Part shown: piece after piece, positions 1 through 64,000 of the stretch
How positions within the stretch are numbered: position 1 is the first letter of the stretch
Layout: every line of letters starts with the position of its first letter
NCBI GenBank assembly: GCA_025765615.1
Contig: JAIVFJ010000095.1
Coordinates: 124,001-188,000, forward strand
DNA length: 64,000 bases
Reading direction: 5' to 3'
DNA from: Zopfochytrium polystomum
Taxonomy: Eukaryota; Chytridiomycota; Chytridiomycetes; Chytridiales; Chytridiaceae
The notes under the pieces: model-generated
Databases searched by the model: none
What the model saw: the letters and a program-made list of their open reading frames with translations, nothing else
Told to the model about the DNA's origin: nothing
Translations under genes and position numbers: made by a program

Positions 1-4818
<4,818 letters not shown>

Positions 4819-4880
4819 GGTGGGTGTGTTTCGGACACCGGACAAGTCAATGCAAAGTTCAACGAGGCAAGGACATCAAG

Positions 4881-4913
<33 letters not shown>
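4881..4913 (+). repeat. Poly(A) tract, 33 nt
   Basis: Uninterrupted A run about 60 bp upstream of the SMC3 start codon, between that gene and a LINE remnant. On the SMC3 sense strand it is poly(T), a nucleosome-poor promoter-type tract. It is not the tail of the neighbouring LINE fragment, whose tail would be on the other strand. Confidence 0.9.
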
Positions 4914-4918
<5 letters not shown>

Positions 4919-4975
4919 AATATTGCTGTTTGCCCTCCACCAGGCGAACAAGTTCCACAAAATGCGGCGCACGCT

Positions 4976-5510
4976 TCAATGAGCGGCCACTCTCATTTGA
5001 GTAGCAACCCAGCAATGGTAGTTGGGCCCCAGTATATGTATGTACGCAGCGAACGCAGTGTTTTGTGCATAATATCGCTCCATCATTGTAGTCCTTGACA
5101 CACTCTCTCGAGAATACAAGCTGGGTGCGCTTTCTTGGTGACAGCTGGCTTGGATAAAACTGAGTCTGAGCCTGGTGAGGGATCCTGCAGGAGCCTGCTG
5201 CCCCTGCTCAGCCATGTACCTGTACATGTGTGCAGTGGTGTTTCTTTGGTCCTGAATGTGGTGCAGTCTATAGAAATATCTTGCATTCAACATCTTGTTG
5301 CGGGCAACCATCAGCACCACTCCAAAAATCAGATGCATGGCCACAGTGCTGGATGTTTTCCCAAAAGACAGAGCCTGGCGCAAACACATGTCCTGGACCT
5401 TCTGGGCCAGGGCCAAGAAGACCTCTGAGTTCTGCCTCAACGCAAACCCATACTCCAGCATGGGTTGCAGAAAACACATGTACACCCTGCTTGGCGTCCA
5501 AAACTATGCA
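4976..5510 (-). mobile_element. Non-LTR retrotransposon (LINE) remnant, region after the reverse transcriptase
   Basis: A 169-codon open frame (4976-5485) reads LQPMLEYGFAL, then AQKVQDMCLRQALSFG, then RNKMLNARYFYRLHHI. This order is the familiar C-terminal part of LINE reverse transcriptases after the catalytic palm (a vlp-LEYG block, a KVQ..cLR block, and an R...ar.l.RLH block). No palm (FADD-type box), endonuclease or 3' tail is visible, so this is a dead fragment. It sits just upstream of SMC3. Family identity is by eye only. Confidence 0.55.
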
Positions 5511-6174
5511 GACATAATAATGCTACGGCCGTTGGTTCGGATTCAACCGCCACTTTCAGCTCACCTTCTTCCTTTCCTATTCAACGCATCCAGCGGCTTG
5601 GCCAGTTCATTCTCCTCAAGGGAACTATTTCAGACGCCACCGCTGAGCGGATCGAGACGCGATTCGGTTTTGGTGCCCCAGTTTACGTTCTGGACCTGCT
5701 TGAAGGACGCCCAGAGGGGTGACTTAAAGGTTTTAGAGAAACGCAATGTGCCATGAAGAAAGCCGGACTTAATAATGCTCGTGTAGCCTCGTAAAGTTCC
5801 AATTAAATCTGTGCGGTTTAAGATTCCCTTCTTTGAGGTTGACATAAATAAGTTCGGCAAAGATTCAGAATTTGTGTGGGGGTCTTTGTTCTTGTGATCA
5901 AAAGTTGGGTTTTACTCAACCCAAGATCTGTATTTGGAACTGGGATTGAATAGGGGAAAGCTCGTGTTCCAGCGGAAGCGGCTACGAAACAAATGAGGCC
6001 ATAAGTCCGGACAATATTTGGATAATAGGATGAGTAGGAAGGAAAAGCCACTCTTCACGATCAGGACAAGGAAGAGGATGAGGAAATAAACCAAAAAAAA
6101 GGATAAAGCCTGGGTAATCCAAAAGGCGAGGAGTTGTGTGATACGTGTGCGCGAGGGGGTGAAAGAGGAGGCCA
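5511..6174. other. Intergenic, no convincing gene
   Basis: Short open frames occur on both strands (for example 5465-5722 +) but have no recognisable domain, no splice support and no repeat signature. It separates the LINE remnant from the 3' end of the HET-fusion gene. Confidence 0.5.
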
Positions 6175-7663
6175 TCAAAATGAATCCAACGTCCATACGA
6201 CAAGCTTCTCGTTGCATATAGAAAACACCTTGTCGCCGCTGACTGCAAGCCCGGCGCACGCGTACTGGTAATCCGACTTGAGGACTGTCCGCCGCACCTC
6301 CAGCGTCGCAGCTACGAGCTGCAATATGTCGCTTGTGTCGGTCAGAACGTACAAATACGAGCCCTGTGCGACCAGCGCCAGGAAATTGCCTGTCGCCGCT
6401 TGGTCAGTGAACGTCGACGGTCCAAACAGCGTTGGCACCGCGGTCGCCGCGGTCGCCGCGGTCGTCTTTGTCGCCGTCACGCTACTGCCACCGCTGTTGC
6501 CTCCAACGGCCGTGCTGGCTCCGCTTGTGGTCGTTGTCGCTGTGGTTGTCATCGACAAGAATGCGGAAGTGTCGCTGGTCGTCCCACCGGGGCTTGTCGA
6601 GGTGGAGGTCGCATTCAGGGTATCTGACTGGCGCGCACTGGATGCAGATGTGGCGTTTGTGCCTGCAGCCAGACAGTGTTAGCGAGTTCGGAGAGACTTT
6701 GAAAAAAACACAATCCCCCAAACTCTAAAAAAAAAAAGGAAAAAAAATAATCAAATAAAGTGTATAGGGCCAACCTGGGATCAGTGCCACAAGCGAGCTC
6801 AAGTCGATCTTTCGGAGACCGATACCCTCAGAACCGTACGCGGCAAGATACAGGGCAGACTTAAAGGCCATTGTCGGACTCTTTCCTTGGAAGCCATATA
6901 GATCCATGGCGGCGACCGGTCTGAACGTGACGGGATCGAAAATTGTAATGCTGAACAGCCCAAAAGTGTACAGAAAGCCGTTGGCCTCGTCACATATCAT
7001 GGCACTCCCGACCGAGCTGTTTGGGCGGAACGACACTGGTGCGGCCGAAGAGTTGAGGAGCGGCAGGACATTGACGTAACCGCCGTCGCCGTACGCGACA
7101 ATCTTCCCCGCGCAAATGGTCCACAACAGGACCGCCTGCTGCAGCTCGTACGTCGTTACGTCGTCCGCAGTGCGCACGCAGCGGATTGTGGAGCTGCCGT
7201 CCAGCAGGCAGAACCGTTGCTTCGCTTGGCCGTCGGTGACGAGGATGGGATCGTTTGTGGTGAACGCGTTGCCAAAGTAGTCCGTTGCGACCGAGTACAA
7301 AAGGGACCTCGCGCTCATGTTGTAGATGCGGACTTGGTCTCGGTCCCACACCCCGACGAGCGGGTCCGCCACCCGGATATTCACCGCGAAGGGCATGTCC
7401 ATGATCTCGAGCGGCGCCGCACTGCCGTTGTTGGCTGCGCCGCTCCCGTCGTCGTACGGCTTGCCCAGGTGTAAACCGACGGAGATGAACAGGAGGATAA
7501 GCGACAGCAAAAACAGCACAAGCCACGAGTACACCAGCAGACGGAACCTCCGCCGCACTATGGTCGGGCCATCGTGGTCGTCGCCATGCGACGACCGCTT
7601 GCCCCGCCGCGCGGCCGCGACATCCGCCGCAGCGGGGGGCCATTTCAGCATCCACTTCTGGAA
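6175..7663 (-). CDS. Single-pass membrane anchor plus propeller-like ectodomain (3' exons of the HET-fusion gene)
   Basis: Two exons, 6775-7663 and 6662-6175, joined by a 112-nt GT-AG intron whose phase matches. The frame begins FQKWMLKWPPAAADVAAARRGKRSS, a basic cytosolic stretch, then one strong transmembrane helix (RRRFRLLVYSWLVLFLLSLILLFI in pieces). About 280 residues follow with repeated short strands such as DPLVGVWDRDQVRIYN, KIVAYGDGGYVNVLPL and ANGFLYTFGLFSITIFDP, suggesting blades of a beta-propeller. Next come a Ser/Thr/Ala-rich linker full of likely O-glycosylation sites and a last blade-like stretch ending VVWTLDSF. Topology is probably type II relative to this helix. The upstream splice at 7664-7730 (67 nt, GT-AG, phase 0) would join it to the HET exons as one protein. 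If that splice is wrong, the ATG at 7651 starts a separate gene. I recognise no named family. Confidence 0.6.
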
Positions 7664-7730
7664 CTTCGAAAATCGAGCGCTCCATTCTGGCTCCCGCGCC
7701 GCCGGGTGGCATCGACGAAGCTAGGGTCAC

Positions 7731-10229
7731 CGTCGTGAGAGAGCTCGTCGGCACCGCCGGGCCGACGCGGCGGGCCAGCAGCGCGCAGAGAACGAGCCGC
7801 GCGTCCGGGTTGATGAGAAAGTACCGGCCGTTGGCGCCGATCACCGACAGCCGCGGGCAGCAGACCGTCGCCGGAACAGGAGACCGCAGGAACGAGCCAT
7901 CCGACAGCTCCAGCGTGGCCTCAACCGCCGATGGGAGGCTGGTTGGCTCGGTGTCGTCGGGAGCTGGGTCGAGGAATAAACTAGTCTCCGCCCTCAGGTT
8001 ATCAAGGGTTCTGCACACAACCATCTTTAACGCGCGGGCCTCTGCCATCATCTGCAGCCACAGCGAGAACAGGTCCCAAACGAGAAAGGCGACCAGATGT
8101 CCTGTTTTCAGAGCGAAGAGCATGATCCCCAGAACCAGAAACCGGGGTATAATCATCCAAAGGGGGTAGTAGTATGTATACTCGACCCAGCCAAAATTGG
8201 ATGTTGCATTGATGGTGTAGATCATGGCAGCAGATGCGAGCGCAAACAAAGCACGAACTATGCAATAGGCAAGCAAAAATGGTCCATTCACGGATAGACT
8301 TGCAATCCAGATAGCGATGTCCGCGAGAATGCAAAGTACGTCCGAGAACCAAAAGTGGCCAGCCATGTTTCTGTAGCGAAACTCGGTGAAGAGAGTGCGT
8401 AGCCTGTTGAGGAAAGTGAGGAGGTAGGCCACAACAAACACGCCGTCCTTTCTTCTCCCCCAGTCAAACGAGATTTCGAGAGGGTTCAAGCCGGCGTCGC
8501 CCACACCGAGAAAGCCTTCCAGCGAGAATGTCGCGCATAATCGAAGGATATTAATTTCAAGCTTTTTGTTCCACAGACTCCATAAGGGCGTCTTTGTCAA
8601 ATCGGTGACGTGGGGCCGGATCACTCTGACGACGGGCAACTCGAAAGCATTTTTAATCTGCAGAAACTGATTGCCGGCTCCCCCATCTGGAAAGATAACT
8701 CTGGGCAAGGCGCTCGGAGGCGTTGGGCGGTAAAACATCTCCTGCTTTGCGAACGCATCAGCAACCAAAATGGCGTTATATTCTACGCTGCCGTACGGCG
8801 CTTCGACTGCTGCGTTCCATAGCTTCCCCTCACCCGGAACTCGGTTGGTAAACGTGCCGACGTACACGTTGCCGCTTCGGAGCATGCTCTCTCGTAGTAA
8901 GTGGAGAGTCTGGACGATGTTCGGCCTGTAGTTGACGAGTTTTGTCCGAATGTCTTCCGCGTCGTTTTCGTCGTACTGCACGAGCGCGAAAAAGTTGTAC
9001 GTTGCGTGGACGCGGTCCCAGCTCTTTTCAGCGGCGGTGGAGGCGGCGTATATGGAGAGATTGGTCTTTGCTCGCTCGACAACGCTGGAATGCAGCTTAC
9101 GTCGTGCCTTTTCGGACGTGTACCCTTGCTCGAAAGCTCGAAGGAAGCGGACTTGGTTCATGGCCAAAGTATCCAGTTTCACACCCGGGATGACATTCTT
9201 TGTCTTCATTTTGCTCAGGTGAACCATCGCGTTCGTTGTCGTGCTCAAAGAGCCGCCATAAAGCGAGTAGAATGAATTAGCAACGAGGAGAAGCACTTTC
9301 AACAGTGAGGCACTCCACGGGTCCACCTCCGCTGGTTGGTTAAGATTCGTGACTGCACCATTCGAAACGTTTACGTAGTAGACGCCATTCGGAGGGCCAA
9401 CCAACATTTGCAAGCCTCGTGCCCTCAAGCTCTTCAAAGATGCTTCATCAATTGTCTCTTCGCCGCGGCCGTCTTTGTAGAACACAATCCATGCCTCTTT
9501 AGCGCTTGCAGTTTCTTGAAGAGTCCACGAGCGAGTGCAGTAGTAATCGAATTCGTTGTCTTCACCACGCTCGTTGTCGAAGACTTTTTTGAAGATGCTG
9601 CTCAAGTAAAGGGAGGGCATCGGGACAATAACTTTTTCGGCATTCTTAAGGGAGATGAACGTGGATAACGATGAGACGGTTCCCTTTGCATGCACTTGGA
9701 CCACCCCCGCATCGCTTTCCGTCCACTCACTTTGTATATCCAAGTCATTTGCGGAATGATGTCGGCAACGTCCCCGTCATCGAACTGGTTTATGGAAATA
9801 AAGTCGACCCACAGCTTCTTGTTCCAGTCCACGAGGGACAAGACGGCCGTCAGCCTGGCGACTTCCGTGTCGGAAACGAGCAGCCAACACCGGCCGTCAG
9901 CCTCCAGCTTGTCAATCTCCTTACTTTCGGGCACGACTTGCCAGGTGCGCGAGACGGCGCAGTAGGCGCCCTGGCCGTCGTGCCGCATGGGCACGTCGTG
10001 CTTGCCAATGCGCCGGATCCGCGTCGTGTCGATGCCCAGCTGCAGCAGCTGCGGGTGCGGCGTCGTGAAGCGGTCGTTCGCCCAGTCGAACGGTTGACGG
10101 CCGGACTGGTTGCAGCTGATCCAGTGGAAGTGACCATCGTGGTGGATGCGGGCGCCGGCCGCCGCGGCCGTGGCTGCATGGAGCGTCGCCTGCTGGTGCT
10201 GGTGCTGGTGCTGCTGCGGGAGACTCGGG

Positions 10230-10261
<32 letters not shown>

Positions 10262-10408
10262 TGCCAACGGCAGCGAGGATGAGGAGGAGGACGAGGATGA
10301 GGCCATTTGGCCGTTGTGCCTGTCTTTCGGCTTGGTGACTGCGCGGAACCTTGCTCCACTTGCCTGTTTGAGGATTAAATTTTTGTCTTCGAGATCTGTC
10401 CCGTTCAA
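7731..10408 (-). CDS. HET-domain protein with polytopic membrane module (5' exons of the fusion gene)
   Basis: Exons 10408-9731 and 9683-7731 flank a 47-nt GT-AG intron with matching phase. After a His/Gln/Ser-rich start, residues about 130-320 carry the three hallmarks of fungal HET (heterokaryon incompatibility) domains: AYCAVSRTW, then LWVDFISINQFDDGDVADI with QMTWIYK, then YYCTRSWTLQETASA. HET domains trigger death or growth arrest on non-self recognition in filamentous fungi. A soluble middle region follows, then four to six hydrophobic helices (VFVVAYLLTFLNRLRTLF, FWFSDVLCILADIAIWIA, GPFLLAYCIVRALFALA, WMIIPRFLVLGIMLFAL, HLVAFLVWDLFSLWLQMM), then a cytosolic tail. The open frame past 7731 is a shadow of the next exon. 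The full four-exon model sums to 4,008 nt (1,335 residues) with no stop. HET assignment is firm; the full architecture is inferred. Confidence 0.7.
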
Positions 10409-11640
10409 AGGACATGCAAACGGGAGGACATTAGGCGTAAAGTATTCAGCGACGGGTATCCGTTTTTGAGTGACGCGTTACGAACGGTTGAACTGTCTCA
10501 AAATTCCGTTTCCGGTTGTGAGCAAATGAGCTTCCCGTTCCTGCTCAAAACTAAACCTGGCAACCTTTTGGGGTTGGTGCAATCAAAAAAAAAAAAGTCA
10601 TTCGTGTGCCAATCATCCCACGTTGCAACGCGTTTGGGTTCAATTTTCTACTAAGATCGTTTGTTCCAATAGCCTCCCTTCCCCCCCACCTCATCCCATG
10701 GTTGATGCACTTGTTTGTTTGAATTCTTCTGTGCCATTTAAGCAGTGACGTGGTGTACCCATCATGAGAATGCTTTTTTACTAGCCTTGCAGGCACCTCG
10801 AGCGCGGGCGGGAGGGTGTCAAGGGATAGCGCCGAGTGGATGCGCGAGATGTCGTCGTCGGCGCCGTCAGTGTCGTCAGCGTCGTCAGCGGCAGGTTTCA
10901 GAGGTGAGTTGAACAATAAGTAAGTGGAGGAAAAGTAACAGTTGTACGGGCGGCTATTTATTTATCGCTTGCTGAGAGCTCGCACACGCAGATGATGGCC
11001 GCGAGCGGAAATAAAACCGTTGGGCAGTGATGGTGAGTCACCCAAGCGGGAGACAAGCAAGCGAAGGAAGAGAGTTAAGCACGTGGGGCCGCGTCAATCC
11101 ACGTCAACCAACCCCCTCAATAAAAACAAAAAAAAAGAACCACTGATGCTGCATTTCAAATCAAACAGAAAATATGACGGTTTCACCGCCCGGATCGAGA
11201 TCCATCGGCCCCGCCAAGGTTTTTTCCGCAGCCTCCACCGATGACGCAAAACACGTGGTTTGCGAAGGAACAGGCGAGAAAAAAAAAATATGTTGAACAT
11301 GATTGAACCAAGAAGGAGAGATTTTTTTTCTTTTAGAGAAAAAAAAATTATTATTACACGAAGACTTTCCACACATTCCTTCGCGAAGCAACCAAAAAGA
11401 GAAAAAAAAAAAAAAATAGGCCAACACAAGGAAGTTGGTATTTGGTTATTTCTGCAGAGCACGCTGCTTGAGAGATAGGGAGAGAGGGAGTGGGAACGGA
11501 AGGTAACAGCGTGTGTGTGTGTGCGTGTGTGTGATTGTATGTGTGTGTGTGTGTGTCGTGTGGATTGCCGGGGAAAAAGACGCAACCAGAAGTAGTGGGG
11601 GGAACTGCACAACATATTGAAAAAGACTTCTCCCCTCGTC
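10409..11640. other. Mixed intergenic region with one exon-like island
   Basis: 10799-10908 is open on both strands and GC-rich. On the plus strand it is framed by ttgcag before 10796 and gtgagt at 10908, giving a Ser-rich reading. On the minus strand it reads as an acidic DDADDTDGADDDI segment, which could be the end of the PAS gene. I could not decide. 11300-11420 has A runs and 11508-11555 a (TG)n tract. The last exon of the PAS gene must lie here but I could not fix it. Confidence 0.4.
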
Positions 11641-14084
11641 ACGCCGCAACCCCCCAGCGCCGCCAGCTCCGCCGCCAGCTTCTGGTTCCACAGCCGCAGC
11701 TGCGTGTGCTCGCACATCAGAATGTCCGTCCGCGCGCCGGGCACCTGCGCGGGGTCCGCCGCGGCCGCTTGCGGCGGCGGCTGCTGCTGCTGGTTTGCGT
11801 GGTGGCGGTGGTGGAGTTGGTCGTGTGGCGTGTGGCCGCGGTTGCGGGTGTCGACGTCGGAAGTGGAAGAAGGGAGGAGGGAGACGGAGAGGTAGAGCGG
11901 GACGGCGCGGGTCGGTGCCGCCGCGAACGACGACGGCGAGGAAGAGGAGGAGGACGGGGACGCGGACGGGGTTGCAGGTGCGGCGGCGGCCGCGGCGGGG
12001 GAGGGGATGACGGTGAAGACGGCGCGCGCCACCGACAGAACGGGCGGCGACGTCGGCCGTCGCAGCCTGTCGTCCTCCGCGTCGTTTTCGGCCGTCTCTC
12101 GCTTGCAATAGTTCTCAGCCTGGACGGAGGCGGCAGACGCGGCGCCGTCGCACCACCGCTGCACGATCGACAAGGTCGCCGACCGCTGCTGCCCAGAGGC
12201 GCCCGCCAAGTCATCCTTGAGCAGCGCGTCGAGGGCGGGCCGGTCCTCGGGCAGCACGCAGTCTGCGAGTGAGGCCGCGTACAGCGCGTCGGGGTGGGCG
12301 GCGGGGTGGTCGCCAAAGACACGGCGCGACGAGGGCGCGAGGACGTGCAGGATGAGGCCCTGCGGCGTGATCTTTGCCAGCAGCGAGTCTGTGGCGGACG
12401 GCGACGGCGGGAACGGCTGCTGCTGCTGCGAGGACGACGACGACGACTGCGAGCGCGACCGGTGGCCGGTTTGCCGTCGATGCCGCAGCGGCCGCCGCCG
12501 ATCGCGCAATCGCCTCGAGCGCGTCAAACGATTCTGGCGCTTGCCGGATGCGGCCTGCGAGGACAAAGCACTTTGTCCGCTTGCCGTTGCCTATGACGTG
12601 CTTCCGCCCCGTAACGGCCATCCACACGTACCGCGGGTCTGCATCGTCAGAAGTATCTGGCGCCGGGCTATGCGACGCGGCGGCCAGCACGCTATTGTGC
12701 GTGCCGTACTCCGGCCCCAGCACCTTGCGGAATCGGTAGGCGGCCGAGAACGACGCGCCGTTCTCGCACTCCTTTAGCTCGCGCATGAGCGTGACGTGGT
12801 CGCGCGGGTGGCACAGCTCCGAGATGTTGCGGCCGACGACGGCGGCGGCGGTTTCCGGGGTGAGGCCGAGGGCGGCGCAGGGGGCCGCGTAGAGGATGAT
12901 GCCGCGCGACGAGATGATGTGCGTGAGGTCGGGGGACTGCGCAAGCGCGAATTCCGGGGTGAGCGGCTCGGCAGCGGAGGCGGAGGCGTAGGCGGAGAGC
13001 GCACCGGACGCTCCAGAGGCGGTCGACGACGGCGACTTTGACCCGTGCACCGAGGACGGGCTGAACCCGCCGTACCGCGAGGCACCGGCTGTTCGCGGGC
13101 GCGGGGTTTGCAGACGCTTCAGCGGGACCGCGTGGGTACCTGCCGCAGCGGCGGGACGACCGGACGACGACAGCTTTGGTGAAGGAACAGATGGGGCGGC
13201 GGGAGGGAGAGCTGATAGAGATGACAAGTCGGACGCAAACGACTTTGACTGTACGTCGGTCATGGAAAATTGATACGGCGAGAAGAGAGACTCCAGCTGC
13301 TTTGGCGAGATGGGAGGGGACTGCAGGGCGGGAACGGAATTGCCGGCGTTGTTCGTACCATTGACCGAGGAGCGAGGAACAAAAATCGAAGACGGGTCAA
13401 TTGTCGACGGCTTTCGTGCCGCGCCAGCGCCGAGCACGATGGATGCCGCCGGCGGAGCAGCCCCTGCAGCGCTTGCGGTGCTATTTAAACTGCTCGCGAG
13501 CGGGACCACCGCAGACGACACGGCCGCGGCCGCGCTGGCCGCGCTGGCCGCGCTGAACAGACCCGCCGAGCCGAAGAACGTCTCGTCGTCAAACAGCGAC
13601 TGCTGCGTGGGGCCGAACATGGCGAATTCGGCGGCGACGCCGTAAGGGTCGTCGAGAGGAATCGGCGTCTGCGGAGACGTCATGTACTGCAAAGTTTCGA
13701 TCAGGTCCGAGAGGAACTCTTGCTGCTGCTGTTGGTGCTGCTGGTACGGAGACAGTTGAAAGCCTGCAGCCGGCACGGTGCCCAGATCGTCAGTAGTGCT
13801 GGTGTTGCTCCAAACGGCGCGCTGTCTGTTAGTGATGATGTTGTTGTTGATACTGTTGCGAAATTGGTTGTGATGTTGAGGGATCTTTGATGTGGTGGTG
13901 GATATAGCGGGGGAGGAGGACGAGGAGGAGGAGGAAAGGGTATCGCTAGAGAAGGCACTGTTCGTATTGACACTGTTGCTGTTGTTGCTGAACCGACTGC
14001 CGCCGCTCGAGAGATTACTACTGCGGGTAAAGTTACTGTCGCTATGGAAGCTTTTGCCGCTGCTGCCATTACTGATTTGGGGTT

Positions 14085-14121
<37 letters not shown>

Positions 14122-14187
14122 GCAAAGAGTGTTACGAGTGAGCGATTAGTTCAGGCCGTCGGAACTGTGGAAGAGAAAGGAGAACGA

Positions 14188-14227
<40 letters not shown>

Positions 14228-15014
14228 GAGTGAGAGAGAGTGAGAGAGAAAGTGTGTGGGGCGGGCACGTGAGGGGGGCAGAGACAGAAGCGACAAGACA
14301 GTGAGGGAGAGAGACAGACGAGGCAGGCATTCGCCCGACAATGCGCTTAGAAATCCGCATCGGGAGGTGCAGGGAGACTGGGTGTCGATTCACTAAGGAA
14401 ATGGAAGAAACGACCCTCCCGGCCCCCCCGTCACTCTCACTCACTCTCACTCTCTCTCTCCCTCTCTCTCTCTCGCTCTCTCACACTCTGTACCGCGCGC
14501 GTGCCAACTCTCTTCCCGAGGTTTCCTCGCCCAAGGGCGGCAAACACACACACACACACACACACACGTACCCCATCAGCACGGGCAGCAGCGAGTCGGC
14601 CGCCACGCGGCAGCCGGCGGTCGACGCGTCCATCTCGAGGTCCAAAAAGTCCAGGAACATGTCCGCCGCTGCCGAAGACTGCGAGGACGCCGACGAGGAG
14701 TACGCGGAAGGCGCGGGGAAGCCGCTGCCAAAGGTTGCTGCTGTGCAGGACATATTCGCAGGGTTGCTTGTGGTAGTGGTTGTTGGTGGCGGTGGTACAG
14801 CACTCTGGTGCGGTGGCGTGACAAGTGTTGTGGGTGTGTGAGTGTGTGTGTGTGTGTGTGAAGATTGTACAGGACAGGCCCAGGACCAGTGAACAGGGAG
14901 TTTCTGGAAGGGCTGACTGCTGCTGGTGCTGCTGCTGCTGTTGCGGGCTGCTGCCACCGCTACGGGTTCTAGCGCTGCTGCTACGGCTGCTGCTGCTTCC
15001 GCTGATGGGTTCAC
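11640..15014 (-). CDS. Protein with two PAS domains, white-collar-like (3' end unresolved)
   Basis: Probable light-, redox- or ligand-sensing regulator. Exon 1 is 15014-14572 (MNPSAEAA..., Ser/Thr-rich). A 500-nt intron full of CA, GA and poly(T) tracts ends at 14072; exon 2 starts at 14071 in phase. Long Ser/Ala/Gln-rich stretches lead to PAS-1 at about 12560-12930: LTHIISSRGIILYAAP, a GRNISELCHPRDHVTLMREL block and YVWMAVTGRKHVIGNG. This resembles the C-terminal PAS of fungal WC-1 proteins. PAS-2 (LLAKITPQGLILHVLAP, a LADCVLPEDRPALDALL block) is in another frame, starting by 12450. A possible coiled coil (EHTQLRLWNQKLAAELAAL) ends at a donor near 11650. No LOV flavin-cysteine motif and no GATA zinc finger is visible, so it is not a complete WC-1. 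The frame change near 12400-12500 lacks a normal-sized intron. Domains are well supported; gene ends are not. Confidence 0.65.
14073..14571 (-). repeat. Intron 1 of the PAS gene, built largely of simple repeats
   Basis: From donor (14571) to acceptor (14073, ccaaatcag on the sense strand) it contains a (CA)n run at 14543-14568, CT-rich DNA at 14437-14490, a (GA)n run at 14187-14249 and a 34-nt poly(T) at 14087-14120 (plus-strand bases). Such tracts recur in other introns here. Confidence 0.75.
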
Positions 15015-17005
15015 GGGGACAAGTGGCCTAGTGGCGCCGAGCGACGGCTTGAGTCCGCGAGAGACAGTCGGTTGTCGCCGGGTTGGTAGGTTGGCTAGCT
15101 GGGGGGCCGAAAGGCAGTAAGTCAGCCAGTCGGGAGAGACGTAGGCCGAAGGAGGACGGACGAGGAGGGAGGAGGAGGGCGAGGAGAAGGAGGCTGCAGG
15201 TGGAAGGGGGGGGGGGGCCTAGCGTGAGCTAACAGTCTTTCCAGGGGGAGTGGGCTGGCCGCTTTATTTTTATCTTGTTCGGGTTGAGCAAGGAAGAGTG
15301 GTCTCTCTCTCTCGCTCTCTCTCCGTCTCTCTCTCACTCTCACTCTCTCTCTCTCTCTCTCTGTCTTTCGGTCTCCACTTTATTTTATCTTCCTTCGGTC
15401 CAATTTATTCACGTTACTGTTTGTTTTTGTTGTTTCTCTTTTTCATGCACGGTATGATTGACTTGCCGCGACAGAAGGCGCGTGGCGACAGAAGTTGGTG
15501 GCCCGCGGACCTGTTGACAAAGCGCGCGCACGGCAGGCCGAGCGAGAGAGAGAGAGAGTGTGTGTGTGTGTGTTTGTGTGAGAGAGAGCGAGGGCGAGAG
15601 AGAGTGTGTGCAGAGAGAGAGAGAGAGGGAGAGAGAGATACAGGCAGAGGGCGAGATGCACTAAAGGGCGAGCGACTGGCGCGCGGAAGAACCGACCGAA
15701 CAATGTGGGGGTGGGGGGTCAGAGGAAGGGCGTTTCCAGAGACTAGCCCCAAACCCGCACGGCGGGGCGATCGAAAACGCTGGAAATAGAAATATAGAAA
15801 AAACCGGAAAATACCGAACGATGACAGAAATGACCAAAAAACGAATAAAAAATATAAACAGCGTGGCAACCCCAACCAATCACAATTTCACCCTACTCAT
15901 TTTTTATTTTTTCCTATGGTACCATTGGATTGTCTAACAAATCAAAAAGAAAGGAAAAAAGAGAAAAAGAATTGAAAACGGAACGAGAAAAAACCGGCCA
16001 ATAAATTCAACAGCCAATCCTGCTCTCCCGATCCACCCACCACTTCCACTTTGCGTGGCGGCCCGATCCACACGCCTCCCCTTGTATTTTTGTCACCGGC
16101 AATTTTCCTCGCCGAGCAAAACGTCAGATTATGAATGGAGGACAAAATCGAACTAAAAAAAGGAACAGAACGTGAACAAAAAAAAAAAGTTCCCAATAAA
16201 CGTTTGTTATTATTAAAATGAGAGAAACAGTCACATTCAAAACCCAATGAGAATCGAACAAAAAATGAGATCCGCCGATTCGGCTCTCCCCCACCAAACC
16301 CAAACAGACTAATTTCCTTTTTTTCCCCCGATCCCTGACACTGTATTAATCGATGACGCTATCACCTTGCATGGGAGACAGTGCAAAAAAAAAAACCCCC
16401 CCACCCCCTCTTCTCCCCGATCTCTGTCACGCCGTGGGTCCCCGATCGTCGATCCACCAACAGCGTTGTAACAGCTGGGAGAAACACCCGACCGGCTGGA
16501 AACACGAGGGAGTGGAAAATGATTGCGAAAGCAGTTTTCAAAGAGAGGGAGGGAGGGAGAGAGAGAGAGAAAGAAAGGGGAGGGAGAAAGGGCCGAGATA
16601 CAAAGAAACGCAAACTGCCGAAACGATCTGCGTCGCGCGCATTTCATCTACGCCAAAGAAAAGAGCACTTCAGAGAAGCCAAGGGGGAAAAAAAGCAGAA
16701 GAGCAAACATAAAAATTCCATATGAATTTCCCCGCACATCACCAGGGCCCGACGATCCTACCCACACGCGCACACACCCAGATCGGGGGGAAAGAGGGGG
16801 GATGGGATCGGAAGAAATTAGAGAAACTTCCGCCCAAAATGACAAATAACACTGGAAAAGGCGGTGGGACTACGACAGCGCAACGTAAAAGTCCCCCCCC
16901 CCCCCCCCCCCCTCTGAACCCGAATCGACAAGGGGGTTTTTTTTTTTGGTTTCGCTTGGGCGTCTTCTTCTTGCTTTCCTTTCTTGGGTTCTCTTCTGCC
17001 TCTCT

Positions 17006-17045
<40 letters not shown>

Positions 17046-18204
17046 GAGTAGGCGATCGCGCTTCGCCTTCCCCACATTTCCTTTTTCCTGTCTTTCCCCC
17101 CGCCCGATCCAATCACCCCGAGGCAGTGTTGCGCGATGAGTGATGTGCGTGTGCCATCGCTACGTCCATGCGCGAAATGGTCTTCTTTTTTTTTTTTTTT
17201 TTTTTTTTTTTTTGGCGGTACAGAATGTGTTTGCCGTCGGCAACAACCATGCAGAAAAGCCACAGGAGAAGAAAAACCAAAAAAAAATGTAGTAACACAT
17301 ACTTGCAGGTTGTGCAACAGCACATTCCCCAGTCTATCTCTCTCTCTACCCCTCTTATCCTCAACGCCGCAAGACCGCGTACGCGCAAAACAGCGGCCAC
17401 AGGAAAAAAGGGCTTGCCCCAAACTTCGTTTTTTTTTTCGAGTCGAAAAGATGAAGGCGAAAGAGAGGAGAAAAATGGCGTGAGAAAACGAAAAAAAGGT
17501 GGGGGGGATAGCCTAAATCACAGACCGGAAAATGGAGCAAGGTTCCTCGATTCGCTTACCAAAGAACAGTGCGAAAAGAGAAAGATGGGCCGGAAAGAAA
17601 GAACAGAAAGACAACAGGGCTATAGGGTTGGGCGAACGAAGAACAACCAAGGAGGGGTGTGGGTGTTGAGAAAAAAGACATGGGGAGGAAGGGCGCGGGG
17701 GGATGGAGAACTTCTAGACCAGAGAAAAGAAGGGGAGGGGGGAAAGGCAACTACGCAAAAAACATCACCCACACACGGGGCCGAAGTGGGGCTGTCGCTC
17801 AAAACGGACGGAATCCACAAAAAGAAATAACAAGGAATTGGCGGAGCCCGCTCGAGGTTTTGCACCACACTACAACGGCGAGGCGAGGGGGGAAAGTGAC
17901 GAGAAAAGGAAAATGAGAAACGGGTGGTTGGGGGGAGGGCGAAAGTGAGAGAGGGAGAGGAGAGGGTGGACACGCGATCCAAAGGAGCACGCCCACACAC
18001 GCTGTCCACACCTTGTGAAGAATGGTGGAGAAGGAAAAAAGAATCTCGACCAGGCCGAACCAATCCTGCAGTTCGAACCCAAGCTGAACCGAACACAAAA
18101 AAAACAATAGAAAAAGAAAAAGGGACGGACAAAAAAAAAAAAAAATAGGCAAGAAAGAACTCGGGGTCGATTGAGTCAGGAAAAAAAAACCAAACCAAGT
18201 TTCG
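15015..18204. other. Long non-coding simple-sequence region
   Basis: About 3.2 kb with no supportable gene. It holds (CT)n at 15298-15363, GA/GT mixtures at 15540-15650, a G run near 15210, a 20-nt poly(C) at 16893-16912, poly(T) at 17009-17044 (36 nt) and 17186-17213 (28 nt), and purine-rich DNA to 18200. The open frames are all low-complexity. It lies upstream of the PAS gene and downstream of the mucin-like gene, so it may include the PAS-gene promoter. Confidence 0.7.
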
Positions 18205-19770
18205 CTACATTGTGATGCCCAGCAAGCCCTGCAGCAGGGTCGTCACAATCTGCACAACGTTGGTAAGCTGGACGCCCCAGGCCGTCAACGACGCCTGGAC
18301 GGCGGTCAACGCCTCAGTGACGGTGGGCTTGGACATGTCGGCAATCAGCGTGCTGATAACCGAATTAATCCCGCCGTTCCCTGTAATGGTAGCCTGCGAC
18401 ACGCCAATCTTTGTTAAAAGACCAGTGAAGGTGGCCTCGGTGAGGGTCAGCGTTGCGGCGCCCTGGATGGCTTTGGTGAGAGCCGCGGTGTCTATGTTGG
18501 CGTTCAGCGTCTTAGCGGCGGCGATGACCGTGGCAAAGTCGGTCTTGGTGCTCAGAGCGGCGATCGAGGTCAGGAGCGTCTTGAGCAGGGTCGGCGTGTC
18601 CGGGGCGTAGTCGGGGAACAGGCCGTTGGACATGGTGGACTTGGCCGTGGAGACGGTTCCGGTGGCAGTCGTCCCCGCCTTGGTGGTGGCGGTTCCGGTC
18701 ATTGTCGAAGACGTGGCGGCCTTCATGGTTGACGAGCTCGATGCGGGGGTCATCGGAGCGACGACACCTCCAGCACCAATGCGACATTTGTAGCGATTCG
18801 GGACTCCGGTCGCCATGCTCATGGTCATGGTCGTCGGCATAGTGACAGTCATCGTTGCAGCCTTCGTCGTGGTGGATGCAGGAGTCGTAACAACAGATGA
18901 CGTGGGCACGGTGGTGGAACCGGTGGTGGTCATGGTCTTTGACATAGTTGAAGTCATGGAGGTAGTGGACGTCGCCTTTGTGGTCGAGGTCGTCATGCTA
19001 GACGTCGACATAGTCATGGAGGTTGAACTACTCTTTGATGCAGTGGTGGTAGTAGAAGAAGAAGTAGTCGTCGTCGCAGAGGATGTCGCTTTGGTCGTTG
19101 TGCTCGAAGTAGTGGCAGCAGACGACGATGACATGGTCATGGACGTCTGTGAGCCAGACATCGATGACATGGACGTAGTGGTGCCCGTCGAGGCCGTAAC
19201 AGTTACCAGAGTCCAGTATCCAGACGGGGGTCCGTTAATCTGCGCCATTACCGACGCTGTGCACGCAACGAACAAAGCAAAGATGCCCATGCTGACGGCG
19301 GCCGCTCGCTTCAACGCAGCCCCTCGAATGCTGCGCCGGTTCCTGGCTCTCTTGTCGCAATCGGCAACAGATGGCGCATGAAGACGGTGCGGTTGTAGAG
19401 GGGCTTGGCGATACGAAACTGAGGGTAGCGAGGTAAAGGCGGCGGATGGGCCGCAAACAGAGATGGGCCGTCCAGCGGCATCTCCAGTGGTTGCAGCAGA
19501 GACCCAACCAGCGGTCCCACTCGGAACCCCCTCCACCGTAGCTGCTGCTGCTCCGTCTGCTACTGCTTTGGCTGCGGTCGATCCGATCTGGCACGCTTCA
19601 TTCGATTGCGAGGAGTAACACTCTCGAGGGAAGATAGCTGGGGGTGGAGTCTGCAGAGCGGAAGCGTGGTCCGAGAAGCCCGAATCGTCCTCCCTGCAGC
19701 TGTGACGGCGGCGGCGACGCATAAGGTCGGCGGCGGCGGCGGCGGCGGCGGCTGGTGCAGGCGGCCGCAT
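18205..19770 (-). CDS. Mucin-like Ser/Thr-rich cell-surface protein
   Basis: Single-exon frame of 521 codons, stop at 18205-18207. A basic N-terminal part (residues 1-158) leads to a hydrophobic segment MGIFALFVACTASVMAQ with a signal-peptide shape, cut plausibly after MAQ. Then about 180 residues are almost all Ser, Thr, Met and Ala (O-glycosylated stalk). A final 130 residues form amphipathic helices (LLKTLLTSIAALSTKTDFA, then TEALTAVQASLTAWGVQ) and end on a hydrophobic LLQGLLGITM. If translation starts at the internal ATG at 19290, the hydrophobic segment is a true signal peptide; from the first ATG it would act as a signal anchor. The C-terminal end could be a GPI or wall-binding module, but no clear omega site is seen. 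Resemblance of the helical part to hydrophobic-surface-binding proteins is weak. No named family. Confidence 0.65.
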   Translation of the reverse strand: MRPPAPAAAAAAAADLMRRRRRHSCREDDSGFSDHASALQTPPPAIFPRECYSSQSNEACQIGSTAAKAVADGAAAATVEGVPSGTAGWVSAATTGDAAGRPISVCGPSAAFTSLPSVSYRQAPLQPHRLHAPSVADCDKRARNRRSIRGAALKRAAAVSMGIFALFVACTASVMAQINGPPSGYWTLVTVTASTGTTTSMSSMSGSQTSMTMSSSSAATTSSTTTKATSSATTTTSSSTTTTASKSSSTSMTMSTSSMTTSTTKATSTTSMTSTMSKTMTTTGSTTVPTSSVVTTPASTTTKAATMTVTMPTTMTMSMATGVPNRYKCRIGAGGVVAPMTPASSSSTMKAATSSTMTGTATTKAGTTATGTVSTAKSTMSNGLFPDYAPDTPTLLKTLLTSIAALSTKTDFATVIAAAKTLNANIDTAALTKAIQGAATLTLTEATFTGLLTKIGVSQATITGNGGINSVISTLIADMSKPTVTEALTAVQASLTAWGVQLTNVVQIVTTLLQGLLGITM

Positions 19771-20013
19771 CTAAGGGAGGTGGGGAGGTAGAGAAAGGCG
19801 GGGCGACAGAGGGAGAGACAGAGAGAGGGAGAGGAGATACGGAAGGGAGCCAGCCCAGGGATGGAAGGTGTTGACGACGAACGAACTAATAATCAATTAG
19901 ACCCACTTTGTGGGGTCGGCCGGGAAATGCGGTCTGTCTGCTGCTTCAGGAGGAAGAAAAAAGTTGTCTTGGAAAACGGCACGCATTGAATTGGAGAAAA
20001 TTGGGCGGGGAAT

Positions 20014-20062
<49 letters not shown>

Positions 20063-20715
20063 CAGAGAGAGACAGAGAGAGCGAGAGAGGCAGAGAGAGT
20101 GTGTATGTAGCAGCAGAGCGGGCGACTGACCGACGAGACAAACAGAAGTGGCACGCACGGCATGCAGACAGACAAGAAGATGCGGCGAGACAAAGAAAGT
20201 CAAACAACAAGAACAACAAAAGCGGCGATGTTCGGCGCCGCCCAAAAGAAGAAGGAGCAGGAAAGAAGACAAAGAAACAACAGCGGAGCAGCGGCCCTTC
20301 ATTTTGTTGCCAAGCTTCCAATTAGGGGAATTATTACATACATACATAATTGTGTTGTTTCAAAGAAGTCGGCTGCGATCGCCAAGCTTTCCTTTCTCTG
20401 GGCGTGCCGAGAAAACGCCCCGTGAATACGCACACACACACACACACAGTCACACATAAGCGCACGCGACTCCTCCTCCTCCTCCTTACCAGCACGTACT
20501 CGAACAAGAACAGCGATCCAACGACCAACGAAGGACCCAAGAGAGCCAAGAGCGATCGTGGCTGGGCAGAAGGACGTCCATGGGCTACTTACTGTTAGGC
20601 ATTCAAACCGCCGGAATGCTCGTGGGGACGGGGCAAGATGAAAAAATAAAAAGAAAGAAAAAAAAAGGCATTAATGGATGGCGCTTGATTATAACAACCC
20701 GGTATTAATAATACA
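19771..20715. other. Intergenic, GA-rich
   Basis: Contains a GA tract at 20018-20100 and a short (CA)n run at 20430-20450. No supportable gene on either strand; open frames are repeat translations. Upstream of the mucin-like gene and downstream of the membrane protein gene, so it may hold the former's promoter. Confidence 0.6.
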
Positions 20716-21677
20716 TCAAGGTGTATTCGTACGCGTGTGGGCGGACTCGTCGCTCCCACGAAAAAGTCCATTTGCTCCACTGGAATGCGCCTGCTGCGAG
20801 CCATGATCGCCGTCCGCTGCCTGTCCACCCTCGGCTGTTGCAGCAGCCGGCGGACCGGTCGCCGACTCCGACGCCGACGCCGACGCGGGGGGCACGGACT
20901 CGCTGGATAACCCGTCTTGGCCACCACGGCCACCGCCAACTCCGCCACCGCTATCGCCACCGCCAACACCTCCTCCACCTCCACCGCCGCCGCCGCCGAC
21001 CGTACCGTCAATCGACGGCGGGGGAGGCTCGTACATTGGCAGAGGTTCTGGCGATGGTCCGGCTGCGCGCTGGCCGCCGCCGCCGCCGCCGGTATTTGCG
21101 CTGCTGCGCATGTGGCCTTCACGGACGGCCATGTCGTACTCGCCGTCCTCCAAGAGGGGGCCGGCCAGTTTGGGGAAGCAGCAGGCCATGACGCGGCGTG
21201 ATCGGCACGCTATGAGAATGAGGAAGGCGAGTGCTGCGATGGAGAGCATGCTGGAAACCAAAGGGTTTAGAAGAGCACAAAAAGGGAATGAGTGAGATCC
21301 CTCCTCTCATTCAGAGAAACAGTTGCTTCGAGTACGAACGCATATATGAGGCTGAAGCTAGCCTGTGACTCAAAGGGTGACGACTGCTGGGGCTGGCCCG
21401 TCGGCCCTGCGGTGAAGCCCGAAATGGTTGTGGGGACGAGGGCGCGCGACGACGACGAGGAGGAGGTGAAAGCCTGCGAAAAGAAAGAGGACGAGGATGA
21501 CGACGGCGGCGAGGTGGATGCTGCTACTGCTGCTGATGATGATGACAACGGTGCAGCGGTGGTGGTGGTGGTGATGGTGGAGTTGGCGGAGCTGGTGGAG
21601 GGAGCAGCATCGGCCGCTGAGGCCGAGGTGGCCGAGCCCGCTGCTGCTCCCTCTGAGGGTGAGGACGAGGGGTCCAT
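20716..21677 (-). CDS. Single-pass membrane protein with Ser/Thr-rich ectodomain and Gly/Pro-rich tail
   Basis: Two exons, 21677-21340 and 21250-20716, with an 89-nt intron (GT at 21339, tttccag before 21250). Joining them completes one uninterrupted helix, SFSLIYA plus MLSIAALAFLILIACRSRR, followed by Arg residues as a stop-transfer signal. The sum is 873 nt, 290 residues. Residues 1-105 are Ser/Thr/Ala-rich without a clear signal peptide. The tail begins VMACCFPKL (possible palmitoylated Cys pair) and carries LPMYEPPPPS, a Pro/Tyr motif that could bind WW or arrestin-type adaptors, then poly-Gly. This is the layout of fungal wall-stress-sensor-like or Rsp5-adaptor-like proteins, but no family is recognisable. 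It is divergent from the TTC7-like gene across a 458-bp shared promoter. Confidence 0.7.
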
Positions 21678-21736
21678 CTCGCGCACAGGCACGTGTTTAT
21701 TTGTTTGTCGTTTGGGTGGTCCTTCCTAAAAACATA

Positions 21737-21786
<50 letters not shown>

Positions 21787-22135
21787 ATCTCTATCTCACA
21801 GTATCTGTCTCTCTCTCTCTCTGTCTCTGTCTCTTTGCTTCTTTCTACCCGCCTTCGTGGCCTTCCCACCGGCGCGCGTGTGGTTGGAACTGGCTCCTCA
21901 TCCTTGCCAGTCACACAACTGCCGGCAATCACCCTCGAGCGGCGTACCCCTACCCTCTACCGCCGCCAGCTAGCCAGCCTTGCAGCTGCAAGTCCCGCTC
22001 CCGCTCCCACACAGTCCCCCTCCTCGGCTCTCAACAGTCAGACAGACCACTGCCGCACTCACGATCGCACAATCACCTCCACCCACCACCGCCACCACCA
22101 CCCGCCCACTACCCACTGGCGACGAAATACTCCGA
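21678..22135. promoter_or_regulatory. Divergent promoter region with CT tract
   Basis: The 458 bp between the start codons of the membrane protein (-) and the TTC7-like gene (+) carry a CT repeat at 21741-21783 interrupted by TATC units to 21840, then C-rich DNA. No TATA box is evident. Its role as a shared promoter follows from gene orientation only. Confidence 0.45.
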
Positions 22136-23864
22136 ATGAAGCCGTCCGCACTTCAGCTTCTGTGCGAGCAAATCGACCACGCCCGATGCTCGGCAAATTG
22201 GGATTCCGCCAAGCGTGCCGTTGCCGATCTGGCGAAAAAGCGTCCTGGATCGAACGCATCAGGTTCGTCGGCGGTTTAGTCCAAGATTCCGTGCCTAACT
22301 CGATCGCCCGTCACTCATTCCAACTTACTACCCGTCCCACGCCACCCACCCTTTAACCTTGCACGCAGCTCTCGAAGAGCTCTGCCTCGCCGAAATCGAG
22401 CTGTATTCCGTCTCACTTCCGCGATCTCGCGTCGACGTCCTCCTTTCCGAATCTCTGTCGAAGCTGAACGAGGCCGACCGCGTCGATGCTGTGGCGTCTT
22501 TTTCAAGATCGCCACCGCTCGCGGGTTCTGATCCGTTCCAAAACGCGTCGAGCAAACTGAAAAGCGTGATCGCAGCGACTGCAGGGAAAACAGGTGCGGG
22601 ACTCCTCGATTCTGGAGAGCTTTCCGACGCCGCGCTGCACACGGTAAATCCAGGTTACCACAATCCAAACTTACTCAGACTGCTTTCCACCCCCCCATAG
22701 CATGCGACCGTTCTTCTGAGTCTGATCAAGCTGTGGCAGTCCAAGCCGGAGGAGTGCAATTCGCTTCTCCAAAAGTTGTCAACCGATTGCGTCCCCAAAT
22801 CTTCTGCCAGTCAATCGAGCGCCGTCATTGCTCTCATGAAGCACACAATCGCAGGTAAACACATGTAAACTGATCACGGCGCAAGAGCTTGTCTCACAAC
22901 TTTTGCTCCGATCGTTGGCTGTCCCGATCCCGAACCTCACCTTCCATGATCTCAGGCACTGCTCAGCTCGCGTTGAAAAATGTTGCGTCAGCGCGGACAA
23001 GTTTCAATGCCGCCCTGAAAGCAGTGAGCGATACGACGCAAACCGGCAAGATGAAACATTCAGAACTTTGGGATCGATGGGCGGAGAAGAGACGTACTTT
23101 GGAGCGGCCGCAACAGCGTTGGCTGAAGGGTAAGTCGCGCGCGCGGCTGGACAAACGGATTGTACCTGTACCAACACAACGCGATTTCACTCGCAATGTT
23201 TGAAAACTCAAACCGTAGGGATTCAGTCGCCGCGTTACAAACTCTGGAAACAGCCATTCCTCTTTCGGGTCGCCTCCCCATCCAGCTCAACTCGGAACGA
23301 CGGGCGGCAATGTGCCGCCAGTTCATCCTCTTGCGCTTGCAGTCGCTCCAGCCGGGAGCCCCGTGTCCCACAACAGCCGGCAGTGGTCTGAACGGGGTGT
23401 CGTCACGGCCCTCCATACCATCTGTCGCCGCAGTCTCGTTTCCTCACTTCCCCGTGGGCAGTTTAGGGAACCCCTTGTCTGGCGTCCCGGCCGCACCATT
23501 TGCCGCTGGCACTCACAACGACCACAGTGCAACACCAAATGGATCGGCGAATGACCTGCAGCGTTCTCAAGATACGACTGCTGTGGTTTCGGCGGCGGTC
23601 CAACCCGCGTTGGAAGTTTACGAAAAGCTTGTCACACACATTTTGCCGTTTCCACGGGGTGAGGGTGCCACGGCAGACGATCTTACGCGATACGGTCACG
23701 TCCAGGAAGTCTACGACTGGTGGGTTTTTGTCGAATCGCACCCTAGCGCGGAGGAGCGGGAGTCGGTGGAGCGATACTATCGGTTAATTGAGGTAGAAAG
23801 TCAAACTATTCGCGATTTTTCGGTGATCCCTCGAGCGCTTTTGACCCGCAACCCCCTCATTTTT

Positions 23865-23933
<69 letters not shown>

Positions 23934-26900
23934 CTATATTTTCACTTCCGGACCTGGCTTTGTTTCGAAGACACTCTACCGCGGGACGCTGCATACCTTC
24001 CAGTCAATGACCCTACTTCGGTACCTGGCACACACATTTGCTTCGCTGTTGCACACGCTGGGCGACGTTGCGAGCGACGACGAGCGGACGGAAGGGTTCG
24101 CGGCCATCCAAGCCTACCACGCGGCCTTTGAAAAAAACCTGCGCACCGCCCTCATCGCCGAGGAGAAAAGACGGAGGGACCAAGCCGTGGCTACGCCGGC
24201 GCCCGCCTCGGGGAATTTGATCACGAACGGTGTCGGGCCAGCGAGCCCCTCGGCCGGCTCGGCGGCGCCGTCGGTCGCACCGTCGGAGGAACCGAGCCGC
24301 GAAGACGAAGTGATGATTGCGGTAGTGGACGGAGAGACGCTGGCGGATGCAGTGGGCGTGTTGCTGGCTGGTGCCAGCCTGTGTGTGAGGTTCGCGGAGG
24401 GCGATTTGGCAGTGGTAAGTGCAGAGCGCGTGTGGCTTTAGCCCGCGTTTGATTTTGCTTTGAGTTCCAAGTCCCTCCATTTTCGTAATCGTATTGTCAC
24501 TGAGGATAATTGTTACCTTTCCGTACCCTCACGCGACTGTTTCCCACAGCTCCAGCGGGCAATATCCTACACCACCTTTTGCGTCAACCTCCTCGCCGCG
24601 CACGGCGGGGCCGTCTCTCAGTACCACGGCGCGGCCGTCTTTGCGCGCATCCAGCAACGCGTGTTCCAGATGCACGGAGTCGCGCACGGCGAGCTCGCCG
24701 AGGACGTCCCCAACTCCGACGACCGAAAGCGCCTGCAGGCGCGGGCGCTGGAAGCGCTGAGAGAAAGCGAGCGCTGGTGCGAAGGATTCGAGCTGCCCAC
24801 GCCCAGCCCGGCAGCAGCTGCGGGAGAGGAGGAGAACGGAGCCGCGTACAGCGGGCCGTGGGATTTAAAGTTTCAGCTGGCGTTGCAGCTCGCGGAAGTG
24901 GGAGAGGTGAGGCTTGGAGGGCGCGGTGCTGCTGCTTGTTCAAGCCCTTACTCTTGTCTGCATTTGTTCATGATGTTCTCGTTTAACCTCACAATTTTCT
25001 TTCTTTTCGATTGAAACTCACGCGTACATTCTCGCTTCTTTTTTTATGGCAACCAGATTGATGAAGCCATTATCGCGTTGGAGCAGTCGTTGTCTTCGAA
25101 TGGGGGATACGTGCCATCATGGAATCTCCTCCTTCTCGTACTGAGTGCGCGGAAAGACCACGAGCGCGCTCTGCAAGTATTTGAGGCGGGATGGTCGGAA
25201 TGCATATCTACTATCGTGGCTGCCAACGGAAGTGTTGGTGTCGAGGGCGACCCTGCGTGGGATCAGGTCGATGTTACAACAAAGGAGAACCTGTTCAGGT
25301 GAGGAAATCGCCCTACGGATGTTGCAAGTTTTACAATTAACTTCTTTTTTTTTCTTCATTTGAATATGAAAATCGGACTGCAGCTTCAAGCAGTCCCAAT
25401 TCGCCATCGAAACAGAAAAATTCGGCCCGCAGCACGCCCTGGACTACCTCCCCACCCTGTTCGCACTATACCGCAAGCTTTTCAAAACGTCCGACGAATC
25501 CGCTCCCGGCGAAGCCAACCTTGGCGGTATCGGCGGCGTCGGCGGGTCGGGCTCCGTGTCGTCGGTGGTCGGCGCGGTCGCGGCCGCGTCTGGCGGCGGC
25601 AGCGGCCGCGGGACGCCTGGGAACGCCAGTCCGCTCGTCGCGGGGGAGCGGCGCGGCTCGCGCGTGTCTTCGACGCACAACTCTCTGAGCGGCAGCTCGT
25701 CGATGCGACGGTCGGTGCGGCGCGGCTCGGTGCGGAACGGCACCGGCGGCGTCGGGGCGGCGGCGGGCGCGGCGCAGTCGCCGCTGGCAGCTGCGGGCAA
25801 TAGCCCCGCGACGGCCGCCGCCGTCGCGCCGACGGCGGCGTCGATCTTGTCGGTAACGCCGCCGTCTTCGCTGGCGCCGCTGTCACCGGCGGTGCAGCGC
25901 TTCTCGCTGCGCGCGCACGCGATGCAGGTCGGGCTGTGGCTGACTACGGCGGCGGTGTACCGCGCCGCGGGTCGGCTGGCGGACGCGCGGGCGGCGGCGG
26001 TCGAAGCCGAGCGACTCACAGAGGTGTGCGCGGCACTGGACGGGCGCGCGCGGGGGCGGGAGTCGCGGGTTTGCTCCAGCGCCAAGCGCGCGGAGGCCGG
26101 CGGCTCGCGGTGGCGCGACGACGGGGGATTGCAAACGTGGGGTGCAGCGCCGGCGCCAATTCGGCGGCTACTGGCCGATGTTATGTTCGAGGTGAGATGT
26201 CCCCGAATGGCGTATCGTTTTTGTCAAATGAATCTCGCAGTGAACTTACTCCCCTCTCCCCGCCTTCAGACGTTCTTGACCAACGAAGCCGACTACCGCG
26301 CAGAGTTTTCGAGTGCACCGACGTCGCGGTTTGCGCAGTACCTCCCCTCGTCGATCCCGGCGTCGTCGCTGCGGTCGCGGCACGTGAATGGCCACGTGCA
26401 CCACTCCCACCACTACTACCAGCACCGCGCGTTTCACCAATACCTCTCCGGGCTGGGGGCGCCTGGCGGAGTGGGCGGTCTTGGCGGCAGCAGAACGGCG
26501 GCCGGGTCGACAGGGCTCGCCGGCAGCGTCACAGCCGTCGGCGGCGGCAGCGGTGCGAGCCTCGGCGGCGGCGGCGGCGTGGGCGGCGGCGCACCTGGCG
26601 GCGGCGTCGGTGGCGGCGTGGGGGCGGGACGGCGCGGGTCCAACCTGAGCTCGGCGGTGTCGGTGAACCGGTCCATGGCATCTGCGCGGCCGAGCGTGGT
26701 GCAGCCGTCGTCGCTGTCCGGGTCCGGGGCGAATCTGTCCGACGGCGGCGTCGGCGGGCTGCAGTCGCCCGCGGCGGTCGGGTCGCTGGCCTTGCGGCTG
26801 CTGGAGGCGGCCGCGACGGCGGGGTCGCCGATGCAGTCGGCGGTCAACTCGCGCGCGTCTTCGCCGGGCCACCGGGGCGGTGGCGGTGGCGGTGGCGGTG

Positions 26901-27793
26901 GCGGCAGTGTTTCCGCAGCGGCGGGCGACGCGGCGGCGATGGCTGCTGCGGCGGCGGCGGCGGGCGGGTCGGTGGCGGGAACGACGCTGCCGCCGTCGTC
27001 GTCGCAGACGTCGCTGGCGTCGCACGATGCGACGTTCGGGGACGGCGGCGCTGGCGGCGTCGGCGGAGGCGGTGGGGCGTCCGCGATATCTGCGGCGGCG
27101 GCGGCGGCGGCGGCGCTGGCGGGGACGGCGGGGGCGCCGCAACGGTTCGCGACGTTGGTGTTGGAGCTGCAGCGCGTCACGGTGGTGGACGACCAACACG
27201 TCGCGGCGCGCGTTAAGCTCGGGCAGATGCACATGGAGCGGGCGCTGACGAGCGGGCTCGCGGCGATGGCGGCGCAGCGGCAGCGCTTGCAGTTGGAACA
27301 GCAGCAACAGGAGGACGGTGCGGCTGCGGCGGCTGCGGAATCGAGTGGCAATGGTGCGGCGGCGGCGGTGGCCCTCTCGTCTGCGACGATCGGCGGCGGG
27401 GGCCATTTCGGGTCGACGGCGACGCTGACGGCGTCCGTGCCGCCGCCGGTGCTTCCCGTGGCGGAGACGGCAGCGGGCGTGGCTGGGATCCTCGGCCCGC
27501 CTGCGTCGTCGACGGACCTGGCGGCGGCCGAGTTCTGGTTCGAGCGGGCGTGCAAGCGGTCCGTCGCGCGGGGCGGGTCGGGCGGCATCGCGGGCGGGGC
27601 GGTGGGGATCGGGGCGTGTGGCGGCGGTGGGGGTGGGTCGCGGACCGCGTGGGAGGCGTGGGCGGGGCTCGGGCAGGCGCTGCAGGCGACGGGGATGCGG
27701 ACCGAGGCCGCCGTCGACTGCATGCTGTACGCGGCGGAACTCGAGCGCGTTTCGCCGGTGCGCGGGTTCTTGGCGGTCGGTCGCCGCGTTTGA
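22136..27793 (+). CDS. TTC7/Ypp1-like tetratricopeptide protein
   Basis: TTC7/Ypp1 proteins bridge PI4-kinase (Stt4/PI4KIIIalpha) to Efr3 at the plasma membrane; role here is by family. Start ATG 22136 (MKPSALQLLCEQID). Clear exons: 22136-22262, 22369-22643, 22701-22854, from 22956; then GEGATADD...VYDWWVFVE up to about 23790; a CT-filled intron; TLYRGTLHTFQSMTLLRYL; LQRAISYTTFCVNLL; IDEAIIALEQSL; SFKQSQFAIETEKFG. Family signs are the FPRGE block, the LYRgT.hTFqS..lLRYL block, TPR helices (AMQVGLWLTTAAVYRAAGRL, AWEAWAGLGQALQATGM) and the ending YAAELERVSPVRGF. About 240 residues of Gly/Ala/Ser-rich disorder (26450-27130) interrupt the C-terminal TPR block, unusual for the family. A frame change near 23015-23085 is best explained by a 68-nt intron (gtgagc to gaagag). 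Confidence 0.75.
23867..23929 (+). repeat. (TC)n tract inside an intron of the TTC7-like gene
   Basis: About 63 nt of alternating CT in an intron with donor gtagaaag near 23793 and acceptor ...gtttcgaag near 23970. It lies on the sense strand as pyrimidine, like the CT tract in egt1 intron 1. Confidence 0.85.
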
Positions 27794-28165
27794 CCGGGTT
27801 GTTGGGCGTGTAGGGGGGAGAGGGAGATGGGGGACAAATCTAGGGTGCTCGAATGGGGATAATTTTTTCTCTTTGCCTTTCAATTTTTTCCCTCTCTATT
27901 TCTCTTTCTCTGTGTGTGGCAATCGTTGTTGCAGCTGTTGCAGTTGTATTTCCCTTCGCTCGTTTACTTCGCACCAGCACGTGCTCGGTCAGCCCGTCGT
28001 TTAGTCGTCGAGTTTTCCTCAGCCCTTGTCTTCTTGTGTGTGTGGACGTGTTTGTGCAAGGCCGGCGTCGCGGTTGACGACGTCTCTCTTTCTTCAAATA
28101 GAAACCAACCAAAAAAGAGGGCGAAGAGATGGACGGGAGGGAGGCCGCAGAGGCGGGGTGTACAA
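27794..28165. other. Intergenic, no gene seen
   Basis: 3' flank of the TTC7-like gene, T-rich (for example 27858-27910), grading into the decayed Tc1-type element. No coding signal. Confidence 0.6.
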
Positions 28166-29200
28166 CGCTGTCTCAGTTGTTTGCAGTTGCCAGAGGACCG
28201 GCAATTTCAGCAGCGTGCGGCAGACCTGGCAGTGGTGCCTCTGCAAAGCGCCTAGACATTTTGCTTCTTGCTGGCTGTTCATAAATACCCGGTGGCATTT
28301 CGCGACTATTGCTCGTCGGGCGGCTGTTGTCTTGCTGAAAGGTGATTCCTGCAGGGTCAATTCCCATTTCATCCCGACTGGGGATAAGACTATTTTCCAG
28401 AATTGTCACATATTGTTCCAAGACCATTATTCCCTCTACAAATGCCATTTGCAGCACTCCAGTCCAGGTCATAGCACCCCAAACCATTTGGAAACTGCTG
28501 CCAAACTTCTTGGTAGGTTGTATGTGTCGCTCTTGCAGTGGTTTTCCTGAGATTCTCCAAACTTAAGCCATGCCATCTGAGCCTTCCATGTTGATTTTAG
28601 TCTCGTCAGACCAGATGACTCTCTTAAAATCCTCAACAGCCCAGTTTTCAAATTTTCAAGCGAGGTCCAAGGGAGCTTTCTCGTGTCTGGGAGATAGATA
28701 AGGCTGGCCGTTTTTTCTTCTGAAGTCCTCTTAGACCTGCCTCCCAAAGCGCAGCGCACTGTCTCAGGTGAAACAGTGTCTCCGGTAGTTGTGTGGTGAA
28801 TTGGGCAAGATGGGTTGCTTTTTTCGCCTTGCCAGAGTTGATTTTTCTCATGGATAACTGCTTTTTAGGGGGGGGAGAGCTTGCTTGGGCGGCCTGCTGG
28901 TTTGATAGGTGCCTCTGGACGCTTGCTGTTGAGATTCGATCGAGGGTGCGACGTCCTACATCCAGTCTGGATGCAATTTTGTGACTGGAAAGACACTTGG
29001 TCGATGAGATTGAGCACACCATTTTTTTTTTTTGCAAGTGGCAGAGCTTTCATTGATTGGGAGATGACACAGGAGCAAGTGGGAGTGCTTTCAACAATGC
29101 CCCATCTTCCATTCTTTATGTATTCTCTCGTTGTGGAAAAATTGCGTGGGAAAATGGTCATGGGACGGTGAAATCGCCTGATTTGTATTTTTCCATGATG
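28166..29200 (-). pseudogene. Decayed Tc1/mariner-type transposase
   Basis: Fragments in all three minus frames, in transposase order from high to low coordinate: a helix-turn-helix region (SSHKIASRLDVGRRTLDRI, near 28930-29010), a basic linker (MRKINSGKAKKATHLAQF), a W...SDE-type region near 28600-28700, then VWGAMTWTGVLQMAFVEG, VLEQYVTILENSLIPS and FQQDNSRPTSNSREM. These match the catalytic-core blocks of Tc1-like transposases (VWGai...G, YieiL...L, FQqDNapcH). The frame is broken at several points, so it is dead. The third acidic residue region is garbled and terminal inverted repeats were not located. Confidence 0.75.
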
Positions 29201-30427
29201 CACCCACAAAATTGAGCCAATGGATTGCCGATCATTGCAAGTGCGCAGATCGTGCAATTGCAATGATAAACAAATGAAAACTTGTGTACATCTTCTTCCT
29301 ATACAGGGCTGTTGGCCCTGCAAACCTCACAGGCATAACTTTATTATTGCAGCTGTACTTGCATTCGCCAGCCCAACCTTGAAAACATTGGCCCAATATT
29401 GTGAGCCACTGTGTATATCGCACATTACAAACAACTATTGAGCATATGATAAGAGCACAAAGAAAAGACAGCAATATTTTTGGGGAGAACTACCTTTCGG
29501 CAGGTTTCAAGCCAAAACCTTCAAGCCATCCATAAGCAACATGGTATTTAGCTCCACGAATTTTTTGGGATGTTCCAACAAGCTTTGCACCATCTCTCAC
29601 CAATCTCTTTCAATAATCAACCCATCGCAGAACCTTTATGAACAACCAAAGTTTTTCTTCGAAACTCGCGAGTTCTCCACCTGCTACCATGATGTAATGC
29701 CTCATAAAAGGGTATGAGATCACAGGGGTTTTCCTAATCTTTTCATTGGTGATTTTTAATTATTTTTTCAATTAGTAATTTATCCTGTTTTTCCTGTTTT
29801 TCCTGTTTTTTCTTTTATTTCTTCCTTGTTGTCTCTGTCTGTGTCTTTCCTTTCTTGTGTGGCTGAGAGTGACTGTCTTCTTATCTGCACCAATCATTTC
29901 TTGCCAGCCCTCTCCCTTCGGTTTGTGAGACTATACTCACTCCTTTGACCTGGGATCTAGGCCCTAGAGTGAGGGAAAGCAAATAATAGGCTAAAACTAA
30001 CTTTATTGGGCTGTTGTCTAGGGCGTGTTTCAACCCTACTACTTGCCTAGTCCACGATGTATCCCCACAGATCTGTCTAACAGGGGTCTCAAACACAAAG
30101 AATGAACATTCAGAGGGACAATCCTCTGAAGGATTGGTGCCAGAGCACCGATTACTCACGTGGCTGTGGGCTGATGCGAGGGGAAATGGAAGGGCACTCC
30201 TGAGGGTGCAACACAACTGCAGAATAAAGAGAGAGAAGAGGGAAATGGGGGTTTTATCTCAGGAATCTAATCTCAAATACAACAGGAGCGGTTAATAGCG
30301 ACAGGACGGACAGGGTGCGACCTAGCGCCCCTTGTCGTCGCCAGCAACAGGGGGGGAGAGAGAGAAGGGAGTCGACTATGTAGGGTCAGAAGGTCGCCAG
30401 CAGGGAACTCACACGTGGAAACACCTG
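29201..30427. other. AT-richer repeat-type region, no gene recognised
   Basis: Base composition drops relative to the genes to the left. Includes the low-complexity tttttcctgttttt string near 29780-29810. Short open frames (such as 30014-30295 +) have no recognisable domain. Confidence 0.5.
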
Positions 30428-30735
30428 TGTTATGAATCACCCTCTGGAAACCTCTGGAACCTTCTAGAGCATTCCTTCATGGAACCTTGTGGAACCTTCT
30501 GGAACCTTCTTTGCTTTCCTGACTTGTCTTGTTGTCATTGGTATCATTGGTATCATTGTATTACTAATTGCTCTTTCTGGAACTTTCTTTGAGTCTTGAC
30601 AAGGAAGACTCTCAAAAGGTATAAAAGGGGGATGGGGGACCTGTCCCATCCCTCAAGTGAATTATTGTTTCCAATACAATCATCACTCCTCTCAGTTCCT
30701 TGTCTGCCTTGTCCTGTCCTGCCCTGTTCCTGACA
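30428..30735 (+). repeat. Ty3-family LTR (copy A, 308 bp, one HSE unit)
   Basis: Begins TGTTATGAATC and ends CCTGACA, as do the LTRs of the full element at 48565. It carries one copy of the GGAAC/CTTCT block and a TATAAAAGG box. It shares three private variants (agagcattcc, ctttgagtc, ggaagactctc) with the inverted copy at 31575-31882 and differs from it by about one base, so the two are sister LTRs of one insertion. Preceded by ACCTG. Confidence 0.9.
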
Positions 30736-31574
30736 TGCAAGGATCGGGACCCCTATTATTATTCCTGGTTCTTTAGTTTCCAAGGCATTATCAAAGTGTA
30801 TTTGCAGCTAACCTGTCTTTATTATTGCGCCTGCTTTTACTACTTTTGTCTTAACAGTTTCTGTTGCAGCAGGGTTTTCTCAACATATTTCTTTTTTGGT
30901 GACTAACAGAGACTGCCCAATTGCGGAGGGATGGGGTGCCTGACATGCCAAGCCCACCTAATTTATTATCTATTTTCGGCACTTGTACATACACGCATAG
31001 GGTTGGGGGGACTTAGAGCATTTGTAGTGGATGCTCCAAGTCAGGTGGTTGACTTGTCAATTTTCTCTCTCTCTGTTTTTGGGCCATTTCTCTTTTTCCT
31101 TTTTTCTTCAATCTGATTTCTGTCCTTTGGTACCAATACAGAGTCCCTTCAAATCCATCTGGCTTGCGACAGTGAGGGTAGTGAGAGGTGGTACGCACCC
31201 AGGTGAGTACATGGTCCCTTTGGGGGCTCCTCTTAAGGGGCCGTGGGTGGGGAATACAGCTGGCCCCACCACCAACTGTGTGACGCTGCTGGCTCTGCGT
31301 TGGATGAGGATCACAGGCACTCACCTGCCATGACAACGGTGGTGGTGGTGGCGACGACGACAGCGTTGTCGTCCCCAACCTTCCTGTCCCTGCGAGGGTG
31401 TTGGTGGCTGTGCTCGGTGCAGCCCCCGACACCTGAGAGTTCGATCTATGAGTGCCTGCCTTGGTCCTATTGCTGTGAGAGTGAGATGTGTGAGTACGAG
31501 TGCGATGCGATAAAGCCTGTTGGTCAAGTGATCGTGCCAACGCAGCCTGGCGGGGTGTGTGTACGATTGCAGGT
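30736..31574. other. Segment between inverted sister LTRs, no gene recognised
   Basis: 839 bp with no retroelement internal domain (no gag or pol similarity). It ends gattgcaggt, the reverse complement of the expected right-hand target-site flank (acctgcaatc), suggesting that it is inverted host DNA. Confidence 0.5.
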
Positions 31575-31882
31575 TGTCAGGAACAGGGCAGGACAGGACA
31601 AGGCAGACAAGGAACTGAGAGGAGTGATGATTGTATTGGAAACAATAATTCACTTGAGGGATGGGACAGGTCCCCCATCCCCCTTTTATACCTTTTGAGA
31701 GTCTTCCTTGTCAAGACTCAAAGAAAGTTCCAGAAAGAGCAATTAGTAATACAATGATACCAATGATACCAATGACAACAAGACAAGTCAGGAAAACAAA
31801 GAAGGTTCCAGAAGGTTCCACAAGGTTCCATGAAGGAATGCTCTAGAAGGTTCCAGAGGTTTCCAGAGGGTGATTCATAACA
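31575..31882 (-). repeat. Ty3-family LTR (copy B, 308 bp, inverted)
   Basis: Reverse complement of copy A at 30428-30735, about one base different. Its outgoing flank on the minus strand is ACCTG, identical to the five bases before copy A. Confidence 0.9.
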
Positions 31883-33033
31883 ATCACCATCTATTAATCA
31901 TTCTATTGGCTAAATCAAAAAAAGCAACCATCCTATTTATTATGGGGGGAACATACCTGTGCAACCATTACAACTTCAAATTTATAAACAAGAACATTCT
32001 TATGATATGTTTATCGTCATTTTACAATTCAGCTTTATTATATTTAGTCAATATTTTGTCAATATTTTTTGAAATATTGACAAACTAAACGATAAAAACT
32101 TTAAAATGGAAATGATTATTATATTTTATCGAGGCATTAAATTTGTCAATATGGCAATATTCTTTTTTAGTACTTTTGTAATATTTTTTACCTTTCTCCC
32201 TATTACTACTTCCTTATTCTTAATAAAGGTATTTTTCACAATATTGACAATATTGACAAATTAAGAGACGATAAATGCACCTATCACTGATTAAAAACTC
32301 TAATTTCTGGTCTACTAAAAATAAATAGCTGAATTTGATCATGTGTTCACACAAATCTTTGTAGTATCCTGGACGACTTCTCCATAGATCTATGTCTATG
32401 AAGATGTCGTTTAAAAACTTTCCTGGACTCTCATAATGCAGTACATATGCATATTCCCTCATCTTTTTGCAAACAACTCCAGTTGATTCAATCCTTCTTA
32501 AATGTTCCACTTGTGCACGTTCTTGTACATAGCTTGTAAGCATTTGATAGACTGTTTTCTTTGGCTCCTGTCGGTCTTGTGTTTGTCTTTATACAAAACT
32601 GTTACAAGGACCATCACTTGCAAAATGCTGCAAGTCATCCTTGCACAAGGTGCCCCTGTGCACCACAGTGTCAGGTCAAAGCTCCTGCTCACTGCTTACC
32701 TCAAAAGACCCAAAACTAACACCACCTGAACCTCTCCCAACTCTGTGCTTCCCAGGCACTGTGACTCAGAGATGTCTCCCAGGCGGTGCCACTGCCTCCC
32801 AATTCAAAGGGGACAGCTGGGCAACTCTCAGCAGTTAAGCAAGTTGGAAACAGCGCACCCACACATGAAAAAACAAGCACATTGACTGTCCGTCTCAATC
32901 CCCAACAGCAGCAAGCGCACCTTAGCAACACCAGGTCAGGAACCACTGACATCACAGTCATTGATCCGCAACATTGACACCACTCACACAACACATCACT
33001 CGTGACATAATTGCCAGCAACCACAACACTTGA
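31883..33033. other. AT-rich intergenic DNA
   Basis: 31883-32330 is strongly AT-rich with repeated aatattgacaa motifs. A 107-codon minus-strand open frame at 32220-32543 matches nothing I recognise. 32600-33030 is non-coding. Confidence 0.5.
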
Positions 33034-33446
33034 TGTAAACAGTCTACTCTGAGTGAGTGAGTGGAAGGAGTGAATGAAGTGGAGATGTGTGTTTGTGGGT
33101 GGTCCTTCTCCCCAACTTGGAGAGAAAGAGAAAAAACTCTGTTATGAATAATTGATACATTATGATGATATGCACGCTGCAATAGTTGCTAGGCAAGCGT
33201 GACCGGCACAGGGTAAAAACCTCTCCTATATTATCTGCTTGAGCAGAGGAGGAGGAAAACTGTTTACACCAGGTTTCCGTTCCACTTAATACTTGGAGTA
33301 TTTGTCAACAGCACAAGCCAGCACTGAGGTCTGCATTGGTGGTGGCTCGCTCTCCCATGGCCATTGTGAGAATGATAACTGACAGTCACAATAGGTTTGG
33401 GTCCGTCTTGTGCCTCTTGCTGCTAACCAGTCAGTTCCGCCTAACA
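33034..33446 (-). repeat. Solo LTR of the copia family (413 bp) with perfect target duplication
   Basis: Same sequence as the LTRs of the copia element at 44059-44471 and 55196-55606; on the element strand it begins TGTTAGGCGG and ends GTTTACA. It is flanked by CTTGA at 33029-33033 and 33447-33451, a perfect 5-bp target-site duplication, so it is a solo LTR left by LTR-LTR recombination. Confidence 0.9.
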
Positions 33447-33451
33447 CTTGA

Positions 33452-34317
33452 GTCATCCACCCTCTGCAGCTCAAAAGACTTTTCCACAAGGTTACGCACT
33501 CCAGAAGCGTACTCCAACATCTGTTGGTTGTGGTCCTGACTGTGCGCGTTCATTGGAGGCATGCTGGAGCCAAGTGGCATTCTTTCTTCTCTAAGAGCAA
33601 TTAGGCCACCAGATGGGCTAATAAAGGGGTGGTGTGAAGGGTGATGCAATGGGCAATGTAACAAAACTTTATAGAAAATTTTACACCACCTCGCTTGCTC
33701 CCCACCCTCCCCACTAGTCAGTGCATCTATTCCTTGCCGTTTCTGCCTTCTTTTTTGGACATCCCCAAGTTGAATCAAACATGTATCAGCAGGAGCAGAT
33801 GGAAAATGAGCTTTGTCAAGGATACACTGCATTTTGGCCACAGGACATGCCGTGCCAAATTTGGATGAATTTGGCCAGACTTAACCACCTGGTGGCACAC
33901 AATCCAGTGGAAATTTTTGCTTTAGCCCAGATGGTGGACACTGGCCATGCTCCAAGAAAGAATTCCTTTGCCTGGAACCTTCTGCTATGGCTACTTTCAT
34001 GATTGAATTGGAACAATTGCTGTGTAAAACGCAGTTGTATGCCTTGTAGGTCCACTTGGACTATAGCTTCTGTCTAAATTGACCATGGAGATCTCACACA
34101 ACCAGAGGGCTGCTTACAACAATCAACAAAATCAAAAAGAGCACCATCAGGAGACAGATTCTGTCTCTTTTGCGCAGGAAAACTGGGGATCACAATAGCT
34201 CACACTTATTTCAACTTGTGACTAGGCTTGGGATACAAAAGCGTGCATACTCTGCTGCAAGCCCTGTACCTTGAATTCAATTCATGGCTAAGGACAGGAG
34301 ATCAGTACCCTTGACTT
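33452..34317. other. Intergenic, no gene seen
   Basis: No domain, RNA gene or repeat recognised between two copia-type LTRs. Confidence 0.5.
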
Positions 34318-34722
34318 GCGCCTCACTGAAGTAGGCGGACATGTGTGTTTTGTGTGTTTCTGGGTGTATTCCTGCTCCTGAGCTTGAAGAGGTTGAAAAT
34401 CCCTAGTATGAATAACTGAGACAGGGTTATAATGATGCCTTGCACACTGCAATATCGCTGGGTGAGGGTGACTGGTGTGGCCCCCTGGGGGAAACACCTC
34501 TCCTAAAATTATCTCTTGGCAGAGGAGGAGAACAAGTGGTTTCACTGGCTTTCCTTTCCACTTTACTCAGAAATATTTATCAACAGCACGAGCCAGCGCC
34601 TGGGTCTGCACCAGCAATGGCTCTCTCTCAGCAGGGGGTATTGTGTAGAGTGATAACTGACGGTCACACTGGGATCAGGTCTGTCTTGTACCTCTTGCTA
34701 CTAGCTCCACCTAACTTTAAGA
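34318..34722 (-). repeat. Diverged copia-type LTR
   Basis: Follows the copia LTR along its whole length with many substitutions: a tgaataactgag block, a ctgcaat...gctgggtgaggg block, aacacctctcctaaaattatc, and gataactgacggtcacac...ggtctgtcttg. An older member or subfamily, ending about 140 bp upstream of tRNA-Ser. Confidence 0.7.
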
Positions 34723-34861
34723 CTGTGGTTGGATGTCTCAGGATGCTTGGCTTCTGTTTGGCTGTCTCATGACACAGCAGTTCACTCCAGGTGAGGGCTT
34801 TCTGCCAACAGTTGCGCAGCATAGAGCGATAATACAGTTACAGTGCTCTGCTGTCCCTGTG

Positions 34862-34943
34862 GACAACGTGGCCGAGCGGTTAAGACGACAGACTCGAAAT
34901 CTGTTACTCTTTGGGTGCGCAGGTTCGAGTCCTGCCGTTGTCG
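34862..34943 (+). tRNA. tRNA-Ser (CGA)
   Basis: Acceptor GACAACG pairs with CGTTGTC, discriminator G. Anticodon stem ACAGA/TCTGT encloses loop CTCGAAA (anticodon CGA). A long variable arm and the T arm GCAGG-TTCGAGT-CCTGC mark it as class II serine. One C-A mismatch in the D stem. No run of four T appears within about 60 bp downstream. Confidence 0.9.
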
Positions 34944-37234
34944 TTGGAGGGCATTTAAAACAGTGCAAGAGTGGTCTGGCTGTTACCTCCATTGCCATTA
35001 GGGGTCCTGAATTTTGCCACAGGTGCATGGTCGTCCTCCAATAATTGGAGGCTGCTGGAAGTAACTAAGGATTGAAATTGATATCCTGATACCCAAGAAA
35101 TATTGCATAGATCACATCACAAAAATCCTTATGTGAAAAAACTGCAGAGACTCTCCCAGGTGACAATGGCAATACTCTGATATTTATTGGCATCAAGTCT
35201 ACTTTCATTTGTTCTGGAGGAAATCAAATCTACAACCTGACATCAATATAGATAGCCAGGTAAATAGCCAGGTAAATAGCCACTGGACCAAGCCATACAA
35301 CACCAATATGGGTCCAAATGTCACTATATTGTATTGATTTAGATCCTTAGAAATGACCGCAATACAACCAGCAAACAAAACCTGTGGTTTGCCAGTTGCT
35401 GGCTGCCAGTGTGAGGATCCGCATTGCGGCAGTGGCGTTTGGTGCCTGCTAGGGTTGTAGACGCAGCCCAACAGCTTTGGGTGGCCTATGACATTTCTAA
35501 TCTCATGGGTCAGTAGTTAGCTGGGGTTTTACAAGCGCTCCCTGAGATAATTATTGACAATTACCAACATAGTAGGCCCACCACCATGAAAATTCTAATT
35601 TTAAACTTTCCCATAATTTATCCTGCATAACAGCAAACCTTTGTCCTGTCCTCTGCATCATAAAAGAGCTCCTTGTGTTCTTTATGCTGACTGGGCCACA
35701 GCATAGAGGACACACCCCTTTTCTTTCCTGTTTACTTTTTGTTGCTTTAGTTGATGTCGCTCCCTTTTACCATTCTTCAATCCCTTTTATTTCTGTGCAA
35801 TGACGTGAGGCCTCCCAGAGCTTCAAATTTCATCCATCGTCAATTTTGAGGAAAACTCTTCAAAATTTGAGAGAGGTGTGGCTGAATGTGTGGCTGTCGC
35901 CTTACAAATTGTTCGTTTCTTTCCTTTTCTCCTTTTTTTAATTCTTTTGTGTTGTTTCATTTTCTTGCTTTCCTTCTTTCTTTCTTATTGTCTTTTCTTT
36001 TTCTCCTTGACTGCTATAAACACTGCCACCCCTTCCACTATCCCTTTCTCTTTATCTATGTTCTATCTTACTTTCCTCAATAAAACTCTCTCTCTCAGGG
36101 CCATCATATTGTTCTTTGTTTGTTGAGGTGGTTCTCCCTGGCCAGTGCGTTGTTGACCAAGGAGGGAGAAGCTGAGTCCTCTTAGGCCAGAGCCACCAGA
36201 TCAAGCTGAAGAGGCAAGAACAACATTTCGCTTGGGCCAGTGTGTGAAGACCAAGCCTTGTGTGATGGCTGGTTCTGGGACAGCACTGGGACAAAAACAG
36301 GAAAAGCCAGACTTTATCTAGGCCAGGTTTCAGGTGGTATCTCAAGGATTCCTCAACAGCTTGAAACCTTACCCGTGTGTACGCAAGCCTGGACTTGGCA
36401 CAGACACAAACTTCTTGGTATGTTTCACCTCTCGATAGCAGCCTCAATGTACAACCAAATAACAGCTTTGTTGTGTAGCTGCTTGGATTGCACTTGAACT
36501 CCCTCTGCTGCCACCCTCAGCGCTTTACCCATACCTGCAGATTGCTGATGAGCAGCAGCTGGCTCCTGGTCCATCCTGAAGTAAGGGCTCAGCGGTTTGA
36601 CCAAACTGGTGCTTCATCCGACTGGTTTAAGGCCAGCACAGTGCTTAAAACAATGTAAAATTTCACCCAGTGGCATATATTGCTTGAAAGTTTCGTGTGC
36701 TTTGCTTTCACTGGAATATTTCAGGGCAGAACACTGCAAGTCAGAACTCTGGTTAAGCAAACCGCCGAGCCTTATCCTGAAGCAACTCTGGGTATCAGCA
36801 AGACACTGTGCCAGACGCTGTGCCTGTGCAAGCACCATGGAGGTGCCTGCCCATACAGCTACACGTAAGCCCACACGCATACCTGCACCTGCGCCTACAT
36901 ATACTCCCTCGAAGGATCTGTCAACTCGATCAAGTTCTGTGACTTGACCCGCCTTGTTGACAGAGCCCACAAATGTTTGACTCTGATGACGAGAGCTTGG
37001 GCTGGCATGCCTGTGCTTCTGTTTATGGTTGACGCTACTTTGGTCCCAATGGCATCCACCCCTACCACCAGTGCTGGGTCCAGCACCTGGGAAAAACAAC
37101 TCACAGAATGCCTGGCTCTTTGGACCTTTCAGGTCCCCATTGGTCCCCTGGACCCACAAACACTGCTACGGCAATCCTGCATGGGACCAGCCAGCACTTT
37201 GGGGAACCTTTCATGCCCGAGACAGTGGGATATC
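34944..37234. other. Intergenic between tRNA genes
   Basis: 2.3 kb without a recognisable gene. A T-rich stretch (35920-36060) gives spurious hydrophobic frames. A 181-codon minus frame (36614-37159) has no recognisable domain. Confidence 0.5.
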
Positions 37235-37306
37235 GGGGGATTCCGGGGATTGAACCCGGGACCTCCTGCACCCAAAGCAGAAATCATACCACTAGACTAA
37301 ATCCCC
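37235..37306 (-). tRNA. tRNA-Pro (TGG)
   Basis: Starts GGGGATT (37306 downward), pairing with AATCCCC, discriminator C. D arm TAGTCTAGTGGTATGA, anticodon loop TTTGGGT within a CTGC/GCAG stem (anticodon TGG), T arm CCGGG-TTCAATC-CCCGG. No intron. Confidence 0.93.
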
Positions 37307-37677
37307 TGCCAGTGTTTCTGCAAAACAGAGAGTTGACGTCACGCCACCACTGACATTTCTGTCTGACTGTATGGCTCAAGTCGATACAGCATTGCTTAGC
37401 TTGTGCCCCAGGGCGCCAAAGGTCTCACTGGCACCCCCTTTAACTGTGCTGTCAGGCAGACTTGGACTTGTCATCTCTTCAGTGAAACTTTGCCACACTC
37501 AAACTTTTGCAGCAAGTCTCAGAAGTGGGCAAAGACAGCAAGATCCTCTGCAACTGCAGTATTCAAGCATGAGCTTGGCTGGAAGTATGCTTACTTAAAG
37601 CTGCTTTTGACTTGGCGCTTGCAAAACCCTAGTGCTATTGCTGCAGCTGAAGACATCCAAGCATCTCCAGCAGTCCA

Positions 37678-37750
37678 CAAGCATAGCAGGACTTGAACCT
37701 GCAATCTTTCGATCCGAAGTCGAACGCGGTAACCGTTTCGCCATATGCCC
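37678..37750 (-). tRNA. tRNA-Arg (TCG)
   Basis: Acceptor GGGCATA with TATGCTT (two G-U pairs), discriminator G. Anticodon stem TTCGA/TCGAA with loop CTTCGGA (anticodon TCG). T arm GCAGG-TTCAAGT-CCTGC. No intron. Confidence 0.88.
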
Positions 37751-38529
37751 ACACCAAACGTCTGAAATCAACTTTTGCCCCCTGCTTGTTTCCTGTTTTT
37801 TTTTTTTTTTTTGGTTGGTGTGTTCTGTCTTTTCATTTCACTCCCCTCCCCCTTACCGTTCTGCAGGTGGCTAGTGTTCAAGAGGACCAATGGCAAGGGG
37901 ATTAACAGCATGAAGGTGCAACAATCAGGATCCTGCCAATCAAACTGGACTCGAGCAAGAGACTTTGCCCACCGATGCTGTCTGTTGTAACTTGTGCTTG
38001 CTGTCAGTTTGGCATTTAGATAGCTAAAGGAAGGATAATGGTCAGTTGGAATTGCCAGGCCAAGTATCCCACCCCAGCAACCCAAGTGATTGCATTGCAA
38101 GTTTGCACTTTTTTTTTGCACAAGGAGAAACCTTGTTTCAATCAATGTAGCAAAAGTTGCACATGCTGCACAGCACAACTTTGCATGGGGTAAAGTGCCT
38201 GTCTTGGTCAGGCTTCCACAGTCCAACCCCCCACATCATGCTGGATTCGCAACCTGACTTAATTTTTTGTTTATCTCTTTTTTTTTCTGCTCTGTCTGTC
38301 AGCCAGGAACCAGACATTAGAATAAAGAAATTTGCAATCTTTTGGCTGAACAAGCCTAAAGCAAACACTCAACAGAAAGTTGAAGCTTTTTTCCAGCTTG
38401 TTCAAACAAATGCAAATTGCTGGTTTTGGCAAAGAACCCATTGGCTTGTTGGTTTGGCCACTTGGACCTTCACGTGACACCAGTCAGCCAATGAAATTTG
38501 ACAAGGCCCAACACACACAAACACCGTTC

Positions 38530-38563
38530 ACCTGTGCTGCACCACAGGTGGTGCAGCACAGGT
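38530..38563. other. Perfect 14-bp inverted repeat downstream of tRNA-Val
   Basis: Arms ACCTGTGCTGCACC and GGTGCAGCACAGGT with a 6-nt loop, starting 28 bp past the 3' end of tRNA-Val on its sense strand. Function unknown. Confidence 0.8.
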
Positions 38564-38590
38564 CATCAGGAGTTTCGCTCCCTTCCTGCA

Positions 38591-38664
38591 TGGTTTCACC
38601 GAGGTTCGAACTCGGGACCTCCTGTGTGTGAGACAGATGTGATAACCAACTACACCATGAAACC
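38591..38664 (-). tRNA. tRNA-Val (CAC)
   Basis: Acceptor GGTTTCA with TGAAACC, discriminator A. D arm GTGTAGTTGGTTATCAC, anticodon loop CTCACAC in a CTGT/ACAG stem (anticodon CAC), T arm CCGAG-TTCGAAC-CTCGG. No intron and no downstream T run. Confidence 0.94.
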
Positions 38665-40138
38665 ACATGACTGGACTTGTCAAAAATATGACAGCAATAT
38701 GCGCTTGCTTGCCAGAAATCATTTGGACATTTGTTGAAAAAGTGAATGAAATGTAGGCTGGAGTTGGCCTGGGTTGAGCCACCATGATGCATGCAGCCAC
38801 TCAGCTGCTGCCACACCACCGTTCAGTCAACCAAACCATCTCCTTCTTAAAGCAGAAAGCGGTATTGTAGGCAGTTCCTGCTTCTAATAGCAGCAACAAT
38901 ACAACAAAGGAACAGCCAGCTGCTCAGACAGGTTAAGTTTTAAAATATTGTGTTTTTGTCCCCCTGATTTTTGATCTGTGTTTTGACTTTCTGACAAATC
39001 AGCATTTCATGCAGACGGACTGTGGGTTTGGTGTGCTGATTGCGTTTTTATTTTTTTTATTTTTTATTTTTTGTTTTTTTTACAATTTGTCTGATATCTT
39101 GTGGCAAGGGCAACGACCTTTGTACAAACATTTGGAGCAAAACATTAGGCTGCAAAAACTGTGTCCACGGTCCAACATCCAGTTACATCCTTCATGGCTG
39201 ACTCAGGCTGTTTGCGTTTGTAGAGATTTTGTTGCTCTTGGTTGGGGCAAGAGACCACCCCCCAGGCCAGTGGCGGTAGCCTGTAGGTAAACAAAGGAAG
39301 GGGGTGGCCTTAAGGCTGTACCTTTTCCTCCTGAATAGGGTCTGCCACTGACTGAACCAGGTCAAATCTGAAATAAATTTGAGTTTGATTTGAATTCAAA
39401 TCAGACTTGAATCAAATGAATTCTCCAGTATAGAGTGATTTGAATTCAATTTGATTCAGGTTTTATAAGTAAAAAATCGAAATTCCATTTGATTTGGCGC
39501 AATTTGAGTGCAAAAAACAGCCATTTGTCAGATTCAAATGTCTGGGAAATACATTTTTTCTTGTCATTTGGGTCTGGAAAGCAGAATCAAATCAAATCAA
39601 ACCCAAATGGGGATCTGGTCTGTGGCAGACGCTCCTTGTAAAGTGCTTTGCAGCTGTCCATCACTGCTAGAAGTCATTGTCAGCTCTGCTGCTGGCAAGC
39701 TTGTGGCATCAGGGTGATTGTTGCCCTCATTGCAGCATATGATGGCAAAATCAGAAAGAAAAGACCACACCCGGCGCTTATGGCCCTGCTTTGGCAAGTG
39801 ATGGTTTTGGTTTCCTGAGAGTGCCCCCCTTGGCACTTTGAGGGTGCAGGAACTTTGTCATGAGCATCTTCAGGTGGTGTTTTTCCCCTTGTCTGTCTGG
39901 GGATCCAACTTCCAAGCTCTGCAGGAGACTTGCACAATGGAATGCCGACCACCAACTTTTTTTTCTCCTCCCCATTGGAAACTCTACGGTTCAAACATGC
40001 AAGTGGGTCCAACAAAACCAGAGAACTGTTGTCGATACGTTGAAATTATTACTCAAGCCTACCAATCGTGTGTGCCTTTGCTAACACCCCAGGGAGTCAG
40101 CAGCCAGGCAACAGTCCACACAAATATACAACCCTTAT
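38665..40138. other. Intergenic with gatttgaattcaaatc-type repeats
   Basis: 39360-39610 is a patch rich in AAATC/GATTT words, related to 40450-40680. A poly(T)-rich stretch lies at 39045-39085. No gene recognised. Confidence 0.5.
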
Positions 40139-40229
40139 CGCTACCGGGTGGACTTGAACCACCAACCTTGCGGTGTGCTGCTCACCATGTCTAACAGCCG
40201 CACGCGCTAACCAGTTGCGCCACGACAGC
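40139..40229 (-). tRNA. tRNA-Asn (GTT) with a 17-nt intron
   Basis: Acceptor GCTGTCG with CGGTAGC, discriminator G. D arm GCGCAACTGGTTAGCGC. Anticodon stem TGCGG/CCGCA; anticodon GTT at 40195-40193; the intron (40191-40175) follows position 37 as in canonical nuclear tRNA introns. T arm GGTGG-TTCAAGT-CCACC. Confidence 0.93.
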
Positions 40230-40754
40230 ATATTACAGTTTGGAGATGGTTGCCAATTGATCCAATTCTTTTCACACTTTCCCATTCAAGGAAGCGTTCA
40301 AAATGTGTGGCAGAGATTGCATATGACACTGCCTTCTCAAGGAAATTTGCTCTTTGGCAATTCGACACTGATACAGGGCAAAACGTCCCAAGCTTCAATT
40401 TGAGACTGAAAACCTTAACAGACATTCACCTTTCCCTCATCGCACTGTAAATGCCCAAGCTGCTGAATAGGGTCTAGCACAAATCAAGTCATTTTCAATG
40501 TTTGATTTGATTTGATTTGATTTTCTGAATATAAATGACAATTTTCCCATGTTATTCAGCCATTTGATTCAGTAAATTTTCAATTTCTGGGCTGAACAGT
40601 CAGACATAAGAAAATTTTACTGATGATGGAATCGCTTTTGAATCAATCCCAAATGGTCATTCGAATCAAATGCAGGGTTTGTGTTTCATCCTACTGCTGC
40701 AGCTGACAATGCCCTCCCTAGATCAAGTTGCTCATGCCACAGAAAATGAGGACA
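40230..40754. other. Spacer between tRNA-Asn and tRNA-Lys
   Basis: Contains tandem TTTGA units near 40500-40520 and a patch of AAATC words like that at 39360-39610. No gene seen. Confidence 0.5.
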
Positions 40755-40855
40755 CGCCCGATGTGGGGGTCGAACCCACAGCCTTGTGATGGCTCACGTG
40801 CACATGTCGCACATGCCGTAAGAGTCACACGCTCTACCAATTGAGCTAACCAGGC
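40755..40855 (-). tRNA. tRNA-Lys (CTT) with a 28-nt intron
   Basis: Acceptor GCCTGGT with ATCGGGC, discriminator G. D arm TAGCTCAATTGGTAGAGC. Anticodon stem TGTGA/TCACA with anticodon CTT and a 28-nt intron after position 37. T arm TGTGG-GTTCGACC-CCCACA. A TTTT run lies about 8 bp downstream, the only near terminator of the six. Confidence 0.93.
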
Positions 40856-41537
40856 AACACACACTGCATTTTTCCGCCCAATTTGATCAGGAGAATAATC
40901 ACAACTCCCTCCATTGGCCTATGCTTGGGTCATCATATAGCCCTTCCTGCGGAAAACTGAATAGTGATAGAGAGTGGACAAAATCTGTGTGCAGTGTCAG
41001 AGGCATCGTGCACTCCTCCTTGCTGCAGTACACGCAGCTGTTACTGCTTGCAATAGGCTCAAATGACACGCGCAGACCCCTTGCTTCAGCTGGGAGCAAT
41101 TCTACCATGGCAGCAGTTGATGAGCACTGTTCCCCTTTCACACACCAGTTTGCCTGGAACCTCCCCCCCCCCCCGCCCCCCTTCTGTGGAACCCACATCC
41201 AAAGTCTGACTGAACACTTGCACAGTGGTTGTTTGGAGCCACTTGGCTCAAGCTGACTGTTAAGCGTCTGCCTCCCATCTGTTACCTGTGCCCTAACTCT
41301 GTGTCCCTTTTGCTCACATGTTTGCAAAAATGAATGAAGCTCCGCCAATAGTTTATAATCACTCCAGCTAATCATAAACATAGTAGAATCATTTTTGTTG
41401 ATAATCCTTGGCTTCAAGGATTTGTAGAAGCTGAAGGATGCTCTCATGAGGGCTCTAATTCACGTTCTCTCAAATGTCATGCACACAACGTTGGAGGTGT
41501 GCACAGGGGCCAGCCGCATCAGGCCATCAAGGCAGTT
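40856..41537. other. Intergenic, no gene seen
   Basis: Separates tRNA-Lys from the truncated Ty3 copy. Contains a C-rich patch at 41160-41180. Confidence 0.5.
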
Positions 41538-43313
41538 TTAGGGCTTGAGAGCATGAGACTTGGGGACTTGACTTGAGTTTTGGGTGACTGTTCCAATTGG
41601 TGGAGGTTGGACTTGACCAGTGACCCAATCAATGTCAGGGTTCTGGGCTTGCAGCCATGGTAATCCCAGGATGACAGAGAATGTGGGTGAGCCAAGATCC
41701 AATACTTCCAGGTTGACCATGGATGGTGGAAAGTCTTGGATGTGGAGGTTTAGCTTGGTTTCATGGCTGATTTCCTTGAACAGAGCATGATTGGCAAAGT
41801 GGACCTTGAGGGGTGTGGATTTCTTGATGGTGAGCATGGCACAAGACTTGGCAAGGGTGGCATCAATGATGTTGCAGGATGGTCCAGAGTCGATAAGGGC
41901 CTTGGTTGTGATGGTTGACTTGGGTGAGAGTTGAATCTTGACATCCATGGTGAGTTGGTGGGGCTTGGAATCTGAGGTGTTTGTGGTGCTGGTGGTGGTG
42001 ATGAAACAGGGGCAGCTTGGAGGAGGGTCCAGGGAATTGCCCCTCAGTGAGCCTGGACCTGGGAGTTTGGGTCTCTTCCTTGGGCAGTCCTTGACAGCAT
42101 GCTCCTTGGAGCCACAGTAGAAACACAGTCCCTGCTGGGCCCTCCTTGTTTTCTCCTCTTGGCTCAGAGGACCCTTATAAATTGTCTCAACTGCATCCAC
42201 TTGCATGGGTTCAGGAACTGTAAGAGCTTGAGGGACTGGGGTAGGCCTTGATGTAGTTCCTACTTGTCTTTGCTTCAGCCTCTTGGAGTAGAGTCTGTTG
42301 TCAATCTTGATGGCAAGGAGAATGTACTCTTCCAAGGTCTCAGGGATGTGCAGAGACTGGGAGAGCATGTCTTGGGTAGACTCATGGAGACCATCATGGT
42401 ACAGCTCCATCAGAGCTGCATCATTGTATCCAGAGTCTCTGGCTAGTTGCTTGAATTGGTTGGTGTAGGCCACACAAGATTGCTTTCCTTGCTTGATATG
42501 CTTGAGCTTGGATCTTGCTGTCCAAGATGCGTAGGGGTCACCAAAGGTAGCCTCCAGCCCCTCCCAGAGCTCTTGCAGGGTGGTGGGTGTGCTTGGGAGA
42601 GATCTGTACCATGATTGAGCTTGACCAGACAGGAGGGTGCTTGTGAAAAGAACCTTGACTTGCTCACTGGGAAATCTAGAAGGTTGGAGAAGGATGACAT
42701 TCTCCACAGTGGCCATAAAGTTCCTAAGGTCTTTGGCCAGCCCAGTGAACTTGTCAGGGCTGGGAACCTTGGGCTCTCTTGCTTGGTTGGCTTGGGGCAG
42801 GGGAAGAGCTTGATGTTCTTGTTGGTGAAGTTGTTGTTGAAGCTGGTGCTGCTGGTGAAGGACTTGTTCTTGAAGTTGGTGTGTCTGTCTTGAAAGGGCT
42901 TGTAATTGGTCCATCAAGGCTTGGAAGGCAGTTGCATCAGGGAAGGTGTTGTTTGGGTCAGACATGATGGCAGAGAGTAGAAGGAGAGGGTGAAGTGAAT
43001 TATGATGTCAGAAACAGGGCAGGACAGGACAAGGCAGACAAGGAACTGCGAGGAGTGATGATTGTATTGGAAACAATAATTCACTTGAGGGATGGGACAG
43101 GTCCCCCATCCCCCTTTTATACCTTTTGAGAGTGTTCCTTGTCAAGACTCAAAGAAAGTTCCAGAAAGGGCAATTAGTAATACATTGATACCAATGATAC
43201 CAATGACAACAAGACAAGTCAGGAAAGCAAAGAAGGTTCCAGAAGGTTCCACAAGGTTCCATGAAGGAATGTTCTAGAAGGTTCCAGAGGTTTCCAGAGG
43301 GTGATTCATAACA
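41538..43313 (-). mobile_element. 3'-truncated Ty3 chromovirus copy (5' LTR, gag and protease only)
   Basis: 5' LTR at 43006-43313 (308 bp, one HSE unit), then the same primer-binding sequence as the full copy, then a single 475-codon frame (42965-41538). Gag, the zinc knuckle (CFYCGSKEHAVKDC) and the aspartic protease (ALIDSGPSCNIID) run on without a frame break. Similarity to the full element stops abruptly at about 41541, straight after the codons for SHALKP, and unrelated DNA follows. Protease DSG is kept but the next Ser is Pro. It serves as an internal reference showing that Gag and Pol share one frame in this family. Confidence 0.92.
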
Positions 43314-44058
43314 TTGCAGTTTTATGACAGGTACGCTTGTTTTTGCAAATAAAATCCCTAGACTTTATCACTGAGACCTCGGTGTAGTCTCACAGGTTTG
43401 CCAAGGAATGCCCCATGACTCTCTGGGCTGTCTTCCTTGTTTGGCTGGCTCAGCCCCATTTCTTGGTGATTCACTCCTCCCATTCTTTTCTTTACTATTT
43501 TATTTATTGTTTTGCTGTTTTGTATGTGTTTTCCCTCCTTTTCCCCTCCTCCCTCGTGATTCCAACCCTTTCCTATTTAAGCAGCTGCCCCCCATCTTGT
43601 TGAGTGTGTGAACCTGTGCCTGAAGTTGCCTTGCCTGCCCTTTTCTTCCTGACTGTATGTAGAGCTGGGGGTGGCAGTCCCCGGGTGTGTGACAGGAGGT
43701 TGAAGTCCTCTTGGCCATCATGGCAATGTGCTGGGTTCAAGCCCCAGTGCACTTCACCATTTCTGCATGCTGCTGCTTAGGTTGGACTGGGAAGGAGCCA
43801 CTTGGTGATGGAAAGATGGAGGGTAAATCTGTGGTGGTGCCTCTAGGTTCCTGTCAATACATCTAGTCAAATCCAGGTCTCTCAAGGTGATATGAATGAG
43901 CTGGCTGGTCAGGTACTGCTGCAGGAATGGTCTCTCAGGTATGCCCCCTTCTCCCTGTGTGTTGGCTCCTGTGCCCTCTGGTGGGCCTGGTCTCTGGGTT
44001 CAGACCCTCTTTCTCTCAGAGATTAATGCCTGTGACTGTCATGGTGCCACATTTGAGT
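43314..44058. other. Intergenic with a tRNA-like B-box fragment
   Basis: Near 43725-43765 the string gctgggttcaagccccag looks like a T arm and Pol III B box, but no complete cloverleaf could be drawn. Otherwise nothing recognised. Confidence 0.4.
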
Positions 44059-44471
44059 TGTAAACAGTCTACTCTGAGTGAGCGAGTGGAAGGAGTGAAT
44101 GAAGTGCAGATGTGTGTTTGAGGGTGGTCCTTCTCCCCAACTTGGAGAGAAAGGAGAAAAACTCTGTTATGAATTATTGAAACATGATGATGATATACAC
44201 ACTGTACTAGTTGCTAGGCAAGTGTGACCAGCACAGGGTAAAAACCTCTCCTATATTATCTGCTTGAGCAGAGGAGGAGGAAAACTGTTGACACTGAGTT
44301 TCTGTTCCACTTAATACTCTGATTATTTGTCAACAGCGCAAGCCAGGGCCCAGGTCTGCATTGGCAGTGGCTTGCTCTCCCATGGGCATCGTGAGAACGA
44401 TAACTGACAGTCACAATAGGTTTGGGTCTGTCTTGTGCCTCTTGCTGCTAACCAGTCAGTTCCGCCTAATA
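44059..44471 (-). repeat. 3' LTR of the copia element
   Basis: 413 bp, ends GTTTACA on the element strand. Its first bases read TATTAGGC instead of TGTTAGGC, so the terminal dinucleotide is mutated. A purine tract (gcagggggg on the element strand, 44472-44480) lies directly inside, as expected for second-strand priming. Confidence 0.88.
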
Positions 44472-47400
44472 CCCCCCTGCACGATGGCCATGGGTGTAGC
44501 ACCTGTTACGCAAAGCGTGCGTAAGCGTCTGAGGCTTCGACTGAAAGGGTGTTCGAAAGGTCCGAACAGGGTCGGAGGCCAAGTAGTGGGGCCAGTCACT
44601 GGTGCTGAGACGTCGAGAGTGGTTTTGTGAGAATGTCTGCAATCTGGTCGCTGGTTGGTACATAGCGTACAGTGATCTCTCCAGTGGCTACGCCTTGTCA
44701 GAGGAAATGAGCACGTATGTCAATGTGTTTTGTGCGAGCATGTGTGAGAGGGTTGAGCACTTGTGCAATTGCAGATTGATTGTCCTCGAGGATTGGTAGT
44801 GGCCGCTGTGTGGGGAGTTGCAACTCTGATAATACGGCTAGGAGCCATTGTGCTTCTTGGAAGGCTTCAGAAAGTGAGTAGTTTTCTGCTTCTGTGGAAG
44901 ATAGCGATACTCGATGTTGTTTGCATGAGACCCAAGACGGCGGCGCCCATGAGGAAGAAGACATATCCAGTGTGCGATGTGTGGTCTCCAGGTTCACCCC
45001 CATAGGATGCATCAGCGTATGCAGCTGGTTCAAGGGTGTCATTTGTGAAGAGCCGTAGCGGCTTGTGGCTTTGCCTGTAGAATATCCGTGGCCCGAGGTG
45101 CCTCGGAGGTAACGAAGCAGGCGGTGGAGTGCATTGCGATGGCACTGGCGTGGCTTCAGTTGGAACTGGGAGAGTACATTTGGTGCAAATGCGATATCTG
45201 GTCGAGTTTGTGTTGCGAGGTATTGAAATTTCATGAGTGTGGATCGATACCAGCTTAAGTCGCTCTCGCTAAGTTCAATTGACGTTTTGTCAAGCATAAA
45301 GGTGATAGACATTGGAGTTGATGCAATATCGAGGTCGTCCCACATTTTCTCTTCAGTGAGAATTGTCCTGGTGTATTTGTCTAGGCCCATCCAAATGCCT
45401 TCGGAGTTGTGCTCCAGGTGGATGCAAATCACTTGGATGACAGTGGTTTCCTCAAGAGACATGCTGTACTCAGCGCGAAAAGCATCCTCAATTTTTGCGA
45501 CAAGAGCTGGTGTGTTGGCCATGACATTGATGTCGTTGACAAAAACAAAGATGATTTCAAACGTTTGTTGCTGAGAGTCTACTCGAAAGAAGGGGCAGGG
45601 CTCAGCAAGAGATTGATTGAAGCCGAGTTTCTTGACAATGAACTTGCGAAGGGTCAGGAACCAGTTTCGTCCAGATTGGTGGATTCCATAGAGGCTCTTG
45701 AGGAGTTTGCAAAATAGTTTCTTTCCATCTGGAGTGAATCGCTCGTGGCCTTTTGGTGGGTGCATGTAGATGACTTCTTTGAGGAAAGCGTACAGGTAGG
45801 CTGTGTTGACATCCATGCTGTGGTACTCGAGGTCAAAAGCAAGGCTGATTGCAATGAGCAGTCGGATGGCCTGGATCCGGACGACATGAGAAAAGGTGTC
45901 TGCATAGTCGATGCCTTCGCGTTGAGTGTTTCCACATGTGACAAGACGAGCTTTCCATTGCTTCAGCCAGCCAAAGGGGTCGAGCTTGTAGGCATAAACC
46001 CATTTGCAGAACATTGCGCGTTCGCCAGGAGGAAGAACTGACCATTCCCAGACCTTGTGCTCGTCCATGAGAGAGTGAAGCTCCTCAAGCTCAGATGCAG
46101 TCCATTCTTCGTTATAGTCTGATGCGTGGGCTTCCTTGTGGGAACGTGGCACTGGTGGGAGTTGTGATTGGTGGATTGGTTATTTAGGGAAGTGCTTTGG
46201 GAAGTGTGGTTCTGGTTTAGCTGATGCAAGGTAGAGTTGCAAGAGATGGCAAGTGATTGTTCGATTTGCAAGTAGCTTGCGAAGTCCAGTTGGTACATCT
46301 TTGATTTTGACAATGACCGATGGTGGAAGTGGTGATTCAATGACAGGTTCCAGTTCAGTGTTGATGGATGCTGCTATGCGGTCTGCTGTTGGAGCTAGGC
46401 TCTCTTCAGGTTCGTCTTCATCTTCGCCCAGGACAACAGCGAATGTGTCAGGGTTCCAACCATAGTCGTCATCGTCATTATCGTCTTCCATATGTTGGGG
46501 AAGAGTTGGAGGTTCATCTGAGGAGTTTGATGATGATGATGGCGGCTGTCCCCCCCTGGGAGCCTGGCGCAGTTGCTGGCGAGTACGAGTGGAGGGAGCA
46601 CCGTCAGGGGGAGAGTTGGATAATCGACGGTAAGAGTCAAGTGGTGGCTCAACAGGCTCAAAAGAAGGAGAGTCATCAGTTTCAGGAAAATCTGTAAAAT
46701 CATCAGAGAGAGAAGTTAAGAAATCAGAATTAAGAGATTGAAGCTTAGCATCACTGCAGACAAGGCCAGGAAAGACATGCTCTTGCAAGTTATAGTGGTG
46801 TGTCCAAAGAATAGCCTGTGCAGTAAAGTCGTAGCTGAGGGCAATAGACTCACTGTATGTGTCAAAACCCAAGAAGAGTCCAAGTGAGGCCCGAGGAGAG
46901 AACTTGGTCTTGTGTGAGTTTGCAGGTTCTGTATACTCATTGTTGAGTGTGACAATGAGGCAGCCAAAAATTTCAAGGTGGTGTAGGTTGGGTTTTTGGC
47001 CTTGGTAATATTCAAATGGAATTTGACCAGTGTGAGTGTGTTGCACACGATTGCACAGGAATGAAGCATGGCGTATTGCATAGGGCCAGAAGAACCGTGG
47101 AAGCTGGGCTTCGATCAGGAGACAGGAAGCAATGTGGGTGATGACCTTGATGGCATTTTCTGCAACACCATCACCCTCCTTGACATAAGGGACAGAACGC
47201 TGGAAGACAATGGGAGGTTGGTGGTTGATACAGTAGGCCTCAAATTGCTGAGTGTTAAGACCGAGGTTGTCTGCCCATACAAATAGAGTTCGACGAGTGG
47301 GGAAGAGTTGCTCTTCAAAATCAATGCGATCAATTATCCTTTGAGTGACGCCTGCTGTGCGAGCGACAGTGTTGACCCTAGTATAGCCTGTGGCACAGTC

Positions 47401-48564
47401 AACAATAACTTCAAAGTAGTTGGAACCATCAAGAGAACATGTACTGATCTTTCCAGCTTGGTCGGTACACAGCATCTGCAGTAAAATCAAAATGAGGTTT
47501 GGCCATGAGGTGTTGCTGGCACATCTTTGCCATATCACAAATGAGGCAAGGCTCGCGTGTTGTTGGTGGTGGAGCAGGAGCACCGTCAACATCACCAGAC
47601 TTGAGAGTGTCATGTACTTGCTCTTGGTGGATGTGGCCAAAACGTCGGTGCCATAGGTCGCGTGCAGTTGCTGGTGATGTGTAGGCAATGGGCTCAACTG
47701 AAATTTTCCTCTGCGCAGCTGGGTGCTGGACTGGGATGAGATAGTAAAGGCCGTCATGTCGTTTGCCAATCTTGATGCCCGTTGTGATGCGAGTGTAGCA
47801 AGATCAAGAAGAAAGACAGAATCTTGAGTGAATAGCATCCCAGCAGTTGGGTCTTGGAGGACATGCGACACAGAGAGGAGCAGTTCCTTGAGTGATGGGA
47901 CATGAAGCACATTGCGGAGCACCACATCAAAACCAGGAAAAGTGAGAGTGACAGATCCAATTCCTTTGATGCGGCATTCATGGTCATCTGCTAGGCGGGC
48001 ATGGCGTTCAGTTTCAAATTGTTGGTACTCAGTGAATTGTTCCCGTTGTGGGATCATTGTGGGTACAGCTCCAGAATCGATCATGTACAGAAGAGAGGCT
48101 ATGCCTGCGTGTGACGCGCTCACTGTTGCAGTGCTCACAAAGAAGTAGAAGCAAGTGGGACTGTTTATTTGAGAAGAAGAAGAAACAGATGGCCCTCCTG
48201 TAGCAGGTTGAGGGTGAAATCCAGAGAAAGGAACAAGAGTTGCTTGTGGTACAGCCACAGTTGCTGAGGCTGAAGCATGGTTTGGTTGAGCTGGTGTGAA
48301 GTGCTGCGCTTGGAGCCTGGCTGAGATGGCATTGGCTCGGCGCATGTGCAGGCAGTGCTCAGATTTGTGCGTGTGTGCATTGGTGGCCAAGTTTGGAATC
48401 TCTGCACAGAACTCTCACCCAGTGCCTTCAACTCTTCCAAGACATCGATGGATTGAAGTAGCCTTTGGCTCCAGCCTATGGGTGACTCCTGGCTTGCGGC
48501 GGTCACGACAGTCCCTTTCCATGTGGCGAATGTATGCCTTGTGGTAACCACACCAGTAGCGTGA
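44472..48564 (-). pseudogene. Ty1/copia pol (protease-integrase-RT-RNase H), decayed
   Basis: Element strand, high to low coordinate: zinc-knuckle remnant (YWCGYHKAYIRHMERDC, about 48545), protease (MIDSGAVPTMIP), a GAG-pre-integrase block (DLWHRRFGHI...CLICDMAKMC) found only out of frame at 47480-47660, integrase with D, D, E residues (DCATGY, WADNLGL, VAENAIK), RT (VNTAYLYAFLKEVIYMHPPKG, SLYGIHQSGRNW) and copia RNase H (KHIDIRAHFL). The order protease, integrase, RT defines Ty1/copia. The RT active site reads FVND where YVDD is expected, losing a catalytic Asp. A TGA at 44698-44700 truncates RNase H before the ADILTKPL motif. Several frameshifts confirm it is inactive. Confidence 0.9.
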
Positions 48565-48918
48565 TGTTATGAATCACCCTCTGGAAACCTCTGGAACCTT
48601 CTAGAACATTCCTTCATGGAACCTTCTGGAACCTTCTGGAACCTTCTAGAACATTCCTTCATGGAACCTTGTGGAACCTTCTGGAACCTTCTTTGCTTTC
48701 CTGACTTGTCTTGTTGTCATTGGTATCATTGGTATCATTGTATTACTAATTGCTCTTTCTGGAACTTTCTTGGAGTCTTGACAAGGAACACTCTCAAAAA
48801 GGTATAAAAGGGGGATGGGGGACCTGTCCCATCCCTCAAGTGAATTATTGTTTCCAATACAATCATCACTCCTCTCAGTTCCTTGTCTGCCTTGTCCTGT
48901 CCTGCCCTGTTCCTGACA
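48565..48918 (+). repeat. 5' LTR of the full-length Ty3 chromovirus (354 bp, two HSE units)
   Basis: TG...CA ends. U3 holds arrays of GGAAC/CTTCT-type pentamers: 4 at 48593-48612, 8 at 48618-48657, 6 (one imperfect) at 48663-48692, and 3 near 48756-48770. TATAAAA starts at 48803. The likely RNA start, aagtgaattat (48838-48848), is 35 bp downstream. R-U5 is then about 81 nt. Outside the extra repeat unit it appears identical to the 3' LTR. Confidence 0.95.
48593..48692 (+). promoter_or_regulatory. Heat-shock-element array in the LTR
   Basis: Contiguous inverted nGAAn/nTTCn pentamers, the binding pattern of trimeric heat-shock factor, in blocks of 4, 8 and 6. A perfect functional element needs three. 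The intervening TTCAT pentamers keep the 5-bp register. HSF binding is inferred from the consensus. Confidence 0.8.
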
Positions 48919-48920
48919 TC

Positions 48921-48931
48921 ATAATTCACTT
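48921..48931 (+). promoter_or_regulatory. Primer-binding site complementary to the element's own RNA 5' end
   Basis: ataattcactt, two bases inside the 5' LTR, is the exact reverse complement of aagtgaattat at 48838-48848. The same two 11-mers occur in the truncated copy at 41538-43313. This is the self-priming arrangement known from Tf1 of fission yeast (an 11-nt self-primer) and the sushi group; no tRNA 3' end is expected to pair. Confidence 0.8.
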
Positions 48932-48958
48932 CACCCTCTCCTACTACTCTCTGCCATC

Positions 48959-49882
48959 ATGTCTGACCCAAACAACACCTTCCCTGATGCAACTGCCTTC
49001 CAAGCCTTGATGGACCAATTACAAGCCCTTTCAAGACAGACACACCAACTTCAAGAACAAGTCCTTCACCAGCAGCACCAGCTTCAACAACAACTTCACC
49101 AACAAGAACATCAAGCTCTTCCCCTGCCCCAAGCCAACCAAGCAAGAGAGCCCAAGGTTCCCAGCCCTGACAAGTTCACTGGGCTGGCCAAAGACCTTAG
49201 GAACTTTATGGCCACTGTGGAGAATGTCATCCTTCTCCAACCTTCAAGATTTCCCAGTGAGCAAGTCAAGGTTCTTTTCACAAGCACCCTCCTGTCTGGT
49301 CAAGCTCAATCATGGTACAGATCTCTCCCAAGCACACCCACCACCCTGCAAGAGCTCTGGGAGGGGCTGGAGGCTACCTTTGGTGACCCCTACGCATCTT
49401 GGACAGCAAGATCCAAGCTCAAGCATATCAAGCAAGGAAAGCAATCTTGTGTGGCCTACACCAACCAATTCAAGCAACTAGCCAGAGACTCTGGATACAA
49501 TGATGCAGCTCTGATGGAGCTGTACCATGATGGTCTCCATGAGTCTATCCAAGACATGCTCTCCCAGTCTCTGCACATCCCTGAGACCTTGGAAGAGTAC
49601 ATTCTCCTTGCCATCAAGATTGACAACAGACTCTACTCCAAGAGGCTGAAGCAAAGACAAGTAGGAACTACATCAAGACCTACCCCAGTTCCTCAAGCTC
49701 TTACAGTTCCTGAACCCATGCAAGTGGATGCAGTTGAGACACTTCCTAAGGGTCCTCTGAGCCAAGAGGAGAAAACAAGGAGGGCCCAGCAGGGACTGTG
49801 TTTTTACTGTGGCTCCAAGGAGCATGCTGTCAAGGACTGCCCAAGGAAGAAGCACCCAAACTCCCAGGTCCAGGCTCACTGA
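48959..49882 (+). CDS. Ty3 chromovirus Gag
   Basis: 307 codons. It opens MSDPNNTFPDATAFQALMDQ and is Gln-rich, followed by a retrotransposon gag core (KDLRNFMATVENVI, WEGLEATFGDPYASWTAR, YTNQFKQLARDSGYND) and a CCHC zinc knuckle CFYCGSKEHAVKDC near the end. It forms the particle that packages element RNA. It stops soon after the knuckle because of two extra bases near 49850 relative to the truncated sister copy, where Gag runs straight into protease. Confidence 0.92.
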   Translation: MSDPNNTFPDATAFQALMDQLQALSRQTHQLQEQVLHQQHQLQQQLHQQEHQALPLPQANQAREPKVPSPDKFTGLAKDLRNFMATVENVILLQPSRFPSEQVKVLFTSTLLSGQAQSWYRSLPSTPTTLQELWEGLEATFGDPYASWTARSKLKHIKQGKQSCVAYTNQFKQLARDSGYNDAALMELYHDGLHESIQDMLSQSLHIPETLEEYILLAIKIDNRLYSKRLKQRQVGTTSRPTPVPQALTVPEPMQVDAVETLPKGPLSQEEKTRRAQQGLCFYCGSKEHAVKDCPRKKHPNSQVQAH

Positions 49883-52800
49883 GGGGCAATTCCCTGGACC
49901 CTCCTCCAAGCTGCCCCTGTTTCATCACCACCACCAGCACCACAAACACCTCAGATTCCAAGCCCCACCAACTCACCATGGATGTCAAGATTCAACTCTC
50001 ACCCAAGTCAACCATCACAACCAAGGCCCTTATAGACTCTGGATCATCCTGCAACATCATTGATGCCACCCTTGCCAAGTCTTGTGCCATTCCTACGATC
50101 AAGAAATCCACACCCCTCAAGGTCCACTTTGCCAATCATGCTCTGTTCAAGGAAATCAGCCATGAAACCAAGCTAAACCTCCACATCCAAGACTTTCCAC
50201 CATCCATGGTCAATCTGGAAGTATTGGATCTTGGCTCACCCACATTCTCTGTCATCCTGGGATTACCATGGCTGCAAGCCCAGAACCCTGCCATTGATTG
50301 GGTCACTGGTCAAGTCCAACCTCCACCAATCGGAACAGTCACCCAAAACTCAAGTCAAGCCCCCAAGTCTCATGCTCTCAAGCCCTTGATTCAAGATTCA
50401 CAGCCAGCCAAGACTCAAGTTCCACAGTTCACAGTTCACAGTCAAGATTCAAGTAGAGCTCATAGAGCTCACAGTCATGGCCATGACTCTTGTTCACAGA
50501 ACCCACAGTCAAAGATTCAAGTACCACAGTTCACAGTCCACATTCAAGATTCAAGTTCCACAGCTCACAGTCTTTGCCAAGAACAGAACTCTCAGTCAAA
50601 GATTCAAGAATCACAGTTCCCAGTCAAGAATTCAAGCCCCACTGCTGAGGAGCACAACAACCTGGACCCATCAGACCTTTTGCTGGCATCCAAGCTACCA
50701 AAAGAATATCTCCCTTATGCTGATGTGTTTTCCAAGACCAAGGCAGACCTGCTACCAGCTCAGAGGCCTTATGACTGTGAAATCCCACTCAAGGATGAAA
50801 CTTGCAGCCCACCTTTCAAGCCACTGTACCACCTCTCTCCACCAGAAGCCAAGCCCCTCCAAGAATACATTGAAGAAATGCTGAACAAGGGATTCATCCA
50901 ACCTTCCAAGTCACCAGCTGGAGCTCCCATCTTTTTTGTCAAGAAGAAGGATGGGGGACTGAGACCCTGTGTGGACTACAGAGATCTCAATGAGATGACA
51001 GTCAAGAACCGCTATCCACTGCCTCTCATCTCTGAATTACTGGACAAACTGAGCCATGCAAGGATATTTTCCAAGATTGACCTCAGAGGTGCCTACAATT
51101 TGGTCAGAATTAAGCCCCAGGATCAATGGAAGACTGCCTTCAGATGCAAATACGGTCACTTTGAGTACTTGGTCATGCCCTTTGGACCTACCAATGCTCC
51201 AGCTATTTTCCAAGGCATGATGAATGACATCTTCAGGGATATTCTGGACCTTTTTGTCATTGTCTACCTGGATGATATCCTGGTATTTTCATCTGACACT
51301 GCAAGCCATATGGGACATGTCAAGACTGTCTTGGAGAGACTCAGACAGCATCACCTCTATGCAAAGCTGGAGAAGTGTGAATTCCACAAGACCTCCATTG
51401 AGTTTTTGGGGTTCATTGTGTCTGACAAAGGGATCTCCATGGCACCAGACAAGATCCAAACTATTCTTGAATGGAAGGCTCCAAATTCCATCAAGGATGT
51501 TCAAAGCTTCCTTGGATTTTGCAACTTCTACAGAACCTTCATTGCCAACTATTCTGCCATAGCCAAGCCTCTCACTGATCTCACCAAGAAGACCACCAAG
51601 TTTGAATGGACCCCAGCAGCAGAGCAAGCCTGGCTAGCTCTTAAGACAGCAACCACAAGTGCACCACTCCTTAAGCATGTGGATCCCTTGCTTCCCTTCA
51701 CCTTGGAAACTGATGCCTCAGACTATGCCCTTGGCGCTGTTCTGTCCCAGCCAAGCTCTCAGGACCCCTCTGCTCCTCTGCACCCAGTGGCATATTACTC
51801 CAGGAAGCTGAACAGTGCTGAGTGTAACTACACAGTCCATGACAAGGAGTTGCTTGCAATTGTGGAAGCATTCAAATTCTGGAGACACTACTTGGCTGGT
51901 TCTAAAGGCATCTCTGTCTATTCTGATCACAAGAACCTCACCTTCTTCAGGGCAAGGAGGTTGCTCAAGCAGAGGCATGCCAGGTGGGCTGAACTGCTCT
52001 CTGAGTATGACTTTAAGCTGTGCTATTCTCCTGGCCACCTTAACACTGTGGCTGATGCCCTGTCAAGAAGAACAGACCTTGCACCTGAAGGGGGAGATGG
52101 TTTCACCCCACCATCCAAGACACACCTTTCATTGCTTCCTGACAGTGTGTGGGCCCATGCTATTTCCAAGGACCCCAAGCCTCACAAGATTCAAATCAGC
52201 CAAGAAGAGGAAAAACTTGAGATACTCAAGACAAGGCATGATGCAGCAACAGCTGGACACCCAGGAGAGCACAAGACATATGAGCTTGTTTCCAGAGACT
52301 TCTACTGGCCAGGCATGAGGAAGTACATCAAGAACTATGTCAGCAGCTGTGAAACCTGTCAAAGAAACAAATCCAGCAGACACAAGCCCTATGGACTTCT
52401 GGAGCCCCTCCCAATTGCCATCAGCCCTTGGTCATCAATATCCATGGACTTCATTGTGAAACTGCCCCCATCCCATGGATTTGACTCTATCCTTGTTGTC
52501 ATCTGCAGAAGGACAAAGTTGGCCCATTTCATCCCCTGCACTGAGAATATAGATGCACAAGGAACAGCAGACCTGTTTTTGCAGCACATATTCAGGCTCC
52601 ATGGGCTGCCTCAGTCAATCATCAGTGACAGAGGACCACAGTTCAGATCTCAATTTTGGAAAGCACTCACAGCTGCCCTTGGAATCAAGTCTCAACTGTC
52701 AACTGCTTATCACCCTCAGACTGATGGACAAACAGAAAGAACAAACCAGACTCTGGAGCAGTATTTGAGGTGCTATGTCAGCTATCAACAGGATGATTGG

Positions 52801-53517
52801 CCCACCCTCCTTCCACTGGCAGAATTTGCTCTCAACAATTCTCTCCACTCAAGCACCCAGCTATCTCCTTTCTTTGCAACCTATGGCTTCAATCCAAGAG
52901 GAGATCTTCTGGGACAAGAGACCCTATCCAATGTCCAAGCTCCTGCTGCGGCTTCACACTTACATAAGCTCAAGATCATCAACTCCTTCCTGGACTCCAC
53001 CCTGAAGCAAGCCCAAGAAGATGCCTCAAGATTTGCCAACACTCACAGAATGGACCATGACCTTGCTGTGGGTCAGCAAGTTTGGCTTCTGAGGAAGAAC
53101 TTGCAGACCAAAAGACCAAGTCCCAAGCTAGACAACCTCAAGTTGGGTCCTTTCAAGATCTTGGAGCAAATCAATCCAGTCACCTTCAAGCTGGATCTCC
53201 CTGCATCCATGAAGATCCACCCAGTTTTCCATGTCAGCCTTTTAGAGAAGTTTGTGGCCAATTCCATTCCAGGCAGAGTTGTTCCTCCTCCTCCTCCAGT
53301 TGATGTAGAAGGTGAAGAGGAATTTGAGGTTGAACAAATCTTGGATGCCAAGTGGTTTGGAAGGACACTCAAGTTCCTTGTTAAGTGGAAAGGTTACTCA
53401 GATGCTGACAACACCTGGGAACCTGAGTCAAACCTCACTCACTGCCAAGACCTTCTGCTCAAGTTCAAGACCAGGTACCCCACCAAGTTGCAGAAGAGGC
53501 CTAAAAGGGGGAGATGA
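49851..53517 (+). CDS. Ty3 chromovirus Pol (protease, RT, RNase H, integrase, chromodomain)
   Basis: Long frame, -1 relative to Gag, no proper start codon of its own. Protease ALIDSGSSCNIID (50026 onward). RT with LRPCVDYRDLN, a FSKIDLRGAYNLVRI block and active site YLDD at 51265-51276. RNase H with TLETDASDYALGAVL. Integrase zinc finger (H, H, CETC) near 52240-52370, catalytic SMDFIVKLPP, SDRGPQFRSQFW and TDGQTERTNQTLEQY. C-terminal chromodomain EVEQILDAKWF, KFLVKWKGYSDADNTWEPE at about 53320-53420, which in chromoviruses guides insertion to marked chromatin. All catalytic residues look intact. The stop codon (53515-53517) abuts the 3' LTR and lies in the polypurine tract. Confidence 0.95.
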
Positions 53518-53916
53518 TGTTATGAATCACCCTCTGGAAACCTCTGGAACCTTCTAGAACATTCCTTCATGGAACCTTCTGGAACCTTCTGGAACCTTCT
53601 AGAACATTCCTTCATGGAACCTTCTGGAACCTTCTGGAACCTTCTAGAACATTCCTTCATGGAACCTTGTGGAACCTTCTGGAACCTTCTTTGCTTTCCT
53701 GACTTGTCTTGTTGTCATTGGTATCATTGGTATCATTGTATTACTAATTGCTCTTTCTGGAACTTTCTTGGAGTCTTGACAAGGAACACTCTCAAAAAGG
53801 TATAAAAGGGGGATGGGGGACCTGTCCCATCCCTCAAGTGAATTATTGTTTCCAATACAATCATCACTCCTCTCAGTTCCTTGTCTGCCTTGTCCTGTCC
53901 TGCCCTGTTCCTGACA
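53518..53916 (+). repeat. 3' LTR of the Ty3 chromovirus (399 bp, three HSE units)
   Basis: Same as the 5' LTR plus one extra 45-bp unit. Preceded by polypurine tract aaaagggggagatga. Target duplication CGTGA (48560-48564) and CGTGG (53917-53921), four of five bases matching. Confidence 0.95.
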
Positions 53917-55195
53917 CGTGGCCTATCCCCACGACGAGGGGAGCGTGAGCGGTTGTTGTTGTCATGGATGTTGTGACCCCTGTTGTCATTGTTCCTGTAG
54001 CTGCTTCCTTGGCGATTGTTTCGTTCTGCTCGCTCATTGCGACCTCCTTGGATGTGGTCACTTCAGTGGCGTCTACCTTCGCAATCGTCATGGTTGTCAC
54101 AGTGGTTGTTGCCCACTTGACGCCAGCTGCGGTTGTTGCGGCGGTTCCTGCGGTCTTCCTCTTCATCTGCCTCAAGGGCAGTCAAGACAGCAGTAAGCTC
54201 ATCCATATTGTTGAAGCAGGCATCATTGTTTCGAAGTGCTGCCACAAATGGTCCAAAACGACTATGAGCTGAGCCGCATGTGAGATGTGTGCGCAGTTGC
54301 TCTGCACTTTGCGTACAAACTCATCAAGTCTGTTCTGGCCATGACCTTGGATGAATAGTTGCTGAAGTCGTTCAATCTCACGCACATAAGAATTCAGATC
54401 TTGGTAAAGCAAGGGGCTTTGAGTGTCTGTGCGTAGCTGCAGCCCTGACCATCTGTTTTCAAAATCATCAATCGAGCTGGATGGGAGGGCATTGTTGAAT
54501 GTTCGGCGAATGGCAGTCACACAGTCTTGATGGAGGTGAATGTTGCGGCAGAGTTCAAACAAGTGCGAGGTCTCTGGAAGCCTGATCATCAAAGCTGACC
54601 GAGCTGTTTCGTTCTCCTTGATGAAGGCGGCATGCATCTTCAGCATGGCATTCATGAACTCTGATGAAGTTATGATGTGATGCTGAATCAGGTACTTGAC
54701 AGTTGCTTCAACAGCCACAACTGGTCCAGCATTAGCTTGCTCAGCAACAGTCGGTACATAGAGATAGTTTGGTGAGAGTGTTTCACCAGCCTTCGGCTCT
54801 GGTGTACTGTGCCCACCATTTCGACAGTGCAACCAGAAACGCCATCCGTCCCACTGATCCTTGTGTAGGTGTGTGACGTATGTATGGTAGGCCTCCTCGT
54901 TGCAGAAAGGTCTCTCAAGAGGGAGTAGGTCCGTCCGCGTTAGGTCCTGAATTCCCTTTTCACCAATAACCTTGATCTGAAGGTTGCTAATAAAGTCATT
55001 GAATTCTGTCAGTTCTTGGCAGTGAACATGCCAACAAACGAGTTTAGGTTGGACAACATTGCGTTGTGCGTAGTGATGATTCTGTTGCAGGAGAGAAAGT
55101 TGAGATATGCTGATTCTGTTTGTTGGAGGTGGTAGAGAGTGTTTTTCGGAGCTAGAATCTGTGGTTGATGCAGCCAGATAGCTTGCACGCTGATG
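53917..55195 (-). pseudogene. Copia gag, split from its pol by the Ty3 insertion
   Basis: Element strand from about 54920: FCNEEAYHTYVTHLH, HCRNGGHSTPEPKAGE, TVKYLIQHHIITSSEFMNAM, RRTFNNALPSSSIDDF, FVRKVQSNCAHISH, QHFETMMPAS. This is a copia-type gag core, followed by Arg-rich low-complexity sequence with several frame breaks up to the Ty3 edge. Removing the Ty3 element plus one target copy brings the basic region directly before the zinc knuckle at 48564, in frame. Confidence 0.8.
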
Positions 55196-55606
55196 TGTAA
55201 ACAGTCTACTCTGAGTGAGTGAGTGGAAGGAGTGAATGAAGTGGAGATGTGTGTTTGTGGGTGGTCCTTCTCCCCAACTTGGAGAGAAAGAGAAAAAAAC
55301 TCTGTTATGAATTATTGATACATGATAATGATATTGCTGTAATGGTTGCTAGGCAAGCATGACTGGCACAGGGTAAAAACCTCTGCTATATAATCTGCTT
55401 GAGCACAGGAGGAAAACTGTTTACATCAAATTTCCGTTCCACTCAATACTTGGAGTATTTGTCATCAGCACAAGCCAGCCCCCAGGTCTGCATTGGCAGT
55501 GGCTCACTCTCCCATGGGCATCGTGAGAACGATAACTGACAGTCACAATAGGTTCAGGTCCGTCTTGTGCCTCTTGCTGCTAACCAGCAGTCAGTCCAGC
55601 CTAACA
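55196..55606 (-). repeat. 5' LTR of the copia element
   Basis: 411 bp, begins TGTTAGGC and ends GTTTACA on the element strand. It differs from the 3' LTR at many sites and small indels, so this insertion is much older than the nested Ty3 element. The outer flanks (catac and tgagt) do not match, so no target duplication is preserved. Confidence 0.9.
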
Positions 55607-55642
55607 CATACTTGTTCTGTCCAAGTAATCTCAAGCCTTAAT

Positions 55643-56040
55643 TCAGGTGGGGTACTCTGTGTCAGCGCCATGGGTCTTAGCTCTCTCCAAGGCGTCCTCA
55701 TCCGAATAATAATCTATCCAGATTTCTATTCCCCCGTTGGAAAGTTCATCATCCTCCCCCTCAATCATCTCCTCAGGCGAAACAACTTTAGCTCCCCAGT
55801 TCAGTGGATCCTTCAGCTGAGCTAACTTAATCACCAAGCCCAAATCATGAGTTAAGCCAGGAAATACATATTCGTGATAATGAACATCAAGAGCCTGACG
55901 AACCTTTCAGCTCTTGAGGTCATGAACCTCCGTGCCGTTCCCTTCCACAATGCCCAGCAATATTCCATAATACCCTTTGACAATGTCTTTCAGTGCTAAG
56001 ACAACCAACCACACACACATGACCGCCTTATCCGGCGTAC
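55643..56040 (-). pseudogene. Second copia-type fragment (end of integrase region)
   Basis: Element-strand reading YYGILLGIVEGNGTEVHDLK, one stop, then LDVHYHEYVFPGL lines up with LGLFLGFDTYSES and ILWTHHYNLQEHVFPGL of the neighbouring copia element but is clearly a different family. Followed by an acidic stretch. Broken and short. Confidence 0.5.
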
Positions 56041-57117
56041 CCAGTACCACAGTTACGTCACCTCATGCATGGAGTCCTGGGGCGTCTCCTGGTGTCCAAG
56101 TAAGCCAGCAACCCTAGTTGGCCGAGTACCACTCCAACCAAATTGCTTTACCTCAGCACCAACGCCAGCGCCATACGCCAACAAGGGGGGGCAAAACAAG
56201 GGCGATGTTAGGAAGGGCAGAATCAGGTATATGAGGGACATGAGAATGGGGGCCACTTAGGGGTCAACATCAAGCTCCACCGCTCTCGCAGGTTCAGATC
56301 TTCTTTGTTTTAGGACCGAGCTTGTCTTAATTAGTGGCTTGCCAAACTCGAAATGGAAACCTTTTTTGGAAGCTCAGTGTAAACACTGAACAGTTTAATT
56401 CTCATCCAGCAATCATTATATCATCATTATGCATCTATTATTACAAAGTCTTTCTTCCTCTCCAAGCCCAAGAGAAGGCGCACCAGAAACACACACATCT
56501 CATCTCCACTTCCTTCAATTTGAAAAAGGACCACTTTGTGAATGCGCTTGAAAATGAAAGGTTGAACCACTCTCGTGGAATGGGCCCAACGTAATAATGA
56601 CTTTGCCGTGTGTGGCTGTCCGCGAGGCGGAGAAATGACGAACGGCCTGGCCGCTCGCTGGGCGGGGCGGGCAACAGACCCAGTCGCCCCGCCGAGGCGG
56701 AGAAAATGAGGTGTCGATTAATCATCCCTATCATTTTCCTTCCTGTTTTTGTATCGTTTTCGTGGTTTTTCCGACGACTGGAAAAAAATAAAAATGTGGT
56801 GGCCGCCGCCGCCCGTTGCCAGAATCCATCCTGCGATCGACGGCAGCTACTGATTGGCCGGAAAGGAATTGGGAAAGAGAGACTGAGGGAGCGAGTGAGT
56901 GTGCGAGGGACGGAGGAAGGGAGGGAGAGAGAGACAGACAGAGTGACTGACTGACTGAACTTGCCACTGCCCAGCCGTTTCCGAAAAAAGAAACACAGAT
57001 TGAACGATCGTGTGGCCCACCGCAACCAACCAATCAACGGTCTGTCGGCACTCGCATCGAAAGTCAAGAATAAGTTTAGCAGGTGAGACAGAGAGAGAGA
57101 GAGAGAGAGGGAGAGCG

Positions 57118-57159
<42 letters not shown>

Positions 57160-57379
57160 GTCGCTCGACTTCTGAGCCGTGATTCAGAGCGAAAGCTTGA
57201 GCAGACAGACACACACGCTCACAGGCTTCGCTTCCGATTCGATGTGGAAAAAGAACCACCACAAAAAAAAAAAAAAAAAAAGAGAAAAGAACAGAAAGCT
57301 TCACTTTCTTTGAAACAAACTCACACTACCTCAACCATCCCCCTCACAAAGCCGCCGCAACGCCACCACCTTCGACGAC
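56041..57379. other. Intergenic, LTR scrap and GA tract upstream of egt1
   Basis: 56430-56530 resembles the copia LTR stretch around its acacacat/cttca segment, a further diverged scrap. A GA tract lies at 57086-57153 and a 19-nt A run at 57263-57281. The last 300 bp probably carry the egt1 promoter; no TATA box seen. Confidence 0.5.
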
Positions 57380-57923
57380 ATGGCTCCAACATCCGTTCTC
57401 CCCGCCGTTCCACTCGCCGCGCCGTTGTTCGACGCCGTGGCTGCCGCCACCACCACTACTGCAAAACCGGTCGTCACTTCAGCACCAGCAGCAGCGAAGC
57501 CGCCGGCGCCCGCAAAAGGCGCTGCGGCGGCGCACACGCTCATCGACATTCGGGGCAACACGGCAAACTCCAACACGGACGCCCTGCTGGCGCCGTCTAT
57601 CGTGTCTGCGTTCACGACGCGCAACGTCGAGTACGCGCGCGTGCCGGGCGGGCCAGTGACGGACCGGCTGCGGTCGATTCCGACGCTGGTGCTGTACGAC
57701 GACAGGGGCCTGGACCTGTTTGACCAAATCACGTACCTGGACGAGTACTACCTGACGAACGCCGAAATCGACGTGTTTGAGCGCTGGGGCGACGAAATGA
57801 TGGCCGCCTGCGTCGAGGACGGCGGCATCCTTGTCGAGCTGGGCGTCGGGTATGTAGTGTGTGTCTGTCTGTTTGTTTGTTTGTTTGTTTGTTTGTTTGT
57901 GCGCGGCGCCCTCCCTTCGCCTC

Positions 57924-57966
<43 letters not shown>

Positions 57967-58125
57967 CGCCCACACACGTCCCTCTTCCGTCCTCTTCCTG
58001 CCGCCCTTCTCCTCCCGTACGGCATGTCCCCTCGTCGCATTTGCAGTAGTCGTCTACCCTCCCTTCAATGGATGCGATGCTTTGGCACCTCCCTCGATTC
58101 GCCCCTACTCTGTCTCTCTCTCTCT

Positions 58126-58164
<39 letters not shown>

Positions 58165-60738
58165 GTGGTCCCAAAAAAAGGTCCACGCGCCTCGCTTCGC
58201 CACCAAATTAACCCTCCAAAACGTTGAAAAAATGCTAAAAACCCCTGGCCAAATCCGAACAAAAAAAAAAACAAAAAAAACAAATCAAAAACAAAAACAA
58301 TAATCGAAAAACGACCTGACAAAAAACAACAAAATAAACCAAACAAAAAAAAAACAAACTAAAAAAAAATATGACAGTTCCATGCGAAAGACGAAGTACT
58401 TGCTAGAGTCCCTCGTCCGCCAGAACAAGTCTGTGACCTACTACGCCCTCGATCTCTCGGAAAAGTCGCTCGTCGAGTCGCTCGCCCCGCTGGCGCAGAA
58501 CTTCCCGTCCATCCGATGCGTCGGCCTGCTTGGCACCTACGAGGACTCGCTCGCCTACATCCGCGACCGCGTCCCTTCCGCAGACCCAACCACCGGTCGC
58601 AAGCTGACGCGCACCATCCTGTGGCTGGGTTCGTCCATCGGCAACCTGACGCGCTCCGACGCCGCCGCCTTCCTCGAAAAGGTCCGCCGCGAGGCCATGC
58701 GCGTCGGCGACACGTTCCTCTGCGGCATCGACCGCCGAAACGACCCCGCCGTCGTCAAACTTGCTTACGACGACCCCAAGGGCATCACGCGCGACTTTTG
58801 TCTCAACGGCCTACATCACGTCAATCGCATCCTCACGGGTTGCTCCAGCGGCGGGAAAGCTACCAGCACCATCCGCGTCTTTGACCCCGACAGCTTCGAG
58901 TACGTGTCCATCTACAACGACGTGTTGGGCCGACACGAGGCGTATTACCGCTCTCGCGTCGCGCAAACAGTCCGCATTCCGGCGGCACCTGAAATAGGTA
59001 TACCCACCGACGTCGCCGTTCTTCTGGAGGAGGGCGAGTTGATCAACGTCGAATACTCTGTGAAGTACTCTGCTGCCGAAGTGAAGACCCTTGTTGAAAA
59101 GGCCGGGTTTTACTCCCCGGGAAAGTGGACAGACGTAACGGGTCGCTACGATGTGCATTTATTCCAGAACCCTCCGTTCAAGTTTGCCCGCGCCTTGGAG
59201 GCTGCCGCCGTCGATGATTTCGTCGCCGGGATCCCTGGGCCTGAGGAATTCGAAGAGATGTGGAAGGCCTGGTGAGACAAATTGGAATGTGTTGTGGGAG
59301 GGGTAGAAATAACTGACGGGTGTTTTCAGGGACTTGATCACCACGACCATGATTCCTCCTAACAAGTACCTCGAGCAACCGATTTCTTTGCGCCATCCTT
59401 ACATATTCTACCTTGGCCATATTCCATGCTTTATGGACATTCAGCTGTCTCGAGTGCTCGAGGAGCCCCTCACCGAGCCGGCGGAGTTTGCCGAGATTTT
59501 CGAACGCGGCATTGATCCTCTTATGGAGGACCCCAGCGTATGCCACCCTCATTCTCGTGTTCCCACCGAATGGCCAAGTGTCGACGCTGTCATCAAGTAT
59601 CGGGACGCTTCCAGAGAAAGAATGCGGGCTGTGCTGAACCGGTTGATGACGACCGTGAAAGAAAAGCGCATGGCCGTCGTTGGCCGACTGGCCAGGGTCA
59701 TCTGGATGTGCTACGAGCACGATGCGATGCACATGGAGGTGAGAAATTTTTTTTTCTCAATCAAAACGTATACACGAACACACGCTGATGCTTAAGACCG
59801 CGAACCTCTAGACGCTGCTGTACATGCTAGTCCAATCGCCAAGCGTCCTTCCACCCCGCGACATACAGCCCCCGATCGGCCTTCTCCGACCGGCAGCGAC
59901 GACGGCGGAGGATGCAGTGGCAAAAGTGGAGCCAGCTGCATGGTCGGTTCTTCCATCTACAGCTGTCACCATCGGCCACGACGACCCGGAATCCCAAGAC
60001 GGCGTCCGACCCCCTTCTGTCGCTGTCTTCACGCACACGTACGGTTGGGACAATGAACGCCCGGCCCGGCCCGCCCGCGCGCCTGCTCCGTCGGCACTCG
60101 GGACTCGTGTCGAGATGCAAAACCGGCCCGTGACGAACGCGGAGTACTTTGCTTTCTTCTCGGCGGCCCCCGAATCAGAACGCCCCTCGCTCCGCCCGGC
60201 TTCGTGGACAGAAGATGCGCGCTCGGTGAAGTCCGCATTCGGACCAGTACCTCTGGCGCGCGGCGCCGGCTGGCCCGTGTTCGTATCGCACGTTCAGGCG
60301 ACCGCGTACGCGGCGTGGGCGGCGAGGGCGAACGGCTCCGCCCCCACCGCCGCGTTGCGGCTGCCGACCGAAGAAGAGCTCGCGGTCGCGCGCCAACTTG
60401 CGTCGTCCGGCTCTCCGTCGTCGTCGGAGTCGGGCAACTTTGGTTTCAGCAGCTGGGTCCCCGAGAACGTCGATTCTCGGGAGAGCGGCGCGTGGCAGGG
60501 CGACGGCTGGGAGTGGACTTCGTCAGTGTTTGCAAACTATGAAGGATTCGAAGCGAGCAAGCTGTACCCGGGCTACTCGGCCGACTTTTTTGACGAGAAG
60601 CACAACGTCGTCCTCGGCGGGTCGTGGGCCACGGTCCCGCGCATCGCCCAGCGCAAGACTTTCCGCAACTGGTACCAGCGCGGCTACCCGTACGTGTTTG
60701 CGACGTTCCGGCTCGTTCGTGAGGTGTCTGAATGCTAA
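57380..60738 (+). CDS. egt1: Ergothioneine biosynthesis enzyme Egt1 (EgtD-EgtB fusion)
   Basis: Makes hercynine from histidine by SAM-dependent trimethylation, then couples cysteine through an iron-dependent sulfoxide synthase, giving the antioxidant precursor of ergothioneine in the cytosol. Exons 57380-57849, 58378-59271, 59330-59738 and 59812-60738, all GT-AG, sum to 2,700 nt (899 residues), phase consistent throughout. EgtD part: TLVLYDDRGLDLFDQITYLD, EYYLTNAEIDV, ELGVGSMRKTKYLLESL (SAM loop spanning intron 1), LWLGSSIGNL. EgtB part: HPYIFYLGHIPCFMD and YEHDAMHMETLLYM supply the iron-binding His residues, then the FGE-sulfatase fold with NRPVTNAEYFAFF, LRLPTEEEL, GWEWTSSVF, LGGSWATVPRIAQRKTFRNWY. 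Length and order match fungal Egt1. Intron 1 (528 nt) is far larger than the others and holds TTTG and CT repeats. Confidence 0.95.
57875..57962 (+). repeat. TTTG and CT simple repeats in egt1 intron 1
   Basis: GTTT repeated about six times (57873-57899), then alternating CT at 57926-57962, with another CT run at 58112-58160. Confidence 0.85.
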
Positions 60739-61742
60739 AGGGGTGGCTCATACTAACCATGGGTGGTCGCCTACTTTGGTTTTGTTCTGTTTATCTGTCT
60801 CTTTCCTCCCTCGGGCTTTTACTTTTCTTCAACTCATCCGCTTCATTTGCTCCCCACCCTCTCTTAAACTTCTCTTTACTTCTTGATCCCTCTCACTTCT
60901 CAATAGTTTCTTGCTTTTCTTTTTTTTGGTTTTTTTTTTTTGTTTTGGGAAAACTTGCTCTGACGTGTTCCGCACTGTCAAACCTCAACACTCCGCGCTT
61001 TGCTTCTACAAGCCGCTCTGCTTCTTTCTTCCTTTCTTACCCTTTTTCGTCTTCTTCTTTGTACAACTACTTTCTCTTCCCCGCGCCGCTCCCTATCCCT
61101 TTTGTCGGCACCAACTGCCGCGGCATCTTCCTCCTTGTTTTTTTTTTTGTTTTTTTTTGTTGCATCTGATGTTGTGTGATGTTCGTGTGCGTCTGTCAAA
61201 AAATGGTTAGTGGTTACGTTGTCGTTGCTGCGGCCGATTTCGACCTCCTCGAGGGGAGTTTCTACTTCCTGGTTCCTCCCTCCTTCTCCTTCCTCTACCC
61301 CTCCGCCGGCCGCTGGCCGCCGCCTATTCAAATCGATTTTTGTTTTCCTCTTCCCTTCACGGTGGGCTGTCGTCCACCACTGCTTCGCGCCTTTCCCCGT
61401 TGCCTGCCCTCCCTGTATTTCCTTGACATGGCGGTGGGGAACGCAACGGAAAAAAAAGAAAAAAAATGGAAAGTGCATTTCACTAACGCGCTCAAAGCCG
61501 GGTTTCGGGTTAATAAAGTTTGATGGATTTCCTCACCTCTTTGGCATTCCCGCTTGAGCTCTGTACTCGTTTGAGCCGCCGGGCGGCTTCGCTGCGGCGC
61601 TGAGGATGCAGAAAAATGGGGAACAGTCTCTGATGCAAGAAGGAAGAGGAGGTCGTTCACACAGAGGGAAAAAAAAGAAAAAAAAAAATCCTGTAACCAA
61701 ACTCAACCGCACCAGCGTCCTTTCGACTCGCACAGGGCTCGC
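60739..61742. other. Intergenic between egt1 and GCN1
   Basis: Pyrimidine-rich on the plus strand (60770-61160), typical of a 3' flank plus promoter. Both genes point right. No further gene seen. Confidence 0.6.
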
Positions 61743-64000
61743 ATGGCCCCTAAACACGCGTCGGAGAGCCGCCGGGCAGATGGCGAAGACGAAAGCGATT
61801 ACTCTAGCGATGTGGATGAGCGATCCGATCGAGATGACGTCGACGAAAACGAGGAAGTGGGCCACGACGACGGCGACGACGACGCGTCGGCCGCCCTCGC
61901 CCTCCCATGGAGCGAGTACATCGAGCAGATTCTGTTGCCGGCGACCACGGCGGCGTCCAACACCGTCCGGATCAGCGCGCTGACCAGTCTGATCCACAAG
62001 CTGCGGGCGGATTACCCGTCGATGAGCCCGGCGCAGTCCGTCTTCGACTTGACCCCGGCCGCGGCGGCGACGCTGCAGAAAGTGTTGGAGGCGCTCATGC
62101 AGACCTTGCTGCGCTTTCACTCGTCCGCGAGGAAGGTTGCGCTGCGCGCGCTCGCTGCTGCGCATGCGGGCAGCAAGGAGGCCGCGCTCGCGGCGGCCGC
62201 GGCGGGACCAAAGGAGAAGGCGCAAGCCGGATCGCCAACGACTGCCGCGATCGACAATCCGTTCGTGAAGCTGATATGCCGGTTGATGGAGCGGAGCCTC
62301 AAATCCTCGATGTAAGGAGGGGATCATTCGCCGTTATCTGCGTTCTTGCTGGGTCCTTGATACTGACGTTCTGAAACTCGCACCCAATTTTGGGGTTTGG
62401 CGCCCCCACCAGGCTTCTCCTCCCTCCCGCCATCCTGTTCAACCACATCAAGTGGACAGCCAAAGTTCTGGAGCTCGCCGTCAGGAAGCAGCAGCCAGCG
62501 CCAGACTTTTCGCTCTACGCAAAGTCTGCGACGTTCAAGACGCTGCTCAACCTTCACGCCAGCCTCGTGGAGGCTTTGATCGTCACGGCGACGGCGTCTC
62601 TGGCGGAATCTCCCAACGCCTCGGTTTCGCGTCGGCACAAGAGGCTGCTGTTCCAGGCAACGCGGCTCACCCGCAGATTCCTTTTGCTTGGCCGCGAGCC
62701 GGCGGTTCGCGCGACCCTCGAAGCGCTGCTTGCCGACGCCCCTGTCGAGGGAAACCCGCGCGGTGTGACTGTCATTGGGGCTGCCGTCGACGTGGCGCTG
62801 CACAAGGGGTTCCGCGCGGTCGTGGAGGGGAAAGCCGACGCGATCGGCCGCTTTTTCGAGAAGTCTGTCCTAGGAAGCAAATCCGCGGTTCCTACCCCGT
62901 TTGTCGATGCGCTTGGCTCCTTTTTCAAGGCGTTTGGCCGCGGCGACCTGCTGGAAAAGCAAGTTTTGGGCAACGTTGAGCGCTTGATGCTTCGAACGCC
63001 AGAGATTGTGATTCGCATATTTGACCGCGTTTTTCATTCCGTCGAAGTGGACACTGCCCGGATCTTTAGGGAAAAGTTTGCCGACTTGCTTTTAAGTATG
63101 TCATTCTGTTTTGTAATCGCTCACTTCATTGGACCCCAAAAGAACTTAATCTTTCCCCACAGACAATATGAAGTCCTCATCAGAATTCGTCCGCTCCGAT
63201 GCAGCAAGCCTCTTCAAAACTCTTGCTGCAAAGAGTATTGACCCCATTGAGGCCGAGAAGGTGACGGAGATAACTATCAAGGCTTTAACGGGTTAGTGTC
63301 CTTGTCTTTTGTGTTTGACACAAATGATCTCACACGTTGATGCAGGCAAGTCCCCATCCACGGACCAAAAGCAACTCTACTACTCCTGCGCCGCCTCCCT
63401 TCCCAAGCTTGCTGGAGTATCTCGACGAATTATCAAGTCGCTTCCCGCACTGGTTCAGAAGGAAATTTCCGAGGCCGTCGTTGTCAGCTGCTACTCTGCT
63501 GTCGCACAGCACATTTCGCACGCTCTGTCGAGCGAGCAAGCAGCCGACGCTGAAACCATCTCTGCCATCACAAATTTTTTCACCACCGGCCTTTCGGAAG
63601 CAAAGAGCTTGCATCGGCGGGTAGTTTTGCAGAGTTTGGAGGCCGGCGTATCCAGCAATGAGGCGATCGCCGGATTAACTGAGGCTGCACGAATAGCGAT
63701 CGCCGAAGCCTGCATCAAAGTGTTGGACAAAGTGCAGGCGGCTGGTATTGCTATGCTCGATCCAAAGAAGGAGGGTCCCTCTCCTGCCGAAGGCTACCTT
63801 ACAGTGTCATGGCTGCTGGACGTTTTATCATGGGAGAGCGGCCAAGCAACCACAGCTACTGGTAGGTCCCTTGAAAATGCGCAAATGCATTTGCTCACTC
63901 TCTTTTTGCTCCGCAGCAAATCTCCTCCAGTCAAAGAGAACATTCGCCGCACTTCTCTCGTCTCCGACCGCGAAAAACTATTGGTTTTTGAACGAGAAAT
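61743..64000 (+). CDS. GCN1: Gcn1 translational regulator (N-terminal part, runs off the right edge)
   Basis: Gcn1 is a very large HEAT-repeat protein that rides on ribosomes and activates the Gcn2 kinase in amino-acid starvation. Exons 61743-62311, 62413-63095, 63163-63291, 63346-63861 and 63917-64000 join in phase by GT-AG. After an acidic start (EDESDYSSDVDERSDRDD), helical repeats follow with family blocks: KWTAKVLELAVRKQ, RRHKRLLFQATRLTRRFLL, FVDALGSFFKAFGRGDLLEK, LERLMLRTPE-type (VERLMLRTPEIVI), then NNMKSSSEFVRSDAASLFKTLA and ITIKALTGKSPSTDQKQLYY, which match the Gcn1 repeat that ends in GK..s.dqR. About 660 codons of an expected ~2,600 are present; the EF3-like and RWD-binding regions lie outside. 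The acidic leader is not typical of the family. Confidence 0.85.

What the first reader, a model, noticed from the sequence alone, without database searches (positions are those of the whole stretch)
48565..53916. Chromovirus LTR built from long perfect heat-shock-element arrays
In U3 of the Ty3 LTR, nGAAn and nTTCn pentamers alternate without a break for 4, 8 and (with one imperfect unit) 6 repeats, plus a 3-unit element nearer the TATA box: about 21 pentamers in under 200 bp. Three in a row make a functional HSF site. Heat-activated LTRs are known (ONSEN, a plant copia), but I know of no Ty3 chromovirus with arrays this dense. A young, nearly intact element with such a promoter would be a heat- or stress-triggered mutagen in this fungus.
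Basis: partly seen in the sequence, partly recalled or inferred. Interest (0 to 1): 0.86.

Follow-up and report, generated by a model that had tools for sequence, protein, structure and literature searches.

The report
Fungal retrotransposon with heat-shock promoter arrays
A young, very numerous jumping gene in a chytrid-like fungus carries long runs of the DNA motif that the cell's heat-shock regulator recognises, and almost none of the CpG sites that methylation could use to silence it, so it looks built to wake up under heat; this is predicted from sequence and has not been measured.

Summary
The element spans 48565-53916; U3 of its 5' LTR holds perfect alternating nGAAn/nTTCn runs of 4, 8, 4 (6 with one imperfect unit) and 3 pentamers, and none of 5000 shuffles has more than one run of 3. 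It is an intact-looking Ty3 chromovirus of a chytrid-like fungus. The family is large and young: 1812 exact LTR R copies, 9 of 11 LTR pairs without a substitution. All 20 fetched 6-unit sites, of 25 listed, lie in its LTRs. Three-unit sites number 18,034 against 1,760 for a reversed control. Host HSF has the canonical helix; 3 of 12 HSP70 upstream stretches carry weaker elements, none a perfect run of 3. HSF-driven heat induction is the best explanation but untested, and the evidence for selection on the array is weak (p=0.03 against spacers, 0.21 against other U3 sites). New variant of a known kind.

The parts
48560..48564 (.). left target-site flank CGTGA
   Evidence: right flank is CGTGG, so 4 of 5 match; 9 of 11 LTR pairs examined have exact 5-bp duplications
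48565..48918 (+). 5' LTR (354 bp, TG...CA)
48593..48612 (+). HSE run, 4 perfect pentamers
48618..48657 (+). HSE run, 8 perfect pentamers
48663..48692 (+). HSE run, 6 pentamers with one imperfect (perfect 48673-48692)
48756..48770 (+). proximal HSE, 3 perfect pentamers, outside the tandem array
48803..48810 (+). TATA box (TATAAAAG)
   Evidence: function inferred
48838..48848 (+). AAGTGAATTAT, predicted start of R and self-primer
   Evidence: 11-nt complement of the sequence just after the LTR; start inferred
48921..48931 (+). primer-binding site ATAATTCACTT for self-priming
   Evidence: function inferred
48959..49882 (+). gag ORF
   Evidence: Retrotrans_gag E 1.5e-12
49855..49861 (+). CCCAAAC heptamer in the -1 frameshift register
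   Evidence: no unusual downstream RNA fold (z 0.26)
49750..53517 (+). pol open frame (stop to stop, 1255 codons, -1 to gag)
49963..50595 (+). protease region
   Evidence: Asp_protease_2, RVP_2
50788..51597 (+). reverse transcriptase
   Evidence: RVT_1 E 8.9e-40
51598..52179 (+). RNase H region
52180..53100 (+). integrase zinc-binding and core
53323..53475 (+). chromodomain
   Evidence: Chromo E 2.9e-17; residues 75-125 of window:53101-53514
53503..53517 (+). polypurine tract next to the 3' LTR
   Evidence: an exact 26-base PPT/LTR junction occurs 603 times in the genome
53518..53916 (+). 3' LTR (399 bp, one extra 45-bp HSE unit)
53546..53690 (+). HSE array of the 3' LTR: runs of 4, 8, 8, 4
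53754..53768 (+). proximal 3-unit HSE of the 3' LTR
53917..53921 (.). right target-site flank CGTGG

Best explanation
The element is a recently and massively amplified chromovirus whose U3 is a heat-shock promoter. Host HSF trimers are expected to bind the pentamer arrays about 70-245 bp upstream of the predicted start, recruit transcription from the TATA box, and yield a genomic RNA that makes Gag and, by a -1 frameshift, Gag-Pol. The RNA primes its own reverse transcription through an 11-nt complement, and a chromodomain integrase inserts the copy with a 5-bp duplication. Copies gain or lose 10- or 45-bp HSE units without losing the 5-bp register, so HSF dose can vary between lineages. Near-total loss of CpG would leave the promoter nothing for CpG methylation to act on. 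Shown: the anatomy, the HSE excess, the copy number, the youth, the CpG loss, and the HSF helix. Inferred: HSF binding, heat induction, frameshifting, self-priming, evasion of silencing.
For: HSE runs and null tests. 6-unit pattern 2188 vs 0, 3-unit pattern 18,034 vs 1,760 for reversed controls. 20 of 20 fetched 6-unit sites (of 25 clusters in the capped list, contigs C1-C5) lie in this LTR. In an unselected 200-kb sample, 14 of 14 runs of 4 or more units lie in it. On contig C1, + strand, 70 of 78 listed three-unit sites are within 400 bp of an exact LTR R copy (places). All 61 LTR copies outside the HSE-chosen loci keep a run of at least 3, and 58 of 61 keep two runs of at least 4. In those copies array cores vary at 1 of 30 sites and array spacers at 5 of 20 (p=0.03). 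78 of 79 parsed arrays have lengths that differ by multiples of 5. HSF helix FVRQLNMYGFHKV in 5 of 8 loci read. HSP70 upstream stretches: 3 of 12 have four pentamers with one core mismatch, against 4 of 500 background windows. CpG: LTR 0 vs 16.3 expected, internal 7 vs 261.2, sample without the family observed/expected 1.02.
Against: No transcript, ChIP or heat data. The array is a tandem repeat, so its pentamers arose together. Cores are not clearly more constrained than other U3 sites (1 of 30 vs 21 of 162, p=0.21). The proximal HSE varies (2 of 9 core sites) and is broken in the older copies L067 and L069. None of 12 HSP70 upstream stretches has a perfect 3-unit run, and 9 of 12 have no four-pentamer match with fewer than 2 mismatches, so the host's own heat promoters look weaker than, or different from, the LTR. 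Short-array LTRs were recently active too.
Confidence: 0.65

Rival explanations
1. The array is an ordinary minisatellite inside U3. A 10-bp unit that happens to read as GAA/TTC was amplified by slippage during reverse transcription or recombination, and HSF plays no part in the element's success.
For: Tandem Repeats Finder reports 10- and 45-bp units. Array length varies (47 to 149 bp). The proximal HSE is not kept in older copies. The selection test is weak. LTRs with few units are about as young as those with many.
Against: Only 0.27% of random 10-mer units would give unbroken HSEs. A separate 3-unit HSE lies outside the array. Within the array, cores vary less than the spacers next to them. 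The most diverged copy, L069, keeps a 6-unit run in its first block, but it was found through an HSE pattern, so this is biased.
Confidence: 0.2
2. HSF-type factors do bind the array, but the natural trigger is not heat: a developmental stage (zoospore, germination), oxidative stress, or an HSF paralogue. Another factor, such as a TEA-domain protein at the CATTCC sites or factors at the inverted CCAAT boxes, may contribute.
For: 14 HSF-domain matches in the genome, so several HSF-type genes. The 5' LTR also has ATTGG or CCAAT at three places, one TTACTAA and two CATTCC inside the array (the factors that these names stand for are recalled, not from a call).
Against: Short motifs such as these are expected by chance in an LTR. 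TTACTAA is changed in L069 (read). Nothing here separates heat from other HSF inputs.
Confidence: 0.13
3. The CpG-free composition and foreign codon use reflect recent arrival by horizontal transfer from a CpG-poor host rather than loss of CpG in this fungus; the HSEs then evolved in, and for, another host's HSF.
For: Arg codons are AGR in gag (14 of 14) and pol (45 of 46), while two host frames use CGN (22 of 22 and 55 of 57). The family is very young. The closest relatives by identity are unnamed environmental proteins (Gag 68%; RT 73%). The best-scoring named RT hits include frogs, mostly over part of the query (best 120 of 4534 listed, 8000 candidates scored).
Against: TG and CA excess (1.53 and 1.42) fits deamination of methylated CpG. 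The copia in the same window is also CpG-poor (LTRs 0.20, body 0.59), so CpG loss in mobile elements looks local. An older, diverged copy exists (L069). Frog hits (49-61%) are less alike than the environmental ones.
Confidence: 0.12

Closest known systems
ONSEN/COPIA78 and related Brassicaceae heat-responsive copia elements (PMC3907296 and PMC5059998, passages read)
   Same: HSF-type nGAAn cluster in the LTR; LTR without CG sites.
   Different: [quoted passage not shown] lyrata TERESTRA) and HSFA2 dependence shown. Here the element is a Ty3 chromovirus in a chytrid-like fungus, with 11, 19 or 27 pentamers in perfect runs in the three common LTR lengths and 1812 exact LTR R copies; CHG sites are present (14 in the 5' LTR); HSF dependence is not shown.
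Cryptococcus TCN3 and TCN12 (PMC12810828, passages read)
   Same: Fungal LTR elements with putative HSEs, mobilised at 37 C.
   Different: Two putative HSEs in TCN3 and one in TCN12, against dense repeated arrays here; there mobility was measured, here not. That paper says heat-shock activation of TEs through host machinery remains undescribed in fungi.
MAGGY and Pyret of Magnaporthe oryzae (PMC3978060, passages read)
   Same: Fungal LTR elements whose loci are reported unstable under stress; MAGGY under heat only at 3 h. That MAGGY is a chromovirus is recalled.
   Different: The terms heat shock element and HSE do not occur in the main text of that paper.
Caenorhabditis HSE-bearing Helitrons (PMC6927752, passages read)
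   Same: A mobile element family supplies most of the genome's HSEs (61.4% there; here about nine tenths of 3-unit sites are in excess of control).
   Different: DNA transposon in animals with HSF-1 binding data, some copies with over 100 HSEs; here an LTR element whose HSEs sit in its own promoter, without binding data.
Tf1/Tj1 self-priming elements of fission yeast (PMC4600332, passages read)
   Same: Primer site just after the LTR complementary to the predicted 5' end of the RNA; Tf2-1-like SH3 domain here (Pfam).
   Different: Heat control of Tf1/Tj1 was not looked up. Here gag and pol are in different frames with a CCCAAAC heptamer.

Membership tests
Ty3 chromovirus | PR-RT-RNaseH-IN order with chromodomain at the IN end | tested here: met
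Ty3 chromovirus | TG...CA LTRs and 5-bp target duplication | tested here: met
   exact 5 bp in 9 of 11 LTR pairs examined; this element 4 of 5 bases; one pair (L047/L048) without; a further fetched element (L049/L050) had no parsed 5' LTR and is not counted
Tf1-type self-priming group | primer site complementary to the RNA 5' end instead of a tRNA | tested here: inconclusive
   11-nt complement present and kept in 77 of 80 LTR copies; a tRNA complement was not tested and priming cannot be tested here
HSF-activated LTR element (ONSEN type) | at least three adjacent nGAAn motifs in U3 | tested here: met
HSF-activated LTR element (ONSEN type) | host HSF able to read nGAAn | tested here: met
   by sequence only: 14 domain matches, helix FVRQLNMYGFHKV in 5 of 8 loci read, 3 without a match to the search string
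HSF-activated LTR element (ONSEN type) | HSF binds the LTR | not testable with these tools
   needs EMSA or ChIP
HSF-activated LTR element (ONSEN type) | heat-induced transcript and new copies | not testable with these tools
   needs RNA and copy-number data
HSF-activated LTR element (ONSEN type) | LTR free of CG sites | tested here: met
   0 CpG in both LTRs; 73 of 80 LTR copies have none, 6 have one, 1 has two
HSF-activated LTR element (ONSEN type) | LTR free of CHG sites | tested here: not met
   14 CHG in the 5' LTR
ONSEN family proper (Ty1/copia) | copia-type pol | tested here: not met
   Ty3-type domains, RVT_1 and not RVT_2

The most novel reading that the evidence does not exclude
A chytrid-like chromovirus has converged on ONSEN's double strategy (an HSF promoter plus a CpG-free body that methylation cannot mark) and by its burst now holds about nine tenths of the genome's canonical HSEs. 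Heat then not only wakes the element but draws much of the cell's HSF to LTRs, making them a sink and a source of new heat-regulated genes. The CpG loss would also be a fossil of CpG methylation of mobile elements in a group (early-diverging fungi) described as nearly free of 5mC.
Probability: 0.28. Interest if true: 0.85.

Novelty: new variant of a known kind. Interest (0 to 1): 0.66.

Why it matters
Heat-shock activation of mobile elements through host machinery is said to be shown in plants and animals but undescribed in fungi (PMC12810828, passages). This family gives a sharp test with its own controls: length variants of the array, 603 exact PPT/3'LTR junctions, and many LTR copies to compare. 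If HSF drives it, heat episodes could time bursts of insertion in a fungal genome and seed ready-made heat switches next to genes. The CpG-free body makes it testable whether escape from methylation and capture of a stress pathway tend to evolve together.

Tried and rejected
Hairpin role of the array: DNA fold z -1.75, 11 of 200 shuffles fold as well; not pursued. A structured frameshift stimulator after CCCAAAC: z 0.26; none seen. Relatives in viral contigs: none with Gag or with the integrase piece. A second HSE family with other spacers: a 4-unit pattern with W/H spacers gave 4 matches at 3 places against 0 control, so no large family with those spacers; other spacer types were not searched apart. 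Copia of the same window as a second HSE element: no run of 3 in its LTRs. Adding the loci picked by the HSE pattern gives p=0.009 for array cores against spacers (2 of 30 vs 8 of 20); I do not rely on it, because those loci were chosen for perfect cores. Even the 61 copies used include loci chosen by likeness to L069, itself found by an HSE pattern. L027 carries a diverged R-U5 piece without an array; not followed. Literature: 10 searches over the held library only; their listings showed no chytrid or other fungal Ty3 element with HSE arrays and no CpG-free fungal retrotransposon. Passages of PMC12543289 and PMC7862722 gave nothing on CpG loss in chytrid elements. Papers outside that library were not searched.
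Full report
OBSERVATION. Its LTRs are 354 and 399 bp, begin TGTTATG and end CCTGACA. A scan for strictly alternating nGAAn/nTTCn pentamers gives runs of 4, 8, 4 and 3 in the 5' LTR and 4, 8, 8, 4 and 3 in the 3' LTR. In the 5' LTR the breaks are single imperfect pentamers (TTCAT twice, CTTGT once), so the 5-bp register is unbroken from 48593 to 48692. In the whole 64-kb window one run of 3 (3769-3783) lies outside this LTR family; the other runs lie in this element's LTRs or in three further LTR copies.

CHANCE. None of 5000 dinucleotide shuffles of U3 had more than one run of 3. Because the array is a 10-bp repeat inside a 45-bp repeat, that test alone overstates the case. A random 10-mer repeated in tandem would read as unbroken HSE in 0.27% of cases, and the proximal 3-unit HSE outside the array appears in 14 of 5000 shuffles of its 145-bp region. 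Genome-wide the 6-unit pattern has 2188 sites and its reversed control 0. The 3-unit pattern has 18,034 on both strands and its control 1,760.

WHERE THE HSEs ARE. The capped list shows 25 clusters of 6-unit sites on contigs C1 to C5. I fetched 20, and all 20 are LTRs of this family. Three more were already known to be its LTRs (C1:90417, C1:91169, C2:376337), and two were left unfetched as the likely partner LTRs of fetched ones (C3:39428, C4:102926). In an unselected sample of 20 stretches of 10 kb, 14 of 14 runs of 4 or more lie in this family's LTRs; of 8 runs of 3, 3 lie in stretches without the family; the reversed control has 6 runs of 3. On contig C1, + strand, 70 of 78 listed three-unit sites are within 400 bp of an exact copy of the LTR's R segment, and four of the other eight form pairs with the LTR's 35-bp spacing (places). 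I infer that the family carries about nine tenths of the canonical HSEs of the genome.

WHAT THE ELEMENT IS. Pfam finds Gag, aspartic protease, RT, RNase H, integrase, a Tf2-1-like SH3 domain and a chromodomain. Gag (48959-49882) and pol (open to 53517) are both uninterrupted, and pol is in the -1 frame with a CCCAAAC heptamer in the right register but no notable RNA structure behind it. Eleven bases just after the 5' LTR are the exact complement of AAGTGAATTAT at 48838, which starts 35 bp after the TATA box. This is the arrangement described for the self-priming elements Tf1 and Tj1 (PMC4600332, passages), and it predicts the RNA start. On that basis the arrays lie at about -245 to -146 and the proximal HSE at about -82 to -68. 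Exact 5-bp duplications flank 9 of 11 LTR pairs; this element has 4 of 5 matching bases, and one pair has none. The element sits in an older copia whose LTRs are 90.4% alike (369 of 408) and have no HSE run of 3.

HOST. A host gene beside it (histidine-specific, ergothioneine-type methyltransferase) has its best named relatives in Borealophlyctis, Quaeritorhiza, Chytriomyces and Blyttiomyces (57, 54, 55 and 55%), so I call the host chytrid-like; this rests on one gene. The genome is 80.2 Mb in 761 contigs. Some HSF loci recur on two contigs (L011/L012, L014/L015), so haplotypes may be partly separate and copy counts inflated.

ABUNDANCE AND AGE. Exact copies: 1812 of a 31-base R segment, 619 of the LTR/PBS junction, 603 of the PPT/LTR junction. 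By subtraction about 590 LTRs lack an exact junction and may be solo or damaged. Of 886 RT candidates 150 were scored and listed; their scores lie between 141.3 and 142.8 bits, and most have an open frame of 1255 codons. Being the best-scoring 150, they say nothing about weaker families. Of 11 LTR pairs compared (9 from that list, this element, and one internally deleted copy), 9 have no substitution and 2 have one each.

ARRAY EVOLUTION. Arrays measure 59, 69, 104, 114, 124 or 149 bp in 78 of 79 parsed copies, one is 47, and one copy of 80 could not be parsed. Runs reach 12 perfect units (L074). Unequal pairs (this element; L039/L040) show that units are gained or lost between the two LTRs of one element. 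Among 61 LTRs outside the loci chosen by the HSE pattern (40 distinct; 19 of 80 left out), array cores vary at 1 of 30 sites, array spacers at 5 of 20 (Fisher p=0.03), other U3 sites at 21 of 162 (p=0.21 against cores), and proximal cores at 2 of 9. This is weak support for constraint on the array and none for the proximal site. Part of the 61 were picked by likeness to L069, which an HSE pattern had found.

HOST HSF AND HEAT GENES. The HSF domain gives 14 matches. In 8 loci read, 5 have the helix FVRQLNMYGFHKV and 3 did not match the search string; that this is the canonical recognition helix is recalled. Of 58 HSP70 matches I took 1 kb around the start of 12. None has a perfect run of 3; three (L101, L103, L104) have four pentamers with one core mismatch, against 4 of 500 background windows. 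Several of the 12 are near-copies of each other (L097-L100; L105/L106), so they are not 12 independent promoters, and the upstream stretch need not be the promoter where introns intervene. So HSE-like sites stand before some host heat genes, but the LTR's are stronger on paper than those in any HSP70 stretch read.

CpG LOSS. The LTR has 0 CpG (16.3 expected) and the internal region 7 (261.2 expected), while 170 kb of sample without the family has observed/expected 1.02. TG and CA are in excess (1.53, 1.42). Arg is AGR in 59 of 60 gag and pol codons but CGN in 77 of 79 codons of two host frames. In five other copies, internal stretches of 1.6 to 4.1 kb have 2 to 9 CpG where 90 to 233 are expected, and 73 of 80 LTRs have none. 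The copia is intermediate (LTRs 0.20, body 0.59). DNA-methylase-family matches exist in the genome (19), type not determined. This looks like old deamination of methylated CpG in mobile elements, kept compatible with working proteins by synonymous change; no methylation was measured. It is notable because a 2026 review describes early-diverging fungi, chytrids among them, as having near-undetectable 5mC (PMC13297926, passages). ONSEN's promoter is likewise free of CG sites (PMC3907296, abstract and passages), though it also lacks CHG sites, which this LTR has.

MECHANISM AND JUDGEMENT. The most likely reading is a heat-shock promoter serving a chromovirus that has recently swept the genome. 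The anatomy, excess and youth are shown; binding, induction and escape from silencing are inferred. The main rival is a minisatellite that only resembles an HSE array. Both predict much the same sequence, and only the core-versus-spacer test, the proximal HSE and the host HSF favour the first. Close parallels are known (ONSEN and TERESTRA in plants, TCN3/TCN12 in Cryptococcus, Helitrons in Caenorhabditis), so I file it as a new variant of a known kind: the longest perfect HSE runs among the LTR elements I read about, in a Ty3 element of a chytrid-like fungus, joined with a CpG-free body. That I found no such report rests on the ten searches named under Tried and rejected.

Noticed in passing
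48565-53916: The whole element is almost CpG-free (7 internal CpG, LTR 0) with TG/CA excess and nearly AGR-only arginine codons, in a genome with normal CpG.
   Followed up: yes
G000:C18:205530-218816, G000:C6:362980-372518, G000:C11:160740-168286: Head-to-tail repeats of the element or of shortened forms at fixed spacing (4160, 3171, 4952 bp), seen in the hit lists.
   Followed up: no
L029:5387-8656, L003:543-1500: Internally deleted copies lacking most of pol but keeping the element's ends, perhaps non-autonomous derivatives moved in trans.
   Followed up: partly
49855-49861: CCCAAAC in -1 register before the gag stop, likely frameshift site; no unusual RNA fold downstream.
   Followed up: partly
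44054-55588, minus strand: Older copia element (LTR pair 90.4% identical) interrupted by the chromovirus; also CpG-poor but without HSE runs.
   Followed up: partly
L027:5600-5910: A diverged R-U5 piece like this family's (78% over 84 bp) lies beside sequence that by eye resembles the copia leader; possible chimeric or nested insertion.
   Followed up: no
30428-30735 (+) and 31575-31882 (-): Two LTRs of the family in opposite orientation 840 bp apart, sharing a core change (A to G at reference LTR position 87).
   Followed up: no
L036:4249-4956 and L024:1-708: Other stretches of the unselected sample without any CpG in 354-bp windows, not identified.
   Followed up: no
G000:C7:485101, C459:28671, C655:3016: Three partial HSF-domain matches with nearly the same score and one internal stop each, perhaps a duplicated pseudogene.
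   Followed up: no
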